This document shows, one piece after another, positions 1-62,936 of a stretch of 62,936 nt of DNA. A program made the translations under genes and the position numbers. The stretch comes from Pectinatus frisingensis (GTDB lineage Bacteria > Bacillota > Negativicutes > Selenomonadales > Selenomonadaceae): assembly GCF_015732285.1 (NCBI RefSeq), contig NZ_WIQU01000068.1:1-62936 (forward strand), in the 5' to 3' direction. The notes beneath the pieces were generated by a model that searched no databases, was not told the origin of the DNA, and saw only the letters and a program-made list of their open reading frames with translations. How positions within the stretch are numbered: the first letter of the stretch is position 1; the number at the start of each line of letters is the position of its first letter.

Positions 1-18
1 GCGCTTTTCTTGACTATT

Positions 19-261
19 TCAGTCAATGTTCGAATAGCGCGTAGGCTGGATAACTTCCTGAATATCCGCTTTGCCTAACAGGATATCTGCCAATGATTTT
101 TCCGGCTCTGCATCAAAGAACTGCGAATCATTGCCTTGATCGTCATTATCTATAACCAGTACTTTTAAATCACAGCTTTCTGCTATGGCATACGCCAGAT
201 TAACGGTAATTGTTGTTTTGCCAACGCCGCCTTTTTTGTTAATGAACGAAAATGTTTTCAT
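19..261 (-). pseudogene. ParA/Soj-family ATPase, N-terminal part only
   Basis: The 80-residue product opens with the deviant Walker A motif KKGGVGKTT (residues 9-17, signature Lys10) and the Walker A' segment [11 protein letters not shown] (34-44). These are typical of ParA/MinD ATPases that segregate plasmids, ICEs or chromosomes. Family members are about 250-280 residues, but here a TGA follows RYSNID, where the family normally continues into the next core strand. The next in-frame residues (NSQEKR) do not look like ParA, so a frameshift, deletion or rearrangement is likely. The ATG is preceded by a good GAGAGGA ribosome binding site. The gene runs to the window edge, so a shifted remainder cannot be excluded. 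Confidence 0.75.
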
Positions 262-315
262 AAATTTTCAAATCCTCTCGCTTAATTTTTCTATACAAAT
301 CAAGCGAAAATCTGC

Positions 316-399
316 TATAATAAATCTTAGAGAACGAGATTTGTCTATAACAAATTTTCACGTTAAGCGCTATCAGCTGCCAACTGATAGCGCTTTTTT
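316..399 (+). ncRNA. Candidate small RNA antisense to the parA leader
   Basis: On the plus strand there is a perfect TATAAT at 316-321. Two small hairpins follow, and then a 12-bp perfect stem (365-376 with 384-395) ending in a T run (394-399), which has the form of an intrinsic terminator. All neighbouring genes are on the minus strand, so this promoter-terminator pair would give a roughly 70-nt RNA complementary to the 5' leader of the parA fragment. That arrangement resembles plasmid counter-transcribed RNAs. No convincing -35 box is seen. Confidence 0.3.
365..399 (+). terminator. Intrinsic terminator, T run on the plus strand
   Basis: A 12-bp perfect stem (AAGCGCTATCAG with its complement) and 7-nt loop are followed by TTTTT on the plus strand only. 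It also lies just downstream of the minus-strand gene ending at 413, but in that direction only two T residues follow, so its main use appears to be for plus-strand transcription. Confidence 0.6.
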
Positions 400-412
400 C
401 ATACCTAAATTT

Positions 413-850
413 TTATCTTCCCTTGATTCTTACCAAAGCGCCTTCTAGTTTCATATCTGGACGTGCCTTAAAATAATAATCTTCACCATATTCGATAGAC
501 GTTGGCATCCAGGTCATCCATTCTTCTTCATCTGAGAAGTACGGCGCATAAACCTCACAACAACTACCACACGTGAATTCAATATCTGTGCCTTCCATTT
601 CAAATCTTCCAGCTGAATTACGGATTAAGCGCCCTTTCTGGCCTACGGCTGCAAACATCCGCTTTAAACGCCAATCACTTTCATCGAAGCAATTGCTGCC
701 CAAACTCAGTAAATGCTTTACATAGGTTCGCTCCTCTTCTGTTGCCTTTTCTGGATCAAACTCGTCTTGAATCCATTCCAAATCATCGACAAGTTCACTG
801 ATGATTGGAGCAGCCTTTTTAAATCGTTCAATCATGCCTTGTTTCAACAT
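413..850 (-). CDS. DUF5348-like hypothetical protein
   Basis: This 145-residue protein has an N-terminal helical half rich in Asp/Glu and a C-terminal half matching my recollection of DUF5348: GRLIRNSAGRFEM, then FTCGSCCEV, then MPTSIEYGEDYYF and a closing LVRIKGR. DUF5348 proteins are small, of unknown function, and common in conjugative and integrative elements of Firmicutes. The start at 850 is chosen over an upstream ATG at 907 because GAGGAGGAAGAG lies directly before it. The location beside parA and a recombinase fits element cargo. Function is unknown. Confidence 0.6.
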   Translation of the reverse strand: MLKQGMIERFKKAAPIISELVDDLEWIQDEFDPEKATEEERTYVKHLLSLGSNCFDESDWRLKRMFAAVGQKGRLIRNSAGRFEMEGTDIEFTCGSCCEVYAPYFSDEEEWMTWMPTSIEYGEDYYFKARPDMKLEGALVRIKGR

Positions 851-1227
851 TTTCTCTTCCTCCTCTATTCTAAAAATGGATAAAAAATAGACGTTCAATA
901 TTATCAAATATCAAACGTCTAAGACTTAAAATCTATGCTATTGTAGAATGGTAAATCCACTTGCTTCTAATAAAAATTAACGTATCCACTCACACCAGAT
1001 GTAACCGTACTTCCACTTTTATGAATTCTTCAATCACTTTTTTGAGCTCTCCATCCTTATTTTTCTTAAAGCGAAAATGTGGCTGGAAGTACGGAAAATC
1101 AAGGATTTTCGGATATTTTTCGCCGTAGCAACGCGATACACTCGACGTGAGAAACTTAGGCTATTTCCAAATATATCTACAAGCACTGTAAAACCTTGAT
1201 TTTATGTATGTTTTACATTAATTCTAT
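851..1227. other. 377-bp gap with inverted repeats, no gene
   Basis: No credible coding frame is present. Two inverted repeats are visible: AGACGTT/AACGTCT (889-895 and 914-920), just upstream of the DUF5348-like gene and possibly part of its control region, and CCGTACTTCCA/TGGAAGTACGG (1005-1015 and 1084-1094), with 68 bp between the 11-bp arms. The second may be a decayed element end or a large hairpin. Neither can be assigned. Confidence 0.4.
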
Positions 1228-1572
1228 CTACTCACCACTATCATTTTCGACTAGGCTATTTTTGCCCTTATGCTGTATGTAAGAAATCATTTCATCTATT
1301 GTGGCTAGTCTATCATTCATCATTAGTGTAACCTTAGGATACCAACCCAAAGCCTCTGCGATTTGTTTCTTTTCATCTTCTTTTTGAAGTTCTTCACTAC
1401 ATTTCTCACAGGCATTAAGCTGTTCAAAAGAACAAGATCCAAATGCAGCATGACTCACATCTTCAATTCTATGTAAACTTTTGCAAACATCACAATACAC
1501 ATAAATCGCATCATCCAATAATGGAACAAGTTCCCCCTGCTTATAATCAGCATTTAGCTTTAAGTACATCAT
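1228..1572 (-). CDS. Small CxxC-pair protein of unknown function
   Basis: The 114-residue product has two Cys pairs, CDVC near residue 27 and CEKC near residue 55, a spacing compatible with a single zinc site. A charged helical tail follows (QKEDEKKQIAEAL). No family is recognised. An AGGTAGGA ribosome binding site sits 8 nt before the ATG at 1572. Its neighbours suggest it is accessory cargo of the integrated element; a zinc-binding or regulatory role would be a guess. Confidence 0.5.
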   Translation of the reverse strand: MMYLKLNADYKQGELVPLLDDAIYVYCDVCKSLHRIEDVSHAAFGSCSFEQLNACEKCSEELQKEDEKKQIAEALGWYPKVTLMMNDRLATIDEMISYIQHKGKNSLVENDSGE

Positions 1573-1672
1573 ACATAATTCCTACCTTTCTTCTTTTGGT
1601 AGTACTATATATCACTCGTGAGGCACATAATAGCAAGTCATTTATTATACAAAGATGAAGATAATTATCCGA

Positions 1673-2596
1673 CTACTTTTTCTTTGAGCTATACTTATTT
1701 GCGCTGCGGTGCTTTGTCCCCTCTTCATCTACCGTGACATTGCTTCTCTGAGTTTTTCTTTTTTGCACTGCCTCAAAAACTTCCTTAGAGATGATTGCCG
1801 GGTTATTATCACTGATTAAATAATATGTACTATTCTCATCAGATTTCAAAAGCTCCGCTTCTCCGATATACTTTCGTTTGGTTAGCGTCAACTCAACAGT
1901 TCGTTTGTTCCACTTATCCTTGCCGGTTGGTGATTTGATACCTAGATTTTCTAGTTCTTTCAAGATGCCTGTTACGCTTTTGCCACCAAGATACAAGTTG
2001 AATATCTTCTGAACAATAGTTGCCTGTTCCTCATTAACAATTAATTTTCCGTTCTCATCGCTATCATATCCGTAACATTTTCTATCAGCTAATTTTGAAG
2101 TTCCGTATTCGACCTTCTTCTTAATACCCCATTTGATGTTTTCGCTTCTACTCTCGTTTTCTGCTTGTGCCAATGCCTCCACGATGGAAATCATCAGCTG
2201 GTTGTCGGTTTCAGTGGAATCCAGATTTTCTTGTTCAAAAATAACACGAACATCGGATTCTCCTAGTATCTTCAAAGCCTCGAGTGTATCAACAGTATCC
2301 CTGCCAAACCGACTAAGACTTTTGGTTATCACTATATTAATTTTCTTTTGCTTGCTATCTTCAACCATACGAGCAAAATCTTTTCTTAGAGATTTGGACT
2401 TACTGGATGCAATATCAATATAGACATCAACTAATCTCCAAGTATCCACTGTAGCCACAAGCCTAGTAAGTCCGGAAATCTGAGCAGTAAGACTATTCAA
2501 TTGTTGCATGTCATTTGTACTAACCCTGCAATATATTCCAACCTTCTTTTCAATTCTAGAACGTACAGCCGGAATATAGTTTACTTTCTTTTCCAT
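1673..2596 (-). CDS. Serine recombinase (resolvase/invertase superfamily)
   Basis: The 307-residue protein starts with a resolvase catalytic domain: YCRVST holds the nucleophilic Ser26, and SLSRFGRD supplies conserved arginines near residue 95. A Recombinase domain (PF07508-type) follows, with YGYDSDENGKL and an EEQATIVQKIFNLY helix. It is shorter than typical large serine integrases (450-550 residues) and shows no zinc ribbon or long coiled coil at the end, so it may be a compact or C-terminally trimmed form. The start is placed at ATG 2596, because AAGGAG sits 5 nt upstream and overlaps the alternative GTG at 2602. It probably excises or integrates the element at 1-2890. Confidence 0.85.
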   Translation of the reverse strand: MEKKVNYIPAVRSRIEKKVGIYCRVSTNDMQQLNSLTAQISGLTRLVATVDTWRLVDVYIDIASSKSKSLRKDFARMVEDSKQKKINIVITKSLSRFGRDTVDTLEALKILGESDVRVIFEQENLDSTETDNQLMISIVEALAQAENESRSENIKWGIKKKVEYGTSKLADRKCYGYDSDENGKLIVNEEQATIVQKIFNLYLGGKSVTGILKELENLGIKSPTGKDKWNKRTVELTLTKRKYIGEAELLKSDENSTYYLISDNNPAIISKEVFEAVQKRKTQRSNVTVDEEGTKHRSANKYSSKKK

Positions 2597-2892
2597 TTTC
2601 ACTCCTTGTGGCTAATCAACATCAATTTCATTTTATCTATGATGAATAGCCTATTTTTCTTCAAACCACACATATACTCTAGTGAAAAATCAATTTACAA
2701 TCATTCCGTCAACTTGCCATCACATCTTAACAATCCTATCTCCACAACCTACCCGTTTTCAAGCTGTCAACTCGACCCTACGGCATTTTAGCCGTGGATA
2801 TGTTTAGTTCCTCGATTACAACCAAAAATTCGAGAGCTGAAGTTTAACCTCCAACCCTCGGAAATCCCCTTATTTCAAGCCCTTTTCACACA

Positions 2893-4266
2893 TTACTTCT
2901 GAACCCTTGACATCAACGCTACGCACTCCACATGACATGTCTGCGGGAACATATCTACGGGCTGGATTTGTTCAGTTTTGTAACCGAGGTCAGCCAATAT
3001 GGCAATATCGCGGGCAAGCGATGCGGGATTGCAGGAAACGTAAACGATGCGTTTAGGATGCATATTAGCAAATGTTTTCAGTACAGTGGGTGTACAGCCG
3101 GCACGCGGCGGATCAACAACCACTACATCAGGATATACACCTTGTTTATAAAGCTGCGGCATAACAATAGTTGCATCACCGACGATAAATTCAGCATTTT
3201 TAACATGATTGTCACGGGCATTTTTTTGCGCATCGAGGATAGCTGGTTTGACAATTTCTATACCGTAAACTTTGCGGGCTTTTTGTGCTAAAAATAAAGT
3301 TATTGTTCCCGTGCCGCAATAAGCATCAATTACTGTCTCATGGCCGGTCAGATTAGCATATTCTAAAGCCTTTTGGTATAAAACAGCAGCTTGACTGGTA
3401 TTGACTTGAAAAAATGAGCGAGGAGATATATGGAAAGTCAGTGTTCCTAATGAATCTTTTATAGAAGGTTTACCCCATAATAGATGTGTTTCCCGCCCCA
3501 TGATAACGTTATTGCGATATGTCTGGATATTTTGCTGTACGCTGGCCAATTTGGGCAGACGTTGACGCAACAGTTTCACCAATTCCTTACTGTGATGCAA
3601 ATCTTTAGTTGCTGTGACTAGGATGACCATACAGTCACCAGTTTCACTTACACGGCCAACAATGTGTCGTAAAGTACCGATATGTTTGTCTTCATCATAG
3701 ATGCTGATGCCAAGCTTTTGTACAGCATCGCGTATAGCGTTGGCAATATTGTTATTGGTTTCTTTTTGAATATAGCAGTCACGGGTGTCGACGATGTTGT
3801 GGCTGCCTTGGGAAAAACAGCCAAGAATGACGCGCTTTTTGTCCATACCAATGGGAAACTGCATTTTATTGCGATAATTCCAAGGCTGTTTTGCACCTAA
3901 TGTTGGGTGAATTAGTAAATTTTTTTGTTTGCCAATTCTTTCTACAGCATCTTTTACTTGCTGTTGTTTTATTTTTAACTGGGCATCATAGGACAGGTGC
4001 TGCAGCTGGCAGCCACCGCATTCATAATAAAGCCCGCAGCGTGGCGCTATTCGCTGCGGGCTGGTTGTTATAATGCGGATTATTTTGCCGATAGCATAGT
4101 TCTTTTTGCTGGTTTGGATAGTTACATCCAGTTGTTCGCCAGGCAGGGCATAAGGAACAAATACCGTAAAATTATTGATGCGTCCAACGCCTTCGCCGTT
4201 ACTGCCGATGCCTGTGATAGTCATTGTATAGGTGTTGCCGATTTTTATTGGCAAGGTTGTTTTCAT
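2893..4266 (-). CDS. rlmD: 23S rRNA (uracil-5-)-methyltransferase, RlmD/RumA family
   Basis: This enzyme transfers a methyl group from SAM to C5 of a uracil in 23S rRNA (U1939-type). The 457 residues show an N-terminal TRAM domain (about 8-65), the four Fe-S cysteines C77, C83, C86 and C164, the SAM motif DAYCGTGT (314-321), the VDPPRAG motif (384-390), the nucleophile C412 in VSCNPASLARD and the general base E447 in HVE. The same fold includes RlmCD and TrmA-like enzymes, so the exact target uracil is inferred. It is last in a minus-strand run, 27 bp after the HAD gene, with GGAG before its ATG. The C-terminus is complete although accessory DNA abuts the stop. Confidence 0.93.
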   Translation of the reverse strand: MKTTLPIKIGNTYTMTITGIGSNGEGVGRINNFTVFVPYALPGEQLDVTIQTSKKNYAIGKIIRIITTSPQRIAPRCGLYYECGGCQLQHLSYDAQLKIKQQQVKDAVERIGKQKNLLIHPTLGAKQPWNYRNKMQFPIGMDKKRVILGCFSQGSHNIVDTRDCYIQKETNNNIANAIRDAVQKLGISIYDEDKHIGTLRHIVGRVSETGDCMVILVTATKDLHHSKELVKLLRQRLPKLASVQQNIQTYRNNVIMGRETHLLWGKPSIKDSLGTLTFHISPRSFFQVNTSQAAVLYQKALEYANLTGHETVIDAYCGTGTITLFLAQKARKVYGIEIVKPAILDAQKNARDNHVKNAEFIVGDATIVMPQLYKQGVYPDVVVVDPPRAGCTPTVLKTFANMHPKRIVYVSCNPASLARDIAILADLGYKTEQIQPVDMFPQTCHVECVALMSRVQK

Positions 4267-4293
4267 TTTAATAACTCCATTGTGGTAGTATTA

Positions 4294-4956
4294 TTAGTCA
4301 TTGATAAAGGTAATTTTATCAGTCAATTCGGCCGGTGATTTAAGTAATAAACGGGCACCGTTTTCCAGCAGTTCTTCCTTGGAACGGAAACCCCATAAAA
4401 CTCCTACCGGTAACATATCAGCGTTGACTGCTGTCTGCATGTCTACGGAAGAGTCGCCCATATATATTATTTCTCCCGGATTTAGATGCATTTTTTCAGC
4501 TATTAGCAGGACTTTTTTAGGGTCAGGCTTGCGTTTAAAACCAGGCAGATCACCAATGATATAGGTAAAAGTAGTTTGTCCAAATAAATGATAAATGATT
4601 TTTTTTGCAGCATCATCATGTTTATTGGTGCAGACAGCCAATGGGATATGTTTTTGCCGGAGCTTTTCAAGCATTTCTCCGATTCCATTGTAAGGCACTG
4701 TTTTATCAAGCTGATGTATGGCATAAATTTTTTTGAACTTTTCCAGAGCTTCATCAGCGATATTAGTCGGTGTATTAAGTGGCAAAGCCCGTTCAATTAA
4801 TTTTTTTATGCCGTTGCCAACCATCATGCGATAGCTTTCAATTGGGTGTTCCGGATAGCCGTATTTTTTAAGGACCGTATTTACACTGTCACCTAAATCA
4901 TTCAGGGAATTGACTAGCGTACCGTCCAAGTCGAATATTACTGCTTTATATTTCAT
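4294..4956 (-). CDS. HAD-superfamily phosphatase, phosphoglycolate phosphatase-like
   Basis: The 220-residue protein has the four HAD motifs: FDLDGTLVNS with nucleophile D9 and acid D11, the motif II region AVCTNKHDD, the Lys of KRKPDPKK, and the acidic MGDSSVDMQTA loop. The helical cap between motifs I and II is the class used by Gph, PpaX and beta-phosphoglucomutase-like enzymes. It should hydrolyse a small phosphate ester in the cytosol, with phosphoglycolate the best guess. GAAGG precedes the ATG, and it is co-oriented with rlmD 27 bp downstream. Confidence 0.85.
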   Translation of the reverse strand: MKYKAVIFDLDGTLVNSLNDLGDSVNTVLKKYGYPEHPIESYRMMVGNGIKKLIERALPLNTPTNIADEALEKFKKIYAIHQLDKTVPYNGIGEMLEKLRQKHIPLAVCTNKHDDAAKKIIYHLFGQTTFTYIIGDLPGFKRKPDPKKVLLIAEKMHLNPGEIIYMGDSSVDMQTAVNADMLPVGVLWGFRSKEELLENGARLLLKSPAELTDKITFIND

Positions 4957-5039
4957 TGATTTACCTTCTTCAATAAATTATATTTGTGTTGTTCAGTTGA
5001 GGTTGCATACAGTATGATATTTAACAGGTAAATGCAAAT

Positions 5040-5513
5040 TTATTTATTTATCTGTATATTGTCATGTTCTAGTTGCAAAAGAAATTTTTTCGTTTTTACT
5101 CCTCCGGCATAGCCGCAAAGTTTACCATCAGAGGCGATGACTCGATGGCAAGGAATGCAGATAACTATGGGATTTTTATTATTAGCCATGCCGACTGCCC
5201 GAGTAGCTTTGGAATTACCGATGGCTTCAGCTATTTCCTTATAAGAACGGGTTTGTCCGTAAGGAATATCCAATAATGCATTCCAAACTTTTTTTTGGAA
5301 TGCGGTACCGGAAGGGTTTAACGGCAAGATAAATTTATCTCTTTTGCCACTGAGATATTCGGAAATTTGTGTAAATGCTTCCCGTAATAGGAGTGATTCC
5401 ATTTTTGTGGCAGCAGAAAGCGGCTTACGAAAACTGATTTCTGTGATAGCAGATTTTTCCTCAGTTATGTATATATTGCCTATTGGTGTTTCATAGGTAA
5501 ATCTTTTTTTCAA
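5040..5513 (-). CDS. ogt: Methylated-DNA--protein-cysteine methyltransferase
   Basis: A suicide repair protein that takes the alkyl group from O6-alkylguanine onto its own Cys. The signature IPCHRV is present with acceptor C122, preceded by the PYGQTRSYKEIA helix-turn-helix and SKATRAVGMANNKNP. An N-terminal ribonuclease-H-like domain of about 70 residues is retained. I place the start at TTG 5513, because AAGAGG lies 9 nt upstream and the protein then begins MKKRFTYETPIG, like family members. An ATG at 5570 has no ribosome binding site and would add 19 atypical residues. Confidence in the function is high; in the start it is moderate. Confidence 0.88.
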   Translation of the reverse strand: MKKRFTYETPIGNIYITEEKSAITEISFRKPLSAATKMESLLLREAFTQISEYLSGKRDKFILPLNPSGTAFQKKVWNALLDIPYGQTRSYKEIAEAIGNSKATRAVGMANNKNPIVICIPCHRVIASDGKLCGYAGGVKTKKFLLQLEHDNIQINK

Positions 5514-5591
5514 GGAAGTATGCCTCTTTTCATTAAAATGTATTTTAATGGTCAGTAATAAGGCCAACATGTATAAAACGCTATCAGCAAG

Positions 5592-5936
5592 TCATAGTTT
5601 TAGTATTTGTTTAAGTTCATGGGCTGTCTGGCGTAATCCCCAGGGCTGCTGCAGTAAAACCGGGATAACAGCGCGATATTGTTTTACTGTAGCCATTAAA
5701 ATGACATCGGTAACAGGCTGGCTAAGATCAGCACAATGTCGGGATATAGCAGCGTCACCACCTTTACTGAGCATAGTTTGTTTTAAAATATTGGCAGCTT
5801 TGGTGTCAACGTCGGTCAGTTTGATTACACGAAAAATTGCCTTTTCCGCCATTATTGCAATACCGGCATCGGTACAGTCAACAGCTGCTATTGCTGCTTT
5901 GGCGGCGGGATAGTCGTTAATTGTCAATATTTCCAT
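5592..5936 (-). CDS. Stand-alone protein like the N-terminal extension of dihydropteroate synthase
   Basis: The 114 residues read like the N-terminal extension found on some clostridial dihydropteroate synthases: AAIAAVDCTDAGIAIMAEKA, then TDVDTKAANILKQTMLSKGG, then VTDVILMATVKQYRAVIP and QPWGLRQTAHEL. The TIM barrel that would make dihydropteroate is absent and no folP follows. It therefore cannot carry out FolP catalysis alone; it may bind the folate precursor or a partner. It is 9 bp from the MBL hydrolase gene and apparently cotranscribed with rel. The family assignment rests on remembered patterns. Confidence 0.6.
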   Translation of the reverse strand: MEILTINDYPAAKAAIAAVDCTDAGIAIMAEKAIFRVIKLTDVDTKAANILKQTMLSKGGDAAISRHCADLSQPVTDVILMATVKQYRAVIPVLLQQPWGLRQTAHELKQILKL

Positions 5937-5945
5937 GGTATCATC

Positions 5946-6566
5946 TCAAGAAAAATAGGGGTTGTACGTTTTTTCATGACCGATAGTGGTGGTCGGACCA
6001 TGACCGGGATAAACAATATTGTCGGTGCTGAGAGGTAATATATTTCTCTCAAGGCTGCTGACCAATGCCTTCATGGAACCTCCGGGGAAGTCAGAGCGAC
6101 CTATTGATTCAGCAAATAGTGAATCACCGGAGAAAATTATTTGGTCGTTTATCAGGCAGATACCGCCTGGAGTATGTCCCGGTGTATGAATGACTTTTAA
6201 GTAGCTTTTACCTATGTGTATTATATCATTTTCATTAAGAAAAAAATCAGCTTTTTTTGATATGACAGGTGAACCCCAGTAAGTTGAAAGGTTTAGCTTG
6301 GCATCGGTCAGCATTGGTGCGTCGAGAGGATGGATTCCAAGCTTAATGGAGAATTTATCACATACGGCAGTGTTGGCACCAATATGGTCACTGTGACCAT
6401 GTGTATTAAGCACATATTTTATGGTGCAGTCAGCAGCCTTTATCCAGTTTAAGATAAGTTGGGGATGTGAGCCCGGATCGATGACGACAGCCTCTTTAGT
6501 AGAGGTGTCAATTGCCAGGTAACAGTTTTCGTCGAAGTCGCCGTTGGTAAGAACTTTTACTTCCAT
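5946..6566 (-). CDS. MBL-fold metallohydrolase, glyoxalase II-like
   Basis: The 206-residue metallo-beta-lactamase-fold protein shows THGHSDH (H56, H58, D60, H61), H131 in HTPGHTPGG, D148 in SGDSLF and H189 in VYPGHGPTT, a complete two-metal site of the glyoxalase II/YqgX type. It probably hydrolyses a glutathione-like or other small thioester in the cytosol. A gene of this type follows rel in many Firmicutes. The start at ATG 6566 has AGAAGG 12 nt upstream, inside the end of rel; a TTG at 6575 is too close to that site. Confidence 0.85.
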   Translation of the reverse strand: MEVKVLTNGDFDENCYLAIDTSTKEAVVIDPGSHPQLILNWIKAADCTIKYVLNTHGHSDHIGANTAVCDKFSIKLGIHPLDAPMLTDAKLNLSTYWGSPVISKKADFFLNENDIIHIGKSYLKVIHTPGHTPGGICLINDQIIFSGDSLFAESIGRSDFPGGSMKALVSSLERNILPLSTDNIVYPGHGPTTTIGHEKTYNPYFS

Positions 6567-6571
6567 AGTAA

Positions 6572-8803
6572 TCAATCACCTTCTGTGCCTTTTGGTTTAT
6601 TTAATGCCCGGGCGACGCGAAATACATTTTTATTGCGTCGTATTTTGCTCATTATAGTTTCGGCCTGGGCGATACTGCGTATTTCAAGACTCATGGATAT
6701 AGTTGAAGTTTTATTTTTCTTATTAGGTCGGGCAGTCATTGAATGAATATTAATTTTGGATTCAGAAGGTATTGCCATTAATGATGTCAATACACCCGGT
6801 GAATCATTACAGGTTATATCAATAGTGACGGTGTAGGTTTTGTCAAGACCGATATCCCAGCTGACATCGACTACACGTGACAAATCATTTTCATCTTTTA
6901 TGATATTGGGGCAATCGGCACGATGCACTGATACGCCGCGACCTCTGGTTATATAACCGATTATCGGGTCACCGGGGATTGGATTGCAGCAACGTGCCAA
7001 GTGAACGAGAAAACCGCTTTCACCTTCAATTAATATGCCATGGCTGCCCTTTTTCTTTTCACCATGCGGTTTTATTTGTTCGAGCATTTGCGATACATCA
7101 GGAGGTGTTATTTCTTTTAAATCTTTTTTGTATAGTTCAATTAAACGAGAGATGACGCCATTTACAGTTATACCGCCATAACCGAGAGAAGCCAGTAAAT
7201 CATTAGCGTTCTGTTGAATATTCATGTCACGGGCAACAACAGCCAGTCGATCGTCTTTAAGCAGTTCCCGGGGATCATAGCCAAGATGTTTGATACCCTT
7301 TTCAATAAGTGCCAGGCCAGAAGCAATGTTTTCTTCACGTTTTTGCCGTTTAAACCATTGACGGATTTTGGTGCGAGTTTCTGAAGAAGCAACAATATTG
7401 AGCCAATCGGGACTGGGACCGTTGTTTTGGTTATTTGTTATAACGGAAACGATATCACCATTTTTTAGTTTGTATTCAAGCGGGACAATTTTTCCGTTGA
7501 TCTTGGCGCCAACACAATGATTACCGATATCAGTATGAATACGATAGGCGAAATCAATGGGATTGGAGCCTTTTGGCAGGCCAATTACATCACCGCGCGG
7601 CGTAAAAACAAAAACCTCATCTGAAAAAATATCGACTTTAAGAGCTTCAACATATTCATCGGGATCACTGAGCTCTGTCTGCAAAGAGATAAGCTGACGC
7701 AACCAGGAAAGTTTTTGATCGTAAGCATTATTGGCATTGATGCTTTTTCCTGATTCTTTATATTTCCAGTGTGCAGCAATCCCATATTCCGACACTTGGT
7801 GCATCTGAAAAGTACGAATCTGGATCTCAAGCGGATAGCCGTTGGCAGCAATGACAGTGGTGTGCAGTGACTGATAACCGTTGCTTTTTGGCATGGCGAT
7901 GTAATCTTTAAATCTGCCGGGAATAGGTTTCCAGATATTATGAATTATTCCTAAGATCGTATAACATTCCTGTACGGTATTTACCAGTACGCGGACAGCT
8001 GACAGATCGTATATTTCGCTTATATCTTTATTATCACGTTTCATTTTGCGCCAGATACTGTAGAAGTGTTTGGCTCGGCCTTGAATTTCTGCTTTTATAC
8101 CGGTTTTTTTTATTTCAGTGACCATTTCCTGCACGGAATCGTCGATAAATTTTTGTCGTTCCTGTCGTTTTTGTTTGACTTTTTCTACTAAATCATAATA
8201 TTCTTCCGGATACAGATACCGGAAACATAGGTCTTCAAGCTCCCATTTTATATTAGAAATGCCCAGTCGATTGGCAAGCGGCGCATAGATTTCCAATGTT
8301 TCTTTGGCGATGCGTTTTTGCTTTTCTTCGGGCATATATTTTAAGGTACGCATGTTGTGGAGCCTGTCGGCAAGTTTTATCATAATAACGCGTATATCCT
8401 TAGCCATGGCAAGGAACATTTTGCGATAATTTTCTGATTGCTGCATTTCTTTGGATTTGAAATGAATTTTGTTCAGTTTGGTTACGCCATCAATTAGTAG
8501 GGCGACTTCTTCACCAAACTTTTTTTTCATTTCATCAAGTGTGAATGTGGTATCTTCTACCACATCATGCAAGAGGGCAGCTGCAATTGTCACTTCATCA
8601 ATATGCATTTGGGTCAGGATTGCCGCTACATGAAGCGGATGAATGATATAATGCTCACCTGAAGCGCGCTTTTGATCAAAGTGCGCAGCGTACGCGAGGT
8701 CATAAGCCTTTTGGATCAGATCAATATCGGAATTAGGCTGATATTCTCTGACGGCATCTTTTATATCATCTATTGTTATTTTTGTAGCGTTGTCATCAAT
8801 CAT
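6572..8803 (-). CDS. rel: Bifunctional (p)ppGpp synthetase/hydrolase
   Basis: This is the central stringent-response enzyme, which makes and degrades (p)ppGpp. The 743 residues cover the HD hydrolase domain (H55, and H79-D80 in LLHDVVEDT), the synthetase domain (SAVRVLVNT through YIAMPKSNGYQSLHTTV), the TGS domain (VFVFTPRGDVIGLPKG), a helical and zinc-finger-like region with HLARCCNPIPGD, and a C-terminal ACT domain. Hydrolase and synthetase motifs both look intact, so it is probably the organism's long bifunctional Rel. GAGGG precedes the ATG. It heads the minus-strand run down to rlmD. The dtd gene often found next to rel is absent here. Confidence 0.95.
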   Translation of the reverse strand: MIDDNATKITIDDIKDAVREYQPNSDIDLIQKAYDLAYAAHFDQKRASGEHYIIHPLHVAAILTQMHIDEVTIAAALLHDVVEDTTFTLDEMKKKFGEEVALLIDGVTKLNKIHFKSKEMQQSENYRKMFLAMAKDIRVIMIKLADRLHNMRTLKYMPEEKQKRIAKETLEIYAPLANRLGISNIKWELEDLCFRYLYPEEYYDLVEKVKQKRQERQKFIDDSVQEMVTEIKKTGIKAEIQGRAKHFYSIWRKMKRDNKDISEIYDLSAVRVLVNTVQECYTILGIIHNIWKPIPGRFKDYIAMPKSNGYQSLHTTVIAANGYPLEIQIRTFQMHQVSEYGIAAHWKYKESGKSINANNAYDQKLSWLRQLISLQTELSDPDEYVEALKVDIFSDEVFVFTPRGDVIGLPKGSNPIDFAYRIHTDIGNHCVGAKINGKIVPLEYKLKNGDIVSVITNNQNNGPSPDWLNIVASSETRTKIRQWFKRQKREENIASGLALIEKGIKHLGYDPRELLKDDRLAVVARDMNIQQNANDLLASLGYGGITVNGVISRLIELYKKDLKEITPPDVSQMLEQIKPHGEKKKGSHGILIEGESGFLVHLARCCNPIPGDPIIGYITRGRGVSVHRADCPNIIKDENDLSRVVDVSWDIGLDKTYTVTIDITCNDSPGVLTSLMAIPSESKINIHSMTARPNKKNKTSTISMSLEIRSIAQAETIMSKIRRNKNVFRVARALNKPKGTEGD

Positions 8804-8876
8804 GATTTTACCCTCAGATCTATTTTAAATCGTTATTTATAATAGCTTTTTGAAAATAAGTGTTTGTTATTTATTG

Positions 8877-8906
8877 ATTGTATCATATTAGTGAGTTTTA
8901 TAGCAA
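8877..8906 (-). promoter_or_regulatory. Putative promoter of rel
   Basis: Read on the minus strand there is TTGCTA (8901-8906), 18 bp, then TACAAT (8877-8882), about 75 bp before the rel start. This is a moderate match to a sigma-A promoter and divergent from the rny promoter. Confidence 0.4.
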
Positions 8907-8961
8907 TAGAAAGCCGCTTTGCGTCGGTATTTTTGTTAATATTTACCGTATTTGTTACTTC

Positions 8962-8990
8962 TTGACACTATCTTTAAAAACCTTTAAAAT
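8962..8990 (+). promoter_or_regulatory. Sigma-A promoter for rny
   Basis: A perfect TTGACA (8962-8967), a 17-bp spacer and TAAAAT (8985-8990) make a near-consensus promoter facing rny. It would give a leader of about 330 nt. Confidence 0.7.
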
Positions 8991-8997
8991 AAACAAT

Positions 8998-9328
8998 ATG
9001 TGATGCTAGCATGGCTCACCGATATAGCAGGGTTTGGCGCTCTGTGTGATACTATTGTCAGTAGAAATGCAGGTTATCTATAAAAAGTGTGTAGTAAAAA
9101 CTATTGGTATAGGGCAGAGGCTTTCCTGAAACGGTTTGCAGATCACTGTCAAGTAATATTTGCGATACTTGTAAAAATTAATTGAATATTGTATTTCCCG
9201 GGTGACAATAATTGAAGATTAATTGGAAAATATTCAACGGTGTAAAGGTGGAAGCATAAGCGGCCGCCTTTATAAATCGGATGAATGTGGAGAAAATCTT
9301 TGGGAATACAAACTAAAAAGAAAGGAGG
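8998..9328 (+). other. Long untranslated leader of rny, possible structured RNA
   Basis: About 330 nt between the promoter and rny contain no credible gene. Short complementary segments are present, including AAAGGTGG with CCGCCTTT at 9244-9271, but no T-tract terminator. No riboswitch class is recognised. A separate small RNA or a regulated leader are both possible. Confidence 0.3.
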
Positions 9329-10873
9329 ATGAGGGCTATAATCGAGATAATTATAGCGGCTCTTGTTGCTGTTATCTTGGGATTTGCTGGCGGGTATGCA
9401 ACGCGTAAGAAGAAGGCTGAAGAGGCTATTGGTTCGGCAGAAACGGAAGCAAAGCGTATTGTTGATTCAGCACAAAAAGAAATTGAAACAAGAAAAAAAG
9501 AAAGTATTCTTGAAACTAAAGAAGAAATACATCGTTTGAGACAGGAAATTGAGCGGGAAACGCGGGAAAGACGCAATGAACTACAGCGTCAGGAACGGCG
9601 TTTAATGCAAAAAGAAGAAAATCTTGATCGTAAAGTAGATGGACTGGAAAAGAAAGAAACTGTACTTTCCCGTAAGGAAAGTGAGATTGATAAAGTGCGT
9701 GAATCGGTTAATGTTATGCACGCAAAGCAGTTGAGTGAACTCGAACGTATTTCAAGTCTGACGATGGAAGAAGCCAAAACGATACTCTTGGCAGATGCTG
9801 AAATGGCAATAAAGCACGATAAAGCACTAATGATAAAAGAATATGAACAGCAGGCTAAGGATGAGGGCGAAAAGAAGGCACAAAGCATAATCGCTCAGGC
9901 TATCCAGCGGTGTGCAGCCGATCAAGTAGCAGAAACTACTGTTTCGGTAGTGGCGCTGCCTAATGATGAAATGAAAGGTCGCATTATCGGTCGTGAAGGA
10001 CGGAATATAAGGGCATTGGAAACATTGACCGGCATAGATCTTATTATTGATGATACGCCGGAAGCAGTTATCTTGTCGGGATTTGATCCGGTAAGAAGAG
10101 AAATTGCCCGTACTGCTCTGGAAAAGCTTATAACTGATGGGCGCATTCATCCGGCGCGTATTGAAGAAATGGTTGAAAAAGCTAAAAAAGAAGTTGACCA
10201 GCGTATTAAGGAAGCTGGCGAACAAGCATCCTTTGACAGCGGGGTGCATGGACTTCATCCTGAACTTATTCGTTTATTAGGTAGATTGAGATATCGTACT
10301 AGTTATGGACAGAATGTATTGAATCATTCTGTGGAAGTCGCTCATTTGGCAGGTGTTATGGCAGCTGAGTTGGGCGTTGATGTACAGCTGGCTAAGCGTG
10401 CGGCTTTACTGCACGATATTGGTAAGGCTGTTGATCATGAAGTAGAAGGTTCACATGTGACGATAGGTGCTGATTTGGCACGTAAATATCGCGAATCAGC
10501 CAATATTGTAAATGCTATTGCTGCGCATCATGGCGATGAAGAACCGAGAACTGTGGAAGCCGTTCTAGTGGCTGCAGCTGATGCAATTTCAGCAGCCCGT
10601 CCGGGAGCACGCAGGGAAAGCTTGGAATCTTATCTTAAACGTTTGACTCGTCTGGAAGAAATTGCAGAATCGTTTGAAGGGGTTGAACGATCTTTTGCAA
10701 TTCAGGCCGGCCGCGAAATAAGGATAATGGTAAAACCTGACAAGATAGATGATGTGGCGTCTGTTGGATTGGCGCATGATATCGTTAAAAAGGTTGAAAA
10801 TGAACTTGAATATCCTGGACAGATAAAGGTAACGGTCATTCGGGAAACTCGTGTAGTTGACTACGCTAAATAA
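9329..10873 (+). CDS. rny: Ribonuclease Y
   Basis: Membrane-anchored endoribonuclease that starts mRNA decay. The 514 residues show an N-terminal membrane helix ([20 protein letters not shown]), a long coiled coil rich in Glu/Arg/Lys (about 28-190), a KH domain with [15 protein letters not shown] (about 213-227) and an HD domain with catalytic H362-D363 in [12 protein letters not shown]. The start is odd: AAAGGAGG (9321-9328) abuts the ATG at 9329 with no spacer, and a stop lies 13 bp upstream, so no earlier start exists. Initiation at ATA or ATC codons 9-12 nt downstream would give better spacing and the usual short N-terminus. Confidence 0.95.
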
Positions 10874-10887
10874 TAACGATGTAAATT

Positions 10888-10931
10888 ACAGGCATTGTGC
10901 AAATTTTTTTATTTGCCATGCCTGTTTTTTG
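10888..10931 (+). terminator. Terminator after rny
   Basis: ACAGGCAT pairs with ATGCCTGT and an inner GCAAAT pairs with ATTTGC; the stem is followed by TTTTTT. It separates rny from the next gene, which has its own promoter. Confidence 0.75.
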
Positions 10932-10940
10932 ATTCTTTTA

Positions 10941-10969
10941 TTGCTTGTATCATGCGGCCTTGCTATAAT
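10941..10969 (+). promoter_or_regulatory. Promoter for the hypothetical gene at 11005
   Basis: TTGCTT (10941-10946), a 17-bp spacer and a perfect TATAAT (10964-10969) lie about 35 bp before the start codon. Confidence 0.6.
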
Positions 10970-11004
10970 ATAAATGACCTATAGTCTTGAAGGTGGTGAA
11001 TAAT

Positions 11005-11526
11005 ATGCAGGAATTTAAACAGGATAAGGCTGTTAATATGGATGGAGTCAACTTATTGGCATCGATACTTTTGCGGTATCCTGAAATTGGCACGATCAGT
11101 TTTGATCCGGAGACAGATTTATTGAAGATCACATATACGTTGGATAAAATTGTGTTGTCCGAGGAATTTAATAAGTTTAAGGAACTTTTGGAAAATAGTA
11201 TTTCTGCGTATCATTATCTTGAAGAAATAAAAAATGCCAAGGTGACAATAAGCGAAGATGTATATGAGAATACTTTGTTTTTGCATATAGTGCGTGATAT
11301 GGATACGGTATCACAAAGTGAAATCAAGCTTATAAGTACGCTGATGAATGAACATTTCGGGGATGCTATAATTAAGGAAAGCGGTGTGGGGAATACCGAT
11401 CAGGATAATGAGGGTATTCAGGAAGAATTAATCGATCATATGTTGGGAAATGTAAAAATAAATCATGTAAGTGAACATATTATCGGGCTTTGGGAAGAAG
11501 GCCGGGTCTTGGTATTTAATAAGTAA
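11005..11526 (+). CDS. Conserved-looking hypothetical protein between rny and ymdB
   Basis: The 173-residue soluble acidic protein has no signal peptide or membrane segment and no motif that I recognise. It looks like a mixed alpha/beta protein, with a segment resembling a beta-strand repeat (IGTISFDPETDLLKITYTL) and a C-terminal LWEEGRVLVFNK. The start at ATG 11005 follows AAGGTGGTG; an in-frame TTG at 10987 lacks a site. Its place between two RNA or second-messenger phosphodiesterases may hint at a related role, but no function is proposed. Confidence 0.6.
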   Translation: MQEFKQDKAVNMDGVNLLASILLRYPEIGTISFDPETDLLKITYTLDKIVLSEEFNKFKELLENSISAYHYLEEIKNAKVTISEDVYENTLFLHIVRDMDTVSQSEIKLISTLMNEHFGDAIIKESGVGNTDQDNEGIQEELIDHMLGNVKINHVSEHIIGLWEEGRVLVFNK

Positions 11527-11541
11527 ATTAATTTTCTCGGA

Positions 11542-11586
11542 AACGGATATGTTTATGGCAGGATAGCGAAGCATATCCGTTCTTTG
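11542..11586 (+). terminator. Hairpin after the 11005 gene
   Basis: A perfect 10-bp inverted repeat (AACGGATATG at 11542-11551, complement at 11572-11581) with a 20-nt loop is followed by a weak T-rich run. It could terminate or slow transcription before ymdB. Confidence 0.45.
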
Positions 11587-11646
11587 ATTTTAAATGTCTG
11601 TTATCAGGTTGTCTGGGCACAAAAAAATGCAGGAAATGGAGAATTT

Positions 11647-12429
11647 ATGAATATATTATTAGTGGGTGATATTTGTGGACGTACCGGGCGCACGGCATTG
11701 TTAAGATATCTGCCAAACTTGAAACGGGAAAGAAATATTGATATTGCGATAGTCAATGGAGAAAATTCTGCCGGCGGCAGAGGGATAACACGCAGTACTC
11801 TTGATGAAATGTATCGGGCCGGTGCTGATGTCATAACTTCAGGAAATCATATCTGGGATAAGAAAGAGATTGTTAATTTTATTGATCAGGAGGCATTTTT
11901 AATTCGCCCGGCGAATTATCCTGATCCGGCTCCGGGAAGGGGATATTGTATATATCCGTTGAAAGCTAAGAATATTGGTGTAATTAATTTATCGGGGCGT
12001 TCGTTTATGCCGCCGATGGATTGTCCTTTTCAAAAAATTGATCAAATATTAAAAAGAATATCTCACGAATGTGATATAATAATCTTAGATTTTCATGCAG
12101 AAACTACATCAGAAAAAATTGCCATGGGGTGGTATCTTGACGGACGTATTACATGTCTTGTCGGTACACATACACATGTGCAGACGGCCGATGAACAGAT
12201 TTTACCGCAGGGAACGGCTTATATTACGGATCTGGGCATGGTTGGGCCAAGAGTTTCTGTACTGGGGATGGAGAAAGAAAAGGTAATTGAGCGATTCAAG
12301 TATTGTCGTCCGGTACGGTTTGAGACAGCGGACGGGGCAGCAGTGTTTAGTGCACTGCAGGTTCAGATAGATGACAAGACTAATAAGGCGGTTTATATTG
12401 AACGGGTATTGATAAATGAACCATATTGA
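11647..12429 (+). CDS. ymdB: YmdB-family metallophosphoesterase (2',3'-cyclic nucleotide phosphodiesterase)
   Basis: The 260-residue protein matches the TIGR00282/YmdB family. Metal ligands come from GDICGR (D8), NGENSAGGRGIT, SGNHIWDKKE, DFHAETTSEK and GTHTHVQTADE. Family members hydrolyse 2',3'-cAMP and similar nucleotides, and in Bacillus affect biofilm and motility decisions. The start at ATG 11647 follows GGAG and yields the family N-terminus MNILLVGDICG; an upstream in-frame start would add 21 unrelated residues. It sits downstream of rny as in many Firmicutes. Confidence 0.92.
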   Translation: MNILLVGDICGRTGRTALLRYLPNLKRERNIDIAIVNGENSAGGRGITRSTLDEMYRAGADVITSGNHIWDKKEIVNFIDQEAFLIRPANYPDPAPGRGYCIYPLKAKNIGVINLSGRSFMPPMDCPFQKIDQILKRISHECDIIILDFHAETTSEKIAMGWYLDGRITCLVGTHTHVQTADEQILPQGTAYITDLGMVGPRVSVLGMEKEKVIERFKYCRPVRFETADGAAVFSALQVQIDDKTNKAVYIERVLINEPY

Positions 12430-12430
12430 G

Positions 12431-12469
12431 GATAATACACATTATTAGAGTAATAATGTGTATTATCTT
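12431..12469. terminator. Perfect 17-bp hairpin after ymdB
   Basis: GATAATACACATTATTA (12431-12447) is followed by a 3-nt loop and its exact complement (12451-12467). The stem is long but AT-rich and only TT follows, so it may be a terminator, an mRNA 3' stabiliser, or an operator. Confidence 0.5.
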
Positions 12470-12595
12470 AAAAAATACATAGCATGCTGATTTTACAGGA
12501 TGCTATTTAACATAAATAGAGGGAATATATATTTTTTCACGAATATTCTACTATATTACATCGTTTAAGTTATCATAGTAAGGGGCGTGCTAATA

Positions 12596-12856
12596 ATGGA
12601 AGTATTAAAAGTATCAGCAAAATCCAATCCTAATTCAGTAGCCGGAGCGTTAGCGGGGGTTCTGCGTGAAACAAGAAGCGCAGAAATGCAGGCAATCGGT
12701 GCTGGAGCAATAAACCAGGCGGTGAAGTCAATTGCCATTGCAAGAGGATTTGTTGCACCGCATGGCGTTGATCTCATATGTATACCGGCATTTACAGATA
12801 TAAATATTGATGGGGAGGAAAGAACAGCTATAAAGCTTATTGTAGAACCGCGATAA
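12596..12856 (+). CDS. spoVS: Stage V sporulation protein S
   Basis: The 86-residue protein is a near-canonical SpoVS: MEVLKVSAKSNPNSVAGALA, then AIGAGAINQAVKSIAIARGF and a closing LIVEPR. SpoVS is an Alba-like, probably nucleic-acid-binding protein needed for late sporulation in Bacillus; it is kept in many bacteria that do not sporulate. The start at ATG 12596 follows AAGGGG; the in-frame GTG at 12587 is too close to it. Presence alone does not show that this organism forms spores. Confidence 0.95.
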   Translation: MEVLKVSAKSNPNSVAGALAGVLRETRSAEMQAIGAGAINQAVKSIAIARGFVAPHGVDLICIPAFTDINIDGEERTAIKLIVEPR

Positions 12857-12980
12857 GCAATTGATTTTGCCGTTATAGTAATCATTATTGATAAATGATC
12901 GTGATCAGTATATAATAGTTTATAAAATTAAGACAGTAAGTCTATAGGTTGATATTGGCTGGTTAAGGGGCGACGGACAG

Positions 12981-13814
12981 ATGGATGTGATTGCTTTAAT
13001 AGGACCAAGTGGCACAGGAAAAAGTCATCGTGCCTTAATGGTTGCACGTAAAAATAAAGCAGATGCCATAATTGATGATGGTATTCTAATTAAAGACGGC
13101 AAAATAATAGCCGGACATTCAGCAAAGCGGGAAGCAAGCAAGATTATGGCTGTCCGCAGGGCTATATTCATTTTGCCGGGACATGCCGATGAAGTGAAGG
13201 CTGCCATAGCTGAAAATCATCCACACCGTATACTGGTACTGGCTACATCAGAAAATATGGCTTATAAAATTTGCAAAATATTAGGTCTGCCTGCTATAGA
13301 AAAGATTATTAATATTGCAGATATAGCCACGCGGGCGGAGATACAAAAAGCGCAAGACTGTCGTCTTAAAGAAGGCAAGCATATCATCCCCGTCCCGACG
13401 ATTGAGCTTAAGCCGCATTTTTCTGGTTATCTCATTGATCCTATACAGTCTTTTTTTAAGAAATCACGCACTAAACGCCGCAGGCTGGGGGAAAAATCAA
13501 TTGTCCGTCCGATGTTCAGTTATTATGGGCATCTAGTTATTGATGATGCGGCAATATTATCGATTATTTCGCAAATAGCTTCGGAAAAATCTGCTATCGA
13601 TAAATTGTTTGGTGTTCATATTGATCACATTTATCGTGAAGGTGAAGATCAGGGAATCAGTATCTCTTTTAAAGTGGTTTTGTTTTATGGACGGCATATT
13701 CCGACTTTATTGCGGGAATTGCAGCAAAAAGTCAAGACTGCTGTTGAATATATGACTGGCATGCTGGTTCAAAAGGTTGATATAACGGTTAAGGCATTGC
13801 GTATAGTTGCTTAG
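12981..13814 (+). CDS. P-loop protein with C-terminal Asp23-like domain
   Basis: The 277-residue protein begins with IALIGPSGTGKSHRAL, a Walker A motif (residues 8-15), and an N-terminal half consistent with a nucleotide kinase-like fold. A basic linker (KKSRTKRRRLGEKS) joins it to a C-terminal portion (about 175-277) resembling the Asp23/Gls24 envelope-stress family (VIDDAAILSIISQIASEK, then GISISFKVVLFYG). This fusion is kept in Firmicutes but its function is unknown; a link to envelope or spore physiology is suggested by spoVS next door. The gene ends at a strong bidirectional terminator. Confidence 0.75.
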   Translation: MDVIALIGPSGTGKSHRALMVARKNKADAIIDDGILIKDGKIIAGHSAKREASKIMAVRRAIFILPGHADEVKAAIAENHPHRILVLATSENMAYKICKILGLPAIEKIINIADIATRAEIQKAQDCRLKEGKHIIPVPTIELKPHFSGYLIDPIQSFFKKSRTKRRRLGEKSIVRPMFSYYGHLVIDDAAILSIISQIASEKSAIDKLFGVHIDHIYREGEDQGISISFKVVLFYGRHIPTLLRELQQKVKTAVEYMTGMLVQKVDITVKALRIVA

Positions 13815-13834
13815 GATAAAGTAATTCACTGTAT

Positions 13835-13878
13835 AAAAAATAATCCGCACGATTTTTTAATCGTGCGGATTATTTTTT
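13835..13878. terminator. Bidirectional terminator between convergent genes
   Basis: A 14-bp perfect stem (TAATCCGCACGATT at 13841-13854, complement at 13859-13872) is flanked by A6 and T6, so it works in both directions, serving the P-loop gene (plus) and fhs (minus). Confidence 0.9.
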
Positions 13879-13889
13879 ATGCCAAGGAA

Positions 13890-15557
13890 TTAAAAAAGTC
13901 CGGTTATTTTTCCATTGGCATCTATGTCCATATTTTCAGCAGCTGGTTTTTTTGGCAGACCGGGCATAGTCAAAATATTACCGGCCAAGGCTACAATAAA
14001 ACCAGCTCCAGCGGCAAGACGCAATTCCCGTACAGTTATTTTAAAATTAGTTGGACGCCCCAATTTTGTCATATCATCGCTGAGTGAATACTGCGTTTTA
14101 GCCATGCATACAGGCATTTTAGAAAAACCCAACTTTTCCAATTGAATAATGGATTTTTCAGCGGCAGGACTATAGTTAACTCCATCGGCACCATAGATTT
14201 TCCTGGCTATAGCTTCAATTTTTTCTTTTATTGACATTTCATCTGTATAAGTAAATATTAATTGGGATGGTTTGGCAGCTGCAATAACAACTTTTTCAGC
14301 TAAATCTGTTGCACCTTTACCACCATCAGTAAAAACGGTCGACAACGAAAATTCGACATCGAGTTTTTGACATTCTTTTTCCAGCAAAGCTATTTCAGCT
14401 TCAGTATCAGTTGGAAATTTATTTATGGCAATAATTGGTGTTAAACCAAAACCCCGTATATTTTCAATATGTTTGGCAAGATTTCCTATTCCCCTATGCA
14501 GAGCTTCAAGATCCGGGACAGCCAGGTCTTTTTTTGCTAGGCCGCCGTGCATTTTTAAAGCACGTATAGTTGCAACTATCACCACGGCGTCAGGTTTTAA
14601 TCCAGCAAAGCGGCATTTAATATTAAGAAATTTTTCTGCACCCAGATCGGCACCGAAACCGGCTTCAGTTACGACATAGTCAGCTAATTTCAAAGCGTGT
14701 TTAGTGGCAAGAACACTGTTGCAGCCGTGCGCAATATTGGCAAAGGGACCACCGTGGATAAAAGCTGGTGTCTTTTCCAGAGATTGTACCAGATTAGGTT
14801 TGATGGCATCTTTTAGTAATAAGGTAAGTGCACCGGTAACTTTTAAATCATCGGGATGAATCGGCTTACCGCTGCGGCTATAAGCAACAACTATACGTCC
14901 AATACGTTTTTTTGCATCCTGAAGATCGTCAGATAGACATAAAATGGCCATTAATTCAGAAGCTACAGTAATGTCAAAACCAGTTTCACGTGGTACGCCA
15001 TGGGCTTTACCACCAAGACCGCAGATGATATTACGTAGTGCCCGATCATTTAAATCAACAACGCGGCGCCACGTGATACGACGAACATCGATATCAAGTT
15101 CATTACCCTGCTGGAGATGATTGTCGATGACGGCAGCAAGTAAGTTATGGGCTGAGGTCAGCGCATGAAAATCACCGGTGAAATGGAGATTGATGTCCTC
15201 CATGGGAACTACTTGGGCATATCCGCCACCGGCAGCGCCACCCTTTATGCCAAAACATGGTCCAAGTGACGGTTCACGCAGAGCAAGAGCTGTTTTTTTG
15301 CCGAGTTGGTGAAGTGCGTCGGCCAAACCTATACTTGTAGTTGTTTTGCCCTCACCAGCTGGTGTTGGATTAATGGCTGTGACTAAAATTAGTTTGCCAT
15401 TTTCATTATTTTTTATCCTGTTCCAAGCATCAATAGAAATTTTGGCCTTGTATTTGCCGTATAATTCCAGATCATCTTCAGTGAGATCAAGCTGGGTAGC
15501 AATTTCACTTATGTGTGATAGTGTAGCTTCTTGTGCGATTTCTACATCACTTTTCAT
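13890..15557 (-). CDS. fhs: Formate--tetrahydrofolate ligase
   Basis: Makes 10-formyl-tetrahydrofolate from formate, THF and ATP. The 555-residue protein has the family length and motifs: the nucleotide loop [54 protein letters not shown] and the C-terminal [23 protein letters not shown] precedes its ATG. With folD directly upstream it forms the one-carbon module that interconverts formyl, methenyl and methylene THF, and it could use formate released by pyruvate formate-lyase-type enzymes. Confidence 0.97.
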
Positions 15558-15614
15558 TATTTATGACCTCCAGTAATAATAATTGTATAATTTATTGTGG
15601 ATGGTAAGGAAAGT

Positions 15615-16475
15615 TTAAAGTAGCTGCTGTCTGGCAGCTTCAATTGTATTTTGCATTAGTGTGGCAATTGTCAGTAAGCCCACACCACCGGGAACCGGTG
15701 TTATAAAGGCTGCTTTTTCTTTAACCGCGGTAAAATCAACATCACCTACTAGTTTTTTAGGAGCAATGCGATTTATTCCTACATCGATAATGGCAGCACC
15801 AGGTTTTATCATGTCGGCAGTGACGAAAGCAGGACGTCCGACGGCAGCAATCAATATATCGGCGGTACGCGTGATGTCTTTTAAATTTTGGGTATGTGAA
15901 TGGCATATAGTGACAGTGGCATTTTTAGCAAGCAATAGATTAGCCATGGGTTTACCAACAATATTACTTCGACCGATTATTACGGCATTTTTCCCGTCGA
16001 TAGGAATACCGGCTGATTCCAGCATTTTTATGCAGCCAAGCGGTGTACAAGGAACCATGCATTTTTCGCCTATAGATAATTTGCCCACATTAACGGGATG
16101 AAAACCATCGACGTCTTTTGACGGATTTATGTTGTAAAGAATTTCACTTTCGTATGGTTGCAGTGTCTTAGGTAAGGGCAGTTGCAATAGTATACCGTGT
16201 ACGGAAACATCCTCATTAAGTTTTTTTATGGCAGTAATAAGAGCACTCTTGCCAGTATTTTCCGGCAGGCTTATCACTTGGGAGTTTATGCCCATTTCCC
16301 TGCAGGTCCGATGCTTGTTGCGGACATAAACCTGTGAAGCCGGATCAGCACCGACAATTATCACAGCAAGACCGGGTGTTACACCGGTTTGCCTGATCAG
16401 TTCTGTTAAATTGATTTTGGCTTGATTTTTGAGTTCTTGAGCATATGTTTTTCCTGATAGAATGACGGCAGACAT
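15615..16475 (-). CDS. folD: Bifunctional methylene-THF dehydrogenase/methenyl-THF cyclohydrolase
   Basis: The 286-residue cytosolic enzyme oxidises 5,10-methylene-THF and hydrolyses methenyl-THF. Catalytic Y50 and K54 lie in YVRNKHRTC, followed by HGILLQLPLP, the VIGRSNIVGKPMA nucleotide loop and the PGGVGLLTIATLMQNT tail. A purine-rich GGGGGC box precedes ATG 16475. It lies 57 bp upstream of fhs on the same strand, so the two are probably cotranscribed. Confidence 0.97.
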   Translation of the reverse strand: MSAVILSGKTYAQELKNQAKINLTELIRQTGVTPGLAVIIVGADPASQVYVRNKHRTCREMGINSQVISLPENTGKSALITAIKKLNEDVSVHGILLQLPLPKTLQPYESEILYNINPSKDVDGFHPVNVGKLSIGEKCMVPCTPLGCIKMLESAGIPIDGKNAVIIGRSNIVGKPMANLLLAKNATVTICHSHTQNLKDITRTADILIAAVGRPAFVTADMIKPGAAIIDVGINRIAPKKLVGDVDFTAVKEKAAFITPVPGGVGLLTIATLMQNTIEAARQQLL

Positions 16476-16492
16476 ATTGAGCCCCCTATGTA

Positions 16493-17344
16493 TTATTTGA
16501 ACAGAATACTGATGACAGTAAATATAAATATGACAATGGAAACAATGCCATTGCGCATGAAATAAGTTTGTGTGAGTCTGCTGTAATCAGTTGATGAAAC
16601 GATGGAGTGTTGATATATAAGTGTAATAATGGCAATTGTTACGCCTGCATAATAAATAAGCGGTAATTGATATGACAGACCAACAAAAATAAAACATAAA
16701 ATGCTGATAAAATGTACACCTGCTATAATGGGAAATACTTTTTTGGCTGTAAATTCTGTAGCCAGTGAATGCAGATGGTGGGTTTTGTCAAAAATTTCAT
16801 CCTGACTGCCGTAAATAGCATCGAACCCACCAATCCAAAGACATACACCAAGTCCTAAAATAACAATTGTTAGGTTTAATGTGTTGGTTATTGCTATGTA
16901 GCTGCCGATGGGGGCCATTGCTAAGGCACTTCCTAAAACAAAGTGGCATAAAAAGGTAAATCTTTTAGTATAAGGATAAATAACTAGGACGAATACAGCC
17001 AAGGGAACTAAATAAATACATACCGGTGCAAGCTGAGAAGCAGAAAAAAAGAATAACAGCAGACTTAACAGCAAGATGAATTTGACTTCACGCGGCTTTA
17101 CTGCACCCGTAACCATTGGCCTTTTGGATAAACGCGGCTGCAAGGAATCATATTTGAGGTCAATCAGATTGTCCAGAACCATAGCAGAACTTCTGGCACC
17201 GATCATAGATAAAGTTATAAAAATAAAGTCATGCAGTGACGGCAGACCGTCAGCAGCAAGAAAAGCACCCATATAAGCAAATGGCAGAGCAAAGATAGTA
17301 TGATAAAGGGCAATATTACTGAGATGCGCGGTTATTTTATTCAA
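16493..17344 (-). CDS. UbiA-family prenyltransferase (MqnP/UbiA-like)
   Basis: This integral-membrane enzyme attaches a polyprenyl chain to an aromatic ring. The 283 residues are strongly hydrophobic, with about eight to nine helices. The first Asp-rich motif is D58-x3-D62-x3-D66 and the second is in GGFDAIYGSQDEIFD. The UbiD-type gene upstream and a polyprenyl diphosphate synthase nearby suggest quinone synthesis. In Firmicutes using the futalosine route these roles are named MqnP and MqnL. The start is taken as TTG 17344, 8 nt from AAGGA and giving MNKI; a TTG at 17350 is too close. It overlaps the ubiD stop. Confidence 0.85.
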   Translation of the reverse strand: MNKITAHLSNIALYHTIFALPFAYMGAFLAADGLPSLHDFIFITLSMIGARSSAMVLDNLIDLKYDSLQPRLSKRPMVTGAVKPREVKFILLLSLLLFFFSASQLAPVCIYLVPLAVFVLVIYPYTKRFTFLCHFVLGSALAMAPIGSYIAITNTLNLTIVILGLGVCLWIGGFDAIYGSQDEIFDKTHHLHSLATEFTAKKVFPIIAGVHFISILCFIFVGLSYQLPLIYYAGVTIAIITLIYQHSIVSSTDYSRLTQTYFMRNGIVSIVIFIFTVISILFK

Positions 17345-18797
17345 GACCAAGATCCTTCCATTTTTGGTCCACTGCTTCTTTTATTGTTTTAGTCATTGTT
17401 ATTTCATCTGGCCATTCGCGGGTATGACCTTCTTCCGGCCATGTCTTTGTGGCATCAATGCCGATTTTGGTGCCCCATTTTGGCATCGGCGAAGAATGAT
17501 CAAGAACATCAAGCGGACCGTCGACCATTACAAAATCTTGCTTGGCATCAATATTATTATAGACACGCCACCATACTTCTTTGGTATCTTGTACATTGAC
17601 ATGGGCATCGACAATAATGATCATCTTGGTAAACATAGCCTGTCCCATGCCCCAGATTGCCTGCATTACTTTTTTTGCCTGTTGCGGATAGGTTTTTTTG
17701 ATAGAAATCATCATGCAATTGTGGAATACACCCTCTAAAGGACAATTAATATCAACTATTTCCGGCATTAACTGTTGCATCAACGGTAAAAAGATCCTTT
17801 CCGTAGCTTTTGCTAAAAAACAATCTTCCATAGGGGGTTTGCCAACGATAGTAGTAGAGTATATGGGACTTTTACGATGGGTGATACAAGTGATATGAAA
17901 GACAGGATAATCATCGGCAAGAGAATAGTAACCGGTATGATCACCAAACGGACCTTCACGGCGAAATTCATCGATATTTACATAACCTTCCAGAACAATT
18001 TCACTAGATGCCGGAACTTCGACATCGACAGTTTCACATTTTATCATTTCAACAGATTTTTTACGTAAAAACCCGGCAAAAACCATTTCATCAACATCGC
18101 GCGGCAACGGTGCCGTGGCAGCATATGTGAGGACAGGATCAGTACCGATGGCAACTGCAACTTCAAGACGGTTATAACCAAGCTGTTTATATTCACGGAA
18201 GTTTTCAGCGCCATTTTTATGGATATGCCAATGCATACCGGTAGTGCAGCTGTCATATTTTTGCAGACGATACATACCGACGTTCCTTTTTCCTGTTGTC
18301 GGATTTTTTGTAAAGACAAGCGGCAGTGTTATAAAAGGACCGCCGTCTTGCGGCCAGCAGGTTAAAATTGGGAACTTGTCAAGGGAAGGATTATCTTTTA
18401 TAATGACTTCCTTGCATGGTGCTTTTTTTACGTATTTAGGAAAATTTATTGATCGGCGGGCCAAGGGAATAATGTGGAGCAGGTCCATTTTCTTTTGCAG
18501 TGAGATGTAAGGTAGTTTCAATATTTCCCGCAGTTCATCGGGAACATCTTCTAATTTATCGACACCAAGTGCAATTGCCATGCGTTCCATTGACCCAAAA
18601 GCGTTTATTAAGACAGGCATATCATAGCCTTTTACGTTTTCGAACAATAAAGCAACATTCTTATTCCCTTCCATTTTGCAGACGCGGTCAGTTATTTCAG
18701 TTATTTCCAGTTTGCAGTCAACTGGTGTCTGGATGCGTTTTAGTAGACCACGTTCTTCCAGTACGGTAATAAATTCACGTAAGTCATAAAATGCCAT
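17337..18797 (-). CDS. UbiD-family decarboxylase (MqnL/UbiD-like)
   Basis: The 486-residue protein belongs to the UbiD family of prenylated-FMN-dependent non-oxidative decarboxylases. Recognisable segments are MAFYDLREFITVLEERG, GMHWHIHKNG, RREGPFGDHTGYYS (conserved Arg and Glu near the cofactor) and a C-terminal KIGIDATKTWPEEG. It should decarboxylate a prenylated or unprenylated aromatic acid during menaquinone synthesis. The start at ATG 18797 has AGAGGT 7 nt upstream; in-frame TTG codons at 18815-18818 lie before that site. It overlaps the ubiA gene, a tight pair. A UbiX partner is not in the window. Confidence 0.9.
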   Translation of the reverse strand: MAFYDLREFITVLEERGLLKRIQTPVDCKLEITEITDRVCKMEGNKNVALLFENVKGYDMPVLINAFGSMERMAIALGVDKLEDVPDELREILKLPYISLQKKMDLLHIIPLARRSINFPKYVKKAPCKEVIIKDNPSLDKFPILTCWPQDGGPFITLPLVFTKNPTTGKRNVGMYRLQKYDSCTTGMHWHIHKNGAENFREYKQLGYNRLEVAVAIGTDPVLTYAATAPLPRDVDEMVFAGFLRKKSVEMIKCETVDVEVPASSEIVLEGYVNIDEFRREGPFGDHTGYYSLADDYPVFHITCITHRKSPIYSTTIVGKPPMEDCFLAKATERIFLPLMQQLMPEIVDINCPLEGVFHNCMMISIKKTYPQQAKKVMQAIWGMGQAMFTKMIIIVDAHVNVQDTKEVWWRVYNNIDAKQDFVMVDGPLDVLDHSSPMPKWGTKIGIDATKTWPEEGHTREWPDEITMTKTIKEAVDQKWKDLGLE

Positions 18798-18872
18798 TAT
18801 ATAACCTCTTTTCAACAAGCATAGATCATGATTTCATAAGAAAAAAAGAAGACTGATAAAATCTATGCCAGA

Positions 18873-19643
18873 TTATTTTCGCAATATAAAGCGGACAATT
18901 AGATAACTCGAAAAGTACAAAATGATCATCGGTAAAGCGATGGTACATTGGGTAAAAACATCTGGTGTAGGTGAAATTACAGCTGCAATAACAAAGGCGA
19001 GAAAAATTACTATACGCCATTTCTTTAGTAAAAACTTAGAGTTTATAAAACCTATTTTTGCTAAAATAACAACGATAAGAGGTAGTTCAAAAACAACACC
19101 AAACGGTAAAACAAAGGAAATTATAAAGTCAAAATATCTGCCGACGGAAAATAACGGCATAAGATTGTCAGTACCAAATCCAATGAAAAATTTAATAGCA
19201 GCGGGCAATACTAAAAAAAAGGAAAAAAGTAAACCGCCGAAAAATAAAATAACTGAAGATGGTACTACCAATAACAAAACTTTGCGTTCGCGAATAGTCA
19301 GTGCTGGCAGGACGAAACACCAGATTTCGTATAATACGACAGGCAATGCCAGTAAAAAACCGGCAAAGATAGCAACCTTAAGATAGGTGAAAAAAGCCTC
19401 CATCGGTTGCATATAGTAGAGTTTACCAGCCGGTAAAGTCAAATAGTGCATAATGTCTTCTATAAAATAGTAACAAATGCCGCTGCCAATACAAATAGCG
19501 ATAAGGCTGCGGATGATCCGTTTACGCAGTTCTTCTAAATGCCCAATAAGTGACATGTTGCCCTCAGGAATATCATTTTGTCTTGAAATTGAGCTGTTCG
19601 GAGGTGATAATTCTAATGGATTTTTTTCTGCCATATCTGTCAC
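18873..19643 (-). CDS. tatC: Twin-arginine translocase subunit TatC
   Basis: Polytopic receptor of the Tat pathway, which exports folded proteins with twin-arginine signals. The 256 residues contain six predicted membrane helices and conserved features: [14 protein letters not shown] at the N-terminal amphipathic start, the periplasmic [12 protein letters not shown], and [14 protein letters not shown]. The GTG at 19643 overlaps the tatA stop, suggesting coupling; ATG 19634 is the alternative start. It is in one run with tatA (19640-19831) upstream and ubiD downstream. Confidence 0.95.
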
Positions 19644-19831
19644 TTTTTTTGTTCTTCTTTTACATCGATTACCTTGGGTTTATCATTTTTATCTTCTTCT
19701 TCGGCAGCTGACTTGAATTCACGAATGCTTTTCCCAATTGCCCGGCCCACTTCAGGAAGTTTTCCCGGACCGAAAAAAACTAAACCAATAACCAGTATAA
19801 GTAAAAGTTCTGGTACCCCTACATCAAACAT
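19640..19831 (-). CDS. tatA: Sec-independent translocase TatA (copy 1, tatC-linked)
   Basis: A 63-residue single-span protein: membrane helix [15 protein letters not shown], hinge FGPGKLPE, amphipathic helix [16 protein letters not shown] and an acidic tail. It forms the oligomeric pore-like component of the Tat translocase. AGGAGGT precedes the ATG and the stop overlaps the tatC start. Confidence 0.95.
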
Positions 19832-19904
19832 GATTAACCTCCTGACTTAATAAATAAAATTTATAATTATTATTGTTGTTCAAGAAAAATAATTAAAATA
19901 CAGC

Positions 19905-19936
19905 AAAAAACGTCTTTATAGTAAAGACGCTTTTTT
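19905..19936. terminator. Bidirectional terminator between the two tatA genes
   Basis: CGTCTTTA (19911-19918) and its complement (19922-19929), with A6 on one side and T6 on the other, form a terminator for tatA copy 2 in the minus direction. It separates that gene from the tatA-tatC run. Confidence 0.85.
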
Positions 19937-19938
19937 AG

Positions 19939-20208
19939 TTACTTATCCACTATTTTAGTTTCTTCTTTGGTCCCTTCCGGGTTAGTTGTGCCGGGCTGCT
20001 GTTTTTGAACGGCTGCAGATGCTGTTTCCGACTTGTTAACAGTTGGTGGGGTTTGTTGTGGATTTTCAGTTATACCTGCTGTAGCTTTTTTTAATTCGTT
20101 AATGCTTTTTCCCACTGCCCGGCCTACTTCAGGGAGTTTGCCAGGACCAAATAAAACCAATCCGATTATTAAAATAATGATAAGTTCTGGAACACCAATA
20201 CCAAACAT
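19939..20208 (-). CDS. tatA: Sec-independent translocase TatA (copy 2)
   Basis: An 89-residue paralogue nearly identical to copy 1 over the membrane helix, FGPGKLPE hinge and amphipathic helix. It has a longer, Pro/Thr/Gln-rich, probably disordered tail. AAGGAG precedes the ATG. It has its own extended -10 promoter and its own terminator, so it is transcribed as a single gene. Two TatA proteins with one TatC suggest alternative or mixed TatA assemblies. Confidence 0.95.
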   Translation of the reverse strand: MFGIGVPELIIILIIGLVLFGPGKLPEVGRAVGKSINELKKATAGITENPQQTPPTVNKSETASAAVQKQQPGTTNPEGTKEETKIVDK

Positions 20209-20282
20209 CTTTATCGCTCCTTTTCAGTAATGGCATCATAAACACAAATTATATAATTTACCAAATACATAAACTCACCTGT

Positions 20283-20291
20283 ATTATAACA
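20283..20291 (-). promoter_or_regulatory. Extended -10 promoter for tatA copy 2
   Basis: On the minus strand the sequence TGTTATAAT contains a perfect TATAAT (20283-20288) with the upstream TG of an extended -10 element, about 75 bp before the tatA start and just after the prenyl synthase stop. The -35 box is weak. Confidence 0.5.
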
Positions 20292-20300
20292 TAGGTATCT

Positions 20301-21272
20301 TTAAAAATCACGTTTATTGACAAAGTCAGTTATTTCTATAAAAGATTTAGCAATGTTGGTCGGTAGGCTGGTCGGTAAAATCTGTTTGGCTGCATTTAGA
20401 TAATTATAGACTTTCTTATGGGCATAATCGATCCCATCACTGTCCCGGGTTATCTCAACAGCCCGTTTTACCATCATAGCTGTGAGATTTTTATTGGTTA
20501 TGAGTTCTATTAATTCTTGTTTATAAGGACTTGTTGAGGCAGCTCTTATCACAGGAAGGGTAATAATGCCTTGCAGAATGTCATTCCCAGCGGGTTTACC
20601 AATCTTTTTTTCATTAGATGTGAGATCCAGAATGTCATCGGTGATTTGGAAAGCCATACCAAGGTACAAACCATATTTATAAATACATTGAACTGCAGTG
20701 ATGTCCATTTCAGCGACAATACCACCAATTTCACAGCTGGCAGCAATAAAATCAGCTGTCTTTTTAGTAATAGCATCATAATACTCAGTTTCTGAACGAA
20801 GTTTATAATGTTTTTCATTTTGATGGATTTCACCTTCACTGAGACCGCAGATAACTTTTGCCAGGCGAAGCAGTATGCGCCGGTCATAATTTTTGTCTGC
20901 TATCAGGGCAAATGCCCGGGCAAAAAGAAAATCACCGCTTAATATAGAAATATTATTGCCCCATTTGGCATTGGCAGTGGGTGCACCCCTTCTGGTAGCA
21001 GCATTGTCGAGCACATCGTCATGGACTAAGGAAGCCATATGAATTAATTCGATGGTGACAGCCAATGGTAAGACCCGTTCTAAATCATATTTTTGACTGC
21101 TGTGTGCTGCCAGAAAATATAAGGCCGGGCGAAGCCTTTTTCCTCCCGCTTCAACAAGATGTTTACCAATATCGGTTATAAGTGGAACATCCGAACGGAC
21201 TTCTTGATATAGGCCATCTTCTAAAGCATTTAAATCTTTTTTTATAATATATAACATTTTATTTGTTAACAA
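20301..21272 (-). CDS. Polyprenyl diphosphate synthase (heptaprenyl/octaprenyl type)
   Basis: Class I trans-prenyltransferase that extends FPP with IPP units to make a quinone side-chain donor. The 323 residues include the first Asp motif HDDVLDNAATRRG, the GGKRLRPAL IPP-binding loop and the second Asp motif ITDDILD with GKPAGNDILQG. It resembles HepT/IspB; chain length cannot be read. The start is ambiguous: TTG 21272 has AGGTG 6 nt upstream, while the in-frame TTG at 21287 has no site. It fits functionally with the UbiA/UbiD pair nearby. Confidence 0.9.
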   Translation of the reverse strand: MLTNKMLYIIKKDLNALEDGLYQEVRSDVPLITDIGKHLVEAGGKRLRPALYFLAAHSSQKYDLERVLPLAVTIELIHMASLVHDDVLDNAATRRGAPTANAKWGNNISILSGDFLFARAFALIADKNYDRRILLRLAKVICGLSEGEIHQNEKHYKLRSETEYYDAITKKTADFIAASCEIGGIVAEMDITAVQCIYKYGLYLGMAFQITDDILDLTSNEKKIGKPAGNDILQGIITLPVIRAASTSPYKQELIELITNKNLTAMMVKRAVEITRDSDGIDYAHKKVYNYLNAAKQILPTSLPTNIAKSFIEITDFVNKRDF

Positions 21273-21509
21273 TTCAATCACCTGCAAGTAAATTCATGAC
21301 TAATTAAGTTTACTACAAAATACGCCGATTAGTAAACCGGCAATGGGAAAAAAGCAATAAATTTTATAAACTATTAAAAGACTAATGGTAAAATTATGCT
21401 TGTAAATAGGCATATTTCATGATATTTTTATAATTATCTTAGTTATATCTGATAACATTTGATATTTATTTACACAATGACTGAAAAATTCCTCACGATA
21501 GTGGAGACG

Positions 21510-23435
21510 ATGCATGTTATGATAAAAATTTGTTCCTGTCAATTTGAAGTGGAGGCTGGGCATCCCAGCAAAAATTCGGCAAAAATGTTGCAGTTTATTG
21601 ATACGGCAAAAACTGCTGGAGCTGATATTATAGTATTTCCAGAGATGGCTGTTCCAGGCTATTTTCTCGGTGATACTTGGGATTCTTCAGCTTTTTTGCG
21701 TGATTGTGAGATGTGCGGGAAGCAGATTATTGCGGCAGCAGACGGTATCGTTGTCATTTTTGGCAATGTAGCGATCGATTGGCGGAAAAAAAATCGTGAT
21801 GGACGAGTGCGTAAATATAACGCATTGTTTGCTGCACAAAATAAGAAATTAATAAAAGCGGAAAAGGCTTTGTATCCATTTACGATAAAAACACTCCATC
21901 CCAATTATCGGGAATTTGATGATACCAGATATTTTTTTAGTAATTTAATGCTGGCCACTGAAATACAACAAAATCCACGTGAACTTATACAGCCGCTGCG
22001 GTTAAAAATCAAGGGGAAAGATTTGTGCATTGGCTGTATTTTATGTGAAGATGGCTGGAGTGATGATTATTCTTTATCACCTATTGATATTTTATGTTCA
22101 AAAAATAAACTGGATGTTATATTCAATATTTCAGCGTCACCATATACTCTGGGGAAAAATAATAAGCGTCATCGGGTATTTTCTCGTCAGGCACAGAAGA
22201 ATAATGTGCCGATCGTTTATGTTAATAATATTGGTATTCAAAATAATGGCAAGACTATATATACCTTTGATGGAGCCAGTACGGTTTATGATGCTGCCGG
22301 AATTGTAGTTTCCTATATCGAACCATATAGTGAAGAAAATAGTTATATAGATCTTTCTCAACTGAAGGATAAAAGATATCCTTCAGTTGATGATGGTGAA
22401 ACGGATGATATAGCATGTGTTTATAAAGCCTTATCATACGGAATAAAAAAATTTCTGCAACAGATACATATGCAAAAAGTTGTAATCGGAATCTCGGGTG
22501 GAATTGATTCGGCTGTTGCAGCAGCGTTGTATGTTGCTATTTTAGGTAACGAAAATGTTCTTTTAGTTAATATGCCAAGCGTTTACAATTCCACGACGAC
22601 AAAAAACCTGTCGGAAAGACTGGCGGCCAATTTAAACTGTGCTTATGCGGTGATCCCCATTCAAAAAGTAATTGATTATACGATAAATCAGTTTGAAAGC
22701 GCAAAACTCATAAATGTCTCCGGCAATATGACAAAGACTATAAAAGTATCGTCATTTGTGGCGGAAAATATTCAGGCACGGGATCGGTCTGCGAGAATTT
22801 TGGCGGGAATTGCGGCAGCAATCGGCGGCGGCTTTACCTGCAATGCCAATAAGGCGGAGATAACTGTCGGTTATTCCACGCTTTATGGTGACCAATCGGG
22901 ATTTTTAGCGGCATTGGCGGATTTATGGAAGTATCAGATATATGATTTGGCACGGTATTTGAATGAAAAAATTTATAAAAAAACTGTAATACCACAGGCT
23001 GTTATCGATATAGTACCAAGTGCAGAACTTTCTTCCAGCCAGAATGTGGATGAAGGCAGGGGAGATCCGATAAAATATCCTTATCATGATTTTTTGTTCC
23101 GGGCTTTTGTTGAACGCTGGGATAAAGCTGCACCTGAAAATATTCTGGATTGGTACCGAACCGGAACTTTAGAACAAAATATTGGCTGCGCTGTCGGTTT
23201 AGTGAAGAAATATTTTTCCTCTGATGAAGAATTTATTGCTGATTTAGAGCGTTGGTGGAATTTATTTACTGGAATGGCTGTTGCCAAAAGGATACAGGCA
23301 CCACCAATTTTGGCGGTTAGCCGCAGGGCCTATGGATTTGATCAGCGTGAAGCGCAAAACGGGCCGTATTATACTAAGCGTTACCAAGAGATTAAATATG
23401 AATTGTTGAAAAATGATATAGTTAAAACTGTTTAA
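21510..23435 (+). CDS. nadE: Glutamine-dependent NAD+ synthetase
   Basis: Last step of NAD+ synthesis: amidation of nicotinate adenine dinucleotide with ammonia from glutamine. An N-terminal nitrilase-type glutaminase domain carries Glu in FPEMAVPGYFLGDTW, a Lys near EKALYPF and the nucleophilic Cys of GCILCEDGWSDDYS. The C-terminal synthetase domain has the PP-loop GISGGIDSAVAAALY and the late AELSSSQNVDEG and GFDQREAQNGPYYT segments. Length is about 641 residues. The start at ATG 21510 is chosen for nearby GGAG (close spacing); ATG 21519 is the alternative. It is divergent from the prenyl synthase. Confidence 0.93.
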   Translation: MHVMIKICSCQFEVEAGHPSKNSAKMLQFIDTAKTAGADIIVFPEMAVPGYFLGDTWDSSAFLRDCEMCGKQIIAAADGIVVIFGNVAIDWRKKNRDGRVRKYNALFAAQNKKLIKAEKALYPFTIKTLHPNYREFDDTRYFFSNLMLATEIQQNPRELIQPLRLKIKGKDLCIGCILCEDGWSDDYSLSPIDILCSKNKLDVIFNISASPYTLGKNNKRHRVFSRQAQKNNVPIVYVNNIGIQNNGKTIYTFDGASTVYDAAGIVVSYIEPYSEENSYIDLSQLKDKRYPSVDDGETDDIACVYKALSYGIKKFLQQIHMQKVVIGISGGIDSAVAAALYVAILGNENVLLVNMPSVYNSTTTKNLSERLAANLNCAYAVIPIQKVIDYTINQFESAKLINVSGNMTKTIKVSSFVAENIQARDRSARILAGIAAAIGGGFTCNANKAEITVGYSTLYGDQSGFLAALADLWKYQIYDLARYLNEKIYKKTVIPQAVIDIVPSAELSSSQNVDEGRGDPIKYPYHDFLFRAFVERWDKAAPENILDWYRTGTLEQNIGCAVGLVKKYFSSDEEFIADLERWWNLFTGMAVAKRIQAPPILAVSRRAYGFDQREAQNGPYYTKRYQEIKYELLKNDIVKTV

Positions 23436-23520
23436 CCGTATTTTGGCTAAATTGTTTTGGCATAAGCAATTATTTTCTGATATACTATATAGTTAATAAA
23501 GATTTTTTAAGGGTGAATTG

Positions 23521-24099
23521 ATGAGAGTTATAAGCGGCAGTGCACGCGGTGCAAAATTGAAAGCACCACACGGTATGAATACCCGTCCTACGGCAGATCG
23601 GATTAAGGAATCGTTATTTAATATATTACAAGGACAAATATTGGATGCAGGGATATTGGATTTATTTGCCGGCAGTGGTGCACTCGGTATAGAAAGTCTG
23701 AGTCGTGGGGCCGCAAGGGCAGTATTTGTTGATAAATCAATAGAAAGTATAAATACGATTAAAGATAACTTGCAGCATACACATTTTATGGATAAGGCAG
23801 ATATATGTCATAATGACGCTTTGTTTAGCATAAAAAAATATAATGGCAGATGGAACCCCTTTGATATTATTTTTTGTGATCCGCCTTATCATATGGGATG
23901 GTGTCAAAAAGCACTGCTATTAATTGATGAATATGTTTTATTGAAAAATAAGGGTTTATTAATTGCGGAAATCGGTGCGGATGAAGAATTAAATACGGAA
24001 GATACCAAGTTTAATTTATTGCGAAGTAAGGTTTATGGAGCAACAACAAAAATAAATATTTACGAATTTATGGCAGACGGTACATCAAGAGGTGAGTGA
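23521..24099 (+). CDS. rsmD: 16S rRNA (guanine966-N2)-methyltransferase
   Basis: The 192-residue SAM-dependent methyltransferase begins MRVISGSARGAKLKAP and has TRPTADRIKESLFNIL, the SAM loop LDLFAGSGALGIESLSRG and the catalytic FCDPPYHMG. It modifies G966 of 16S rRNA in assembled 30S subunits. The start at ATG 23521 follows AAGGGTG. It overlaps the ribosome binding site of coaD, the usual pairing in Firmicutes. Confidence 0.95.
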   Translation: MRVISGSARGAKLKAPHGMNTRPTADRIKESLFNILQGQILDAGILDLFAGSGALGIESLSRGAARAVFVDKSIESINTIKDNLQHTHFMDKADICHNDALFSIKKYNGRWNPFDIIFCDPPYHMGWCQKALLLIDEYVLLKNKGLLIAEIGADEELNTEDTKFNLLRSKVYGATTKINIYEFMADGTSRGE

Positions 24100-24100
24100 A

Positions 24101-24589
24101 TTGACCATTGCATTGTGTCCCGGTAGTTTTGATCCTGTGACGAACGGGCATATAAATATTTTTGAACGTTCGGCAAAAATTTTTGATCATTTGATTGTAG
24201 CTGTTTTTAACAATATACGGAAAGAGTCTTTTTTTAGTATTGAAGAACGATTGGAACTCCTGAGAGAATCAACAGGCCATATTAAAAATATAACTATTGA
24301 TGCTTTTGATGGCCTTTTAGCTGATTATGTCAAGGATAAAAAGGCAGGCATAGTTGTGCGTGGGTTAAGAGATCAGAATGACTTTTTTTATGAAACATCG
24401 CAAATGCTTATGCTCAGGCGGATGGCACCGAATGTAGAATCAGTTTATTTGATGAGTGAGCATCGTTATTCCTATGTGAGTTCATCGGCTATACGTGAAC
24501 TTGTAAATTTTCAGGGGAATATTGAAGGACTTGTCCCCATCTGTGTAGAAAAGGCTATAAAGGAAAAGTATGCCCGGAAAAATGATTGA
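24101..24589 (+). CDS. coaD: Phosphopantetheine adenylyltransferase
   Basis: Fourth step of CoA synthesis: 4'-phosphopantetheine and ATP to dephospho-CoA. The 162-residue protein carries CPGSFDPVTNGH (T14 and H17 of the TxGH motif), a VVRGLRDQNDFFYE core and EHRYSYVSSSAIREL at the C-terminal catalytic loop. The start is placed at TTG 24101, one base after the rsmD stop, with AGAGGTG upstream and the family N-terminus MTIALCPGSFDP. A GTG at 24092 inside rsmD is the alternative. Confidence 0.95.
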   Translation: MTIALCPGSFDPVTNGHINIFERSAKIFDHLIVAVFNNIRKESFFSIEERLELLRESTGHIKNITIDAFDGLLADYVKDKKAGIVVRGLRDQNDFFYETSQMLMLRRMAPNVESVYLMSEHRYSYVSSSAIRELVNFQGNIEGLVPICVEKAIKEKYARKND

Positions 24590-24666
24590 TAATTATGTTG
24601 GATCTTAAACCGAGCTTTATGATAGTGCTGAGTTGTAAAATATTAAACGAAGGTAGGATTTTATAA

Positions 24667-25152
24667 ATGGCTATTAACGAACTACTTGACGAACTGGAAA
24701 ATTTGGTAGTCGATGCCCGTCGCCTCGTATTTACCAATAAGTGTATCATTGAAGAAGATGATCTCATGCGGCTGATTGACGGACTGCGTAAGGAGTTGCC
24801 TCAGACAATTAAGAAATCTGAAGATGTTATCCGTAATGAACAGGTGATCATTGATGATGCAAAAAGTGAAGCCACTAAGATTGTAGAACAGGCAAAAGAT
24901 TATGCTAATAAAATAACTGCTGAAAGTGAAATAGTGGAACAAGCCAGGATGCAGGCTAAAAAAGTAATGGATAAGACGGTGGAACACTCTGATGAACTTA
25001 AAAAGGATTCATTGCATTATGCCAACCAGGTGTTTGATCACATGATTGGCAATTTGACAAGCATTTTGGATGTAGTCCAGCAGGCTAAGGCCGGTTTGAA
25101 TGAAGATACAACGCATACAGCTGAACCGGTTAAACGTGACATAAAAAAATGA
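24667..25152 (+). CDS. Coiled-coil protein of the coaD neighbourhood
   Basis: The 161-residue, highly charged helical protein has MAINELLDELENLVVDARRL at its start, a central stretch resembling the b subunit of ATP synthase (DDAKSEATKIVEQAKDYANK) and a disordered tail. Similar proteins, often labelled ATPase or V-type ATPase subunit H-like, follow coaD in Clostridia and Negativicutes. No catalytic motif is present; a scaffold or DivIVA-like role would be speculation. It ends at a terminator. Confidence 0.7.
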   Translation: MAINELLDELENLVVDARRLVFTNKCIIEEDDLMRLIDGLRKELPQTIKKSEDVIRNEQVIIDDAKSEATKIVEQAKDYANKITAESEIVEQARMQAKKVMDKTVEHSDELKKDSLHYANQVFDHMIGNLTSILDVVQQAKAGLNEDTTHTAEPVKRDIKK

Positions 25153-25188
25153 TGCTGATACATTGATAGGTGAATAGGTCATGCCCGG

Positions 25189-25243
25189 ATACCATAGTTA
25201 AAGTGCATTGTGTTAACACTGAAGACTATGGTATACTTTTTTT
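25189..25243 (+). terminator. Terminator before the radical SAM pair
   Basis: ATACCATAGT (25189-25198) pairs with ACTATGGTAT (25225-25234), with an inner GTGTTAACAC hairpin, followed by a run of seven T residues. Confidence 0.75.
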
Positions 25244-25284
25244 GAAAATAAATTTGTTGTGATAATGATAGGATGAAGAATATA

Positions 25285-27138
25285 ATGATAAAAATTTCAC
25301 CGGCAGTTTTGCAGTCTGTAAGTAAACCAGCTCGTTATACAGGCGGTGAGGTGAATGCTGTACATAAAGATCACAGGATGATTTCCTGCAAATTTGCTTT
25401 ATCCATGCCCGATGTTTATGAAGTTGGCATGTCTAATATGGGACTGAAAATTCTTTATGAGATATTAAACCACCGTAGTGATACTGTTGCTGAACGCGTG
25501 TATACACCATGGCCTGATATGGAAATGAAAATGCGGGAAAATCATATTCCTCTTTATGGATTAGAATCGTTCACACCGTTAAAAAATTTTGATTTCATTG
25601 GATTTTCTCTGCAGTATGAATTGATTTATACTAATATATTAAATATGCTGGATATGTCAGATATACCGGTATGGGCTGAAGATCGTCGTGATGAAGATCC
25701 ATTTATCATTGGCGGAGGGCCTTGTGTTTATAATGTAGAACCTATAGCAGATTTTTTTGATTTTTTTATCGTCGGTGAAGGGGAAGAAATAATTGAAGAG
25801 GTGGCAGATGCTTTTATAAAGTGGCATAGTATGTCAAAAAGTCACAGCAGAATAGAATTCCTGCACTATGTATCTAAAATAAAAGGCATATATGTACCTT
25901 CGTTTTATCGGCCTGAATACAATGTCAATGGTATTTTTAAAGAACTTATATCACTTTATGATGATATACCGGCGATTATTCATAAAAGGGTCATTAAAGA
26001 TATGGATAATGTACCCACTGTTGAAAAACCAGTCATCCCATATATAAATATAGTACATGATCGTCTGATGCTGGAACTATTTCGTGGCTGCAGCCGTGGC
26101 TGCAGATTTTGCCAGGCAGGGATTGCTTATCGTCCGGTGCGCGAACGCAGTCGTGAAAAACTTAATGAACTGACACGGATAATGATTGATAATACAGGCT
26201 ATGATGAAATGTCACTCACTTCACTGAGCTCGGCTGATTATTCTTGCCTGCCGGTTTTGATTGACGACCTGATGACAAATTATGCAGATGAAAAAATGAG
26301 TTTTTCCCTACCATCACTGCGAGTTGACAGTTTTTCAATAGATATAGCGCATAAATTGCAGACTATGCGAAAGAGCGGACTTACCTTTGCGCCTGAGGCC
26401 GGGACACAGCGGTTACGCGATGTCATAAATAAAGGTGTAACAGAAGAAGATCTGCTTAAAGCCTGCGGTGCTGCTTTTAAGTATGGCTGGAAGACAGTAA
26501 AACTATATTTTATGATGGGATTACCAACGGAAACAGATGAAGATATAATTGGCATACCGCAATTGGCGGAGAAAGTTGTGGATTTATATAAAGAAATACG
26601 CGGCCGCCGTGATGTAAAAGTCACAATCAGTGTATCGTGTTTTGTCCCTAAAGCTTTTACGCCATTTCAATGGTTTGCACAGTGCGAAAAAAGTGAATTT
26701 GAACGTAAACAGCATTTATTAAAAAAACACATAAATAGTAGGGCTGTTCAGTTTCATTATCATGATGCTTCTACTAGTATTCTTGAAGGAATCATTTCAC
26801 GTGGTGACCGGCGTTTGGCAAAAGTAATATATGAAGCTTTTAAAAACGGAGCAAAGTTTGATGGTTGGACAGAAATGTTTGATTTTTCTATTTGGCAGGA
26901 AGCTTTTAAAAAAACAGGCATTGATCCGGCACAATATAATCTGCGCAGTCGTAGTTTTACGGAAAAACTACCATGGGAACATACAACTCCGGGTGTGAGT
27001 AAAAGATTTCTAATAAATGAATACAATAAAGCTTTGGATGGGATATTGACGTCAGACTGTCGACGTGGCAGTTGCATCGGTTGTGGAATATGTCAGGCTT
27101 TAAACGCTGATGTAGTGGACTGGAGGAGAAATAAATGA
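25285..27138 (+). CDS. B12-binding-type radical SAM protein, TIGR03960 family
   Basis: The 617-residue protein has an N-terminal cobalamin-binding-like region (SMPDVYEVGMSNMGLKIL, then IIGGGPCVYNVEPIADFFDF) and a radical SAM core with FRGCSRGCRFCQAG holding the three cluster cysteines. The C-terminal region ends with RRGSCIGCGICQAL, a possible extra Cys site. It belongs to the uncharacterised family normally paired with a TIGR03936 protein, as here. The pair usually sits by rng/rplU/obg; those genes are absent. ATG 25285 is preferred to ATG 25273 because AGGATG precedes it at a usable distance. Confidence 0.88.
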   Translation: MIKISPAVLQSVSKPARYTGGEVNAVHKDHRMISCKFALSMPDVYEVGMSNMGLKILYEILNHRSDTVAERVYTPWPDMEMKMRENHIPLYGLESFTPLKNFDFIGFSLQYELIYTNILNMLDMSDIPVWAEDRRDEDPFIIGGGPCVYNVEPIADFFDFFIVGEGEEIIEEVADAFIKWHSMSKSHSRIEFLHYVSKIKGIYVPSFYRPEYNVNGIFKELISLYDDIPAIIHKRVIKDMDNVPTVEKPVIPYINIVHDRLMLELFRGCSRGCRFCQAGIAYRPVRERSREKLNELTRIMIDNTGYDEMSLTSLSSADYSCLPVLIDDLMTNYADEKMSFSLPSLRVDSFSIDIAHKLQTMRKSGLTFAPEAGTQRLRDVINKGVTEEDLLKACGAAFKYGWKTVKLYFMMGLPTETDEDIIGIPQLAEKVVDLYKEIRGRRDVKVTISVSCFVPKAFTPFQWFAQCEKSEFERKQHLLKKHINSRAVQFHYHDASTSILEGIISRGDRRLAKVIYEAFKNGAKFDGWTEMFDFSIWQEAFKKTGIDPAQYNLRSRSFTEKLPWEHTTPGVSKRFLINEYNKALDGILTSDCRRGSCIGCGICQALNADVVDWRRNK

Positions 27139-27842
27139 GTGTATTTCGCATTGAATTAACTAAGGAAGAACAACTCCGATATATTTCTCATCTGGATTAT
27201 TATAATCTGCTGCAACGGGCAATACGTCGTGCCAAATTACCGGCTGCATATTCAGAAGGATTTAATCCTCATATGAAAGTGTCATTTGCCTCGGCTTTAG
27301 CAGTGGGGGTGACTGCTTCGGCTGAATATGCAGATGTGGAATTGACAAAAGATATCTGCCAGCCGGAATTTTTTGATAAACTGAGTGCGGTATTACCGGC
27401 GGGAATGCGGTTATTGCGGGTTAAGAAAATTGTGGCTCATCAGCATCACAAATCCATGAATGCTTTGGCTGATATGGCAGTTTATGCTATTCAGCTGCCG
27501 GAAAATGTTCATTCAGATGCGGTAATGACAGCTGTAAATGCATTTAATGCAACCTCGGAAGTGCTTTTCCTGCGAGAAAAAACAGGAAAAGGCAATAAAA
27601 AGGGACAAGTGATTAAAAAAATAATCAATATAAAAGAATTTGTAGCTACTGATTTACAGTATGATACTGCCAATAATGTTATAATAGTTAATATAAAAGT
27701 ATCATCAAACGGCAGTATTAAACCGGCAGAGGTAATAGCCTCTTTACAGCAAAAATATTTACTGCAGCTTGATAGCAACAATATATTGATAAATAGAAAT
27801 GCTTTATTATCAGCTGGTAAAAATTTCATAGACTTATTATGA
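27135..27842 (+). CDS. TIGR03936-family radical SAM-linked protein
   Basis: The 235-residue partner of the upstream radical SAM protein starts MSVFRIELTKEEQLRYISHL, with LQRAIRRAKLPAAYSEGFNPH and PAGMRLLRVKKI further on, all diagnostic of this family of unknown function. Its ATG overlaps the upstream TGA by 4 bp (ATGA) and GGAGG lies before it, so translation is coupled. In other genomes the two proteins are sometimes fused. The target, possibly a tRNA or ribosomal component, is unknown. Confidence 0.88.
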   Translation: MSVFRIELTKEEQLRYISHLDYYNLLQRAIRRAKLPAAYSEGFNPHMKVSFASALAVGVTASAEYADVELTKDICQPEFFDKLSAVLPAGMRLLRVKKIVAHQHHKSMNALADMAVYAIQLPENVHSDAVMTAVNAFNATSEVLFLREKTGKGNKKGQVIKKIINIKEFVATDLQYDTANNVIIVNIKVSSNGSIKPAEVIASLQQKYLLQLDSNNILINRNALLSAGKNFIDLL

Positions 27843-27948
27843 GCTGCTTTTAACTGTAATGATATTTTAGAGGGAAAGGTTTCATTGTTGGTTATGTAAT
27901 ACTAAAATGAAGCGAAAATGATTCTTGCTTTGTTTGGGAGTTGATGTC

Positions 27949-28554
27949 ATGAAATGCAGTTGTGCTGACTGTCCTACACATGTTTGCTATACCAAAGGCG
28001 TGAATTGTACAGGTATTGACTGGGAGACTGTTCGAAGTAATTACTCGGAAGAAGAAATTAAAATTATGCGGGCAGCCGCATACGTTGAGGGAACTTTTTA
28101 CAGTAATATTACACGGCTTCAGGAAACTGCTGAATTTGCCAAGGCTATGCAATATAAAAAATTGGGAATGGCTTTTTGCATTGGTTTAAATGAAGAAGCA
28201 CGGTATATTGCTAAATATTTTCTTGCACAGGGTTTTGAATTTTATAGTGTCTGTTGTAAAAATTGTAGTTTTCCTAAAAAAGAATTTAACCTAAAACAGG
28301 TGAAACCGGAAATTGAGCACGAGGCAATGTGTAACCCTAAGTTTCAGGCAAAGTTTTTGGCAGAAAAGGATGTAGAACTGTTTATTTCCTGCGGATTGTG
28401 TGTAGGACACGATACTTTATTCAATAAAAATTGCCCGGGACCGGTCACTACCTTGGTGGTGAAAGATCGACTGTTGGCACATAATCCATTGGGTGCAATT
28501 TATTCCCGCTACTGGAGGAAGAAACTTGGTATAATGGATGATGATGAAGTGTAG
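27949..28554 (+). CDS. DUF1847 cysteine-rich protein
   Basis: The 201-residue protein opens MKCSCADCPTHVCYTKG and continues with VCCKNCSFPKKEF, ISCGLCVGHDTLF and NKNCPGPVTTLVVKDRLLAH. The roughly 17 Cys residues in pairs are typical of DUF1847, which presumably binds zinc or an Fe-S cluster. Function is unknown. GGGAG lies before the ATG at 27949; an upstream in-frame TTG would add 8 residues. It is monocistronic, with a terminator downstream. Confidence 0.85.
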   Translation: MKCSCADCPTHVCYTKGVNCTGIDWETVRSNYSEEEIKIMRAAAYVEGTFYSNITRLQETAEFAKAMQYKKLGMAFCIGLNEEARYIAKYFLAQGFEFYSVCCKNCSFPKKEFNLKQVKPEIEHEAMCNPKFQAKFLAEKDVELFISCGLCVGHDTLFNKNCPGPVTTLVVKDRLLAHNPLGAIYSRYWRKKLGIMDDDEV

Positions 28555-28606
28555 GATGACAAACAAATATTTTATGAATAATGTTTATTAATATGAGCTG
28601 TTTATT

Positions 28607-28645
28607 AAAAGGCCTTCCCATGATTTTTTGGGAGGGCCTTTTAAA
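28607..28645. terminator. Terminator between DUF1847 and macrodomain genes
   Basis: AAAAGGCCTTCCCA (28607-28620) pairs with TGGGAGGGCCTTTT (28629-28642), with one G-T wobble. The A/T flanks let it serve both convergent genes. Confidence 0.8.
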
Positions 28646-28677
28646 GTATAACAGGTATTATTAAAACAGCGATATTG

Positions 28678-29157
28678 TTATTGGTTAGTGAATATATTTT
28701 TATCAAATAATACTAAATAAACGGTTAAATCATTTTTTATTAAAAATTTTTTAATGGATGAAACTGCAACTTTTAACGCTTTATCTTTGGGATAACCATA
28801 AACTCCCGCAGATATTAACGGAAAGGCAATACTTTTGAATTTATGTTTTTGGGCTAATGTTAATGAATTGATGTAGCAGTCAATGAGCAGGCCCTGTTCG
28901 TTATTATTCCCGCCGTGCCATATCGGTCCGACTGTATGGATGACATAGCGAGCCGGTAGATTATAGCCTTTAGTCATTTTGACTTCGCCAGTCTTGCAGC
29001 CACCAAGAGTGCGACATTCTGCCAGCAGCTGAGGACCGGCAGCCTTATGTATCGCCCCATCGACTCCACCTCCACCGAGCAGAGATGGATTGGCAGCATT
29101 GACGATAACATCTGCATTGATTTTAGTTATATCATCATGAATTATTTTAAATGACAT
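28678..29157 (-). CDS. Macrodomain protein, O-acetyl-ADP-ribose deacetylase-like
   Basis: The 159-residue protein is a complete MacroD/YmdB-type macrodomain: [21 protein letters not shown] (first 20 residues relevant), [31 protein letters not shown] and [13 protein letters not shown]. It should bind ADP-ribose and remove acetyl or ADP-ribosyl groups. The start at ATG 29157 follows CAGGAGGAT; an upstream ATG at 29211 is not preceded by a site. Not to be confused with the phosphodiesterase YmdB at 11647. Confidence 0.92.
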
Positions 29158-29262
29158 TTTTATCCTCCTGAAAAAGCTTAAAATAACTTTCAACACTTTA
29201 CTAATTAACATAAGACAACATTTTTATTATAGTACATACTGTAAATGAATTACACAGTGGTC

Positions 29263-29305
29263 AATAATGAACACAGTTTGTGTTCATTATTAGTCTGGAT
29301 ATAGT
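29263..29305 (+). promoter_or_regulatory. Palindromic operator over the promoter of the PRD regulator
   Basis: AATAATGAACACA (29263-29275) and its exact complement (29279-29291) form a 13-bp inverted repeat with a 3-bp centre. Its right arm covers a -35-like TTGTGT (29278-29283), which is 16 bp from TATAGT (29300-29305). The position over the -35 suggests an operator for the PTS operon regulator or a global regulator. Confidence 0.5.
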
Positions 29306-29368
29306 ACCTGTTATTAAATATAATAATGGCGTAGGGGAAATATCATTTTATTATACAAGAGAGGCAAG

Positions 29369-31318
29369 ATGATGCGGATACAAAATAAAAGAATTATTAA
29401 AATACTAGAAATTTTAGATCAGAATAAATATTCAGTGACAAGTGAGTATATTGCCGGTTCGCTTGGTGTCAGCCGCAGTACAATAAGACGCGATATAAAG
29501 GAACTGAATATATTTTTGCATCAGTTTGATGCGGGTGTGACAGCGGAAGCGGGCAGTGGGTACAGGCTTAATAATGCAGATAATAGTAAATATCTGCAGA
29601 TGAAGGAAAAATACGGTATAAACTTATCAGGAAATTATCGAGGTGTAAATATAGTCCCTTTTGATTATAATGATCGAATTTCTTTTATAATAGCCAGAAT
29701 ATTACTTAACTCCCTTCATAATAAAGTTGTCAATCAGGAGGAATTGGCTGATGAACTTTTCTTAAGCCTGTCAACCTTAAAGAAATATTTGTCTGATATA
29801 AAAAAAAGCCTATCAAGATTTAATTTGAGGTTAGTTACTGACAGACTTAATGGAGTAAGAATAGATGGAGCTGAAGCACAGATACGCTATTGCATATCCG
29901 AATATATTTTTAATCGTGATGATTTGCTGAATTTAAGTAATAACGATTTTTTTAATGATATTTTCCCACAAGAAGAGATAGAAACAGTGAAACATATCTT
30001 AATGAAAATAATCTTAAAATATAATATTCATCTGACAGATGTTGCTTTTAAAAATTTGCTTGTCCATGTTGTTATAACCATGCGCCGATCCAGTAATAAA
30101 AATACTGTAGAATATACCCACCGAGAACAAAAAAGGCTTCAGCAATCTACTTATTTTAATCCTGCAACAGAAATACTTGAAGTAGTAAAGCGACAGTTAG
30201 GGGTGGATATTGATAATGAAGTTTATTATCTTACACAGCATTTTATCGCTAGTCAAAAATTCCTTGAGTCATCTAAAAGCCGTGATGAATCAAGGAACCT
30301 TATCAATAATATTTTACAACGTATTAAAGATAATACGGGATTCGATCTTTCCGAGGATAGTGAATTAGTATCAGGTTTGATGATTCACTTGATTGCGGCA
30401 ATAAATCGTTTAAAGTTTAATATGAACATTCGTAATGAGATTCTTACGCCAATAAAAAATAATTATCCGGTGGCTTTTGAAATGGCAGTTATCGCTAGTG
30501 AAGTTATTGAAGAGCAGAAAAAAGTCAAAACTAATGAAAATGAAATTGGTTTTTTGGCGATTCACTTTGGAGCTTCATTAGAGCGCAACAAACTTAATAA
30601 AGAAAAGGGTAAAACCGCTATCATTGTCTGCGGAACCGGGTTGTCAACAGCACTTTTACTTAAAAGTAAACTGCAACGTCGTTACGGTGCAATATTACAG
30701 ATTAAAAAAGTTATGAGTTGTTATGAGCTTACAGAAGAATTGATTGATGGTATTGATTTTATTTTTTCCACGGTACCTGTTCCTAATATAAAGACGAATA
30801 AAATAATCAGGGTTGAACCGATAATGACTGAAGATGATTTCGAAAAAGTTGAAGCAAGACTTTCTGGAATACAAAATGCAAAAAATGTTGATTATGAAAA
30901 GTTTTTTAAACGAGAATTATTCTTCTCTGATTTTGAAGCTGGATCAGCATGTGAAATTATTCGTAAAATATCAACTATTATGATTAAAAAAGGGTATATA
31001 GATAAAAATATTCAGAAATCAATTTTTGCCCGGGAAAGTATGTCTTCAACTGAAATAGGGAACTTCGTGGCTGTCCCACATGCATTGGAAAACGATATGA
31101 AGGAAGCGGCAGTTGCTGTGAGCATATTAGAAAAAGCTATAAGGTGGGATAAAACATATGTCCAAATAGTTTTTTTATTATGCATACCCAAAACTTTATA
31201 TAGTGTGTGGGAACCAGTATTTAAGAATATTTACCAAAAATTTATACATGGTAACTACACAAGTAAGTTCCTAAAAAATCCAAATTATACAGAATTAATG
31301 AATATTTTGAAAAAGTAA
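29369..31318 (+). CDS. PRD-containing transcriptional regulator (MtlR/LicR type)
   Basis: The 649-residue modular activator has an N-terminal HTH (SEYIAGSLGVSRSTIRRDIKEL), a second HTH-like region (EELADELFLSLSTLKKYLSDI), two PTS regulation domains (about 190-400), a EIIB-like domain with Cys421 in IIVCGTGLSTALL and a EIIA-like domain with His571 in VAVPHALEND. Phosphorylation by HPr and the PTS would tune DNA binding to substrate supply. It lies 15 bp upstream of the aldolase gene and most likely controls the galactitol-type PTS operon it starts. AGAGG precedes the ATG. Confidence 0.9.
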   Translation: MMRIQNKRIIKILEILDQNKYSVTSEYIAGSLGVSRSTIRRDIKELNIFLHQFDAGVTAEAGSGYRLNNADNSKYLQMKEKYGINLSGNYRGVNIVPFDYNDRISFIIARILLNSLHNKVVNQEELADELFLSLSTLKKYLSDIKKSLSRFNLRLVTDRLNGVRIDGAEAQIRYCISEYIFNRDDLLNLSNNDFFNDIFPQEEIETVKHILMKIILKYNIHLTDVAFKNLLVHVVITMRRSSNKNTVEYTHREQKRLQQSTYFNPATEILEVVKRQLGVDIDNEVYYLTQHFIASQKFLESSKSRDESRNLINNILQRIKDNTGFDLSEDSELVSGLMIHLIAAINRLKFNMNIRNEILTPIKNNYPVAFEMAVIASEVIEEQKKVKTNENEIGFLAIHFGASLERNKLNKEKGKTAIIVCGTGLSTALLLKSKLQRRYGAILQIKKVMSCYELTEELIDGIDFIFSTVPVPNIKTNKIIRVEPIMTEDDFEKVEARLSGIQNAKNVDYEKFFKRELFFSDFEAGSACEIIRKISTIMIKKGYIDKNIQKSIFARESMSSTEIGNFVAVPHALENDMKEAAVAVSILEKAIRWDKTYVQIVFLLCIPKTLYSVWEPVFKNIYQKFIHGNYTSKFLKNPNYTELMNILKK

Positions 31319-31332
31319 AGGAGAAATTTATT

Positions 31333-32160
31333 ATGCCATTAGTAAATGGTTTTACGCTTTTAAAAAAAATTTTTGAAAAGAAATCTGTTGCCTGTGCATT
31401 TAATACCACGAATATTGAAACATCTTTTGGAATAGCAGATGCTATAGAAGACACATCAATTCCTAATTATATTCAAATTGCGCCCACTAATGTTAAATTG
31501 TCCGGATACGAATATATTGCAGACATAATCAAAAAAATTGCTTTTGATATGAAAACACCAATTGCACTGCATTTAGATCATGGCAAAACAATGGAAGATG
31601 TTGAAGCGGCAGTAAAAGCTGGATTTACTTCGATAATGATAGACGGTTCCGATAAATCTTTTGATGAAAATATAAACGTTGTGTCACAAGCTGTAGATTA
31701 TTGTTCCTGCTATAACATTCCAGTAGAGGCAGAACTTGGTGCCATTTCGGGTAAGGAAGATAACATAGAAGGGAAAAATGATAAGACAAATCCCGGGCTT
31801 GTGAAAGAATTTATTAAAAAATCCAAATGTAATATGCTTGCTGTATCCGTTGGTAACGTACATGGATTGGAAAGTAAACCGCATATTGATTTTGAATTGC
31901 TGGATAAAATATATCGTAATAGTTCTGTTCCTTTGGTATTGCATGGTGGATCGGGAATACCGTTTGAAATTTTGAAGAAAGTTAAAAAATATGGGGTATG
32001 TAAAATTAATATTGCCAGTGACTTAAGACGAGAAGTTGTCCGGGTTTATGGGCAGGCATATGAAAAAAATCATATGGAACATAATCTTATAAAAGTAGCC
32101 TTAGATGCTAAATCAGCTGTATATGATGAATGTAAACGAAAAATATTGGCGCTAAACTGA
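31333..32160 (+). CDS. Class II ketose-bisphosphate aldolase, GatY/KbaY-like
   Basis: Zinc-dependent aldolase that splits a ketose 1,6-bisphosphate into DHAP and an aldehyde phosphate. The 275 residues show HLDHG (zinc ligand region H80-D82-H83), EAELGAISGKED, SVGNVHGLE and PLVLHGGSGIP, all typical of the Fba/GatY/KbaY family. The operon context (galactitol-type PTS and sugar kinase) favours tagatose- or another ketose-bisphosphate over fructose-bisphosphate. GGAG precedes the ATG. Confidence 0.88.
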   Translation: MPLVNGFTLLKKIFEKKSVACAFNTTNIETSFGIADAIEDTSIPNYIQIAPTNVKLSGYEYIADIIKKIAFDMKTPIALHLDHGKTMEDVEAAVKAGFTSIMIDGSDKSFDENINVVSQAVDYCSCYNIPVEAELGAISGKEDNIEGKNDKTNPGLVKEFIKKSKCNMLAVSVGNVHGLESKPHIDFELLDKIYRNSSVPLVLHGGSGIPFEILKKVKKYGVCKINIASDLRREVVRVYGQAYEKNHMEHNLIKVALDAKSAVYDECKRKILALN

Positions 32161-32174
32161 CAGGAGAACGTTAT

Positions 32175-32636
32175 ATGAGGGGTAATTTAATTTTTATAAA
32201 GGATTTACTGAATGTAGATATTACAGCACGGACTCAAGAAGAACTTTTTACTATATTATCAAAACCATTGTCGGATAATGGTTTCACCACCAGTGATTAT
32301 TTGACAGGTGTTATTGAACGGGAAAAAAATTTTCCGACAGGATTGCCCACTAAACCATATGGCGTTGCACTACCCCATACTCTGCCCAAATATGTGATTA
32401 AAAATTCTATTAGTGTGGGAGTTCTGAAAGAACCTATTAAATTCAAGATTATGGGGAGTGAAAATGACTATATTGATGCGAAAATGATATTTTTGTTGGC
32501 ATTGAGGGAAAACAGAAAACAATTGTGGATGCTCCAGGCAATTATGAATATGATTCGTTCCAAAGAAATATTAAATAAAATTGCCACAGCAAAAAAAGAT
32601 GATGTATTTGAGATTATTAATAAAAATTTATTTTAA
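32175..32636 (+). CDS. PTS EIIA component, galactitol/fructose type
   Basis: The 153-residue cytosolic phosphocarrier contains PYGVALPHTLPKYV with the phosphorylated His68, in the fold of the fructose/mannitol EIIA family (PTS_EIIA_2). It accepts phosphate from HPr and passes it to the EIIB encoded 14 bp downstream. CAGGAG precedes the ATG. Confidence 0.9.
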   Translation: MRGNLIFIKDLLNVDITARTQEELFTILSKPLSDNGFTTSDYLTGVIEREKNFPTGLPTKPYGVALPHTLPKYVIKNSISVGVLKEPIKFKIMGSENDYIDAKMIFLLALRENRKQLWMLQAIMNMIRSKEILNKIATAKKDDVFEIINKNLF

Positions 32637-32650
32637 GGAGTGAGAACATT

Positions 32651-32935
32651 ATGTCAAAAAAACATGTATTGTTTGTATGTGCAACAGGAATTGCTACATC
32701 TACTGTAGTAGCGGAAAAAGTCACGCAGTATTGCAGGGAAAAGGGGCTGGAAATTGAGTATCATCAATCAAATGTAGCTAGTGTACCTAAAAATTGTAAT
32801 GGCATAGATTTGATTATTTCAACAACTAATATTCCATATGAATTAGATGTACCGGTAATCAGGGGATTAAATCTTTTGACAGGGATAGGGGAAGACGACA
32901 CGCTGAAGAAAATTTATGATATTTTAATCAAATAG
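32651..32935 (+). CDS. PTS EIIB component, galactitol type
   Basis: The 94-residue protein has the P-loop-like CATGIATSTVV with phosphorylated Cys10, as in GatB. It carries phosphate from EIIA to the sugar bound by EIIC. AAGGAG lies upstream of the ATG. Confidence 0.92.
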   Translation: MSKKHVLFVCATGIATSTVVAEKVTQYCREKGLEIEYHQSNVASVPKNCNGIDLIISTTNIPYELDVPVIRGLNLLTGIGEDDTLKKIYDILIK

Positions 32936-32955
32936 GAAAGAGGGGGGGTTTAATC

Positions 32956-34323
32956 ATGGATTTTAGTTTATTTTTACTTGACACTGTAAAATATATTTTA
33001 AGTTTTGGTCCAACAGTTATGTTGCCATTGGTTTTATTTATACTTGCAATGTTTTTTAGAATTCCGGTTTCTATTGCACTTAGATCTTCATTGACAGTGG
33101 GGATGGGATTTGTTGGGATATACGCCATTTTTGGAATATTAACCAATAATATTGGACCTGCTGCCCAATCAATGGTCACACATAGCGGCATAAATTTACC
33201 TATAGTTGATCTTGGATGGCCACCTCTTGCTGCTATAACATGGGGGTCACCTATAGCTGCTTTTGTTATTCCGTTGACAATATTTATCAATATTGTTTTA
33301 TTGGCTTTTAATTTAACTCGGACCGTAGATGTTGATATGTGGAATTATTGGCATTTTGCATTGGCTGGTGCACTGGTATATTACAGTACGGGCAGTTTTG
33401 TATTAGGCCTTTTGGCTGCTGGAATAACAGCTGTAGTAATATTTAAATTAGCGGATTGGTCTGCTCCCTTGGTAGAAAGATATTTTGGACTGGAAGGAAT
33501 ATCTTTGCCTACACTCTCATCGGCCGTATTCTTTCCAATAGGATTATTGGGAGATAAAATTATTGATAAAATTCCAATTATAAACAAAATTCATATAGAT
33601 CCACAAAGTATACAAAGAAAATTTGGCGTATTCGGAGAACCAATGTTAGTCGGTATTATCTTGGGGATTATGGTGGGAATTCTTGCAGGCTATAATTTTA
33701 AAAATACACTGATTTTAGGAATAAATATCGGCGCTGTTATGTTTATTTTGCCCAGAATGGTAAAAATTCTTATGGAAGGACTTCTCCCATTATCGGAATC
33801 AATAAAGAAATTTCTTAATAAAAAGTATCCTAATCGTAAGGATTTATATATTGGACTGGATATTGCTGTGGCCATTGGTAGTCCGGCAATAATTTCTACA
33901 GCATTGTTGTTGACTCCTCTTGCGGTTGTATTTGCTTTTCTTATACCAGACAATCAGGTTTTGCCGTTGGGGGATTTAGCTAATTTAGCTGTATTTGCTT
34001 CAATGATAGTTTTAGCCACTAAGGGAAATATCTTTAGGGCAATCATCATTGGGATACCATGCATGATAGGAGATTTACTGATAGCAACTAACATAGCACC
34101 ATTTGTAACGCGTATGGCGGAAGATGTGCAGTTTAATTTCCCACCGGATTCCAGTGGACTTGTTTCCAGCTTTTTAGATGGGGGCAATCCATATCGATTT
34201 TGGATTATGAAAATATTCCAAGGAGATATTTTATCAATAGTACTGATTCCTATTATTGCCGTTATTATATATTTCGTTTACAAATGGACAAAGGGATATG
34301 TTTATGGTAAAAGTGAAAGTTGA
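32956..34323 (+). CDS. PTS EIIC component, galactitol family
   Basis: The 455-residue membrane permease has about ten to twelve hydrophobic segments and the features of GatC (PTS-Gat family), including SIALRSSLTVGMGFVG, NLPIVDLGWPPLAAI and SFLDGGNPYRFWIMKIF. It transports and phosphorylates a sugar or polyol; the substrate cannot be read from sequence. A run of G residues with AAAGAGG precedes the ATG. Its end overlaps the kinase gene by 20 bp. Confidence 0.9.
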   Translation: MDFSLFLLDTVKYILSFGPTVMLPLVLFILAMFFRIPVSIALRSSLTVGMGFVGIYAIFGILTNNIGPAAQSMVTHSGINLPIVDLGWPPLAAITWGSPIAAFVIPLTIFINIVLLAFNLTRTVDVDMWNYWHFALAGALVYYSTGSFVLGLLAAGITAVVIFKLADWSAPLVERYFGLEGISLPTLSSAVFFPIGLLGDKIIDKIPIINKIHIDPQSIQRKFGVFGEPMLVGIILGIMVGILAGYNFKNTLILGINIGAVMFILPRMVKILMEGLLPLSESIKKFLNKKYPNRKDLYIGLDIAVAIGSPAIISTALLLTPLAVVFAFLIPDNQVLPLGDLANLAVFASMIVLATKGNIFRAIIIGIPCMIGDLLIATNIAPFVTRMAEDVQFNFPPDSSGLVSSFLDGGNPYRFWIMKIFQGDILSIVLIPIIAVIIYFVYKWTKGYVYGKSES

Positions 34324-35782
34324 TTTTGTTCTTGATATAGGTTCAACTAATACGAAAATATCTTTGTATTCAATCAATAATAAAAAAAATATTGTTCAAA
34401 AAATATTTAATACACCTAAAATTTCTAATAATAATAATGATAATGAAGATTTTAATTATGTAGAGTTATGGAAAATAATAAAAGACCAGATTATTATATT
34501 TAATACCAGTGAGCCATATATTATTAAAAAAATAATTATAGCAAGCGTGGGTGAAATGGGAGTATTGATAACCGAAAATGGCAGTGTAGTCGGTCCGATG
34601 ATAGCATGGTATGACAAAAGAGGGAAAAAATATCTTAATTCATTATCACAGGCTGATATTAATGAGGTATATATGATTACGGGGCTTCCTGTTCATAGTA
34701 ATTATAGTGTATTCAAAATTAAATGGTTATATGATAAATTTATTGCGAATTCAAATATTGCTGTTAAATGGCTCAGCCTCCCTAATTATATTGCCTATCT
34801 TCTCACCGGAGAAAGGTCGATGGAGTATACTCTTGCAAGTAGGACAATGCTGTTAGATATAAAAAATAAGCAGTGGTCAAAATTTTTATTAAGGAAATTT
34901 AATCTTCCCCTTGAAATTATGCCTAGGATAATTCCTAATAATTCTGCTGTTGGAATTATTTCGGATGTAATGGGAAAATATTTAAAATTTCAGGATGATT
35001 GCAAAGTTTATGTTGCGGGACATGATCATATGGCAGGTTCTGTATCAGTTAATTTAAAAAATAATGAATTACTTAACTCCACAGGAACAACTGAAGGATT
35101 ATTATCAATATGTGATAACGTAAATATAAATGATAATTCATTTAAAAGAAAACTTTCTAATGGTATTTATATTGATAATGAAAGATATACCTTATTTGCA
35201 TCATTACCCTGTGCTGGAATTTGTTTTGAAAGTTTTCAAAAATTATTTGGGTATAGTTATGAAGAACTAGTTAATTTTTTCATTACGATAAAAACAGAAT
35301 ATGCAAAATTGTCCACTACAACCGAGATTAATTTATTTTTTCCTCACTTACGAGGTAATGGTTCTCCAGAAAAAAATATTTTTGCAAAAGGATTATATTA
35401 TGGTTTTACGAATAAAATATCTTCCAAACAGCTATTATTTGATATTTCTGCAGGATTATGCCTGGAATTGAAAAATTTATATAATTGCTTTGATGATACT
35501 GGTAATAAGTTTGATATTATTAAAGTTATTGGTCCGGCTGTAAAAAATGAATTTTGGTTACAGTTGAAAGCTGATATTTTAAATAAACCTGTTATTGCAA
35601 TAGATATTCCGGAAACAGTATCATATGGGGCAGTGTGCTATTTTGAGAAGTGCAATGCTAAGACAGAAAGAATGAAAAAATATTTACCTAATGAGTACAA
35701 AGCTTCATTTTTTAGAAAATTATACGATAAATATAAAAAGATTTATGATCTTAAAGTAAATATGGAAAGACAATGTATATAG
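34304..35782 (+). CDS. FGGY-family carbohydrate kinase
   Basis: The 492-residue protein has both FGGY halves: VLDIGSTNTKISL (N-terminal phosphate loop), MIAWYDKRGKKY, then the central YVAGHDHMAGSVSVN and STGTTEGLL, and a late ISAGLCLELKNLY. FGGY kinases phosphorylate sugars or polyols such as xylulose, rhamnulose or fuculose. Here it presumably adds a second phosphate, or acts on a sugar entering by another route, before aldolase cleavage. The start at ATG 34304 follows AAAGGG; it overlaps EIIC by 20 bp. Confidence 0.88.
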   Translation: MVKVKVDFVLDIGSTNTKISLYSINNKKNIVQKIFNTPKISNNNNDNEDFNYVELWKIIKDQIIIFNTSEPYIIKKIIIASVGEMGVLITENGSVVGPMIAWYDKRGKKYLNSLSQADINEVYMITGLPVHSNYSVFKIKWLYDKFIANSNIAVKWLSLPNYIAYLLTGERSMEYTLASRTMLLDIKNKQWSKFLLRKFNLPLEIMPRIIPNNSAVGIISDVMGKYLKFQDDCKVYVAGHDHMAGSVSVNLKNNELLNSTGTTEGLLSICDNVNINDNSFKRKLSNGIYIDNERYTLFASLPCAGICFESFQKLFGYSYEELVNFFITIKTEYAKLSTTTEINLFFPHLRGNGSPEKNIFAKGLYYGFTNKISSKQLLFDISAGLCLELKNLYNCFDDTGNKFDIIKVIGPAVKNEFWLQLKADILNKPVIAIDIPETVSYGAVCYFEKCNAKTERMKKYLPNEYKASFFRKLYDKYKKIYDLKVNMERQCI

Positions 35783-35833
35783 TATTTGTTAGAAACAGGT
35801 TACAGTTTATCGACATAAATCAAACGATAAATT

Positions 35834-35885
35834 AAAAACCAATATTCCCTGATTTTTACTGGAAATCAAGGAATATTGGTTTTTA
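35834..35885. terminator. Bidirectional terminator after the galactitol-type PTS operon
   Basis: A long near-perfect stem (AAAAACCAATATTCC on the left, complement on the right, with an inner GATTT/AAATC pairing) is flanked by A and T runs. It serves both the kinase gene and the convergent DUF2292 gene. Confidence 0.85.
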
Positions 35886-35914
35886 TAATTTTAGATTAAC
35901 ATTTGACCTGATGC

Positions 35915-36280
35915 TCAGATACCTTCGCCGTCCATTCCGGTGAAACCCTGGAAACGATATTTTTCAGTGCGTTCAACCTGAACTACACGGCCTGCTTTTA
36001 TTATTATTACTATATTGCCATATTCAAGATTGTAGAATTCCTGCTGAATTTTTTGGCAGACTGGATCATAATTGATAGTAGCTGATTTTTGGGTATAGGT
36101 TTGAAATTTTTTAAGATCTGACAGACGAATCTTTTCATTGCGTTCAACTTGGATTAAACATGAATTCTGGACTATTAAGGTTATTTCTCCATGAAAAACC
36201 GCTTTTAACAAAGTAACTATCAGTTTCATGCCAGCAGAATCTATTTTAGGATGTTTAGCCAAAGTTTTATTATCTGTCAT
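35915..36280 (-). CDS. Tandem DUF2292 (YezD-like) protein
   Basis: The 121-residue protein holds two copies of the short YezD/DUF2292 motif: EITLIVQNSCLIQVERNEK in the N-terminal half and NIVIIIKAGRVVQVERTEK in the C-terminal half. Each is a beta hairpin followed by a basic RFRL-like end. Single-copy YezD proteins are about 55 residues; some are linked to sulfur metabolism genes. GAGGGGG lies before the ATG at 36280. The sulfur cluster at 38440 is near but on the other strand, so a link is only suggestive. Confidence 0.75.
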   Translation of the reverse strand: MTDNKTLAKHPKIDSAGMKLIVTLLKAVFHGEITLIVQNSCLIQVERNEKIRLSDLKKFQTYTQKSATINYDPVCQKIQQEFYNLEYGNIVIIIKAGRVVQVERTEKYRFQGFTGMDGEGI

Positions 36281-36547
36281 TTTATCCCCCTCAATCAAAT
36301 TAATCATACATTACGGATAAAGTATGATAATATAAGCAAGTATAATCGTTTGTATAAGAATTGTCAATATAAAAAATAGAAAGTTATTGACTATTGTAAT
36401 CTTTGGTTTAGGTAATATTGTAATGAAAATGAATATATAAGGTATATTATTTACTAAATTTGCAAATAATGCAGGTTATACAAATATAATGTAGAATATA
36501 TATCTAAATTAATTTGAAAATTTCTACATTGATAAGGGGTGAAGTTG

Positions 36548-38269
36548 ATGAAATGGTTTGAGAATTTGAAGATTAGAGAAAAACTTATATTGCTGATTGC
36601 TGTTTTTAGTGTAGTTATCTTAGTTATTGGAAGTATAGGATACTTAGATTTGAAAAAAAGCAATGAGAATACCGACAGAATGTATAACGAAAATATGATG
36701 CAAGTAGATTTGGCGCATCAGAACAGTACATATATCGGACAAATACGCAGCGATTTATTTGAACTCATGTTGACAAAAAACCAGGCAGAGAATGTCCGTA
36801 TTGCAAAAGAGATAGAAGATATGCGGACAATGTATGGGAAAAATATGGAACAGTTGAATTCGATGAATTTAAGCCCGATACAGCAAGAAAAACTTAAAGC
36901 ACTTAATAAAATTTTAACAGAATATAAAAAAGAAAATAATGCAGCTTTAGAATTGGCGAAGGCAAATAAAAATCAGGAAGCATATGATTACTATCAAAAT
37001 AATGTAGTAAGGCTGGCTTCGGGGACGACACAATTATTGACAGATATGACATCAATAGCCAAAGATGAAGCAAAAGCGATGAAACAAAAATCTGATGAAG
37101 ATTTGAACAATATGAAGACAGTATTTATTATTATTATCTTGGCAGGCATATTAGTGGGAGTTTTGTTGGGATGGCTGGTTATCAGACAAATTGTCAGACA
37201 ATTAGGAAGCTCTATTGATTTACTTGATAGGATTGCATCAGGAGATTTTTCAGGAGATGTTGAGACAGAACATCTTAATGATAAAAGTGAATTTGGTTTT
37301 CTGGCGAAATCTATTGATCAAATGAATCGAAATGTGCGGGCGCTTATCAAACAATTGATAAACACATCTGATCAGCTGGCAGCAGCTTCAGAAGAACTCA
37401 CAGCAAGTGCCGAGCAATCAGCGCTTGCAACTAACCAAATAGCAGAATCGATTACAGAAGTCGCAGCGGGGGCAAATAGGCAGCTTGAAATAGCCATAGC
37501 AACAAATCATGTTGTTGAGGAAATGACAATGGGTATCCACCAGGTTACCAAAAATACGGTAGATGTGGCCTCGTCTTCGGAAAGGACATCGGATGCTGCA
37601 AATGAAGGACATAGGGTAATTGAAGAAGCCGTCAGCCAAATGAAAACCATAGGAGAAAAAACAGACAATACGGCAGATGTTATTGAGAACTTGGGGGAAA
37701 AATCAAAACAAATTGATACGATTGTTGGTTTGATCTCACAGATTGCTGAGCAAACAAATTTACTTGCACTCAATGCGGCCATTGAGGCTGCCCGGGCCGG
37801 ATCGGCGGGGCGGGGATTTGCGGTGGTAGCTGACGAAGTGCGCAAGCTTGCTGAGCAATCGGCCTCAGCAACCAAAGATATAACAACTATCATTGATGAA
37901 GTTCAGGCGAAAACAAGATCGGCAATTGTTTTTATGAATGAAAGTAAAAAAGAGGTTAAAAATGGCAAAGATCTTGTAGATATTGCAGGAAGAAATTTCA
38001 AAGAAATTTTGACTATGGTGCAGGGGATATCTGGTGATATTCAGGATATATCAGCTGCTGCTGAAGAATTGACGGCAGGCAGCGATGAGGTTATAAAGTC
38101 AGCCAAGACGGTTGAGGGTGAAAGTAAAAAAGCGGCGGAAGAAACAGAAACAATATCGGCGGCCGCTGAAGAGCAATCAGCATCTATTGAAGAAATAGCT
38201 TCGGCCAGTACTCATTTGGCACAATTGGCTTCAGAACTACAGGACACTGTCAATAAATTTAAGATATAA
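36548..38269 (+). CDS. Methyl-accepting chemotaxis protein
   Basis: The 573-residue receptor has TM1 (about 14-35), a four-helix-bundle periplasmic sensor domain (4HB_MCP type, about 40-185), TM2 ([20 protein letters not shown]), a HAMP domain and a signalling domain with the conserved hairpin tip [18 protein letters not shown]. The last residues lack an NWETF-type CheR/CheB tether. It signals to CheA/CheW to bias flagellar rotation. The start at ATG 36548 follows AAGGGGTG; an in-frame GTG overlaps that site. The ligand is unknown. Confidence 0.95.
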
Positions 38270-38274
38270 ATTTA

Positions 38275-38303
38275 TTGACAGGCTGCAAATATACTGGTAT
38301 TCT
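38275..38303 (+). promoter_or_regulatory. Consensus promoter upstream of the sulfur cluster
   Basis: A perfect TTGACA (38275-38280), 17-bp spacer and TATTCT (38298-38303) lie just after the mcp stop and before a strong terminator. Transcripts for the thiS-like gene starting here would pass through that terminator. Confidence 0.55.
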
Positions 38304-38340
38304 AATCATATTATATTTATTCTATGCCGATTAGAAAACT

Positions 38341-38394
38341 AAAGGCTGGAAAAAGCAGAGAGAAGGGTTGACTGCTTTTTCCAGCCTTTTTGCT
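38341..38394 (+). terminator. Strong terminator between mcp and the sulfur cluster
   Basis: AAAGGCTGGAAAAAGCAG (38341-38358) pairs perfectly over 18 bp with 38372-38389 and is followed by TTTTT. It can be the mcp terminator or, given the promoter just upstream, a leader attenuator of the sulfur operon. Confidence 0.85.
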
Positions 38395-38439
38395 ATTGAA
38401 AATATATTATCGGTTTAATGAAGTGGCAGGAGGATTTTT

Positions 38440-38646
38440 ATGAATATTACATTGAATGGTAAAATAGTATTTTTGGACAAAAAAATGATGGTTGATGAAC
38501 TTTTGAAGGTAACAAAAGCACAGACTCCGGAATATGTTACGGTTCAGATCAACAATGAATTTATCGACAAAGCTGATTTTGGTATAACGCCAATTAATGA
38601 GGGTGATACTGTTGAATATCTTTATTTTATGGGAGGTGGTCAGTGA
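38440..38646 (+). CDS. ThiS/MoaD-like sulfur carrier with blocked C-terminus
   Basis: The 68-residue ubiquitin-fold protein starts MNITLNGKIVFLD and ends YFMGGGQ. ThiS and MoaD end in Gly-Gly, which is adenylated and converted to a thiocarboxylate; here Gln68 follows G65-G67 and must be removed first. The JAMM protease encoded two genes downstream is the natural candidate, as for HcyS/HcyD in Wolinella and CysO/Mec in Mycobacterium. GGAGG precedes the ATG and the TGA overlaps the next start (TGATG). Confidence 0.88.
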   Translation: MNITLNGKIVFLDKKMMVDELLKVTKAQTPEYVTVQINNEFIDKADFGITPINEGDTVEYLYFMGGGQ

Positions 38647-39458
38647 TGGAAATAACTAATGAACAGATGGAAAGGTATTCCCGGCAGATTATTTTGCAGG
38701 GTGTCGGAGGCAAAGGACAAAAAAAACTGCTTCAGGCGAAAATTCTGATTATTGGTACCGGAGGTTTGGGTTCTCCGGCATCCATGTACCTTGCTGCAGC
38801 AGGGATCGGTACAATAGGGTTGGTGGATTTTGATAATGTTGATTTATCAAATTTGCAGCGGCAAATAGTACATTCAACGAATGATATTGGCAGACCAAAA
38901 GTTTTATCGGCAAAAGAAAGTATCACAGCGATAAATCCTGATGTCGATGTAGTTACATATCAAAAAATAGTCAATGCCGGTAATTTAAAAAATATTATTA
39001 AAGACAGGGATTATGATTTTATTCTTGACTGCACGGATAATTTCCCTGTAAAATTTTTGATTAATGATGCCTGCGTACTTTTACAAAAACCATTTTCCCA
39101 TGCTGGAATTTTGGGATTCAAGGGACAGACAATGACTTATGTACCCGGTAGAGGCCCTTGCTATCGCTGTGTCTTTCAAACACCGCCGCCGTCTGATGCA
39201 GTACCGAGCTGCAAACAGGCCGGGGTATTGGGAGTGTTAGGTGGAATAATAGGGACGCTGCAAGCCACCGAGGCAATAAAATACATATTAGGACTGGGAA
39301 ATTTATTAACGGGGTATTTGCTGATTTATGACGCATTGACGATGGATTTTAGAAAAGTTAAGCTTTCCCGTAATAAAAAATGTGCAGTCTGTGGTGAAAA
39401 ACCAACTATCACGAAATTGATCGACTATGAACAACCAAAATGTGAAGCAAAAAGGTGA
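38646..39458 (+). CDS. E1-like adenylyltransferase (ThiF/MoeB/HesA family)
   Basis: The 270-residue enzyme has the nucleotide loop GTGGLGSPAS (37-46), ILDCTDNF with D129, zinc cysteines C172/C175 (CYRC) and C246/C249 (CAVC), and a Cys189 in PSCKQAGVLG. It should adenylate the C-terminal Gly of the carrier protein and help load sulfur. ATG 38646 overlaps the carrier stop; a GTG at 38643 is less likely. There is no rhodanese domain, so sulfur must come from another source, perhaps the reductase or TusA-like protein. Confidence 0.92.
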   Translation: MEITNEQMERYSRQIILQGVGGKGQKKLLQAKILIIGTGGLGSPASMYLAAAGIGTIGLVDFDNVDLSNLQRQIVHSTNDIGRPKVLSAKESITAINPDVDVVTYQKIVNAGNLKNIIKDRDYDFILDCTDNFPVKFLINDACVLLQKPFSHAGILGFKGQTMTYVPGRGPCYRCVFQTPPPSDAVPSCKQAGVLGVLGGIIGTLQATEAIKYILGLGNLLTGYLLIYDALTMDFRKVKLSRNKKCAVCGEKPTITKLIDYEQPKCEAKR

Positions 39459-39463
39459 AGTTG

Positions 39464-39871
39464 ATGATTGTTTTACAAAAAAAACAAGTGGAAGATATTA
39501 TGAAATTTGCCAACGATAATCTGCCTAATGAAGCCTGCGGGCTTATCAGTGGAATAAAAAATGGGCAAAAAAATATTGTAGAAAAAATTTATTTTTTAAC
39601 TAATATGGACCATAGTTCAGAACATTTTTCTATGAATGTAAAGGAACAGTTTGATGCAGTTAAAGATATGAGACAATTCGGATACACATTGCTTGGCAAT
39701 TTTCACAGCCATCCGTCATCACCGGCAAGACCTTCGGATGAGGATAAACGATTGGCATTTGATGCAGCATTAAGTTATCTTATTTTATCATTGGCGGATA
39801 AGAGGCCTATATTGAAAAGTTTTAAGATAGAGAATAAAATTTCCAGTGAAGAATTAGTAACGATACTATAG
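39464..39871 (+). CDS. JAMM/MPN+ metalloprotease
   Basis: The 135-residue protein has a full JAMM zinc site: E23 in NEACGLISG, H81-x-H83 in NFHSHPSSPARPSDED, and S91/D94 at the HxHx7Sx2D spacing. Such proteases trim the tail of ThiS-like carriers (HcyD, Mec, QbsD). The likely job is removing Gln68 of the carrier. The start at ATG 39464 follows AAAAGGTG and the gene begins 6 bp after the ThiF-like stop. Confidence 0.92.
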   Translation: MIVLQKKQVEDIMKFANDNLPNEACGLISGIKNGQKNIVEKIYFLTNMDHSSEHFSMNVKEQFDAVKDMRQFGYTLLGNFHSHPSSPARPSDEDKRLAFDAALSYLILSLADKRPILKSFKIENKISSEELVTIL

Positions 39872-39885
39872 CAGGAGGAAATCAA

Positions 39886-40749
39886 GTGGAAAATGTTGAC
39901 TATAAAGAACTAAAAAAGGGCGGATTTATGCGTCAGATACAAAAAAATTATTTTTCTATGCGGCTTAAATCGGTTGGTGGGCAATTAACAGTACAGCAGC
40001 TTGAAACGATTCAAAAGGTAGCTGAAAAATATGGTCATGGCTATATTCATCTTACTTCCAGGCAAGGTGTGGAAATTCCTTTTATCAATATAAATAGTAT
40101 CAGTCAGGTAAAGACGCAACTGGGCGAAGGTGGAGTAAAAGTAGGTGCCTGCGGGCCGAGAGTAAGAACAATAACAGCCTGTCAGGGCAATAGTATTTGC
40201 CCGTCAGGTCTTATCAATACGGTGGAAGTGGCTGAAGAACTGGAAAAAAGATATGGTGGCAGAGAACTGCCGCATAAATTCAAATTTGGTGTTACAGGTT
40301 GCTGCAATAACTGTTTAAAGGCCGAGGAAAATGATCTTGGCATAAAGGGCGGGATAAAACCTTCATGGAATAATTCAGAATGTACTTTTTGTGGTTTATG
40401 TGAGGCAATATGTCCTGCTAAGGCTATAAAAGTTGGTAAGACAGATAAACAATTGTATTTTGAACCGGATAAGTGTATTTATTGTGGTAAATGTGTAAAG
40501 ATTTGTCCCACTTCGGCATGGTCGGGAAAAAGCGGCTTTATTGTGTCTTTTGGTGGACTATACGGAAACAGGATAGCTATCGGCAGAAGACTGCTGCCAT
40601 TGATTTTTTCTATAGAAATTTTATATAAAACAATTGACATTGCACTGGCTTTTTTTGAAAAAAATGCAAAAAATGGTGAAAGATTTGCTAATACATTGGA
40701 CAGAGTAGGCTGGAAATTATTGGAAAAGGAGCTGAACAAGGCATTATGA
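39886..40749 (+). CDS. Siroheme/4Fe-4S sulfite or nitrite reductase-like protein with ferredoxin domain
   Basis: The 287-residue protein has a ferredoxin-like half domain (LTSRQGVEIPF), siroheme-cluster cysteines C99-x5-C105 (CQGNSIC) and C139-x3-C143 (CCNNC), then two 4Fe-4S motifs (C166/C169/C172/C176 and C197/C200/C203/C207). This matches AsrC- and dissimilatory-type small sulfite reductases. It should reduce sulfite, or another oxidised sulfur species, to sulfide, here with its own ferredoxin domain. The GTG start at 39886 has AGGAGG upstream. Its stop overlaps the next start by 4 bp (ATGA). Confidence 0.88.
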   Translation: MENVDYKELKKGGFMRQIQKNYFSMRLKSVGGQLTVQQLETIQKVAEKYGHGYIHLTSRQGVEIPFININSISQVKTQLGEGGVKVGACGPRVRTITACQGNSICPSGLINTVEVAEELEKRYGGRELPHKFKFGVTGCCNNCLKAEENDLGIKGGIKPSWNNSECTFCGLCEAICPAKAIKVGKTDKQLYFEPDKCIYCGKCVKICPTSAWSGKSGFIVSFGGLYGNRIAIGRRLLPLIFSIEILYKTIDIALAFFEKNAKNGERFANTLDRVGWKLLEKELNKAL

Positions 40750-40988
40750 GTATAAAGGCAGATGATTTTGTAGACATTACCGATGTGGTTTGTCCGGTTA
40801 CTTTTGTAAAAGCTAAGATGGGCATAGAAGAACTTGAGGATGGACAAATACTTGAAGTAAAACTCAATGAAGGGGAGCCCCTTTTAAATGTACCGCGCAG
40901 TTTTAAAGATGAAGGACATAAGGTCATTGAGGTAAATGATAATGGCGATGGGACTTTTACCGTTTTTGTGGAAAAAAGCGGATTGTAA
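40746..40988 (+). CDS. TusA/SirA-like sulfur-transfer protein
   Basis: The 80-residue protein has VVCPVTFVKAKMGIEELEDG, the TusA CPxP-type motif in a CPVT variant with active Cys16, and the TusA alpha/beta two-layer pattern. TusA proteins pass persulfide sulfur. Its ATG overlaps the reductase stop, so it is part of the same operon and could carry sulfide or persulfide between the reductase and the E1/carrier pair. Confidence 0.9.
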   Translation: MSIKADDFVDITDVVCPVTFVKAKMGIEELEDGQILEVKLNEGEPLLNVPRSFKDEGHKVIEVNDNGDGTFTVFVEKSGL

Positions 40989-41010
40989 TTAAATCAAACT
41001 TGAATGAAAA

Positions 41011-41048
41011 AATGCCGATGAAGCTATTTTACTTCATCGGCATTTCGT
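41011..41048. terminator. Bidirectional terminator between the sulfur cluster and dnaJ
   Basis: AATGCCGATGAAG (41011-41023) pairs with its complement at 41032-41044, with A-rich and T-rich flanks. It lies between convergent genes. Confidence 0.8.
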
Positions 41049-42221
41049 TTATTTAAAAAAGCGTTTAATTTTATCCTGCCAGGTTTTTTGTTCCGGATTA
41101 ACATTTTCGTTATTTTCTGAGGCAAATTCTTCCAGTAATCCTTTTTGTTTGGCAGTTAATTTTTGTGGCGTAAGTACTTTGACTTTTATATGCTGATCAC
41201 CGCGCCCAATACCACGCAAATATGGAACACCCTTATTTTTCATGCGTAAAATAGTACCTGATTGAATACCCGCCGGAATAGAAATTTCGACTTTTCCATC
41301 AAGTGTGGGAACTTCAATTTTATCGCCTAGTGAGGCTTGGACAAATGAAATCGGGACTTCGCAAATAACATCATTGCCGTCACGATGAAATATTTTATGT
41401 GGTTTAACTGTGATATAAACATATAAATCACCGGAACTGCCGCCTCTGGTACCAGCTTCTCCACCACCAGATACCCGTATGCGGGAATCATTATCTACAC
41501 CGGCAGGAATCTTTACCTTTATCTTGCGGCGCACTCGTGTATGTCCTTCGCCATGACAGTCAGGACAAGGAGTTTTTACTATCTTGCCAGTACCATTACA
41601 ACGATCACAGGTCCGGGTATTTACCATACGCCCAAAAGGAGTATTGTGAACTTCCTGTATTTGACCGGTTCCGTGGCATTTAGGACATTCTTCAGGTTGC
41701 GTCCCTGGTTTGGCACCGGTTCCGTGACATGTTTTGCATTCTTCAGTGCGAGGAATGGTAAGTTCTGTATCTTTACCGAAAGCTGCTTCTTCAAAACTTA
41801 TTTCCAAATTATAGCGTAAGTCATCGCCTCTTTGTGGACCTTGCCGTCTGCTGGAACGACCACCGCCACCGCCGCCAAAGAAGGCATCAAAAATGTCACC
41901 AAAATCACCAGATGAATCACCGAAACCGCCAAATCCACCGAAACCGCCAAAATTACCAAAGCCACCGGCACCGCCGGCACCAGCGCTGCCATCAAAAGCG
42001 GCGTGACCAAACTGGTCATATTGCGCACGTTTTTTGGAATCTGATAAAACTTCATAAGCTTCATTAGCTTCCTTGAATTTTTCTTCGGCTTCTTTAGGAT
42101 TGTCCTTGTTAAGGTCAGGATGGTATTTGCGGGCCAATTTTCTAAATGCTTTTTTTATGTCGACCTCGGTTGCATTTTTAGGAACGCCGAGGACTTCGTA
42201 ATAATCTCGTTTTTCGCTCAC
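41049..42221 (-). CDS. dnaJ: Chaperone DnaJ
   Basis: The 390-residue co-chaperone stimulates DnaK ATPase and delivers clients. It has a J domain with HPD (about residue 33), a Gly/Phe-rich linker and four CxxCxGxG zinc repeats ([32 protein letters not shown]), followed by the substrate-binding C-terminal domains. GTG 42221 is taken as start ([11 protein letters not shown]) because AAGGTGG lies before it and overlaps the alternative GTG 42230. It is last in the hrcA operon. Confidence 0.97.
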
Positions 42222-42252
42222 TTTATCCACCTTGATATATAAATAAGATTAA

Positions 42253-42285
42253 CCTGATGACTTCGAGTATCGCAAAGTCATCAGG
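42253..42285 (-). other. Hairpin between dnaK and dnaJ
   Basis: CCTGATGACTT (42253-42263) and its exact complement (42275-42285) form an 11-bp stem in the intercistronic RNA, without a T tract. It could set the DnaK:DnaJ ratio by processing or partial termination. Confidence 0.55.
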
Positions 42286-42331
42286 CCAGTAATATTACCT
42301 GTTGTCATCTGCAAGAAAAGTTACAGATAAA

Positions 42332-44188
42332 TTATTTTTTGTCGTCATCAACTACCTTATAGTCAGCATCGACAACATTATCATCATTTTTCTTGGTATC
42401 GTTTGGTGCAGCCTGCTGAGCCTGCTGCCCGCCGGCAGTCTGACCTTGAGCTTGCTGAGCCTGCTGATAAGCTGCTGCACTCATTTCATAAAGTGGTTTT
42501 TGCAATTCTTCAGTAGCTTTTTTGATAGCTTCTGTATCAGTGCCTTTTAGAGCTTCCTTGACTTTATCAGCAGCTGATTGAATCTTTTCTACAGCAGATT
42601 TATCGGCTTTATCACCCAAATCCTTAATCGCTTTTTCGGCTTGGTATACCATACTGTCAGCATTGTTTCTGACATCTATTTCTTCTTTGTGTTTTTTATC
42701 TTCTGATGCATGGGCTTCCGCTTCTTTGACCATGCGGTCAATATCTTCCTTGCTCATGCCGCTGTCAGATTGAATGGTGATTTTTTGTTCTTTACCGGTA
42801 CCTAGGTCTTTGGCTGAGACATTAACAATACCATTGGCGTCAATACTGAATGTAACTTCGATACGAGGTACTCCTCTTGGAGCCGGTGGAATATCGGCAA
42901 GTTCAAAACGGCCTAAAGTTTTGTTGCCGGCTGCCATTTCCCGTTCACCCTGCAGCACATGTATGTCAACAGATGGCTGATTATCGGCAGCTGTCGAGAA
43001 CACCTGGCTTTTAGAGGTCGGTATGGTGGTATTTCTTTCAATAATTTTGGTGCATACGCCGCCTAAAGTTTCAATACCGAGCGACAGCGGAGTAACATCT
43101 AATAAGAGTACATCTTTTACATCACCGGCCAGGATACCGCCTTGAATAGCAGCACCGATGGAAACACATTCATCTGGGTTTACACCGCGGTTAGCTTCTT
43201 TACCAAGTTCTTTTTTTATTATTTCCTGAACAGCTGGAATACGGGTCGAACCACCGACAAGAATGATTTTGTTGATGTCGTTAACAGTAAGATCAGCATC
43301 GGCCATAGCTTTTTTAGCCGGTTCAATCGTAGCGGCAACAAGATCGGCGGTTATTTCGTTGAATTTAGCGCGGGTCAAGGTTAAATCAAGATGTTTAGGA
43401 CCGCTGGCATCAGCTGTGATAAACGGCAGATTGATATTGGTCGAAGTCATATTAGAAAGTTCGATTTTTGCTTTTTCAGCAGCTTCTATAAGACGCTGTG
43501 CACTCATTTTGTCTTTTGACAAGTCAATGCCGTTAGATTTTTTAAATTCATCGACCATCCAGTCCATAACACGTTTATCAAAATCATCACCACCTAAATG
43601 AGTATTACCATTTGTGGCTTTGACTTCGAATACACCGTCGCCGAGTTCCAGAATGGACACATCAAATGTGCCGCCACCTAAGTCGAACACAAGAATAGTT
43701 TCATCTTTATCCTTATCAAGACCATAAGCCAAAGACGCTGCTGTAGGTTCGTTGATAATACGCAAAACTTCAAGGCCGGCGATCTTGCCTGCATCCTTAG
43801 TGGCCTGACGCTGGCTGTCATTGAAGTAAGCAGGAACAGTAATAACAGCCTGAGTCACTGTTTCGCCAAGATAAGCTTCAGCATCTGCCTTGAGTTTTTG
43901 CAGAATCATGGCGGATATTTCTGGCGGTGTGTAGTCCTTGTTGTCGATAGTTACTTTGTAATTTTCTCCCATATGGCGTTTTATGGAAGCTATGGTCCGG
44001 TCAGGATTGGATACAGCCTGGCGTTTTGCCAGTTGACCGACTAAACGTTCACCGTCTTTAGTAAAACCCACTACTGACGGTGTAATGCGACTGCCTTCCG
44101 GGTTGGTTATAACTGTAGGTTCGCCGCCTTCCATAACTGAAACTACTGAGTTGGTTGTACCTAAATCGATACCAATTATTTTTGACAT
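42332..44188 (-). CDS. dnaK: Chaperone DnaK (Hsp70)
   Basis: The 618-residue Hsp70 begins with [20 protein letters not shown] and has the ATPase motifs [15 protein letters not shown] and [13 protein letters not shown], the [17 protein letters not shown] linker, and a Gln/Ala-rich lid tail ending before [11 protein letters not shown]. It folds nascent and stress-damaged proteins with DnaJ and GrpE. AGGAGG precedes the ATG. Confidence 0.98.
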
Positions 44189-44298
44189 TATAAAATTCCT
44201 CCTATATATTATGTATTAAATATTGCTTATTGAATGATTCCCCAAACAAGTCAAACCACCAAAATGATTTTCTACCCTTGATGGGGAAATGGATAATG

Positions 44299-44949
44299 TT
44301 AATTGGAAACAACTTTTACCATTGATGGACGTATTACCCGGCCACGTACTGTATATCCCTTTTGCAGTTCCTGTTCAATCGTATTGTCTTCTTTTTCGGC
44401 ATCTTGCACACGCATCACAGCCTGATGAAAATTGGGATCAAATTTTTCACCTGTGGTTTTTATGGTTTCAAGACCATTTTTGACGAGGACTTCATTAAAT
44501 TGGGTAAAGACCATTTTAATGCCCTTTTTTAAAGCATCAATATCATCACCCTCAACTGCCAATGCCCGTTCAAAATTGTCAAGAATAGGCAGCATGTCCT
44601 TAATTAAACCTTGCAAGACAACATCGGCAATTTCAGATTTTTCCTGAGTACTGCGGCGTCGAAAATTAGTAAAATCAGCCTGCAGTCGTTTGAAACGATC
44701 ATCAGCTTCCGCCAAAGACTTTTTATCTGCGGCAAGTTGGGCCATCAAAGAATCGATGTCGGCAGATTTTTTATCAGCTTCATCATCCGCTGTCTTTTCA
44801 ACTGCGGGGTTTTGCTGATTTTCTTCAGTATGTTTGTTTTCATCCGACAATTTTTGAGCTTCTGCCGATACAGCTTCATAGATTTCTTTTTTCATGTCAT
44901 CTAACTTTTCGCTGTCCTTTTTTTTCATGTCGTCTTTAATGTATGGCAT
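44299..44949 (-). CDS. grpE: Nucleotide exchange factor GrpE
   Basis: The 216-residue dimeric exchange factor for DnaK has a long acidic N-terminal helix, RLQADFTNFRRRSTQEKSE in the coiled coil and FDPNFHQAVMRV with GRVIRPSMVKV in the C-terminal beta domain. The start at ATG 44949 follows GATGAGGTT, which overlaps the in-frame ATG at 44961. It lies between hrcA and dnaK, as in most Firmicutes. Confidence 0.97.
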   Translation of the reverse strand: MPYIKDDMKKKDSEKLDDMKKEIYEAVSAEAQKLSDENKHTEENQQNPAVEKTADDEADKKSADIDSLMAQLAADKKSLAEADDRFKRLQADFTNFRRRSTQEKSEIADVVLQGLIKDMLPILDNFERALAVEGDDIDALKKGIKMVFTQFNEVLVKNGLETIKTTGEKFDPNFHQAVMRVQDAEKEDNTIEQELQKGYTVRGRVIRPSMVKVVSN

Positions 44950-44986
44950 ATTTAACCTCATCTCTTTAATAGTATCTATGAAATAT

Positions 44987-46012
44987 CTATAAAAATCTTT
45001 TTAAAATATGAGCTAGATTATCATTCATGAATTTCAGTAAAGCAATTACCTTACTGTATTCCATACGAGTCGGTCCGAGTACGGCAATAGTGCCAAGCTG
45101 TTCGCCGGCCAGATGATAAGTAGCTCTTATTACACTGCAATCCTGGATGCTGCTGTATTTATTTTCCTGACCGATAGTTATCACAAGGTTGGCCTTGGAA
45201 TCCTGGGTATTAAGAATGTCACGCAGGATAGGTTCTTCTTCCAGCATAAGCAGTATGCTCTTGACTTTATTTATATCATGAAATTCCGGTTGATCCAGCA
45301 GCTGTGGTGTTCCTTCGGTGTAAATCTGATTACGCTTTTTACCGGCCATGGCATGGTCAATAATATTTACCACTTTATTGAAAACAGCAGTGTCAATCAT
45401 TTGCGAGCGCATCTTATGAATTTCATTCATGCTGATTTCACCTATTTTTTTACCGGACAGATAGTTATTCAAACCAGCGGCAATTTGTTCGAAATCGGTA
45501 AATGATGTACCGGCGGGCATATCAATTATCTTATTTTCAATATAACCGCTGTCACTCATTATAGCAGCAACTACATGATTGTCATCCAATGCAACAAATT
45601 TTATATAACTGAAAGTGGCTTCGGCGAGCTGAGGTGTTATAACCATTGATATATTGTTGGTCAGATAAGAAATTATTTTGGCTGTTTCGCGAAATACACC
45701 TTCCAAGCGCTGCACTTTTGTATTATACCACTGCTCAATCAGGTTTGTTTCTTTATTGGATAACTCAGTTGGTGTGAGTAAATCATCCACGTAAAAACGG
45801 TATCCCTTCGACGAGGGGATACGACCTGATGAAGTATGAAGATGTTCAATATATCCTAAAAGCTCCAAATCTGCCATTTCATTCCGTATCGTAGCAGGGC
45901 TTATACCAAGATTATACTTCCTGGCAATAGTCCTTGAACCAATAGGTTCGGCCGTTGAAATATAATCATCAATAATAGCCTGCAATATACGTTGTTTCCT
46001 TTTGTCAATCAT
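44987..46012 (-). CDS. hrcA: Heat-inducible repressor HrcA
   Basis: The 341-residue repressor binds CIRCE and needs GroEL for activity. It has an N-terminal winged helix (RKYNLGISPATIRNEMADLE), a GAF-like dimer domain and the C-terminal signature GTIAVLGPTRMEYSKVI. The start at ATG 46012 follows GAGGAGGT. It is first in the hrcA-grpE-dnaK-dnaJ operon and controls itself through the CIRCE at 46057. Confidence 0.97.
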   Translation of the reverse strand: MIDKRKQRILQAIIDDYISTAEPIGSRTIARKYNLGISPATIRNEMADLELLGYIEHLHTSSGRIPSSKGYRFYVDDLLTPTELSNKETNLIEQWYNTKVQRLEGVFRETAKIISYLTNNISMVITPQLAEATFSYIKFVALDDNHVVAAIMSDSGYIENKIIDMPAGTSFTDFEQIAAGLNNYLSGKKIGEISMNEIHKMRSQMIDTAVFNKVVNIIDHAMAGKKRNQIYTEGTPQLLDQPEFHDINKVKSILLMLEEEPILRDILNTQDSKANLVITIGQENKYSSIQDCSVIRATYHLAGEQLGTIAVLGPTRMEYSKVIALLKFMNDNLAHILKRFL

Positions 46013-46056
46013 GACAGCACCTCCTCTATTGAACAAAGTGCCTAGCAGATAATTTA

Positions 46057-46083
46057 TTAGCACTCTCGATTGGTGAGTGCTAA
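46057..46083 (-). promoter_or_regulatory. CIRCE operator
   Basis: TTAGCACTC, nine bases, then GAGTGCTAA: a perfect match to the CIRCE consensus. It lies about 45 bp upstream of the hrcA start and just downstream of the promoter, so HrcA bound here blocks transcription of the whole operon until heat shock. Confidence 0.97.
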
Positions 46084-46095
46084 TTTCTAATTAAA

Positions 46096-46124
46096 AATAT
46101 ACAACCATTTAATCAAAATGTCAA
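46096..46124 (-). promoter_or_regulatory. Promoter of the hrcA operon
   Basis: On the minus strand, TTGACA (46119-46124), a 17-bp spacer and TATATT (46096-46101) make a strong sigma-A promoter whose start region overlaps the CIRCE element. Confidence 0.8.
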
Positions 46125-46164
46125 GAAATTTACAATAAAATTATCAATTAGTAAAAATGTTATC

Positions 46165-46191
46165 AGACTATTAATTGGTATATAATAGTCT
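46165..46191 (+). promoter_or_regulatory. Inverted repeat over the helicase promoter
   Basis: AGACTATTA (46165-46173) and its exact complement TAATAGTCT (46183-46191) flank a TATAAT at 46181-46186. The repeat covers the likely -10 of the helicase gene, whose start is at 46221, and may be an operator. A direct repeat ATCAATTA also flanks it. Confidence 0.45.
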
Positions 46192-46220
46192 ATATCAATT
46201 AATAATTTTAGGAGAAAATT

Positions 46221-49079
46221 ATGGAAGAAATAATAAAAGCTGCAGCAGCCTCGTTTATCGATGCAACTATTGTCTCACAAGAAGGACTTAAAGTAAAGCT
46301 TGTTAATAATGATATAAAAAAAGGAATGTCTGTTATTGGCTGTATTGAAAAGTTGTTGGATAGTTGTGAGTGTTTTCGTTTCGCTGTTGCCTTTATTACA
46401 CAAAGTGGCTTGATAATGCTTAAGGATAGTTTGAAGAGATTACAGATAAGTGGAGTAAAAGGCCAGATATTGACTACTGATTATCTCGCATTCAATGATC
46501 CGCGGACATTGGCACAGATAAATAAATTGCCTAATGTCACTGTACGAGTATATACCAAAAATAATTTTCATATTAAAGGGTATGCATTTTTAGCATCAGA
46601 TAAGATAACTTATCTGATAGGTAGTTCTAATATCACACAGGAGGCATTTAAAGCTAATCAGGAATGGAACATAAAGTTTACTTGTACCAGTCAGGGAGAC
46701 CTTGCCAGGAAACTGAATAGTGAGTTTGCTGCACTATGGGATGCAGGACAGGAAATTTCTGCTGAATGGTTAAAACTATATCAGCAAAAATTTCTTTCAT
46801 TAAAAAAAATATATAAAATGCGACAATCAATATCGACTGATATTGATTCTATTATAAGACCCAATGCAATGCAGATGCGAGTATTGACAAAAATAAAAAA
46901 ACTCTATTATGACGGGAAGAAAAAGGCACTGTTGATTTCTGCAACAGGAACGGGGAAAACTTTTTTGAGTGCTTTTGCAATAAAGGAAAGTAATTCACGG
47001 CATGTATTATTTATAGCGCATCGGGAACAGATTTTGCTGCAGGCTGAAAAAAGTTACAGGAAAATATTAGGAAAAATTGATACTGGGTTTTTATCGGGCA
47101 GTGAAAAAAATATAAATGCGGATTATGTTTTTGCAACTATAAATATGCTGGCTAAAGATGATATTATGAGGCAGTTTTCCCCCACACATTTCGAGTATAT
47201 AATAATTGATGAAACACATCGTGCCGGAGCTAAAAGCTATCAAAAAGTCATCAGTTACTTTAGGCCGCGATTTATGCTTGGCATGACGGCAACACCAGAA
47301 AGAACCGACGACTTTGATATATATAAGTTGTTTGATAATAATATTGCTTATGAAATACGCTTACAAGAAGCGATGCAGGAAAATCTGCTATGTCCTTTTC
47401 ATTATTTTGGTATAGCGGATATTGAAGTTGCCGGAATGATTGTTGATGATAATACGCATTTTAGTAATTTGGTCAGTGAACAGCGTGTGCAGCATATAAT
47501 AGAACAAGCCGGATTTTATGGATACAGTGGGGAACGATTAAGGGGATTGGTATTCTGCCGAACGGTGGATGAGGCAGCGGAACTTTCACACAAATTTAAC
47601 GAACGAGGGTTCTGTACGATTGCTTTATCCGGAATTGATACGCAAGGCAGTAGAAATGATGCCATCAGTCGACTGGAGCAGCCTGAACGACAGGGAGGGC
47701 TGGATTATATATTTTCTGTTGATATTTTTAATGAAGGTGTCGATATTCCTGCGGTAAATCAGATAATTATGCTGCGTCCGACAAAATCACCAATTGTGTT
47801 TGTACAGCAACTGGGACGGGGGCTGCGTAAAGAAAAAGGAAAGGATTACTTAGTAGTTCTTGATTTTATTGGTAATTATAGTAATAACTTTATGATTCCG
47901 ATAGCGCTGTTTGGAGACAATTCTTACAATAAAGATAATATGCGGCGCTGTATCAGTGACGGCAAAAATATTTTATATGGACCTTCAACAGTAAACTTCG
48001 ATACAATTGCCAGAAAACGCATTTATGAGGCGATTGATAAGGCCCATTTAAATGATGTGTCATTGTTGAAGAAAGCCTATGAAAACTTAAAAAATAAACT
48101 GGGAAAAATTCCGCAAATAAATGATTTTTCTTATTTTGGTACGATAGACATTATGCGTTATTGGGATAAATTTGGTTCATATCACGCATTTTTGCAAAAA
48201 TATGAACCAAATTATAATATTATTCTGACGGATGCACAGGAAGAAATATTACAATTCATTTGCAAACGTTTCGCCTATGGAAAAAGAATATATGAAATAG
48301 AATTATTGCAGATACTACTTGAAGAAAAAGAAGACATATTCATTACATTGACAGCTGTTTTAGCACAGCAATATAATATAGGATTGTCGGACACAGTCAA
48401 AAGATCTGTGATAAATAATATGACCAATGTTTTTACTATCAGTAATGAAAAAGAGAAATATCGACATTGTGTATTTATTAAGCAAACAGGCAGTAAATAT
48501 GTGATTTCTGATGTTTTTCGTGCATGTTTGAAAAATGAGGCTTTTAAAAATGAATTAATTGATGTACTGGCTTATGCAAGAAATAATTATCAAAATAATT
48601 ATTATGATACTTATGCAGAAACAGACCTGTGTCTTTATCAAAAATATACATATGAAGAAGTCTGTTGGCTGTTAAATTGGCCGCATAAAATAAATCCCAA
48701 TGCCATGGCCGGATACTTTTATGAAAAAAATACTCGCACAATACCGGTATTTATTAACTATATAAAAGCGGATGCCAAACGTGTGGCATATGCCAATAAA
48801 TTTTTATCGGATCAACGGATAACGGCCTATTCTAAATTAAACAGAAGGATTGATTCCCCGGATGCCAGACATATTTATAACGCTGATAATGAGAATAATC
48901 GCTTGTTTTTATTTATTAGGAAACCGTATGAAGATAAAAACACCAAGGAATTTTATTTCCTTGGTGATATACATGCTGTAGGGAGACCAGTGCCGGCGCC
49001 GCGTTTTAACGGATTCAAAATTGTCTATGAACTGATGACACCGGTACGGGAGGATATTTTTGATTATTTACTTAGTTGA
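46221..49079 (+). CDS. PLD-nuclease/DEAH helicase with DUF3427 domain
   Basis: The 952-residue protein has an N-terminal phospholipase D-like domain (NFHIKGYAFLASD and IGSSNITQEAF, residues about 110-145), a superfamily 2 helicase core with SATGTGKTFLSAF (Walker A), IIIDETHRAG (DEAH-type box), GMTATPERTD and QQLGRGLRKEKG, then a long C-terminal DUF3427 region ending with a PAPRFNGFKIVYEL segment. Such proteins are plausible DNA-repair or phage-defence enzymes, since they join an HKD-type nuclease or DNA-binding module to a translocase. Only one HKD motif is clear. It is a lone gene with its own promoter. Confidence 0.82.
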   Translation: MEEIIKAAAASFIDATIVSQEGLKVKLVNNDIKKGMSVIGCIEKLLDSCECFRFAVAFITQSGLIMLKDSLKRLQISGVKGQILTTDYLAFNDPRTLAQINKLPNVTVRVYTKNNFHIKGYAFLASDKITYLIGSSNITQEAFKANQEWNIKFTCTSQGDLARKLNSEFAALWDAGQEISAEWLKLYQQKFLSLKKIYKMRQSISTDIDSIIRPNAMQMRVLTKIKKLYYDGKKKALLISATGTGKTFLSAFAIKESNSRHVLFIAHREQILLQAEKSYRKILGKIDTGFLSGSEKNINADYVFATINMLAKDDIMRQFSPTHFEYIIIDETHRAGAKSYQKVISYFRPRFMLGMTATPERTDDFDIYKLFDNNIAYEIRLQEAMQENLLCPFHYFGIADIEVAGMIVDDNTHFSNLVSEQRVQHIIEQAGFYGYSGERLRGLVFCRTVDEAAELSHKFNERGFCTIALSGIDTQGSRNDAISRLEQPERQGGLDYIFSVDIFNEGVDIPAVNQIIMLRPTKSPIVFVQQLGRGLRKEKGKDYLVVLDFIGNYSNNFMIPIALFGDNSYNKDNMRRCISDGKNILYGPSTVNFDTIARKRIYEAIDKAHLNDVSLLKKAYENLKNKLGKIPQINDFSYFGTIDIMRYWDKFGSYHAFLQKYEPNYNIILTDAQEEILQFICKRFAYGKRIYEIELLQILLEEKEDIFITLTAVLAQQYNIGLSDTVKRSVINNMTNVFTISNEKEKYRHCVFIKQTGSKYVISDVFRACLKNEAFKNELIDVLAYARNNYQNNYYDTYAETDLCLYQKYTYEEVCWLLNWPHKINPNAMAGYFYEKNTRTIPVFINYIKADAKRVAYANKFLSDQRITAYSKLNRRIDSPDARHIYNADNENNRLFLFIRKPYEDKNTKEFYFLGDIHAVGRPVPAPRFNGFKIVYELMTPVREDIFDYLLS

Positions 49080-49087
49080 AAGGAATG

Positions 49088-49948
49088 TTAAAGACGTTTT
49101 TTAGCGATTACACGGCGCATCTTTTTAATATTGTCTACATAGGAAGCATGGTTTTTCATAGCTATCCCCGTGTATAAAATATCAACAATGGCGATATGCA
49201 CAAGTCTTGATGCCATTGCCTCCGAACGATAACGAACTTCGCGGCCCATACCAGTCAGCGTAATGTCAGCCAATTTAGATAAAGGAGAATGATTGTAACT
49301 GGTGATGGCAATAACTTGGGCAGTACTTTGCTTGGCAATCCTCACTGATTCCAAAAGTTCAATTGACGCCCCGGTATGGGATACGGCGATGACCACATCA
49401 TCTTTTGATAAAAGTGATGCTGAAGTGAATTGCTGATGTGAGTCTGAATAGGCTTGGACCGGTATACCAAAACGAATAAACCTTGTTTCAATATCGCGGC
49501 AGATGGTGGCAGAATTGCCGAATCCGTAAGCAACAATACGTTTGGCACTGCTTAGTAAAGTAACGGCATGTTTTACGTCATTAAAATTCAAGAGTTTTAA
49601 TGTATCCTGCAACCCGTCCGATATGTTTTGGAAAATTTTTCCGGCTATTATGTCATAGGTATCATCAATGTTTATATCCCTATAAATAGTTTCGTCTGGA
49701 GAGAAGATTTCTCTCGCAAGAGAAATCTTTAATGCCTGCAGACCATTGAATCCAAGTTTTTTGCAGAACCGAGATACAGTTATTTCTGAGCTGTGTGTAT
49801 TATTGGCAATCTCGGATACTGTCTGATCAATAAAATCTTTAGTGTTGGCAAGCAGATAATCTGCTATATGTTGTTCTGATTTGGTGAGATTATTGTAGGA
49901 ACTGCGCAATATAGGCAGTTGATTTATAGCTTCTTTTGTCATCGTCAT
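49088..49948 (-). CDS. RpiR-family transcriptional regulator with SIS domain
   Basis: The 286-residue regulator has an N-terminal HTH (SSEITVSRFCKKLGFNGLQAL) and a C-terminal SIS sugar-phosphate-binding domain (IVAYGFGNSATICRDIE, then VVIAVSHTGASIELLES). It lies 15 bp downstream of gnd on the same strand and probably senses a pentose- or gluconate-phosphate to control gnd. The start is uncertain: ATG 49948 or 49942 with only a weak site. Confidence 0.88.
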   Translation of the reverse strand: MTMTKEAINQLPILRSSYNNLTKSEQHIADYLLANTKDFIDQTVSEIANNTHSSEITVSRFCKKLGFNGLQALKISLAREIFSPDETIYRDINIDDTYDIIAGKIFQNISDGLQDTLKLLNFNDVKHAVTLLSSAKRIVAYGFGNSATICRDIETRFIRFGIPVQAYSDSHQQFTSASLLSKDDVVIAVSHTGASIELLESVRIAKQSTAQVIAITSYNHSPLSKLADITLTGMGREVRYRSEAMASRLVHIAIVDILYTGIAMKNHASYVDNIKKMRRVIAKKRL

Positions 49949-49963
49949 CACTCATATTTTATA

Positions 49964-51376
49964 TTATTTACTGTAGTGCTCTTGCCATTCATGATGGAAG
50001 GTTCCCGGTTTATCAATTCTTTCAAAAGTATGAGCACCAAAATAATCACGCTGGGCTTGGATGAGATTGGCACCTATTTTGGGACTGCGGTGAGCATCTA
50101 TATACTGCAGAGCATTGGAAAATGCCGGGATAGGAATACCATTATTCACAGCCAGGCAGATAATGCGGCGTAAACTGGATTGATTAGTATTTATATTATC
50201 AAGGAAAAATTCATCAAACATCAAGTTGGATAAATTTTCATTTTTTTCGTAGGCGAGGGTAATTTTATTTAGAAATTCAGCTTGTATAATGCAGCCGGCT
50301 CGGAAAATGGCAGCAATTTTAGCAAAATTGAGTTGCCAATTGTAATTTTTACAGGCTGAACGATATAGTGAAAAACCTTGGGCATAAGCAATTATTTTAG
50401 CAACATAGAGACTCTTTCTTACTTCTTCAATAAAATTGTCAGGGAGATTTTTTGCACAGGTGGGAATGTTGATTTCATTGGCGGCTCTTTGCCGATCGTC
50501 TATCAGGTTTGAAACTACGCGAGTATTACAGGCGGCAGTTATCATTGATATGTCAACACCCTGCTTTAGTGACTGGATGCTTGTCCAGCGACCGGTACCT
50601 TTTTGTCCGGCACTATCGATGATTTTATCGATGACTTGGCCGCCTTGTGGATCATCTTCAGCAAAAATGTCAGCAGTGATACCAATTAAATAACTGTGAA
50701 GTTCACCTTCATTCCATTCATGAAAAATTTGTGAGAGTTTTTTATTATCAAATCCACCGATATAATGTAATATTAAATACGCTTCTGCTATAAGCTGCAT
50801 ATCCGCATATTCAATGCCGTTATGAACCATCTTTACATAATGGCCGGCACCGTTTTCACCAATATAAGTGCAACATGGTTCACTGCCGACATGGGCGGAA
50901 ATTGCTTCTAAAATAGGCTGGATTTGTGAATAAGCGTTTTTATTACCGCCCGGCATTATGGAGGGGCCGAACCTGGCACCTTTTTCACCGCCGGATATGC
51001 CCACACCAAAATAATTTATATCTTTTTCCTGAAGGAAGGCATGACGGCGGATCGTGTCCTCAAAATAAGAATTACCACCGTCAATTATGATGTCTCCCCT
51101 ATCAAGATATGGCAATAATTCGTCTATTACCATATCAACGGGTTTGCCGGCTTTTATCATAAGCATTATTTTGCGAGGATGTTGTAAAGAATTGATAAAG
51201 TCAGCTAAAGTGTAAAATCCAGTCATATTTTTGTTGGGGTTTTTTTCAATAACTTCTTTTGTCAATATGGCTGTACGGTTATATGCAGCAACTTTAAAGC
51301 CATGATCGGCCATATTTAGAGCAAGATTGCTGCCCATCACTGCCATACCGATGATACCGATATCCATTTGTGGCAT
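49964..51376 (-). CDS. gnd: 6-phosphogluconate dehydrogenase (decarboxylating)
   Basis: Oxidative pentose-phosphate enzyme that converts 6-phosphogluconate to ribulose 5-phosphate with CO2 and NAD(P)H. The 470 residues have the N-terminal dinucleotide loop GIIGMAVMGSNLALNMADHG, GVGISGGEKGARFGPSIMPG, catalytic KMVHNGIEYADMQL and the C-terminal RDYFGAHTFERID. AAAGG precedes the ATG. Pairing with an RpiR regulator suggests substrate control. Confidence 0.96.
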   Translation of the reverse strand: MPQMDIGIIGMAVMGSNLALNMADHGFKVAAYNRTAILTKEVIEKNPNKNMTGFYTLADFINSLQHPRKIMLMIKAGKPVDMVIDELLPYLDRGDIIIDGGNSYFEDTIRRHAFLQEKDINYFGVGISGGEKGARFGPSIMPGGNKNAYSQIQPILEAISAHVGSEPCCTYIGENGAGHYVKMVHNGIEYADMQLIAEAYLILHYIGGFDNKKLSQIFHEWNEGELHSYLIGITADIFAEDDPQGGQVIDKIIDSAGQKGTGRWTSIQSLKQGVDISMITAACNTRVVSNLIDDRQRAANEINIPTCAKNLPDNFIEEVRKSLYVAKIIAYAQGFSLYRSACKNYNWQLNFAKIAAIFRAGCIIQAEFLNKITLAYEKNENLSNLMFDEFFLDNINTNQSSLRRIICLAVNNGIPIPAFSNALQYIDAHRSPKIGANLIQAQRDYFGAHTFERIDKPGTFHHEWQEHYSK

Positions 51377-51409
51377 TTTTTCATCGATCCTTTCATAAAT
51401 GCTAAATTT

Positions 51410-51439
51410 ATTATATCATAAAATAATATATTTTATGAT
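51410..51439 (-). promoter_or_regulatory. Palindromic operator over the gnd promoter
   Basis: On the minus strand TATAAT occupies 51410-51415. An 11-bp inverted repeat with a 3-bp centre, ATCATAAAATA (51415-51425) and TATTTTATGAT (51429-51439), covers the spacer and -35 region. It is the obvious candidate operator for the RpiR regulator encoded behind gnd. Confidence 0.5.
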
Positions 51440-51497
51440 TTATAAGAAATACAAAATTTTCAGTTAAATATTTCTTGTAAATCATTCTATCATAAGA

Positions 51498-51566
51498 AAA
51501 CGCATTATGCAATACAAATATCATTTTAATAATAAATAAATGATATTTGTATTGCATAATGTGTTT
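51498..51566. repeat. Large 29-bp inverted repeat upstream of gnd
   Basis: Two 29-bp arms (51498-51526 and 51538-51566) with an 11-bp centre differ at one position that stays pairable as G-U in RNA. Read either way it gives a long hairpin without a T tract. It may be a miniature transposable element, the 3' hairpin of a gene lost with the IS insertion, or a regulatory structure. Confidence 0.7.
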
Positions 51567-51658
51567 ATTGTGTTTTAATAAAAAAATAATTTCTAAGATT
51601 TTCCTTAATTTAAAGGCTTTATTGCATATTGTAGATTATATATGTTAGTGTCAATAGT

Positions 51659-52969
51659 AGTTCGCAAAATTCAAGGTAACTCCGAAGAGATTAAGCGACC
51701 GATTTTTGCCTTTTTTCTTGAACCTGTTGCAGTGTATCCGGCTTAATATAGCAGTGACTCATTGACCAGTCTTCGCTGTATTCGATCAGGTATGTCGTAA
51801 CCAGCCGGATATAAGAATCCATACTGGGGAAAATTCCTACGACAGTTGTCTGGCGGCGAATTTCCCGATTGAGTCGCTCCAATATATTGTTAGAAGCAAT
51901 TTTACGAAAGTCTATTGGGGTAAAATCATAAAACTGCAGTGAATCCTCTAGGCCATCTTCTAAAACGGCTGTCGCTTCCGGATAAGATTTTCCAACAGAT
52001 TCTATGAAAGAATGAGCATATTCCCTGGCGCTGTCGTAATCAGGTTGCAGCCAAATTTGTTTTAGCCTTCCGACAAACCAGGCTTTTTTCTTTGCCGGAA
52101 TATGAGCCAGGATATTTCGCATGAAATGGACTTTACACCGCTGCCAAGCACATTGCAAAAAAGATTCATTGATCGCTTTTACCAGGCCCTTATGGGCATC
52201 GGAAACGACTAACCACGCATTTTCCAGACCTCGTTGTTTGAGCTTTTCAAATACAGCTTTATAGGTGCATTTGGATCCCTCCTGCATCGGCTCAACGGCT
52301 AATACATCGCGGTGACCCGTTTCGTCCAGACCGATTACGATCGCTACCGCCATGTTTTGTACTCGGTGATCATAGCGAATTTTTTCATATAAAGCATCCA
52401 CCCATAGTACCGGATAGATATTCTTTAGCGGTCTGGTTCGAAAAGTTTGAACCTGATCATTAAGCTCTTTAGTGATCTGTGATACTTGGCTGCAGGAGAT
52501 CGAATCAATGCCTAAACTTTTGCCCGGTTTTTCAATTTTACGGGTGGAAACACCATACATAGGCTTACTGAATAACCTGCAGGAGCGCCATTTCTGAGCG
52601 TTTTTTCTCTGTGACGAAAAAAGGAATATAGCCGCCTTTTCTTAGTTTCGGAACGAATAAATACATGGTTCCCAGGCGAGTATCATAGCGGCGTACACGA
52701 TAGCCGGAACGGTATCCAGACCGTTCATCGGTTCTTTCCGACTTGGCAGCATTAATTTTTGCATCCACTTCGGCTTCCATGAGTTTTTCGCAAAGCCACT
52801 TGAGCATAGCAAGCAGGGGATCGTCTTCGGTCATGAATTGTAATAGCATTTTTTCCAAAGGTACGTTAGAATGGGAGTAAGCCATCGGTTTTCAACTCCT
52901 TTTGGGTTTGTTTGGGCACTTACCTTTTTCGGAGTTACCGATGGTTTTTCCTATTCTCTTTTGCGAACT
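51659..52969 (-). mobile_element. IS256-family insertion sequence, decayed
   Basis: About 1.3 kb, bounded by an 11-bp terminal inverted repeat AGTTCGCAAAA (51659-51669 and the complement at 52959-52969). A second shared inverted segment GGTAACTCCGAA lies just inside each end (51675-51686, 52928-52939). The transposase inside is broken. No 8-9 bp target duplication is seen next to the ends, so one flank may have been rearranged. Confidence 0.8.
51691..52885 (-). pseudogene. IS256-family transposase (Mutator type), interrupted
   Basis: The reading starts at 52885 with MAYSHSNVPLEKMLLQF and continues as a Mutator-type transposase N-terminus (ERSGYRSGYRVRRYDTRLG). After LLQVIQ a TAA replaces the Glu codon expected in the family sequence (52565-52567), and a few bases later the frame shifts, by about two deleted bases. 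The remainder, ending at 51691, carries VLWVDALYEKIR, VIGLDETGHRDVL, VVSDAHKGLVKAI and SNNILERLNREIRRQT, including the DDE residues. With both a nonsense codon and a frameshift it should be inactive. Confidence 0.85.
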
Positions 52970-53082
52970 TCATTATATGCTATCCTCCTTCCATGCAGAC
53001 CGCACCTTCGCATTATAAAGTCTATTGGGTTCCACTTTGATACAATAGATATATCATAAGCGCTCAATAAAGCAATGGATAG

Positions 53083-53129
53083 AAAAAAGGCAGCCATTAC
53101 CATATACTAAAAATACGGTAATAGCTGCC
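53083..53129 (-). terminator. Terminator after the IS66 remnant
   Basis: GGCAGC(C)ATTACC pairs with GGTAAT(A)GCTGCC and is followed, in the minus direction, by a T run (53083-53088). It matches the direction of the IS66 remnant. Confidence 0.65.
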
Positions 53130-53135
53130 AAAATT

Positions 53136-53527
53136 TTACTTGCAGTTATTTTGAATATCTGCACTCCATGGAAGATATCCATCAATAAGTTTCGGATCAT
53201 GGATGAGCGGTAATGTCGGTAAATGCTCAAACAGATAAATGAGATATTTATAAGCATCTATTTTATTTGCCTTACAGGTTTCAATAATGCTGTATACTGC
53301 GGCACTTACCCGTGCCCCTTTAGGTGACCCGGAAAATAGTCAGTTCTTCCTTCCCACCGCGAAGGCCTGATACTGTTTTCAGCAAGACTATTGAATATGT
53401 CACACCGACCGTCTTCAAGATAAGTTTGTAGATTGTTTTGGTTTAAATATGCATAGTTTATTGCCTTGCCAATCTTTAACTTTGGTAGCATCTTATTCCT
53501 GTTCGCTTCATAACCCCTGCCCATCAA
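53136..53527 (-). pseudogene. IS66-family transposase (TnpC) remnant
   Basis: The frame contains the IS66 hallmarks GKAINYAYLNQ, NLQTYLEDGRCDIFNSLAEN and SIRP, then frameshifts by a missing T within SIRPF/VGRKN. In the corrected frame a TGA replaces the expected Trp codon, followed by LFSGSPKGARVSAAVYSIIE, and the family C-terminus YLPWSADIQNNCK ends at 53136. Only the last 130 or so residues remain. It is inactive debris. Confidence 0.8.
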
Positions 53528-53682
53528 TCATCTCAATCTTGTGAATTTTTTTACGCTGCTTTGCCATGATAAAAAGGCCTTCTATAATTAGATTGTACCA
53601 TAGAGGACCTTATAACTTTGATAGAAAATTTCTTTACGAAGATTTTTTCATAGACCCAGATAGGATTTATTTTATTATACTT

Positions 53683-54495
53683 TTACACATGCATAGTACG
53701 CTGAAAGTCCAGTTTATTTTTACTCGAAAGCGTGTTTTTATATAATTCTAGGCGAAATACGCATTTGTCAGCTCTGGTGGTCGAAGTTGTCAGCTCAAAT
53801 ACATAACCGGAATCTAAATGGGATATACGTTCGATTTGATAACCAGGAATACTTGAAGTGCATTTTAAGAGTTTGGCGGTAGCACCTTTGATTATAATAG
53901 CTTCAATCGTTTCTGATGCATGATACAAGTTAAGTGAGTATTGGTTAGTTAATGTATCATACAGGGAAATCGCTTCAAAATTAAATTGTTCGATTCCATC
54001 GCAGAGATAATATGGTATATATGTATTTTCTAAAAGAAGCGGAGTGTTGTCAGCACATCGCAACCTGAGCAGATGGAACGCCTTGGGAGCGTTTTCGGGT
54101 AATTGCAGAGAGGCAATCAATTGTTTATCCGTTATGTCAATTACTTCTTTTATCAAAATGATAGAAGTTGGAACAGAACCGATGCTGCGGATATTTTCCG
54201 TAAAATTGTATAAGTAATTTATATTTCGTTTAAGTTTTGGATTAGAAATAAAGGATCCCCTGCCACGCTGACGAATAAGCAGTCCCTCTTCCACAAGACG
54301 ATTCATGCATTGACGCACAGTTGTCCGGCTGATATTTAGTACTCTGCATAGATCATTTTCTGGTATCATCTGATCATTGGGTTTTAAAACGCCTGACTGT
54401 ATTTGGATTTTTATATAAGAAGCCAATTGTTCATATAAGGGAATGTTTTTTTCTATAGAAAAATGAAACGTGTTTTTAAAATAATCAATGTCCAA
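53683..54495 (-). CDS. GntR-family regulator with UTRA domain
   Basis: The 270-residue regulator has a winged helix (IPLYEQLASYIKIQIQSG, then LCRVLNISRTTVRQCMNRLV and RQRGRGSFI) and a C-terminal UTRA ligand domain (HLLRLRCADNTPLLLENTYI). This HutC/TreR-type class usually binds a sugar or sugar phosphate. It is divergent from deoC and lies 184 bp away, so it is the likely controller of the PTS/glycyl radical enzyme operon. The start is TTG 54495 with GGGAGG 7 nt upstream. Confidence 0.9.
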   Translation of the reverse strand: MDIDYFKNTFHFSIEKNIPLYEQLASYIKIQIQSGVLKPNDQMIPENDLCRVLNISRTTVRQCMNRLVEEGLLIRQRGRGSFISNPKLKRNINYLYNFTENIRSIGSVPTSIILIKEVIDITDKQLIASLQLPENAPKAFHLLRLRCADNTPLLLENTYIPYYLCDGIEQFNFEAISLYDTLTNQYSLNLYHASETIEAIIIKGATAKLLKCTSSIPGYQIERISHLDSGYVFELTTSTTRADKCVFRLELYKNTLSSKNKLDFQRTMHV

Positions 54496-54601
54496 ATTTT
54501 TACCTCCCGTATGGTTTTAACCTGACTTCGTCTGATATTCAGTTTACATTAATTTGCTGTATTCATCAAGTGGATGGGTAATGTAAAATTTTAAAATACA
54601 C

Positions 54602-54664
54602 TTGCAATAATAAAATAAACCATTTATAATAAACATATGAATTGTATCATACATTTATTATAAA
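54602..54664 (+). promoter_or_regulatory. Promoter and operator of the deoC-PTS-GRE operon
   Basis: TTGCAA (54602-54607), a 17-bp spacer and a perfect TATAAT (54625-54630) form the promoter. An imperfect palindrome with 11-bp exact outer arms (54623-54633 and 54654-54664) and inner TATGA/TCATA pairs spans the -10 and start region. A regulator bound there would block initiation; the adjacent GntR protein is the obvious candidate. Confidence 0.6.
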
Positions 54665-54679
54665 GAGAGGATAATAGTA

Positions 54680-55390
54680 ATGAAACCAACAAAAAAAGCA
54701 AGTAAAATGACTGTTAAGGAATTAGCGGCCTATATTGATCAGTCTGTATTGAAACCGGAATTTACAGAAGATGATATTCACCGTTATATTCAGGAAGGTG
54801 TTGATGTTGGATGTGCGACAGTCTGCATTAATCCGTCGTCTTTACCCATAGCTGCCAAGCTCACTAAAGGAACAGATACGGCAATTTGTGTAGTATGCGA
54901 TTTTCCGTTCGGTACCAGCACGACTGCATCTAAAGTCCTGCAGGCGCGTGAATATTGCAGCCATTGGGAAATTAAGGAGCTTGATATCGTAGCAAATTTT
55001 GGCTGGATGCGCAGCGGCAAATGGGATGATGTGACGAAGGACATCGCAGCGGTTGCAGAAGCTTGTCATGAGTATAATACAAAAGTTAAGGTCATTTTTG
55101 AGACGGATGCACTTACAGTAGATGAAGTAAAAAAGGCTTGTGAATGTGCTATCGCAGCAAAAGCTGATTTCGTCAAAACTAGTACGGGCTTTTTGACCGG
55201 GCATGAAAACCATGGGGCTGCACCGGAAATTATTAAAGTAATGATTGATACCTGCAATGGCCGCATTAAAATTAAAGGCAGTGGTTGTATACGTACCAGA
55301 GAACACTTCCTGCAGCTTATTGATATGGGTATAGACCGTATGGGCGTGGGTTTCCGTTCTACGCCGGTTGTCTTGGGGTTAAAGGAATAA
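54680..55390 (+). CDS. DeoC-family class I aldolase
   Basis: The 236-residue TIM-barrel aldolase belongs to the deoxyribose-phosphate aldolase family: Schiff-base K166 in DFVKTSTGF, with D102 (ELDIV) and K199 (IKIKGSG) as the relay pair. Two regions depart from canonical DeoC: KxSGGIRT is KGSGCIRT, and the phosphate-binding RIGTSSG is replaced by RMGVGFRSTP (220-229). Context suggests cleavage of a deoxyketose phosphate made by the glycyl radical enzyme rather than nucleoside salvage. GAGAGG precedes the ATG. It is separated from the PTS by 162 bp with a hairpin. Confidence 0.88.
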   Translation: MKPTKKASKMTVKELAAYIDQSVLKPEFTEDDIHRYIQEGVDVGCATVCINPSSLPIAAKLTKGTDTAICVVCDFPFGTSTTASKVLQAREYCSHWEIKELDIVANFGWMRSGKWDDVTKDIAAVAEACHEYNTKVKVIFETDALTVDEVKKACECAIAAKADFVKTSTGFLTGHENHGAAPEIIKVMIDTCNGRIKIKGSGCIRTREHFLQLIDMGIDRMGVGFRSTPVVLGLKE

Positions 55391-55439
55391 TAATTATAAA
55401 AAGTAAATTTTATAGGTTGTAATAAAATTTCTTCATAGA

Positions 55440-55484
55440 AACAAGCTTACCAAAATAGTCAATTATTCTTTTGGTGAGCTTGTT
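55440..55484 (+). other. Intercistronic hairpin between deoC and the PTS genes
   Basis: AACAAGCTTACCAAAA (55440-55455) pairs with TTTTGGTGAGCTTGTT (55469-55484) with one mismatch. No T tract follows, so it is more likely an RNA stabiliser or processing site than a full terminator. Confidence 0.5.
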
Positions 55485-55552
55485 AAAATATATAGTTATT
55501 AAGCAATATTTATTTGATTTTGTTACATTTCTGTAATTGAGGAGGAATTGTT

Positions 55553-55978
55553 TTGATAGGAATTATTGTCAGCACGCATGGTAATTTTTGCAGTGAGATT
55601 GTCAATTCTGCAAAAATGTTTTGTGGAGAAATAAATAATATTGAATGTGTTGCTTTTCAGCCTGGAGAAAGTATAACCGAACTGCATGGGAAATATGATA
55701 GGGCAATAGATAAGTTGGATACTGCGGATGGATTGCTGATTTTTGTAGATCTTTTCAATGGGAGCCCATTCAATGTGGCATTGGAAAAAGCTTTTTCGAA
55801 TAATAAGATCCAGGTTGTGACAGGCGTGAATATGCCGATGCTGTTAGAAACTATTTTCCAGAGAATGACAACAGCTAATATAATGGATTTATTAGTTACA
55901 GCACAAAGCAGTGGTGATGCCGGTATAAAAACATCGCAGGAAATTTTGGTAAAACCTGCAGAGGAGGATGATTTGTAA
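55553..55978 (+). CDS. PTS EIIA component, mannose family
   Basis: The 141-residue phosphocarrier begins MIGIIVSTHGNFCSE with phosphorylated His9 and has GLLIFVDLFNGSPFN, as in ManX/AgaF-type EIIA. It takes phosphate from HPr. TTG is the start, 8 nt from GGAGG. It abuts the EIIB gene. Confidence 0.93.
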   Translation: MIGIIVSTHGNFCSEIVNSAKMFCGEINNIECVAFQPGESITELHGKYDRAIDKLDTADGLLIFVDLFNGSPFNVALEKAFSNNKIQVVTGVNMPMLLETIFQRMTTANIMDLLVTAQSSGDAGIKTSQEILVKPAEEDDL

Positions 55979-56457
55979 TGGATATTGTTCTTGCAAGGGT
56001 AGATGAAAGACTGATTCATGGGCAAGTGGCAATTAATTGGTCACGTTTTTCAAAATGTGAAAGGATTTTGATTTGTTCAGATGAAGTGGCAGATGATGAG
56101 CTTCGCAGTACACTTTTGGTGAAAGCGGTACCGCCAGGAATAAAGGCTAATGTTATTAGTTTGGGAAAGGCTGTGAAAGTATATAACAATCCCAAATATA
56201 ATTCTATGAAGGTCATGCTGCTGTTTCAAAATCCGAAAGATGCTTTTAAATTAATGGAAGGAGGTGTAGCTATTAGATGTATAAATGTAGGAGGCATGCC
56301 GTACCGTGAGGGAAAACAGATGGTTACGAAATCAGTTAGTTTAAGTAATGAAGATATTGAATATTTCAAAAAAATGCATAATTTAGGCATAGAACTTGAA
56401 ATTAGAACGCTTCCAACGGATAAGAAAATAGATTTGGCGGAAAAAATAAACTTTTAA
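55978..56457 (+). CDS. PTS EIIB component, mannose/sorbose family
   Basis: The 159-residue protein starts MDIVLARVDERLIHGQVA with phosphorylated His14 and continues with NVISLGKAVKVYN and INVGGMPYREGK. It phosphorylates the sugar as it leaves EIIC/EIID. Its ATG shares one base with the EIIA stop. Confidence 0.93.
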   Translation: MDIVLARVDERLIHGQVAINWSRFSKCERILICSDEVADDELRSTLLVKAVPPGIKANVISLGKAVKVYNNPKYNSMKVMLLFQNPKDAFKLMEGGVAIRCINVGGMPYREGKQMVTKSVSLSNEDIEYFKKMHNLGIELEIRTLPTDKKIDLAEKINF

Positions 56458-56481
56458 CATGATGCATAAGGAGGAGTATAC

Positions 56482-57279
56482 ATGTACGATATAAGTTTTT
56501 GGCAAATAATTGCCATTTTAGTTGTAGCAGCAATTGGAGGAATGGATAGCGTAATGGATCAGTTTGCGTTCTATCGCCCACTTACGACGTGCACTCTTTT
56601 AGGATTAATACTTGGAGATGTTACAACTGGTGCTATTATTGGAGGAACTTTGGAAATGATAACGCTGGGATGGATGAATGTAGGTGCTGCACAGGCTCCA
56701 GATCCACTTTTAGCATCCTTGATTGCACCAATACTTGTTATTATGGGACATCAAAGCATTGGCACCGGCATAGCAATGGCTATACCGGCTGCAGCAGCAG
56801 GACAAATCCTTGGAGTTATTACGCGGGCACTTCCTGTATATTTCCAGCATAGAGCGGATAAATGTGCTGATAATGGGAATTGTGCTGGTATTGCCATTAA
56901 TAATTTACTGCCATTAATTTTACAGGCACTTAGAGGTGCATTACCTGCTTACTTGATATTAGCCGCTGTTGGGACAGGAACTTTTCAAAATATGCTTGAT
57001 TTACTGCCAGTTTTTATTACCAAGGGATTGCAAGTATCTGGTGGATTTATCGTAGTTGTCGGATATGCACTCGTTATTAATATGATGGAAGCAAAATATC
57101 TAATGACTTTTCTGTTTTTAGGTTTTATATTAGCTGCATTTACAAATTTAAATCTTGTAGCATTTGGTGTTATTGGTACAATCATAGCTATTACTTATAT
57201 TCAATTGAATCCGAAGTATTTTTTTAAAAATATGAATAATACATCTAAAAAAATACTCGCAGAGGATGAACTAGATTAA
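56482..57279 (+). CDS. PTS EIIC component, mannose/sorbose family
   Basis: The 265-residue membrane protein has about seven to eight helices and the family signatures GGMDSVMDQFAFYRPL, LTGAIIGGTLEMITLGW-like region, and IGTGIAMAIPAAAAGQ. With EIID it forms the permease. AAGGAGG precedes the ATG. Confidence 0.92.
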   Translation: MYDISFWQIIAILVVAAIGGMDSVMDQFAFYRPLTTCTLLGLILGDVTTGAIIGGTLEMITLGWMNVGAAQAPDPLLASLIAPILVIMGHQSIGTGIAMAIPAAAAGQILGVITRALPVYFQHRADKCADNGNCAGIAINNLLPLILQALRGALPAYLILAAVGTGTFQNMLDLLPVFITKGLQVSGGFIVVVGYALVINMMEAKYLMTFLFLGFILAAFTNLNLVAFGVIGTIIAITYIQLNPKYFFKNMNNTSKKILAEDELD

Positions 57280-57293
57280 TTTGAGGTAAAATT

Positions 57294-58136
57294 ATGAAAA
57301 TGAATATGTCTGAAAAAATAAAAGTAACGAAACAGGATTTAGTAAGGTCTTGTGTATTATCTACGTTCTTATTGGCTGGATGGAATTTTGAAAGGATGCA
57401 GGCTATGGGGTTTTGTCATAGCTTACTGCCTATTATTAAAAGATTGTACAAAGGAAAACCTGAGGAAATCGTTAAAGCATTGAAGCGTCATTTAGTTTTT
57501 TACAATACTACGCCATTTATATCTAATGCGATATTAGGCATAACGATAGCGATGGAAGAAGAACGTGCAAATGGGGCAGAAATTGATGATAATACGATCA
57601 ATGCAGTAAAAGTCGGATTGATTGGACCATTGGCAGGAGTCGGAGATCCTCTTATTTGGGGAACTCTTCGTCCAATGATTGCTGCAGTAGGGGCAAGTAT
57701 GGCAATAACCGGGAATGTAATAGGTCCCATTTTGTTTTTTGTGATTTATAATGTGATACGCATAACTCTTATGTGGTTTGCATTAAAAATTGGCTACCAA
57801 AAAGGTGTTAATATTCTTGAAGACTTAAAAGGGAATATGTTAGAAAAACTCACAGAAGGTGCTTCTATTTTAGGGTTGTTTGTAATTGGAGCATTGATAA
57901 CAAAATGGACACATATTGATATACCAATCATTGTATCGGAATTTGTTAAGCAGGATGGTACGATGGCAATAACGACTGTTCAATCGATTTTAGACCAGCT
58001 GGCACCTGGTTTGGTGTCGCTTTTATTGACATTCCTCTGTATGAAAATATTAAAAAAAGGTGTATCACCTATTGCTGTCATTTTTGGAATGTTTGCATTC
58101 GGTATTATAGGTTCGGCACTTGGAATATTACAATAA
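57294..58136 (+). CDS. PTS EIID component, mannose/sorbose family
   Basis: The 280-residue protein has the family start (SCVLSTFLLAGWNFERMQ), FCHSLLPIIKRLY, VGLIGPLAGVGDPLIWGTLR and a hydrophobic C-terminus. It completes the IIABCD set. EIID exists only in the mannose family, which settles the class. GAGG lies before the ATG, 14 bp after EIIC. Confidence 0.93.
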   Translation: MKMNMSEKIKVTKQDLVRSCVLSTFLLAGWNFERMQAMGFCHSLLPIIKRLYKGKPEEIVKALKRHLVFYNTTPFISNAILGITIAMEEERANGAEIDDNTINAVKVGLIGPLAGVGDPLIWGTLRPMIAAVGASMAITGNVIGPILFFVIYNVIRITLMWFALKIGYQKGVNILEDLKGNMLEKLTEGASILGLFVIGALITKWTHIDIPIIVSEFVKQDGTMAITTVQSILDQLAPGLVSLLLTFLCMKILKKGVSPIAVIFGMFAFGIIGSALGILQ

Positions 58137-58214
58137 GCCTTAATGCCAATTTAAGTGAGGAAGAGTTAGACTCTTAATAGGGGGAAGTATAATATTAATA
58201 AGGATGATAAAATA

Positions 58215-58358
58215 ATGATTTCTGTGCTGGCCTACCAAAAACTAAAAAATAAGATTATAGAGCTGCAACATGAAAATGAAATCTTAAGGAAATTATTACC
58301 ATATTCATTTAGCAATAATTTATGCGATAAAAAAAACATTAATGGATATAAAGGCTGA
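58215..58358 (+). CDS. 47-residue coiled-coil protein upstream of the glycyl radical enzyme
   Basis: A short frame in the 249-bp gap between EIID and the glycyl radical enzyme: MISVLAYQKLKNKIIELQ, then HENEILRKLLPYSFSNN, and a polar tail ending at TGA 58356-58358. AAGGATG lies 8 nt before the ATG. Residues 5-28 form an amphipathic heptad pattern (L, K, I, L, E, I, L). One Cys (C37) is present, so it is not like the Cys-rich small subunits of some glycyl radical enzymes. No relative is recognised. It may be a small regulator or subunit, or a non-functional frame. Confidence 0.5.
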   Translation: MISVLAYQKLKNKIIELQHENEILRKLLPYSFSNNLCDKKNINGYKG

Positions 58359-58385
58359 TGATTTAGTGACGAAAGGGAAAATAAA

Positions 58386-60806
58386 ATGGAGTTTTTAGAA
58401 TTTATTCCTCAGCAAGAAAAAGATATCGATTTAGAAAGAATTCATCGTTTAAGAAAGACTATGCAAAATAGAAGGGCAAGTATATGCAGTGAAAGAGCAC
58501 GGCTAATTACAGAGTCTTTTAGAAGAACAGAAGGTGAAGACTATATCCTGCGTAAAGCAGAGGCGTTTGCATATATTCTCGAACATATGACGATTTATAT
58601 ACAAAAAGATAGTCTTATCTTTGGGAATCAAGCTAGCTGTAATTTTGCTGCTCCAATTTTTCCAGAATATTCGATTGATTGGGTTATTAATGAACTGGAT
58701 GAATTTGATCAACGCTCAGGTGATATATTTCAAATTTCAGCACAGGTAAAGCAAGAATTGCGAGAAATAGCAGTTTACTGGCATGGAAATACCCATGAAG
58801 ATGAAGTCATGAAAAATACTACAACATATATATTGCAGGCAGAAAAACAAGGAATATTACATCGCGGTGGTATTTCCATGTCGGGGGATGGGCACATTGT
58901 CCCAGATTATGCATTGATTTTACAAAAAGGTTTACGCTGGTTTCTTAATGAGGCAAAAATGAAACTGTCAGATAAATCATTAACAAAAGAAAATAAATCT
59001 TTTTATAAAGCTGTTATTATATCTCTGGAAGGTGCATTGCATTTTATTAAACGTTATTCAGCGTTGGCATATAAATTGGCTGAAATTGAAACGGATATAA
59101 CGAGAAAACAAGAACTTCTTGTTATAGGAAAAATGTGCGAAGCTTTAATGGAACAGCCAGTGCAGAATTTCTATGAAGGATGCGAAACCTGCTATTTAGT
59201 GCATATTTTACAAATGATAGAAAGTAATGGACATTCTTTCTGCTATGGACGTTTTGATCAATATATGTATAACCTTTATGAAAGAGATATACAAAAGGGA
59301 ACAATCACTAAAGAAAAAGCTTTAGAAATAATAACGCACTTGTTCTTGATGAACAGCAGCAATAATAAAGTCAGGCCGTATGGACATACTAAGTTTTCCC
59401 AAGGATACCCCCTTTATTCAAATCTTATGATTAGCGGATATAAACCAGATTGTAGTGATGGGACGAATGAGTTATCATATTTATGCATTGAAGCAATGAA
59501 TTTGACTAAAATGGCTGAACCAAACTTTTCTATGCGATATAATAAAAATACACCACGGTCTTTAGTTCGTTTAGCAGCTAAACTTATTAGGACAGGATGT
59601 GGAATGCCATCCATGTTTAATGATGAGGTCATAATAAAAAGTTTAGAAAATTTAGGAATCCCGTCTAAAGATGCACGTGATTATTGTGCAATCGGATGTG
59701 TTGAAATAGGTATACCGGGTAAATATGGACATCGGTCAACAGGCATGACTTATGTAAATTGGGGTAAGCTGCTGGAAATTATGCTATATAATGGTGTCGA
59801 CCCGGATTCCGGCATACAAATGCTGCAGATTAATGGAAAACAAGGAAGCAGTATTAATTATAATAATTATGATGAGGTCTGGAAAGCATGGGAAAAAGTA
59901 TTAAGGTTTTATTCCGATATTGCAGTAGATTGCGATAGAATTTGTGATAATTCGCTGGCTTTTTATGATTCGGACCCGTTTGCGTCATGTTTTGTCGACA
60001 ATTGTATGAAATTGGGTAAAACATTGAAAAACGGCGGCGCTAAATATGATGTTATTTCGCAGTCCAATATAGGACCGATAATTGTTGGCAATGCATTGGC
60101 AGTCATTAAAAAACTGATTTTTGATGATAAAAAAATTACATGGAATCAGCTTCTTAGTGCTATTAAAGAAAATTGGACAGGGAAAGAGGCCATGCATATC
60201 CATAAGTTGGTAAAGCAGGTCCCTAAATTCGGGAACGATGAAGATTATGTTGATAATATTGTCAAGGATGTATTTAACTCTTATTTAAAGCTACTGCCTG
60301 ATTATAAAACAAATAGATATGGAAAAGGTCCGGAAATAAGTTGCTATACGATGTCTACAAGCAACATCACATCATATGTGCCAAATGGTTTTGCTGTAGG
60401 AGCAACTCCAGATGGAAGAACAGCCAGAAGCCCGCTGAATGAAGGATGCTCACCAACACAAGGTACAGATAAAAACGGGCCAACGGCTGTAATAAATTCG
60501 GTTGCAAAACTCCCTAATGAGAAAATAGCTGCAGGTCAGTTATTAAATATGAGATTTTCACCAGGAACTTTAGCTGGTAATGAAAATCTTGATAAATTTA
60601 TAGATTTTTTGGAAGCAAGTGTATTAAAGGGTATCTTTCATAATCAATTTAACGTAGTCGGAACAAAGACACTTTTAGATGCCAAGAAATATCCTGAAAA
60701 TTATACGGATCTTATTGTGCGTGTAGCTGGCTACTGTGCTCAGTTTGTATCATTGATGCCGGAAACACAGGATGCAATTATAGCCCGCACGGAAAATAAT
60801 TGGTGA
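58386..60806 (+). CDS. Glycyl radical enzyme of the YbiW/PflD group
   Basis: The 806-residue enzyme has the catalytic YCAIGCVEIGIPGKYGHRS (C438, E440) and the glycyl radical loop VRVAGYCAQF with G782. It matches the pyruvate formate-lyase fold, but the C-CVE pattern marks a dehydratase/lyase rather than PFL (which has Cys-Cys). Segments such as GNQAS.AAPIFPEY, ATPDGR.A..PL.EG and GTD..GPTAVI resemble E. coli YbiW and PflD, which open 1,5-anhydrohexitol 6-phosphates. The substrate is inferred from that group and the PTS context. AAAGGG precedes the ATG; the activase gene follows 4 bp later. Confidence 0.9.
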   Translation: MEFLEFIPQQEKDIDLERIHRLRKTMQNRRASICSERARLITESFRRTEGEDYILRKAEAFAYILEHMTIYIQKDSLIFGNQASCNFAAPIFPEYSIDWVINELDEFDQRSGDIFQISAQVKQELREIAVYWHGNTHEDEVMKNTTTYILQAEKQGILHRGGISMSGDGHIVPDYALILQKGLRWFLNEAKMKLSDKSLTKENKSFYKAVIISLEGALHFIKRYSALAYKLAEIETDITRKQELLVIGKMCEALMEQPVQNFYEGCETCYLVHILQMIESNGHSFCYGRFDQYMYNLYERDIQKGTITKEKALEIITHLFLMNSSNNKVRPYGHTKFSQGYPLYSNLMISGYKPDCSDGTNELSYLCIEAMNLTKMAEPNFSMRYNKNTPRSLVRLAAKLIRTGCGMPSMFNDEVIIKSLENLGIPSKDARDYCAIGCVEIGIPGKYGHRSTGMTYVNWGKLLEIMLYNGVDPDSGIQMLQINGKQGSSINYNNYDEVWKAWEKVLRFYSDIAVDCDRICDNSLAFYDSDPFASCFVDNCMKLGKTLKNGGAKYDVISQSNIGPIIVGNALAVIKKLIFDDKKITWNQLLSAIKENWTGKEAMHIHKLVKQVPKFGNDEDYVDNIVKDVFNSYLKLLPDYKTNRYGKGPEISCYTMSTSNITSYVPNGFAVGATPDGRTARSPLNEGCSPTQGTDKNGPTAVINSVAKLPNEKIAAGQLLNMRFSPGTLAGNENLDKFIDFLEASVLKGIFHNQFNVVGTKTLLDAKKYPENYTDLIVRVAGYCAQFVSLMPETQDAIIARTENNW

Positions 60807-60810
60807 TTTT

Positions 60811-61719
60811 ATGGAAGAAAAAGGGATTATTTCGACTATTCAGCGTTATTCGATAAAAGATGGGCCGGGTATTCGCAGTACTGTATTTATGTCAGGGTGT
60901 AATTTACGCTGCAAATGGTGTTCTAATCCGGAACTTTTGGATATGTCTCCTAAGTATATGTATTTTGAGAATCGATGTGTGAGATGCGGTTCTTGTGTGG
61001 ATACTGCAGTAAATAATTCAATATCATTATCATCTAATGGATGCATAATTGATAGGGAAATGTGTACAAATTTGGATGAATGCATGGAAATCTGTCCTAA
61101 AGAAGCATTTGAGAAAATAGGCATGGAAATTACTGCAGATGATTTAGTAAAGAAATTACTTCGCGATAAGGTATTTTACAGTCAATCTGGCGGGGGAACT
61201 ACATTTTCTGGCGGAGAACCTGCTTTGCAGGCACGATTTGTGATTGAAGCAGCACAAAAACTCCGACAATATGGTATCAATACAGCATTGGATACAGCCG
61301 GTGCTGTTAAGTGGGATATTTTATCAGATATTATTAACCACATGGATGTTGTACTTTATGATATTAAGACGTATAAAACTAAAAACCATATTGCCTTTAC
61401 CGGCATCGATAATGGCATAATTCTAGAAAATGCACAACGTATAGCAAAATTGAAGAAAGATATGATTGTCAGGTTAATTATTGTTCCTGGATTTAATGAT
61501 TCATGGGAGGACTTAATAAGCAGGGTTAACTTTGTAAAAACTTTAGGATCAAGTGTAAAAAGAATTGATTTTATACAGTATCATACATTAGGCGTTGGTA
61601 AATATAAAAGATTGGGAATGAAATATCAGATTACCAAGATAAAAAAACTCGATACAAAATTGATTGAAAAAGTAATGAAAATTGCAGCAGATACTGGTAT
61701 AAAAGTAACTCTGCAATAG
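60811..61719 (+). CDS. Glycyl radical enzyme activating enzyme (radical SAM)
   Basis: The 302-residue activase has the SAM cluster motif C30-x3-C34-x2-C37 (GCNLRCKWCSNPE), an inserted ferredoxin-like region, and GGGTTFSGGEPALQ. It puts the radical on G782 of the upstream enzyme. The inserted region has C56/C59/C62 and C85/C91/C95, but the expected fourth Cys of the first motif is A66 and one of the second is replaced, so probably only one auxiliary 4Fe-4S cluster is complete. The start follows GGTGATTTT, 4 bp after the GRE stop. Confidence 0.93.
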   Translation: MEEKGIISTIQRYSIKDGPGIRSTVFMSGCNLRCKWCSNPELLDMSPKYMYFENRCVRCGSCVDTAVNNSISLSSNGCIIDREMCTNLDECMEICPKEAFEKIGMEITADDLVKKLLRDKVFYSQSGGGTTFSGGEPALQARFVIEAAQKLRQYGINTALDTAGAVKWDILSDIINHMDVVLYDIKTYKTKNHIAFTGIDNGIILENAQRIAKLKKDMIVRLIIVPGFNDSWEDLISRVNFVKTLGSSVKRIDFIQYHTLGVGKYKRLGMKYQITKIKKLDTKLIEKVMKIAADTGIKVTLQ

Positions 61720-61790
61720 AATACATACACATTATGTACAGGTTTTGATTGGTAAAGTTGAATTGCAAGAATAATTAGAGGTGAATATCT

Positions 61791-62690
61791 ATGGATAATA
61801 TAAGAATAAAAATGAGTATCAATATAGAATTTTCCAGAATTGCGCTTGGGTTTTGGCGACTGAATAAATGGAATATGTCAACAAATGAATTGGTCAATTT
61901 CCTAGGGGAATGTTTGGAATTAGGCATTACTACAATGGACAATGCTGATATATATGGAGATTATACCTGTGAAGAGTTATTTGGTAGAGCAATAAAAGCT
62001 GATCCATCATTACGCAGGAAAATGGAAATAATAACGAAATGCACTATTGTTTACCCTTCGGCAACAGCACGTGTCAAATACTATAACAGTAGTGAAAATT
62101 ATATTATTTCTCAGATAGAAAAGTCATTGAAAAACATGAACATTGATGAAATAGAAACATTGCTTTTACACCGTCCGGATCCTTATATGGATCCGGACGG
62201 TGTAGCAAGGGCATTCGACAAGTTATATAAATCCGGCAAAGTTAAAAGCTTTGGTGTTTCTAATTATTCATCATATGAATATGAAATGCTTAAATCATAC
62301 GTGAATGTACCACTTATCACTGATCAAATAGAGCTATCTTGTTTAAATATAGACAATATTGATAATGGAACAGTAGCCTTTTGTATGAAAGAAAAAATAC
62401 ATCCGATGATATGGTCGCCTTTGGCTGGAGGCAGAATACTCACTGGAACATCTGAAACGGAAAAAAGGTTAAAGAATGTATTGATGATTATCAAGAATGA
62501 GATTGGGGCAGATTCTATCGATGTAGTAGCATTTTCATGGTTGTTATCACATCCAGCAAAATTGGTGCCAATAACAGGTTCTGGGAAAATAACACATATT
62601 AAAAGAATGTTTAAGGCATTAAAATACAAATTAACACCAGAGCAGTGGTTTATGATATGGACAGCATCAAAAGGACATAAAATTCCATGA
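61791..62690 (+). CDS. Aldo/keto reductase, YdhF-like
   Basis: The 299-residue protein is close to E. coli YdhF: GFWRLNKWNMSTNELVNFL, TMDNADIYGDYTCEELFG, LLHRPDP and PITGSGKI. The catalytic tetrad D50, Y55, K83 and H127 is intact. It should reduce a carbonyl with NAD(P)H. In this operon the likely substrate is the small ketone or aldehyde released by the aldolase, taking the place of GldA. It lies 71 bp after the activase; AGAGGTG precedes the ATG. Confidence 0.88.
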   Translation: MDNIRIKMSINIEFSRIALGFWRLNKWNMSTNELVNFLGECLELGITTMDNADIYGDYTCEELFGRAIKADPSLRRKMEIITKCTIVYPSATARVKYYNSSENYIISQIEKSLKNMNIDEIETLLLHRPDPYMDPDGVARAFDKLYKSGKVKSFGVSNYSSYEYEMLKSYVNVPLITDQIELSCLNIDNIDNGTVAFCMKEKIHPMIWSPLAGGRILTGTSETEKRLKNVLMIIKNEIGADSIDVVAFSWLLSHPAKLVPITGSGKITHIKRMFKALKYKLTPEQWFMIWTASKGHKIP

Positions 62691-62691
62691 T

Positions 62692-62711
62692 AAATGGTTT
62701 GATTACCATTT
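62692..62711 (+). terminator. Weak hairpin after the aldo/keto reductase
   Basis: AAATGGT (62692-62698) pairs with ACCATTT (62705-62711). It has a 7-bp stem and no strong T tract, so is at best a weak terminator. Confidence 0.3.
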
Positions 62712-62936
62712 CGGAATTATGCTATGTTTAATAATTTATAACTCAACTTTTCCAGTCGAAATCAGCAAACAAAACCTGACTAAAACTGGCCGGGTTTATG
62801 AAAAAAGTCCGTAAATAAGGTCTTCTATTATAGTTAATAAAGAATTAATAAATCGTCATTTTGCCAGAGCTGTCATACCAATAATCTGTCAGGGTACATG
62901 ATGACCAGTTCACCTCTTACCTTTCCCCAATTCCGA
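62712..62936. other. Right-edge non-coding stretch
   Basis: No complete gene is visible. On the minus strand a frame open to the window edge ends with TGA at 62873-62875 and reads WGKVRGELVIMYPDRLLV; this is too short to classify, though the style is that of a transposase or integrase tail. Nothing else is recognised. Confidence 0.3.

Follow-up and report, generated by a model that had tools for sequence, protein, structure and literature searches.

A predicted GntR-controlled operon of Pectinatus frisingensis pairs a glycyl radical enzyme of a distinct clade with a DeoC-like aldolase

An operon of Pectinatus frisingensis encodes a mannose-family phosphotransferase system (PTS), an oxygen-sensitive glycyl radical enzyme (GRE) with its activase, a DeoC-like aldolase and an aldo/keto reductase (AKR). 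Judged from sequence comparisons, the GRE belongs to a distinct clade in which its pairing with an aldolase is conserved. A palindrome, the predicted operator, precedes deoC, transport and GRE units; this and the pairing suggest that GRE, aldolase and importer form a single regulon. We give an even chance to a GntR-controlled pathway in which the GRE would make a 2-deoxyaldose phosphate and the aldolase would split off acetaldehyde. The recurring pairing may represent a novel route for fermenting a sugar alcohol or anhydrosugar.

Operon, regulator and predicted operator

The window (the whole stretch of DNA analysed, 62,936 bases) is an entire contig, and the operon may therefore extend past its end. 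ORF calls confirmed eight genes, all on the plus strand, and a divergent GntR gene on the minus strand; intergenic spacing in the operon ranges from a one-base overlap (IIA/IIB) up to 249 bases.

53683–54495, minus strand: GntR/HutC-family regulator with a UTRA ligand domain (Pfam GntR and UTRA); candidate operon repressor
53953–53963, plus strand: second match to the core TGTATCATACA, within the GntR gene (motif scan of the window)
54602–54630, plus strand: predicted sigma-70-like promoter TTGCAA-17-TATAAT preceding deoC (10/12 matches)
54641–54654, plus strand: candidate operator ATTGTATCATACAT with core TGTATCATACA, a 5-1-5 palindrome; follows the −10 box, 25 bases 5′ of deoC
54680–55390, plus strand: DeoC-like class I aldolase with the DERA fold, distinct subfamily (TIGR00126 deoC, 190 bits; cut-off 117)
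55440–55484, plus strand: strong hairpin without a U-tract between deoC and the PTS genes (z −3.86 for 55420–55520)
55553–55978, plus strand: mannose-family PTS IIA (TIGR00824 EIIA-man, above cut-off)
55978–56457, plus strand: mannose-family PTS IIB (TIGR00854, above cut-off)
56482–57279, plus strand: mannose-family PTS IIC (NF011647, above cut-off)
57294–58136, plus strand: mannose-family PTS IID (NF008315, above cut-off)
58386–60806, plus strand: clade A GRE, 806 aa (TIGR01774 PFL2-3, 727 bits; cut-off 678)
60811–61719, plus strand: radical-SAM GRE activase (TIGR02494, above cut-off)
61791–62690, plus strand: YdhF-like AKR, proposed aldehyde reductase (Pfam Aldo_ket_red)

The ORFs and family models agree with the sequence-only reading, which had placed all four mannose-family PTS subunits, GRE, activase, DeoC-like protein and AKR in one operon with its own GntR regulator. 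The window IID has an 82% identical ortholog in the GRE operon of genome G405. The hairpin is possibly an RNA-processing or stability element. For the AKR, the nearest solved structures were two other aldo/keto reductases (254 and 251 bits), with YdhF of E. coli next (two chains, 246 and 245 bits), in keeping with its description as YdhF-like; its proposed place in the route as a replacement for GldA fared less well, as no AKR was seen in the ORF lists of the other clade A loci inspected and the gene is apparently not conserved.

A 14-bp palindrome, AWTGTATSATACAT, had 10 matches across 5 genomes from 3 genera (reversed control, 0). Its sites precede deoC in the window genome (G000, where ATTGTATCATACAT is the sole match), G572, G575, G581 and G405, the transport unit in G575, G581 and G405, and a DUF218–GRE–activase unit in G575 and G581. 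GntR orthologs lie by the same genes (84% identity in G572, about 53% in G575 and G581, 45.5% in G405), and the window GntR protein is a candidate repressor that would act at the predicted palindrome. The core TGTATCATACA had two matches in the window against 0.03 expected; when 14 further loci were scanned, 12 had no such core near deoC. The promoter match alone is no proof, since the scan overall returned 38 sites against 41.7 expected.

A glycyl radical enzyme outside the YbiW group

The GRE carries the catalytic Cys, a GCxE motif and the C-terminal RVxGY glycine, and its activase adjoins it; C438, E440 and G782, picked out in the sequence-only reading, were invariant across the alignments. 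YbiW was the closest characterised GRE in a phmmer search of the PDB (596 bits, against 530 for glycerol dehydratase and 437–439 for PflD), and the YbiW-type chains 6xs4 and 8id7 ranked first in a fold search. The GRE model had pLDDT below 50 in five short loops, several of them close to pocket motifs. In the tree the GRE fell in clade A (12 members, support 1.0), outside the 77-member YbiW group (0.999) and outside the PflD group; of the earlier label 'YbiW/PflD-like', YbiW as the nearest characterised relative is supported, while membership of either group is not. Clade A and a sister clade B (4 members) were joined with support 1.0 and united with the YbiW side at 0.92; the adjoining 78-member node had only 0.20. 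The GRE did not group with glycerol or propanediol dehydratases, an outcome that had been named as refuting the route, in a tree whose labelled references included neither choline lyases nor propanediol dehydratase itself. At the column that we take to be Asp447 of the C. butyricum glycerol dehydratase, the clade A rows shown have Gly, next to Thr, as in YbiW; tree and missing Asp447 equivalent together rule out membership of the glycerol dehydratases.

The sequence-only reading proposed that the GRE opens a 1,5-anhydrohexitol 6-phosphate to 1-deoxyfructose 6-phosphate, which the DeoC-like enzyme, standing in for Fsa, would cleave to glyceraldehyde 3-phosphate (G3P) and hydroxyacetone, the latter being reduced by the AKR. 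The corresponding E. coli pathway, anhydroglycolysis through YbiW/PflD, FsaA/FsaB and GldA, is in print (Ma et al., second-hand through an excerpt of PMC12441222), and YbiW is the nearest characterised relative. Clade A is, moreover, intermediate rather than remote: at 192 positions characteristic of the YbiW group it has the YbiW residue by majority at 83, whereas glycerol dehydratases share 51 and the PflD group 29 (67, 31 and 13 in a strict count demanding 90% agreement within the group). A 1,5-anhydrosugar substrate is therefore conceivable; three closer single YbiW relatives have 113–125 of these residues. Against the proposal, the tree puts the GRE beyond the YbiW group and its fixed motifs differ in the alignment. 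The host, moreover, already has two other GREs, each with its own Fsa-like gene, of which one is YbiW-like and the other PflD-like with an FrwC-like PTS, so that the window set is unlikely to repeat the use of AG6P or AM6P. On the tree, fixed motifs, residue counts and these existing loci, we set aside the canonical YbiW/PflD function as the main reading and consider the 1,5-anhydrohexitol route quite unlikely.

A GRE of the choline-lyase kind might instead cleave a C–N bond, deaminating a 2-amino-2-deoxyhexitol phosphate to 2-deoxyhexose 6-phosphate. Mannose-family PTS import amino sugars. GlcN6P-deaminase-like genes occur in two of the four clade B loci (L036 and L037), one of which also has a PIG-L deacetylase, a NagB-like gene (identified by eye) lies near the clade A GRE of L063, and the mutase of G575 had as its best NCBIfam match an archaeal phosphoglucosamine mutase model, at 200 bits and thus below the 439-bit cut-off. 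Neither the window operon nor the units of G405, G575 and G581 showed a deaminase or deacetylase gene, and several of the fixed motif positions distinguish clade A from clade B; we regard this deamination as highly improbable. For clade B itself, no scheme built on these amino-sugar links fitted all of its genes.

The DeoC-like aldolase and its pairing with clade A

The DeoC-like protein has the DERA fold and keeps catalytic D102, K166 and K199, the counterparts of what we take to be Asp102, Lys167 and Lys201 of E. coli DERA. The canonical paired-Ser phosphate loop (presumably S238/S239 in E. coli) is absent, with G[YF][RK]S[TV]P in all 16 aligned subfamily members, and the loop after the catalytic (Schiff-base) lysine is longer or altered in the same 16 of 16. 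The protein shares 35% identity with the ordinary DeoC of its host, and its alignment points to a specialised aldolase subfamily. DERA releases acetaldehyde from a 2-deoxyaldose phosphate, and its donors are acetaldehyde-like. A DERA-family enzyme would thus be expected to yield acetaldehyde, which argues against the proposed cleavage of 1-deoxyfructose 6-phosphate to hydroxyacetone and against the 1,5-anhydrohexitol route as a whole.

In the tree, 10 of the 12 clade A GREs have a DeoC-subfamily neighbour no more than 10 kb away. Among 109 distinct GREs scored by tblastn (6 clade A, 4 clade B, 69 YbiW-like and 30 others), any DeoC was present within 6 kb of five clade A GREs (four subfamily, one ordinary), none of clade B, 1/69 YbiW-like and 0/30 others; even within 10 kb, 2 of the 103 non-clade-A GREs had one, both of them ordinary and both beside YbiW-like enzymes (2/69). 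Fsa showed the converse distribution, being found within 6 kb of 0/6 clade A, 1/4 clade B, 47/69 YbiW-like and 2/30 other GREs (within 10 kb, 0/6 clade A against 48/69 YbiW-like). The sequence-only reading was therefore right that DeoC takes the place of Fsa, as a conserved feature of clade A; that Fsa holds this position in most YbiW-like loci also speaks for the 1,5-anhydrohexitol route. Outside the 109-GRE set, G419 has an Fsa-like gene that is convergent and just past the activase. The type of PTS varies among clade A loci, and no PTS was seen by the clade A GREs of L060, L062, L063, G436 and G422. A contig search for GRE relatives with an alignment of three proteins kept 80 of 585 (a single-protein query gave none) and found Erysipelotrichales records with a clade A GRE; some GRE-relative records came from rumen and gut. 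The 398 genomes of the class of G244 gave no clade A GRE at 1e-230 in a scan that had no positive control, so that the empty result shows nothing.

The aldolase might also be an ordinary DERA beside an unrelated GRE, acting on 2-deoxyribose 5-phosphate from DNA or nucleosides, in which case co-regulation would reflect a shared inducer and not a shared pathway. It scores above the TIGR00126 deoC cut-off, and of 15 genomes with DeoC-subfamily genes among 300 of the class, seven have an intact clade A GRE, one a remnant (G635) and seven none, so that in some hosts the aldolase must have another source of substrate; in G529 the deoC operon contains transketolase and a PGM/PMM-family mutase. Six Enterococcus megaplasmids carry the subfamily (70–72%), and no GRE gene is annotated by DeoC in the two whose surroundings were inspected. 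In a scan of the phylum, 1 of 398 genomes had the subfamily, namely the host's own, and its range is accordingly little sampled. The conserved pairing, the shared operator sequence before deoC and GRE units, the altered phosphate loop and the host's separate ordinary deoC, which sits in a cluster with an MFS protein and a PfkB-family kinase, make an ordinary DERA unlikely.

Predicted pathway and known systems

In the pathway that we prefer, the PTS would import and phosphorylate a sugar-like alcohol, and the activase-activated GRE would remove the oxygen substituent at C2, the neighbouring C1 carbinol becoming the aldehyde of a 2-deoxyaldose phosphate. Through a DERA-like lysine Schiff base, the DeoC-like enzyme would then split this product into acetaldehyde and a sugar phosphate that has lost two carbons, and the AKR (or an alcohol dehydrogenase encoded elsewhere) would reduce the aldehyde, balancing NADH. 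In a C6 version, a hexitol 6-phosphate or a ring-opened 2,5-anhydrohexitol 6-phosphate—the latter being the chemistry nearest to YbiW—would give 2-deoxyhexose 6-phosphate and hence acetaldehyde and erythrose 4-phosphate (E4P). In a C5 version, our second choice, a pentitol 5-phosphate would give 2-deoxyribose 5-phosphate and hence acetaldehyde and G3P.

Transketolase is encoded in the deoC units that follow the operator in G575 and G581, and also in the G529 operon. E4P as a product would explain its co-regulation, whereas hydroxyacetone and G3P, as in the 1,5-anhydrohexitol route, would need no transketolase; the argument for C6 is weakened in that transketolase with a phosphohexomutase (in G529 and also G575) suits pentose or nucleoside use as well. 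Other neighbours hint at the substrate. G422 has a second DeoC-like gene, preceded by the core palindrome and clustered with GutM, PTS genes of the sorbitol type and another GRE, one that is closest to glycerol dehydratase and occurs in 1 of 285 class genomes, which makes this cluster a single case; in G419, sorbitol-type PTS genes lie about 3 kb from deoC. Both hint at an alditol, and the transport unit of G581 (ketohexokinase, EIIC and a GH1 glycosidase) hints at a sugar-like substrate.

A second radical anhydrosugar pathway, which we hold to be rather unlikely, would begin with 2,5-anhydromannitol or -glucitol, derived for example from deaminated glucosamine or a beta-glucoside. Cleavage of the C2–O bond of its 6-phosphate, with the radical at C1, would open the ring to 2-deoxyglucose 6-phosphate, a DeoC-family aldolase dedicated to 2-deoxyhexose 6-phosphate would release acetaldehyde and E4P, and transketolase would channel E4P into central metabolism. 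Ketohexokinases phosphorylate 2,5-anhydromannitol; the one in G581 would find a place in this scheme, together with transketolase, the DERA-type aldolase and the placement of the GRE on the YbiW side.

The distinct clade, its conserved partner and the predicted operator allow a direct search for the substrate. Should the GRE indeed form 2-deoxyhexose 6-phosphate, the pathway would add both a radical reaction and an activity of the aldolase that did not come up in searches of open-licence PMC full text; nor did those searches show a GRE and DeoC together in a PTS operon. It would also give anaerobes, some of them from rumen or gut, a redox-balanced fermentation of polyols or anhydrosugars.

The aldolase resembles DERA in its fold and catalytic Asp/Lys/Lys and departs from it in forming its own subfamily, with the changed phosphate loop and longer loop after the Schiff-base lysine. 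A DeoC-like aldolase is also present, with RpiB, in the SPU loci, which are bacterial microcompartment loci and for which the excerpt of PMC4207490 mentions no GRE partner, unlike the window operon. Like the B12-independent glycerol and propanediol dehydratases, the GRE here would produce an aldehyde from a 1,2-diol, although it is of another clade with Gly at the Asp447 column. E. coli anhydroglycolysis follows a similar logic—PTS import, conversion of a phosphorylated sugar-like compound by a GRE with its activase, then a class I aldolase and a reductase of a short carbonyl—and to this extent the earlier description as a variant of that pathway stands, with substrate and products that are probably different. 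The window GRE is in a separate clade, the aldolase is DERA-type and not transaldolase-type, transketolase is part of the regulon in two genomes, and the predicted products are acetaldehyde and E4P (or G3P), compared with hydroxyacetone and G3P in E. coli.

A glycyl radical enzyme beside the YbiW group

ORF and family-model searches recovered the eight operon genes (deoC-like, mannose-family PTS IIA-IIB-IIC-IID, glycyl radical enzyme (GRE), activase and YdhF-like aldo/keto reductase (AKR)) and the divergent GntR gene where the sequence-only reading had placed them, and alignments bore out C438, E440 and G782 of the GRE. The window spans one contig of a 2.9-Mb assembly (G000) from end to end. 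A Mutator-family transposase (51691–52885, two neighbouring frames) lies between a Gnd-like gene and the GntR gene, and a 16-bp-stem hairpin without a U-tract (55440–55484; z −3.86) lies between deoC and the PTS genes.

Compared with solved structures, the GRE scored highest against YbiW (596 bits), followed by glycerol dehydratase (530), diol dehydratase (506) and PflD (439 and 437). In a fold search with its AlphaFold model (mean pLDDT 84.5), YbiW-type structures led the ranking, narrowly ahead of glycerol and propanediol dehydratases. In a FastTree phylogeny of 155 GREs, the enzyme fell with 11 others in clade A (support 1.0), sister to clade B (n = 4; 1.0); PflD and glycerol dehydratase were placed elsewhere, and a 77-member group with YbiW (0.999) excluded both clades. 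The node joining A+B and the YbiW side had a support of 0.92, and the next node inward, on which the branching order nearest to A+B depends, had only 0.20. At 192 YbiW-characteristic positions (those with 95% or higher conservation among the 69 members of the YbiW group, minus any that the PflD and glycerol dehydratase groups both share), the most frequent residue matched that of YbiW at 83 in clade A, 86 in clade B, 51 in the glycerol dehydratase group and 29 in the PflD group (67, 70, 31 and 13, respectively, at 90% within-group agreement); single closer YbiW relatives kept 125 (L041), 118 (L043) and 113 (L042). Displayed alignment rows (seven from clade A and one further row) gave fixed clade A motifs that differ from YbiW: GISMSGDGH, YxHT[KR]FSQG[YH]PLYSNL, GCVE[TI]G[VI]PGKYGHR[AS]TGM, SQSNIGP and YTMSTSNITSYVPNG, the YbiW counterparts being, in order, GNMTSGDAH, SHSKASAGSPLYQNV, GCIETAVGGKWGYRCTGM, SGLQVGI and YYAGTSSISANVPFG. 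Some of these motifs are common to clade B; 101 positions are fixed in 12/12 clade A members and unlike the commonest residue of the three other groups. On these results, the GRE is YbiW-sided but probably not a 1,5-anhydroglucitol 6-phosphate lyase.

Besides the window GRE, the host encodes three others (E below 1e-100). One (contig C23) matches YbiW at 52% and is adjoined by an activase gene and a gene like Fsa, the aldolase of E. coli anhydroglycolysis; another (C24) matches PflD at 41% and lies with an FrwC-like PTS gene, an activase gene and an Fsa-like gene. The host thus already owns these parts of the known pathway (outlined in part in section 5.1 of PMC12441222), and the window GRE is unlikely to be a third enzyme of that function.

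Clade B GREs (53–57%) are found at L036 (G381:C8), L037 (G355:C23), L065 and L066 (Chloroflexota). GlcN6P-deaminase-like genes occur at two of the four loci (L036 and L037); one of these also has PIG-L deacetylase and Fsa-like genes, the second EIIC and GH4 genes, and clade B may perhaps belong to a separate GRE route for amino sugars. Separately, YbiW-related GREs at L039, L040, L043 and L059 (43–47% to YbiW) cluster with allose/ribose-type ABC transporters, ROK kinases and ribulose-phosphate epimerases (read or annotated), suggesting additional GRE substrates.

Pairing with a DeoC-like aldolase

In 10/12 clade A tree members (window, L060, L062, L063, G419, G405, G436, G422, G575 and G581), the GRE has a gene of the window's DeoC subfamily no more than 10 kb away, the distance being about 8.5 kb in G575 and G581. 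None was found within 10 kb in L061, on a contig of just 3,961 bases, or in L067, where an ordinary-type DeoC (31%) is located 2.8 kb away on the opposite strand. Outside the tree, no DeoC gene was in view on the 7.9-kb contig of the G718 GRE, and DeoC adjoins a GRE remnant in G635. Among 109 distinct GREs surveyed by tblastn (loci picked by similarity to the window GRE, not a random sample), DeoC was within 6 kb at 5/6 clade A, 0/4 clade B, 1/69 YbiW-like and 0/30 other loci (within 10 kb, 5/6, 0/4, 2/69 and 0/30); the corresponding counts for Fsa within 6 kb were 0/6, 1/4, 47/69 and 2/30. Both YbiW-like loci with a near DeoC (L042 and L087) carry ordinary DeoC. The converse pairing is weaker: the DeoC subfamily is present in 15/300 genomes of the class, accompanied by an intact clade A GRE in 7, by a remnant in 1 and by neither in 7.

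The modelled DeoC-like protein (pLDDT 92.9) has a predicted deoxyribose-phosphate aldolase (DERA) fold, and the 50 matches listed in a fold search were DERA-family chains, headed by the L. brevis enzyme (38% identity, TM 0.89). The catalytic Asp and both lysines are kept (D102, K166 and K199). All 16 subfamily members aligned have a C-terminal G[YF][RK]S[TV]P loop, where ordinary enzymes have phosphate-binding serines, and four additional residues past the Schiff-base lysine motif. G000 has a second, ordinary DeoC (35% identity to the operon enzyme). The genes clustered with it encode an MFS protein, a PfkB-family kinase and, by eye, a regulator, an arrangement that looks suited to deoxyribose use. 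Given the changed loops and this separate enzyme, the operon protein looks like a specialised paralog. In two members of the window's family (G513 and G665), a DeoC-subfamily gene sits inside a ribosomal protein operon, between rplP and rplN by eye (L159, about 9885–10592; L160, about 9830–10552).

G422 clusters another DeoC-like gene (62%) with a different GRE, which is only about 30% identical to YbiW and has glycerol dehydratase as its nearest solved structure. The other genes of this cluster are:
activase, GntR, sorbitol-type PTS genes with GutM (Pfam), zinc dehydrogenase, class II aldolase and TIM-like protein.
Such a cluster was found in 1/285 class genomes. In G419, deoC and sorbitol-type PTS genes are about 3 kb apart, and the nearness of such genes to deoC in both genomes suggests an alditol as input. 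L042 (G001:C24), with ordinary-type DeoC 0.3 kb downstream of a YbiW-like GRE (49%), is a third kind of GRE–DeoC neighbourhood.

A predicted operator

The palindrome TGTATCATACA in the GntR–deoC gap, directly past the −10 box, is a candidate operator that we infer GntR to bind. The extended pattern AWTGTATSATACAT, searched across five whole genomes from three genera, was present at one place each in G000 and G572, three each in G575 and G581, and two in G405 (both of the latter matching on either strand); a reversed control pattern had 0 matches in the five. All places are 22–86 bases upstream of a gene of the GRE/DeoC system (two in G581 were located by pattern and ORF coordinates). The pattern precedes deoC in 5/5 genomes (G000, G572, G575, G581 and G405), this first unit being deoC-transketolase-IIA in G575 and G581. 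It also precedes transport units (IIB-IIC-IID-phosphohexomutase in G575, IIA-IIB-IIC-IID-GRE-activase in G405 and ketohexokinase-EIIC-GH1 glycosidase in G581) and DUF218-GRE-activase in G575 and G581. In G572, GntR and deoC stand without an adjoining GRE or PTS, alongside a transposase-like fragment (by eye); this fragment resembles, again by eye, the window's Mutator-family transposase. Of 14 further loci scanned, two (L165 and L170, both G422) have the 11-base core upstream of deoC, L063 has one match far from deoC and 11 have none. On this sequence evidence, the GRE/DeoC system is real and conserved, and its GRE, DeoC and transport units would form one regulon under one predicted operator. 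DUF218 (YdcF-like) proteins recur with such systems (L201, 4851–5612; L167, 1216–1977; L170, 2487–3260).

Proposed chemistry and comparison with anhydroglycolysis

DERA-family enzymes work through an acetaldehyde enamine and hence act on 2-deoxyaldose phosphates; diol-dehydratase-type and YbiW-type GREs take a hydrogen atom from a carbinol carbon and eliminate the adjacent oxygen. Combining the two points to a 2-deoxyaldose phosphate intermediate, which the GRE would generate from an alditol phosphate through hydrogen abstraction at C1 and loss of the C2 oxygen or, alternatively, from a 2,5-anhydrohexitol phosphate through loss of the ring oxygen at C2. The AKR, present only in the window's copy among the clade A loci viewed, would reduce acetaldehyde. 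Because the operator-led deoC unit includes transketolase, the second product is more likely erythrose 4-phosphate, which points to a C6 substrate; transketolase together with phosphohexomutase could, however, also serve in the use of pentoses or nucleosides, and the substrate may instead be C5.

The sequence-only reading had likened the operon to E. coli anhydroglycolysis, in which YbiW and PflD open anhydrohexitol phosphates to 1-deoxyfructose 6-phosphate, with the DeoC-like protein replacing Fsa and the AKR replacing GldA. This analogy is good in style, but the substrate, intermediate and products that it implied are probably wrong, given the tree position and fixed motifs of the GRE, the YbiW- and PflD-like loci of the host itself and the DERA-type aldolase.
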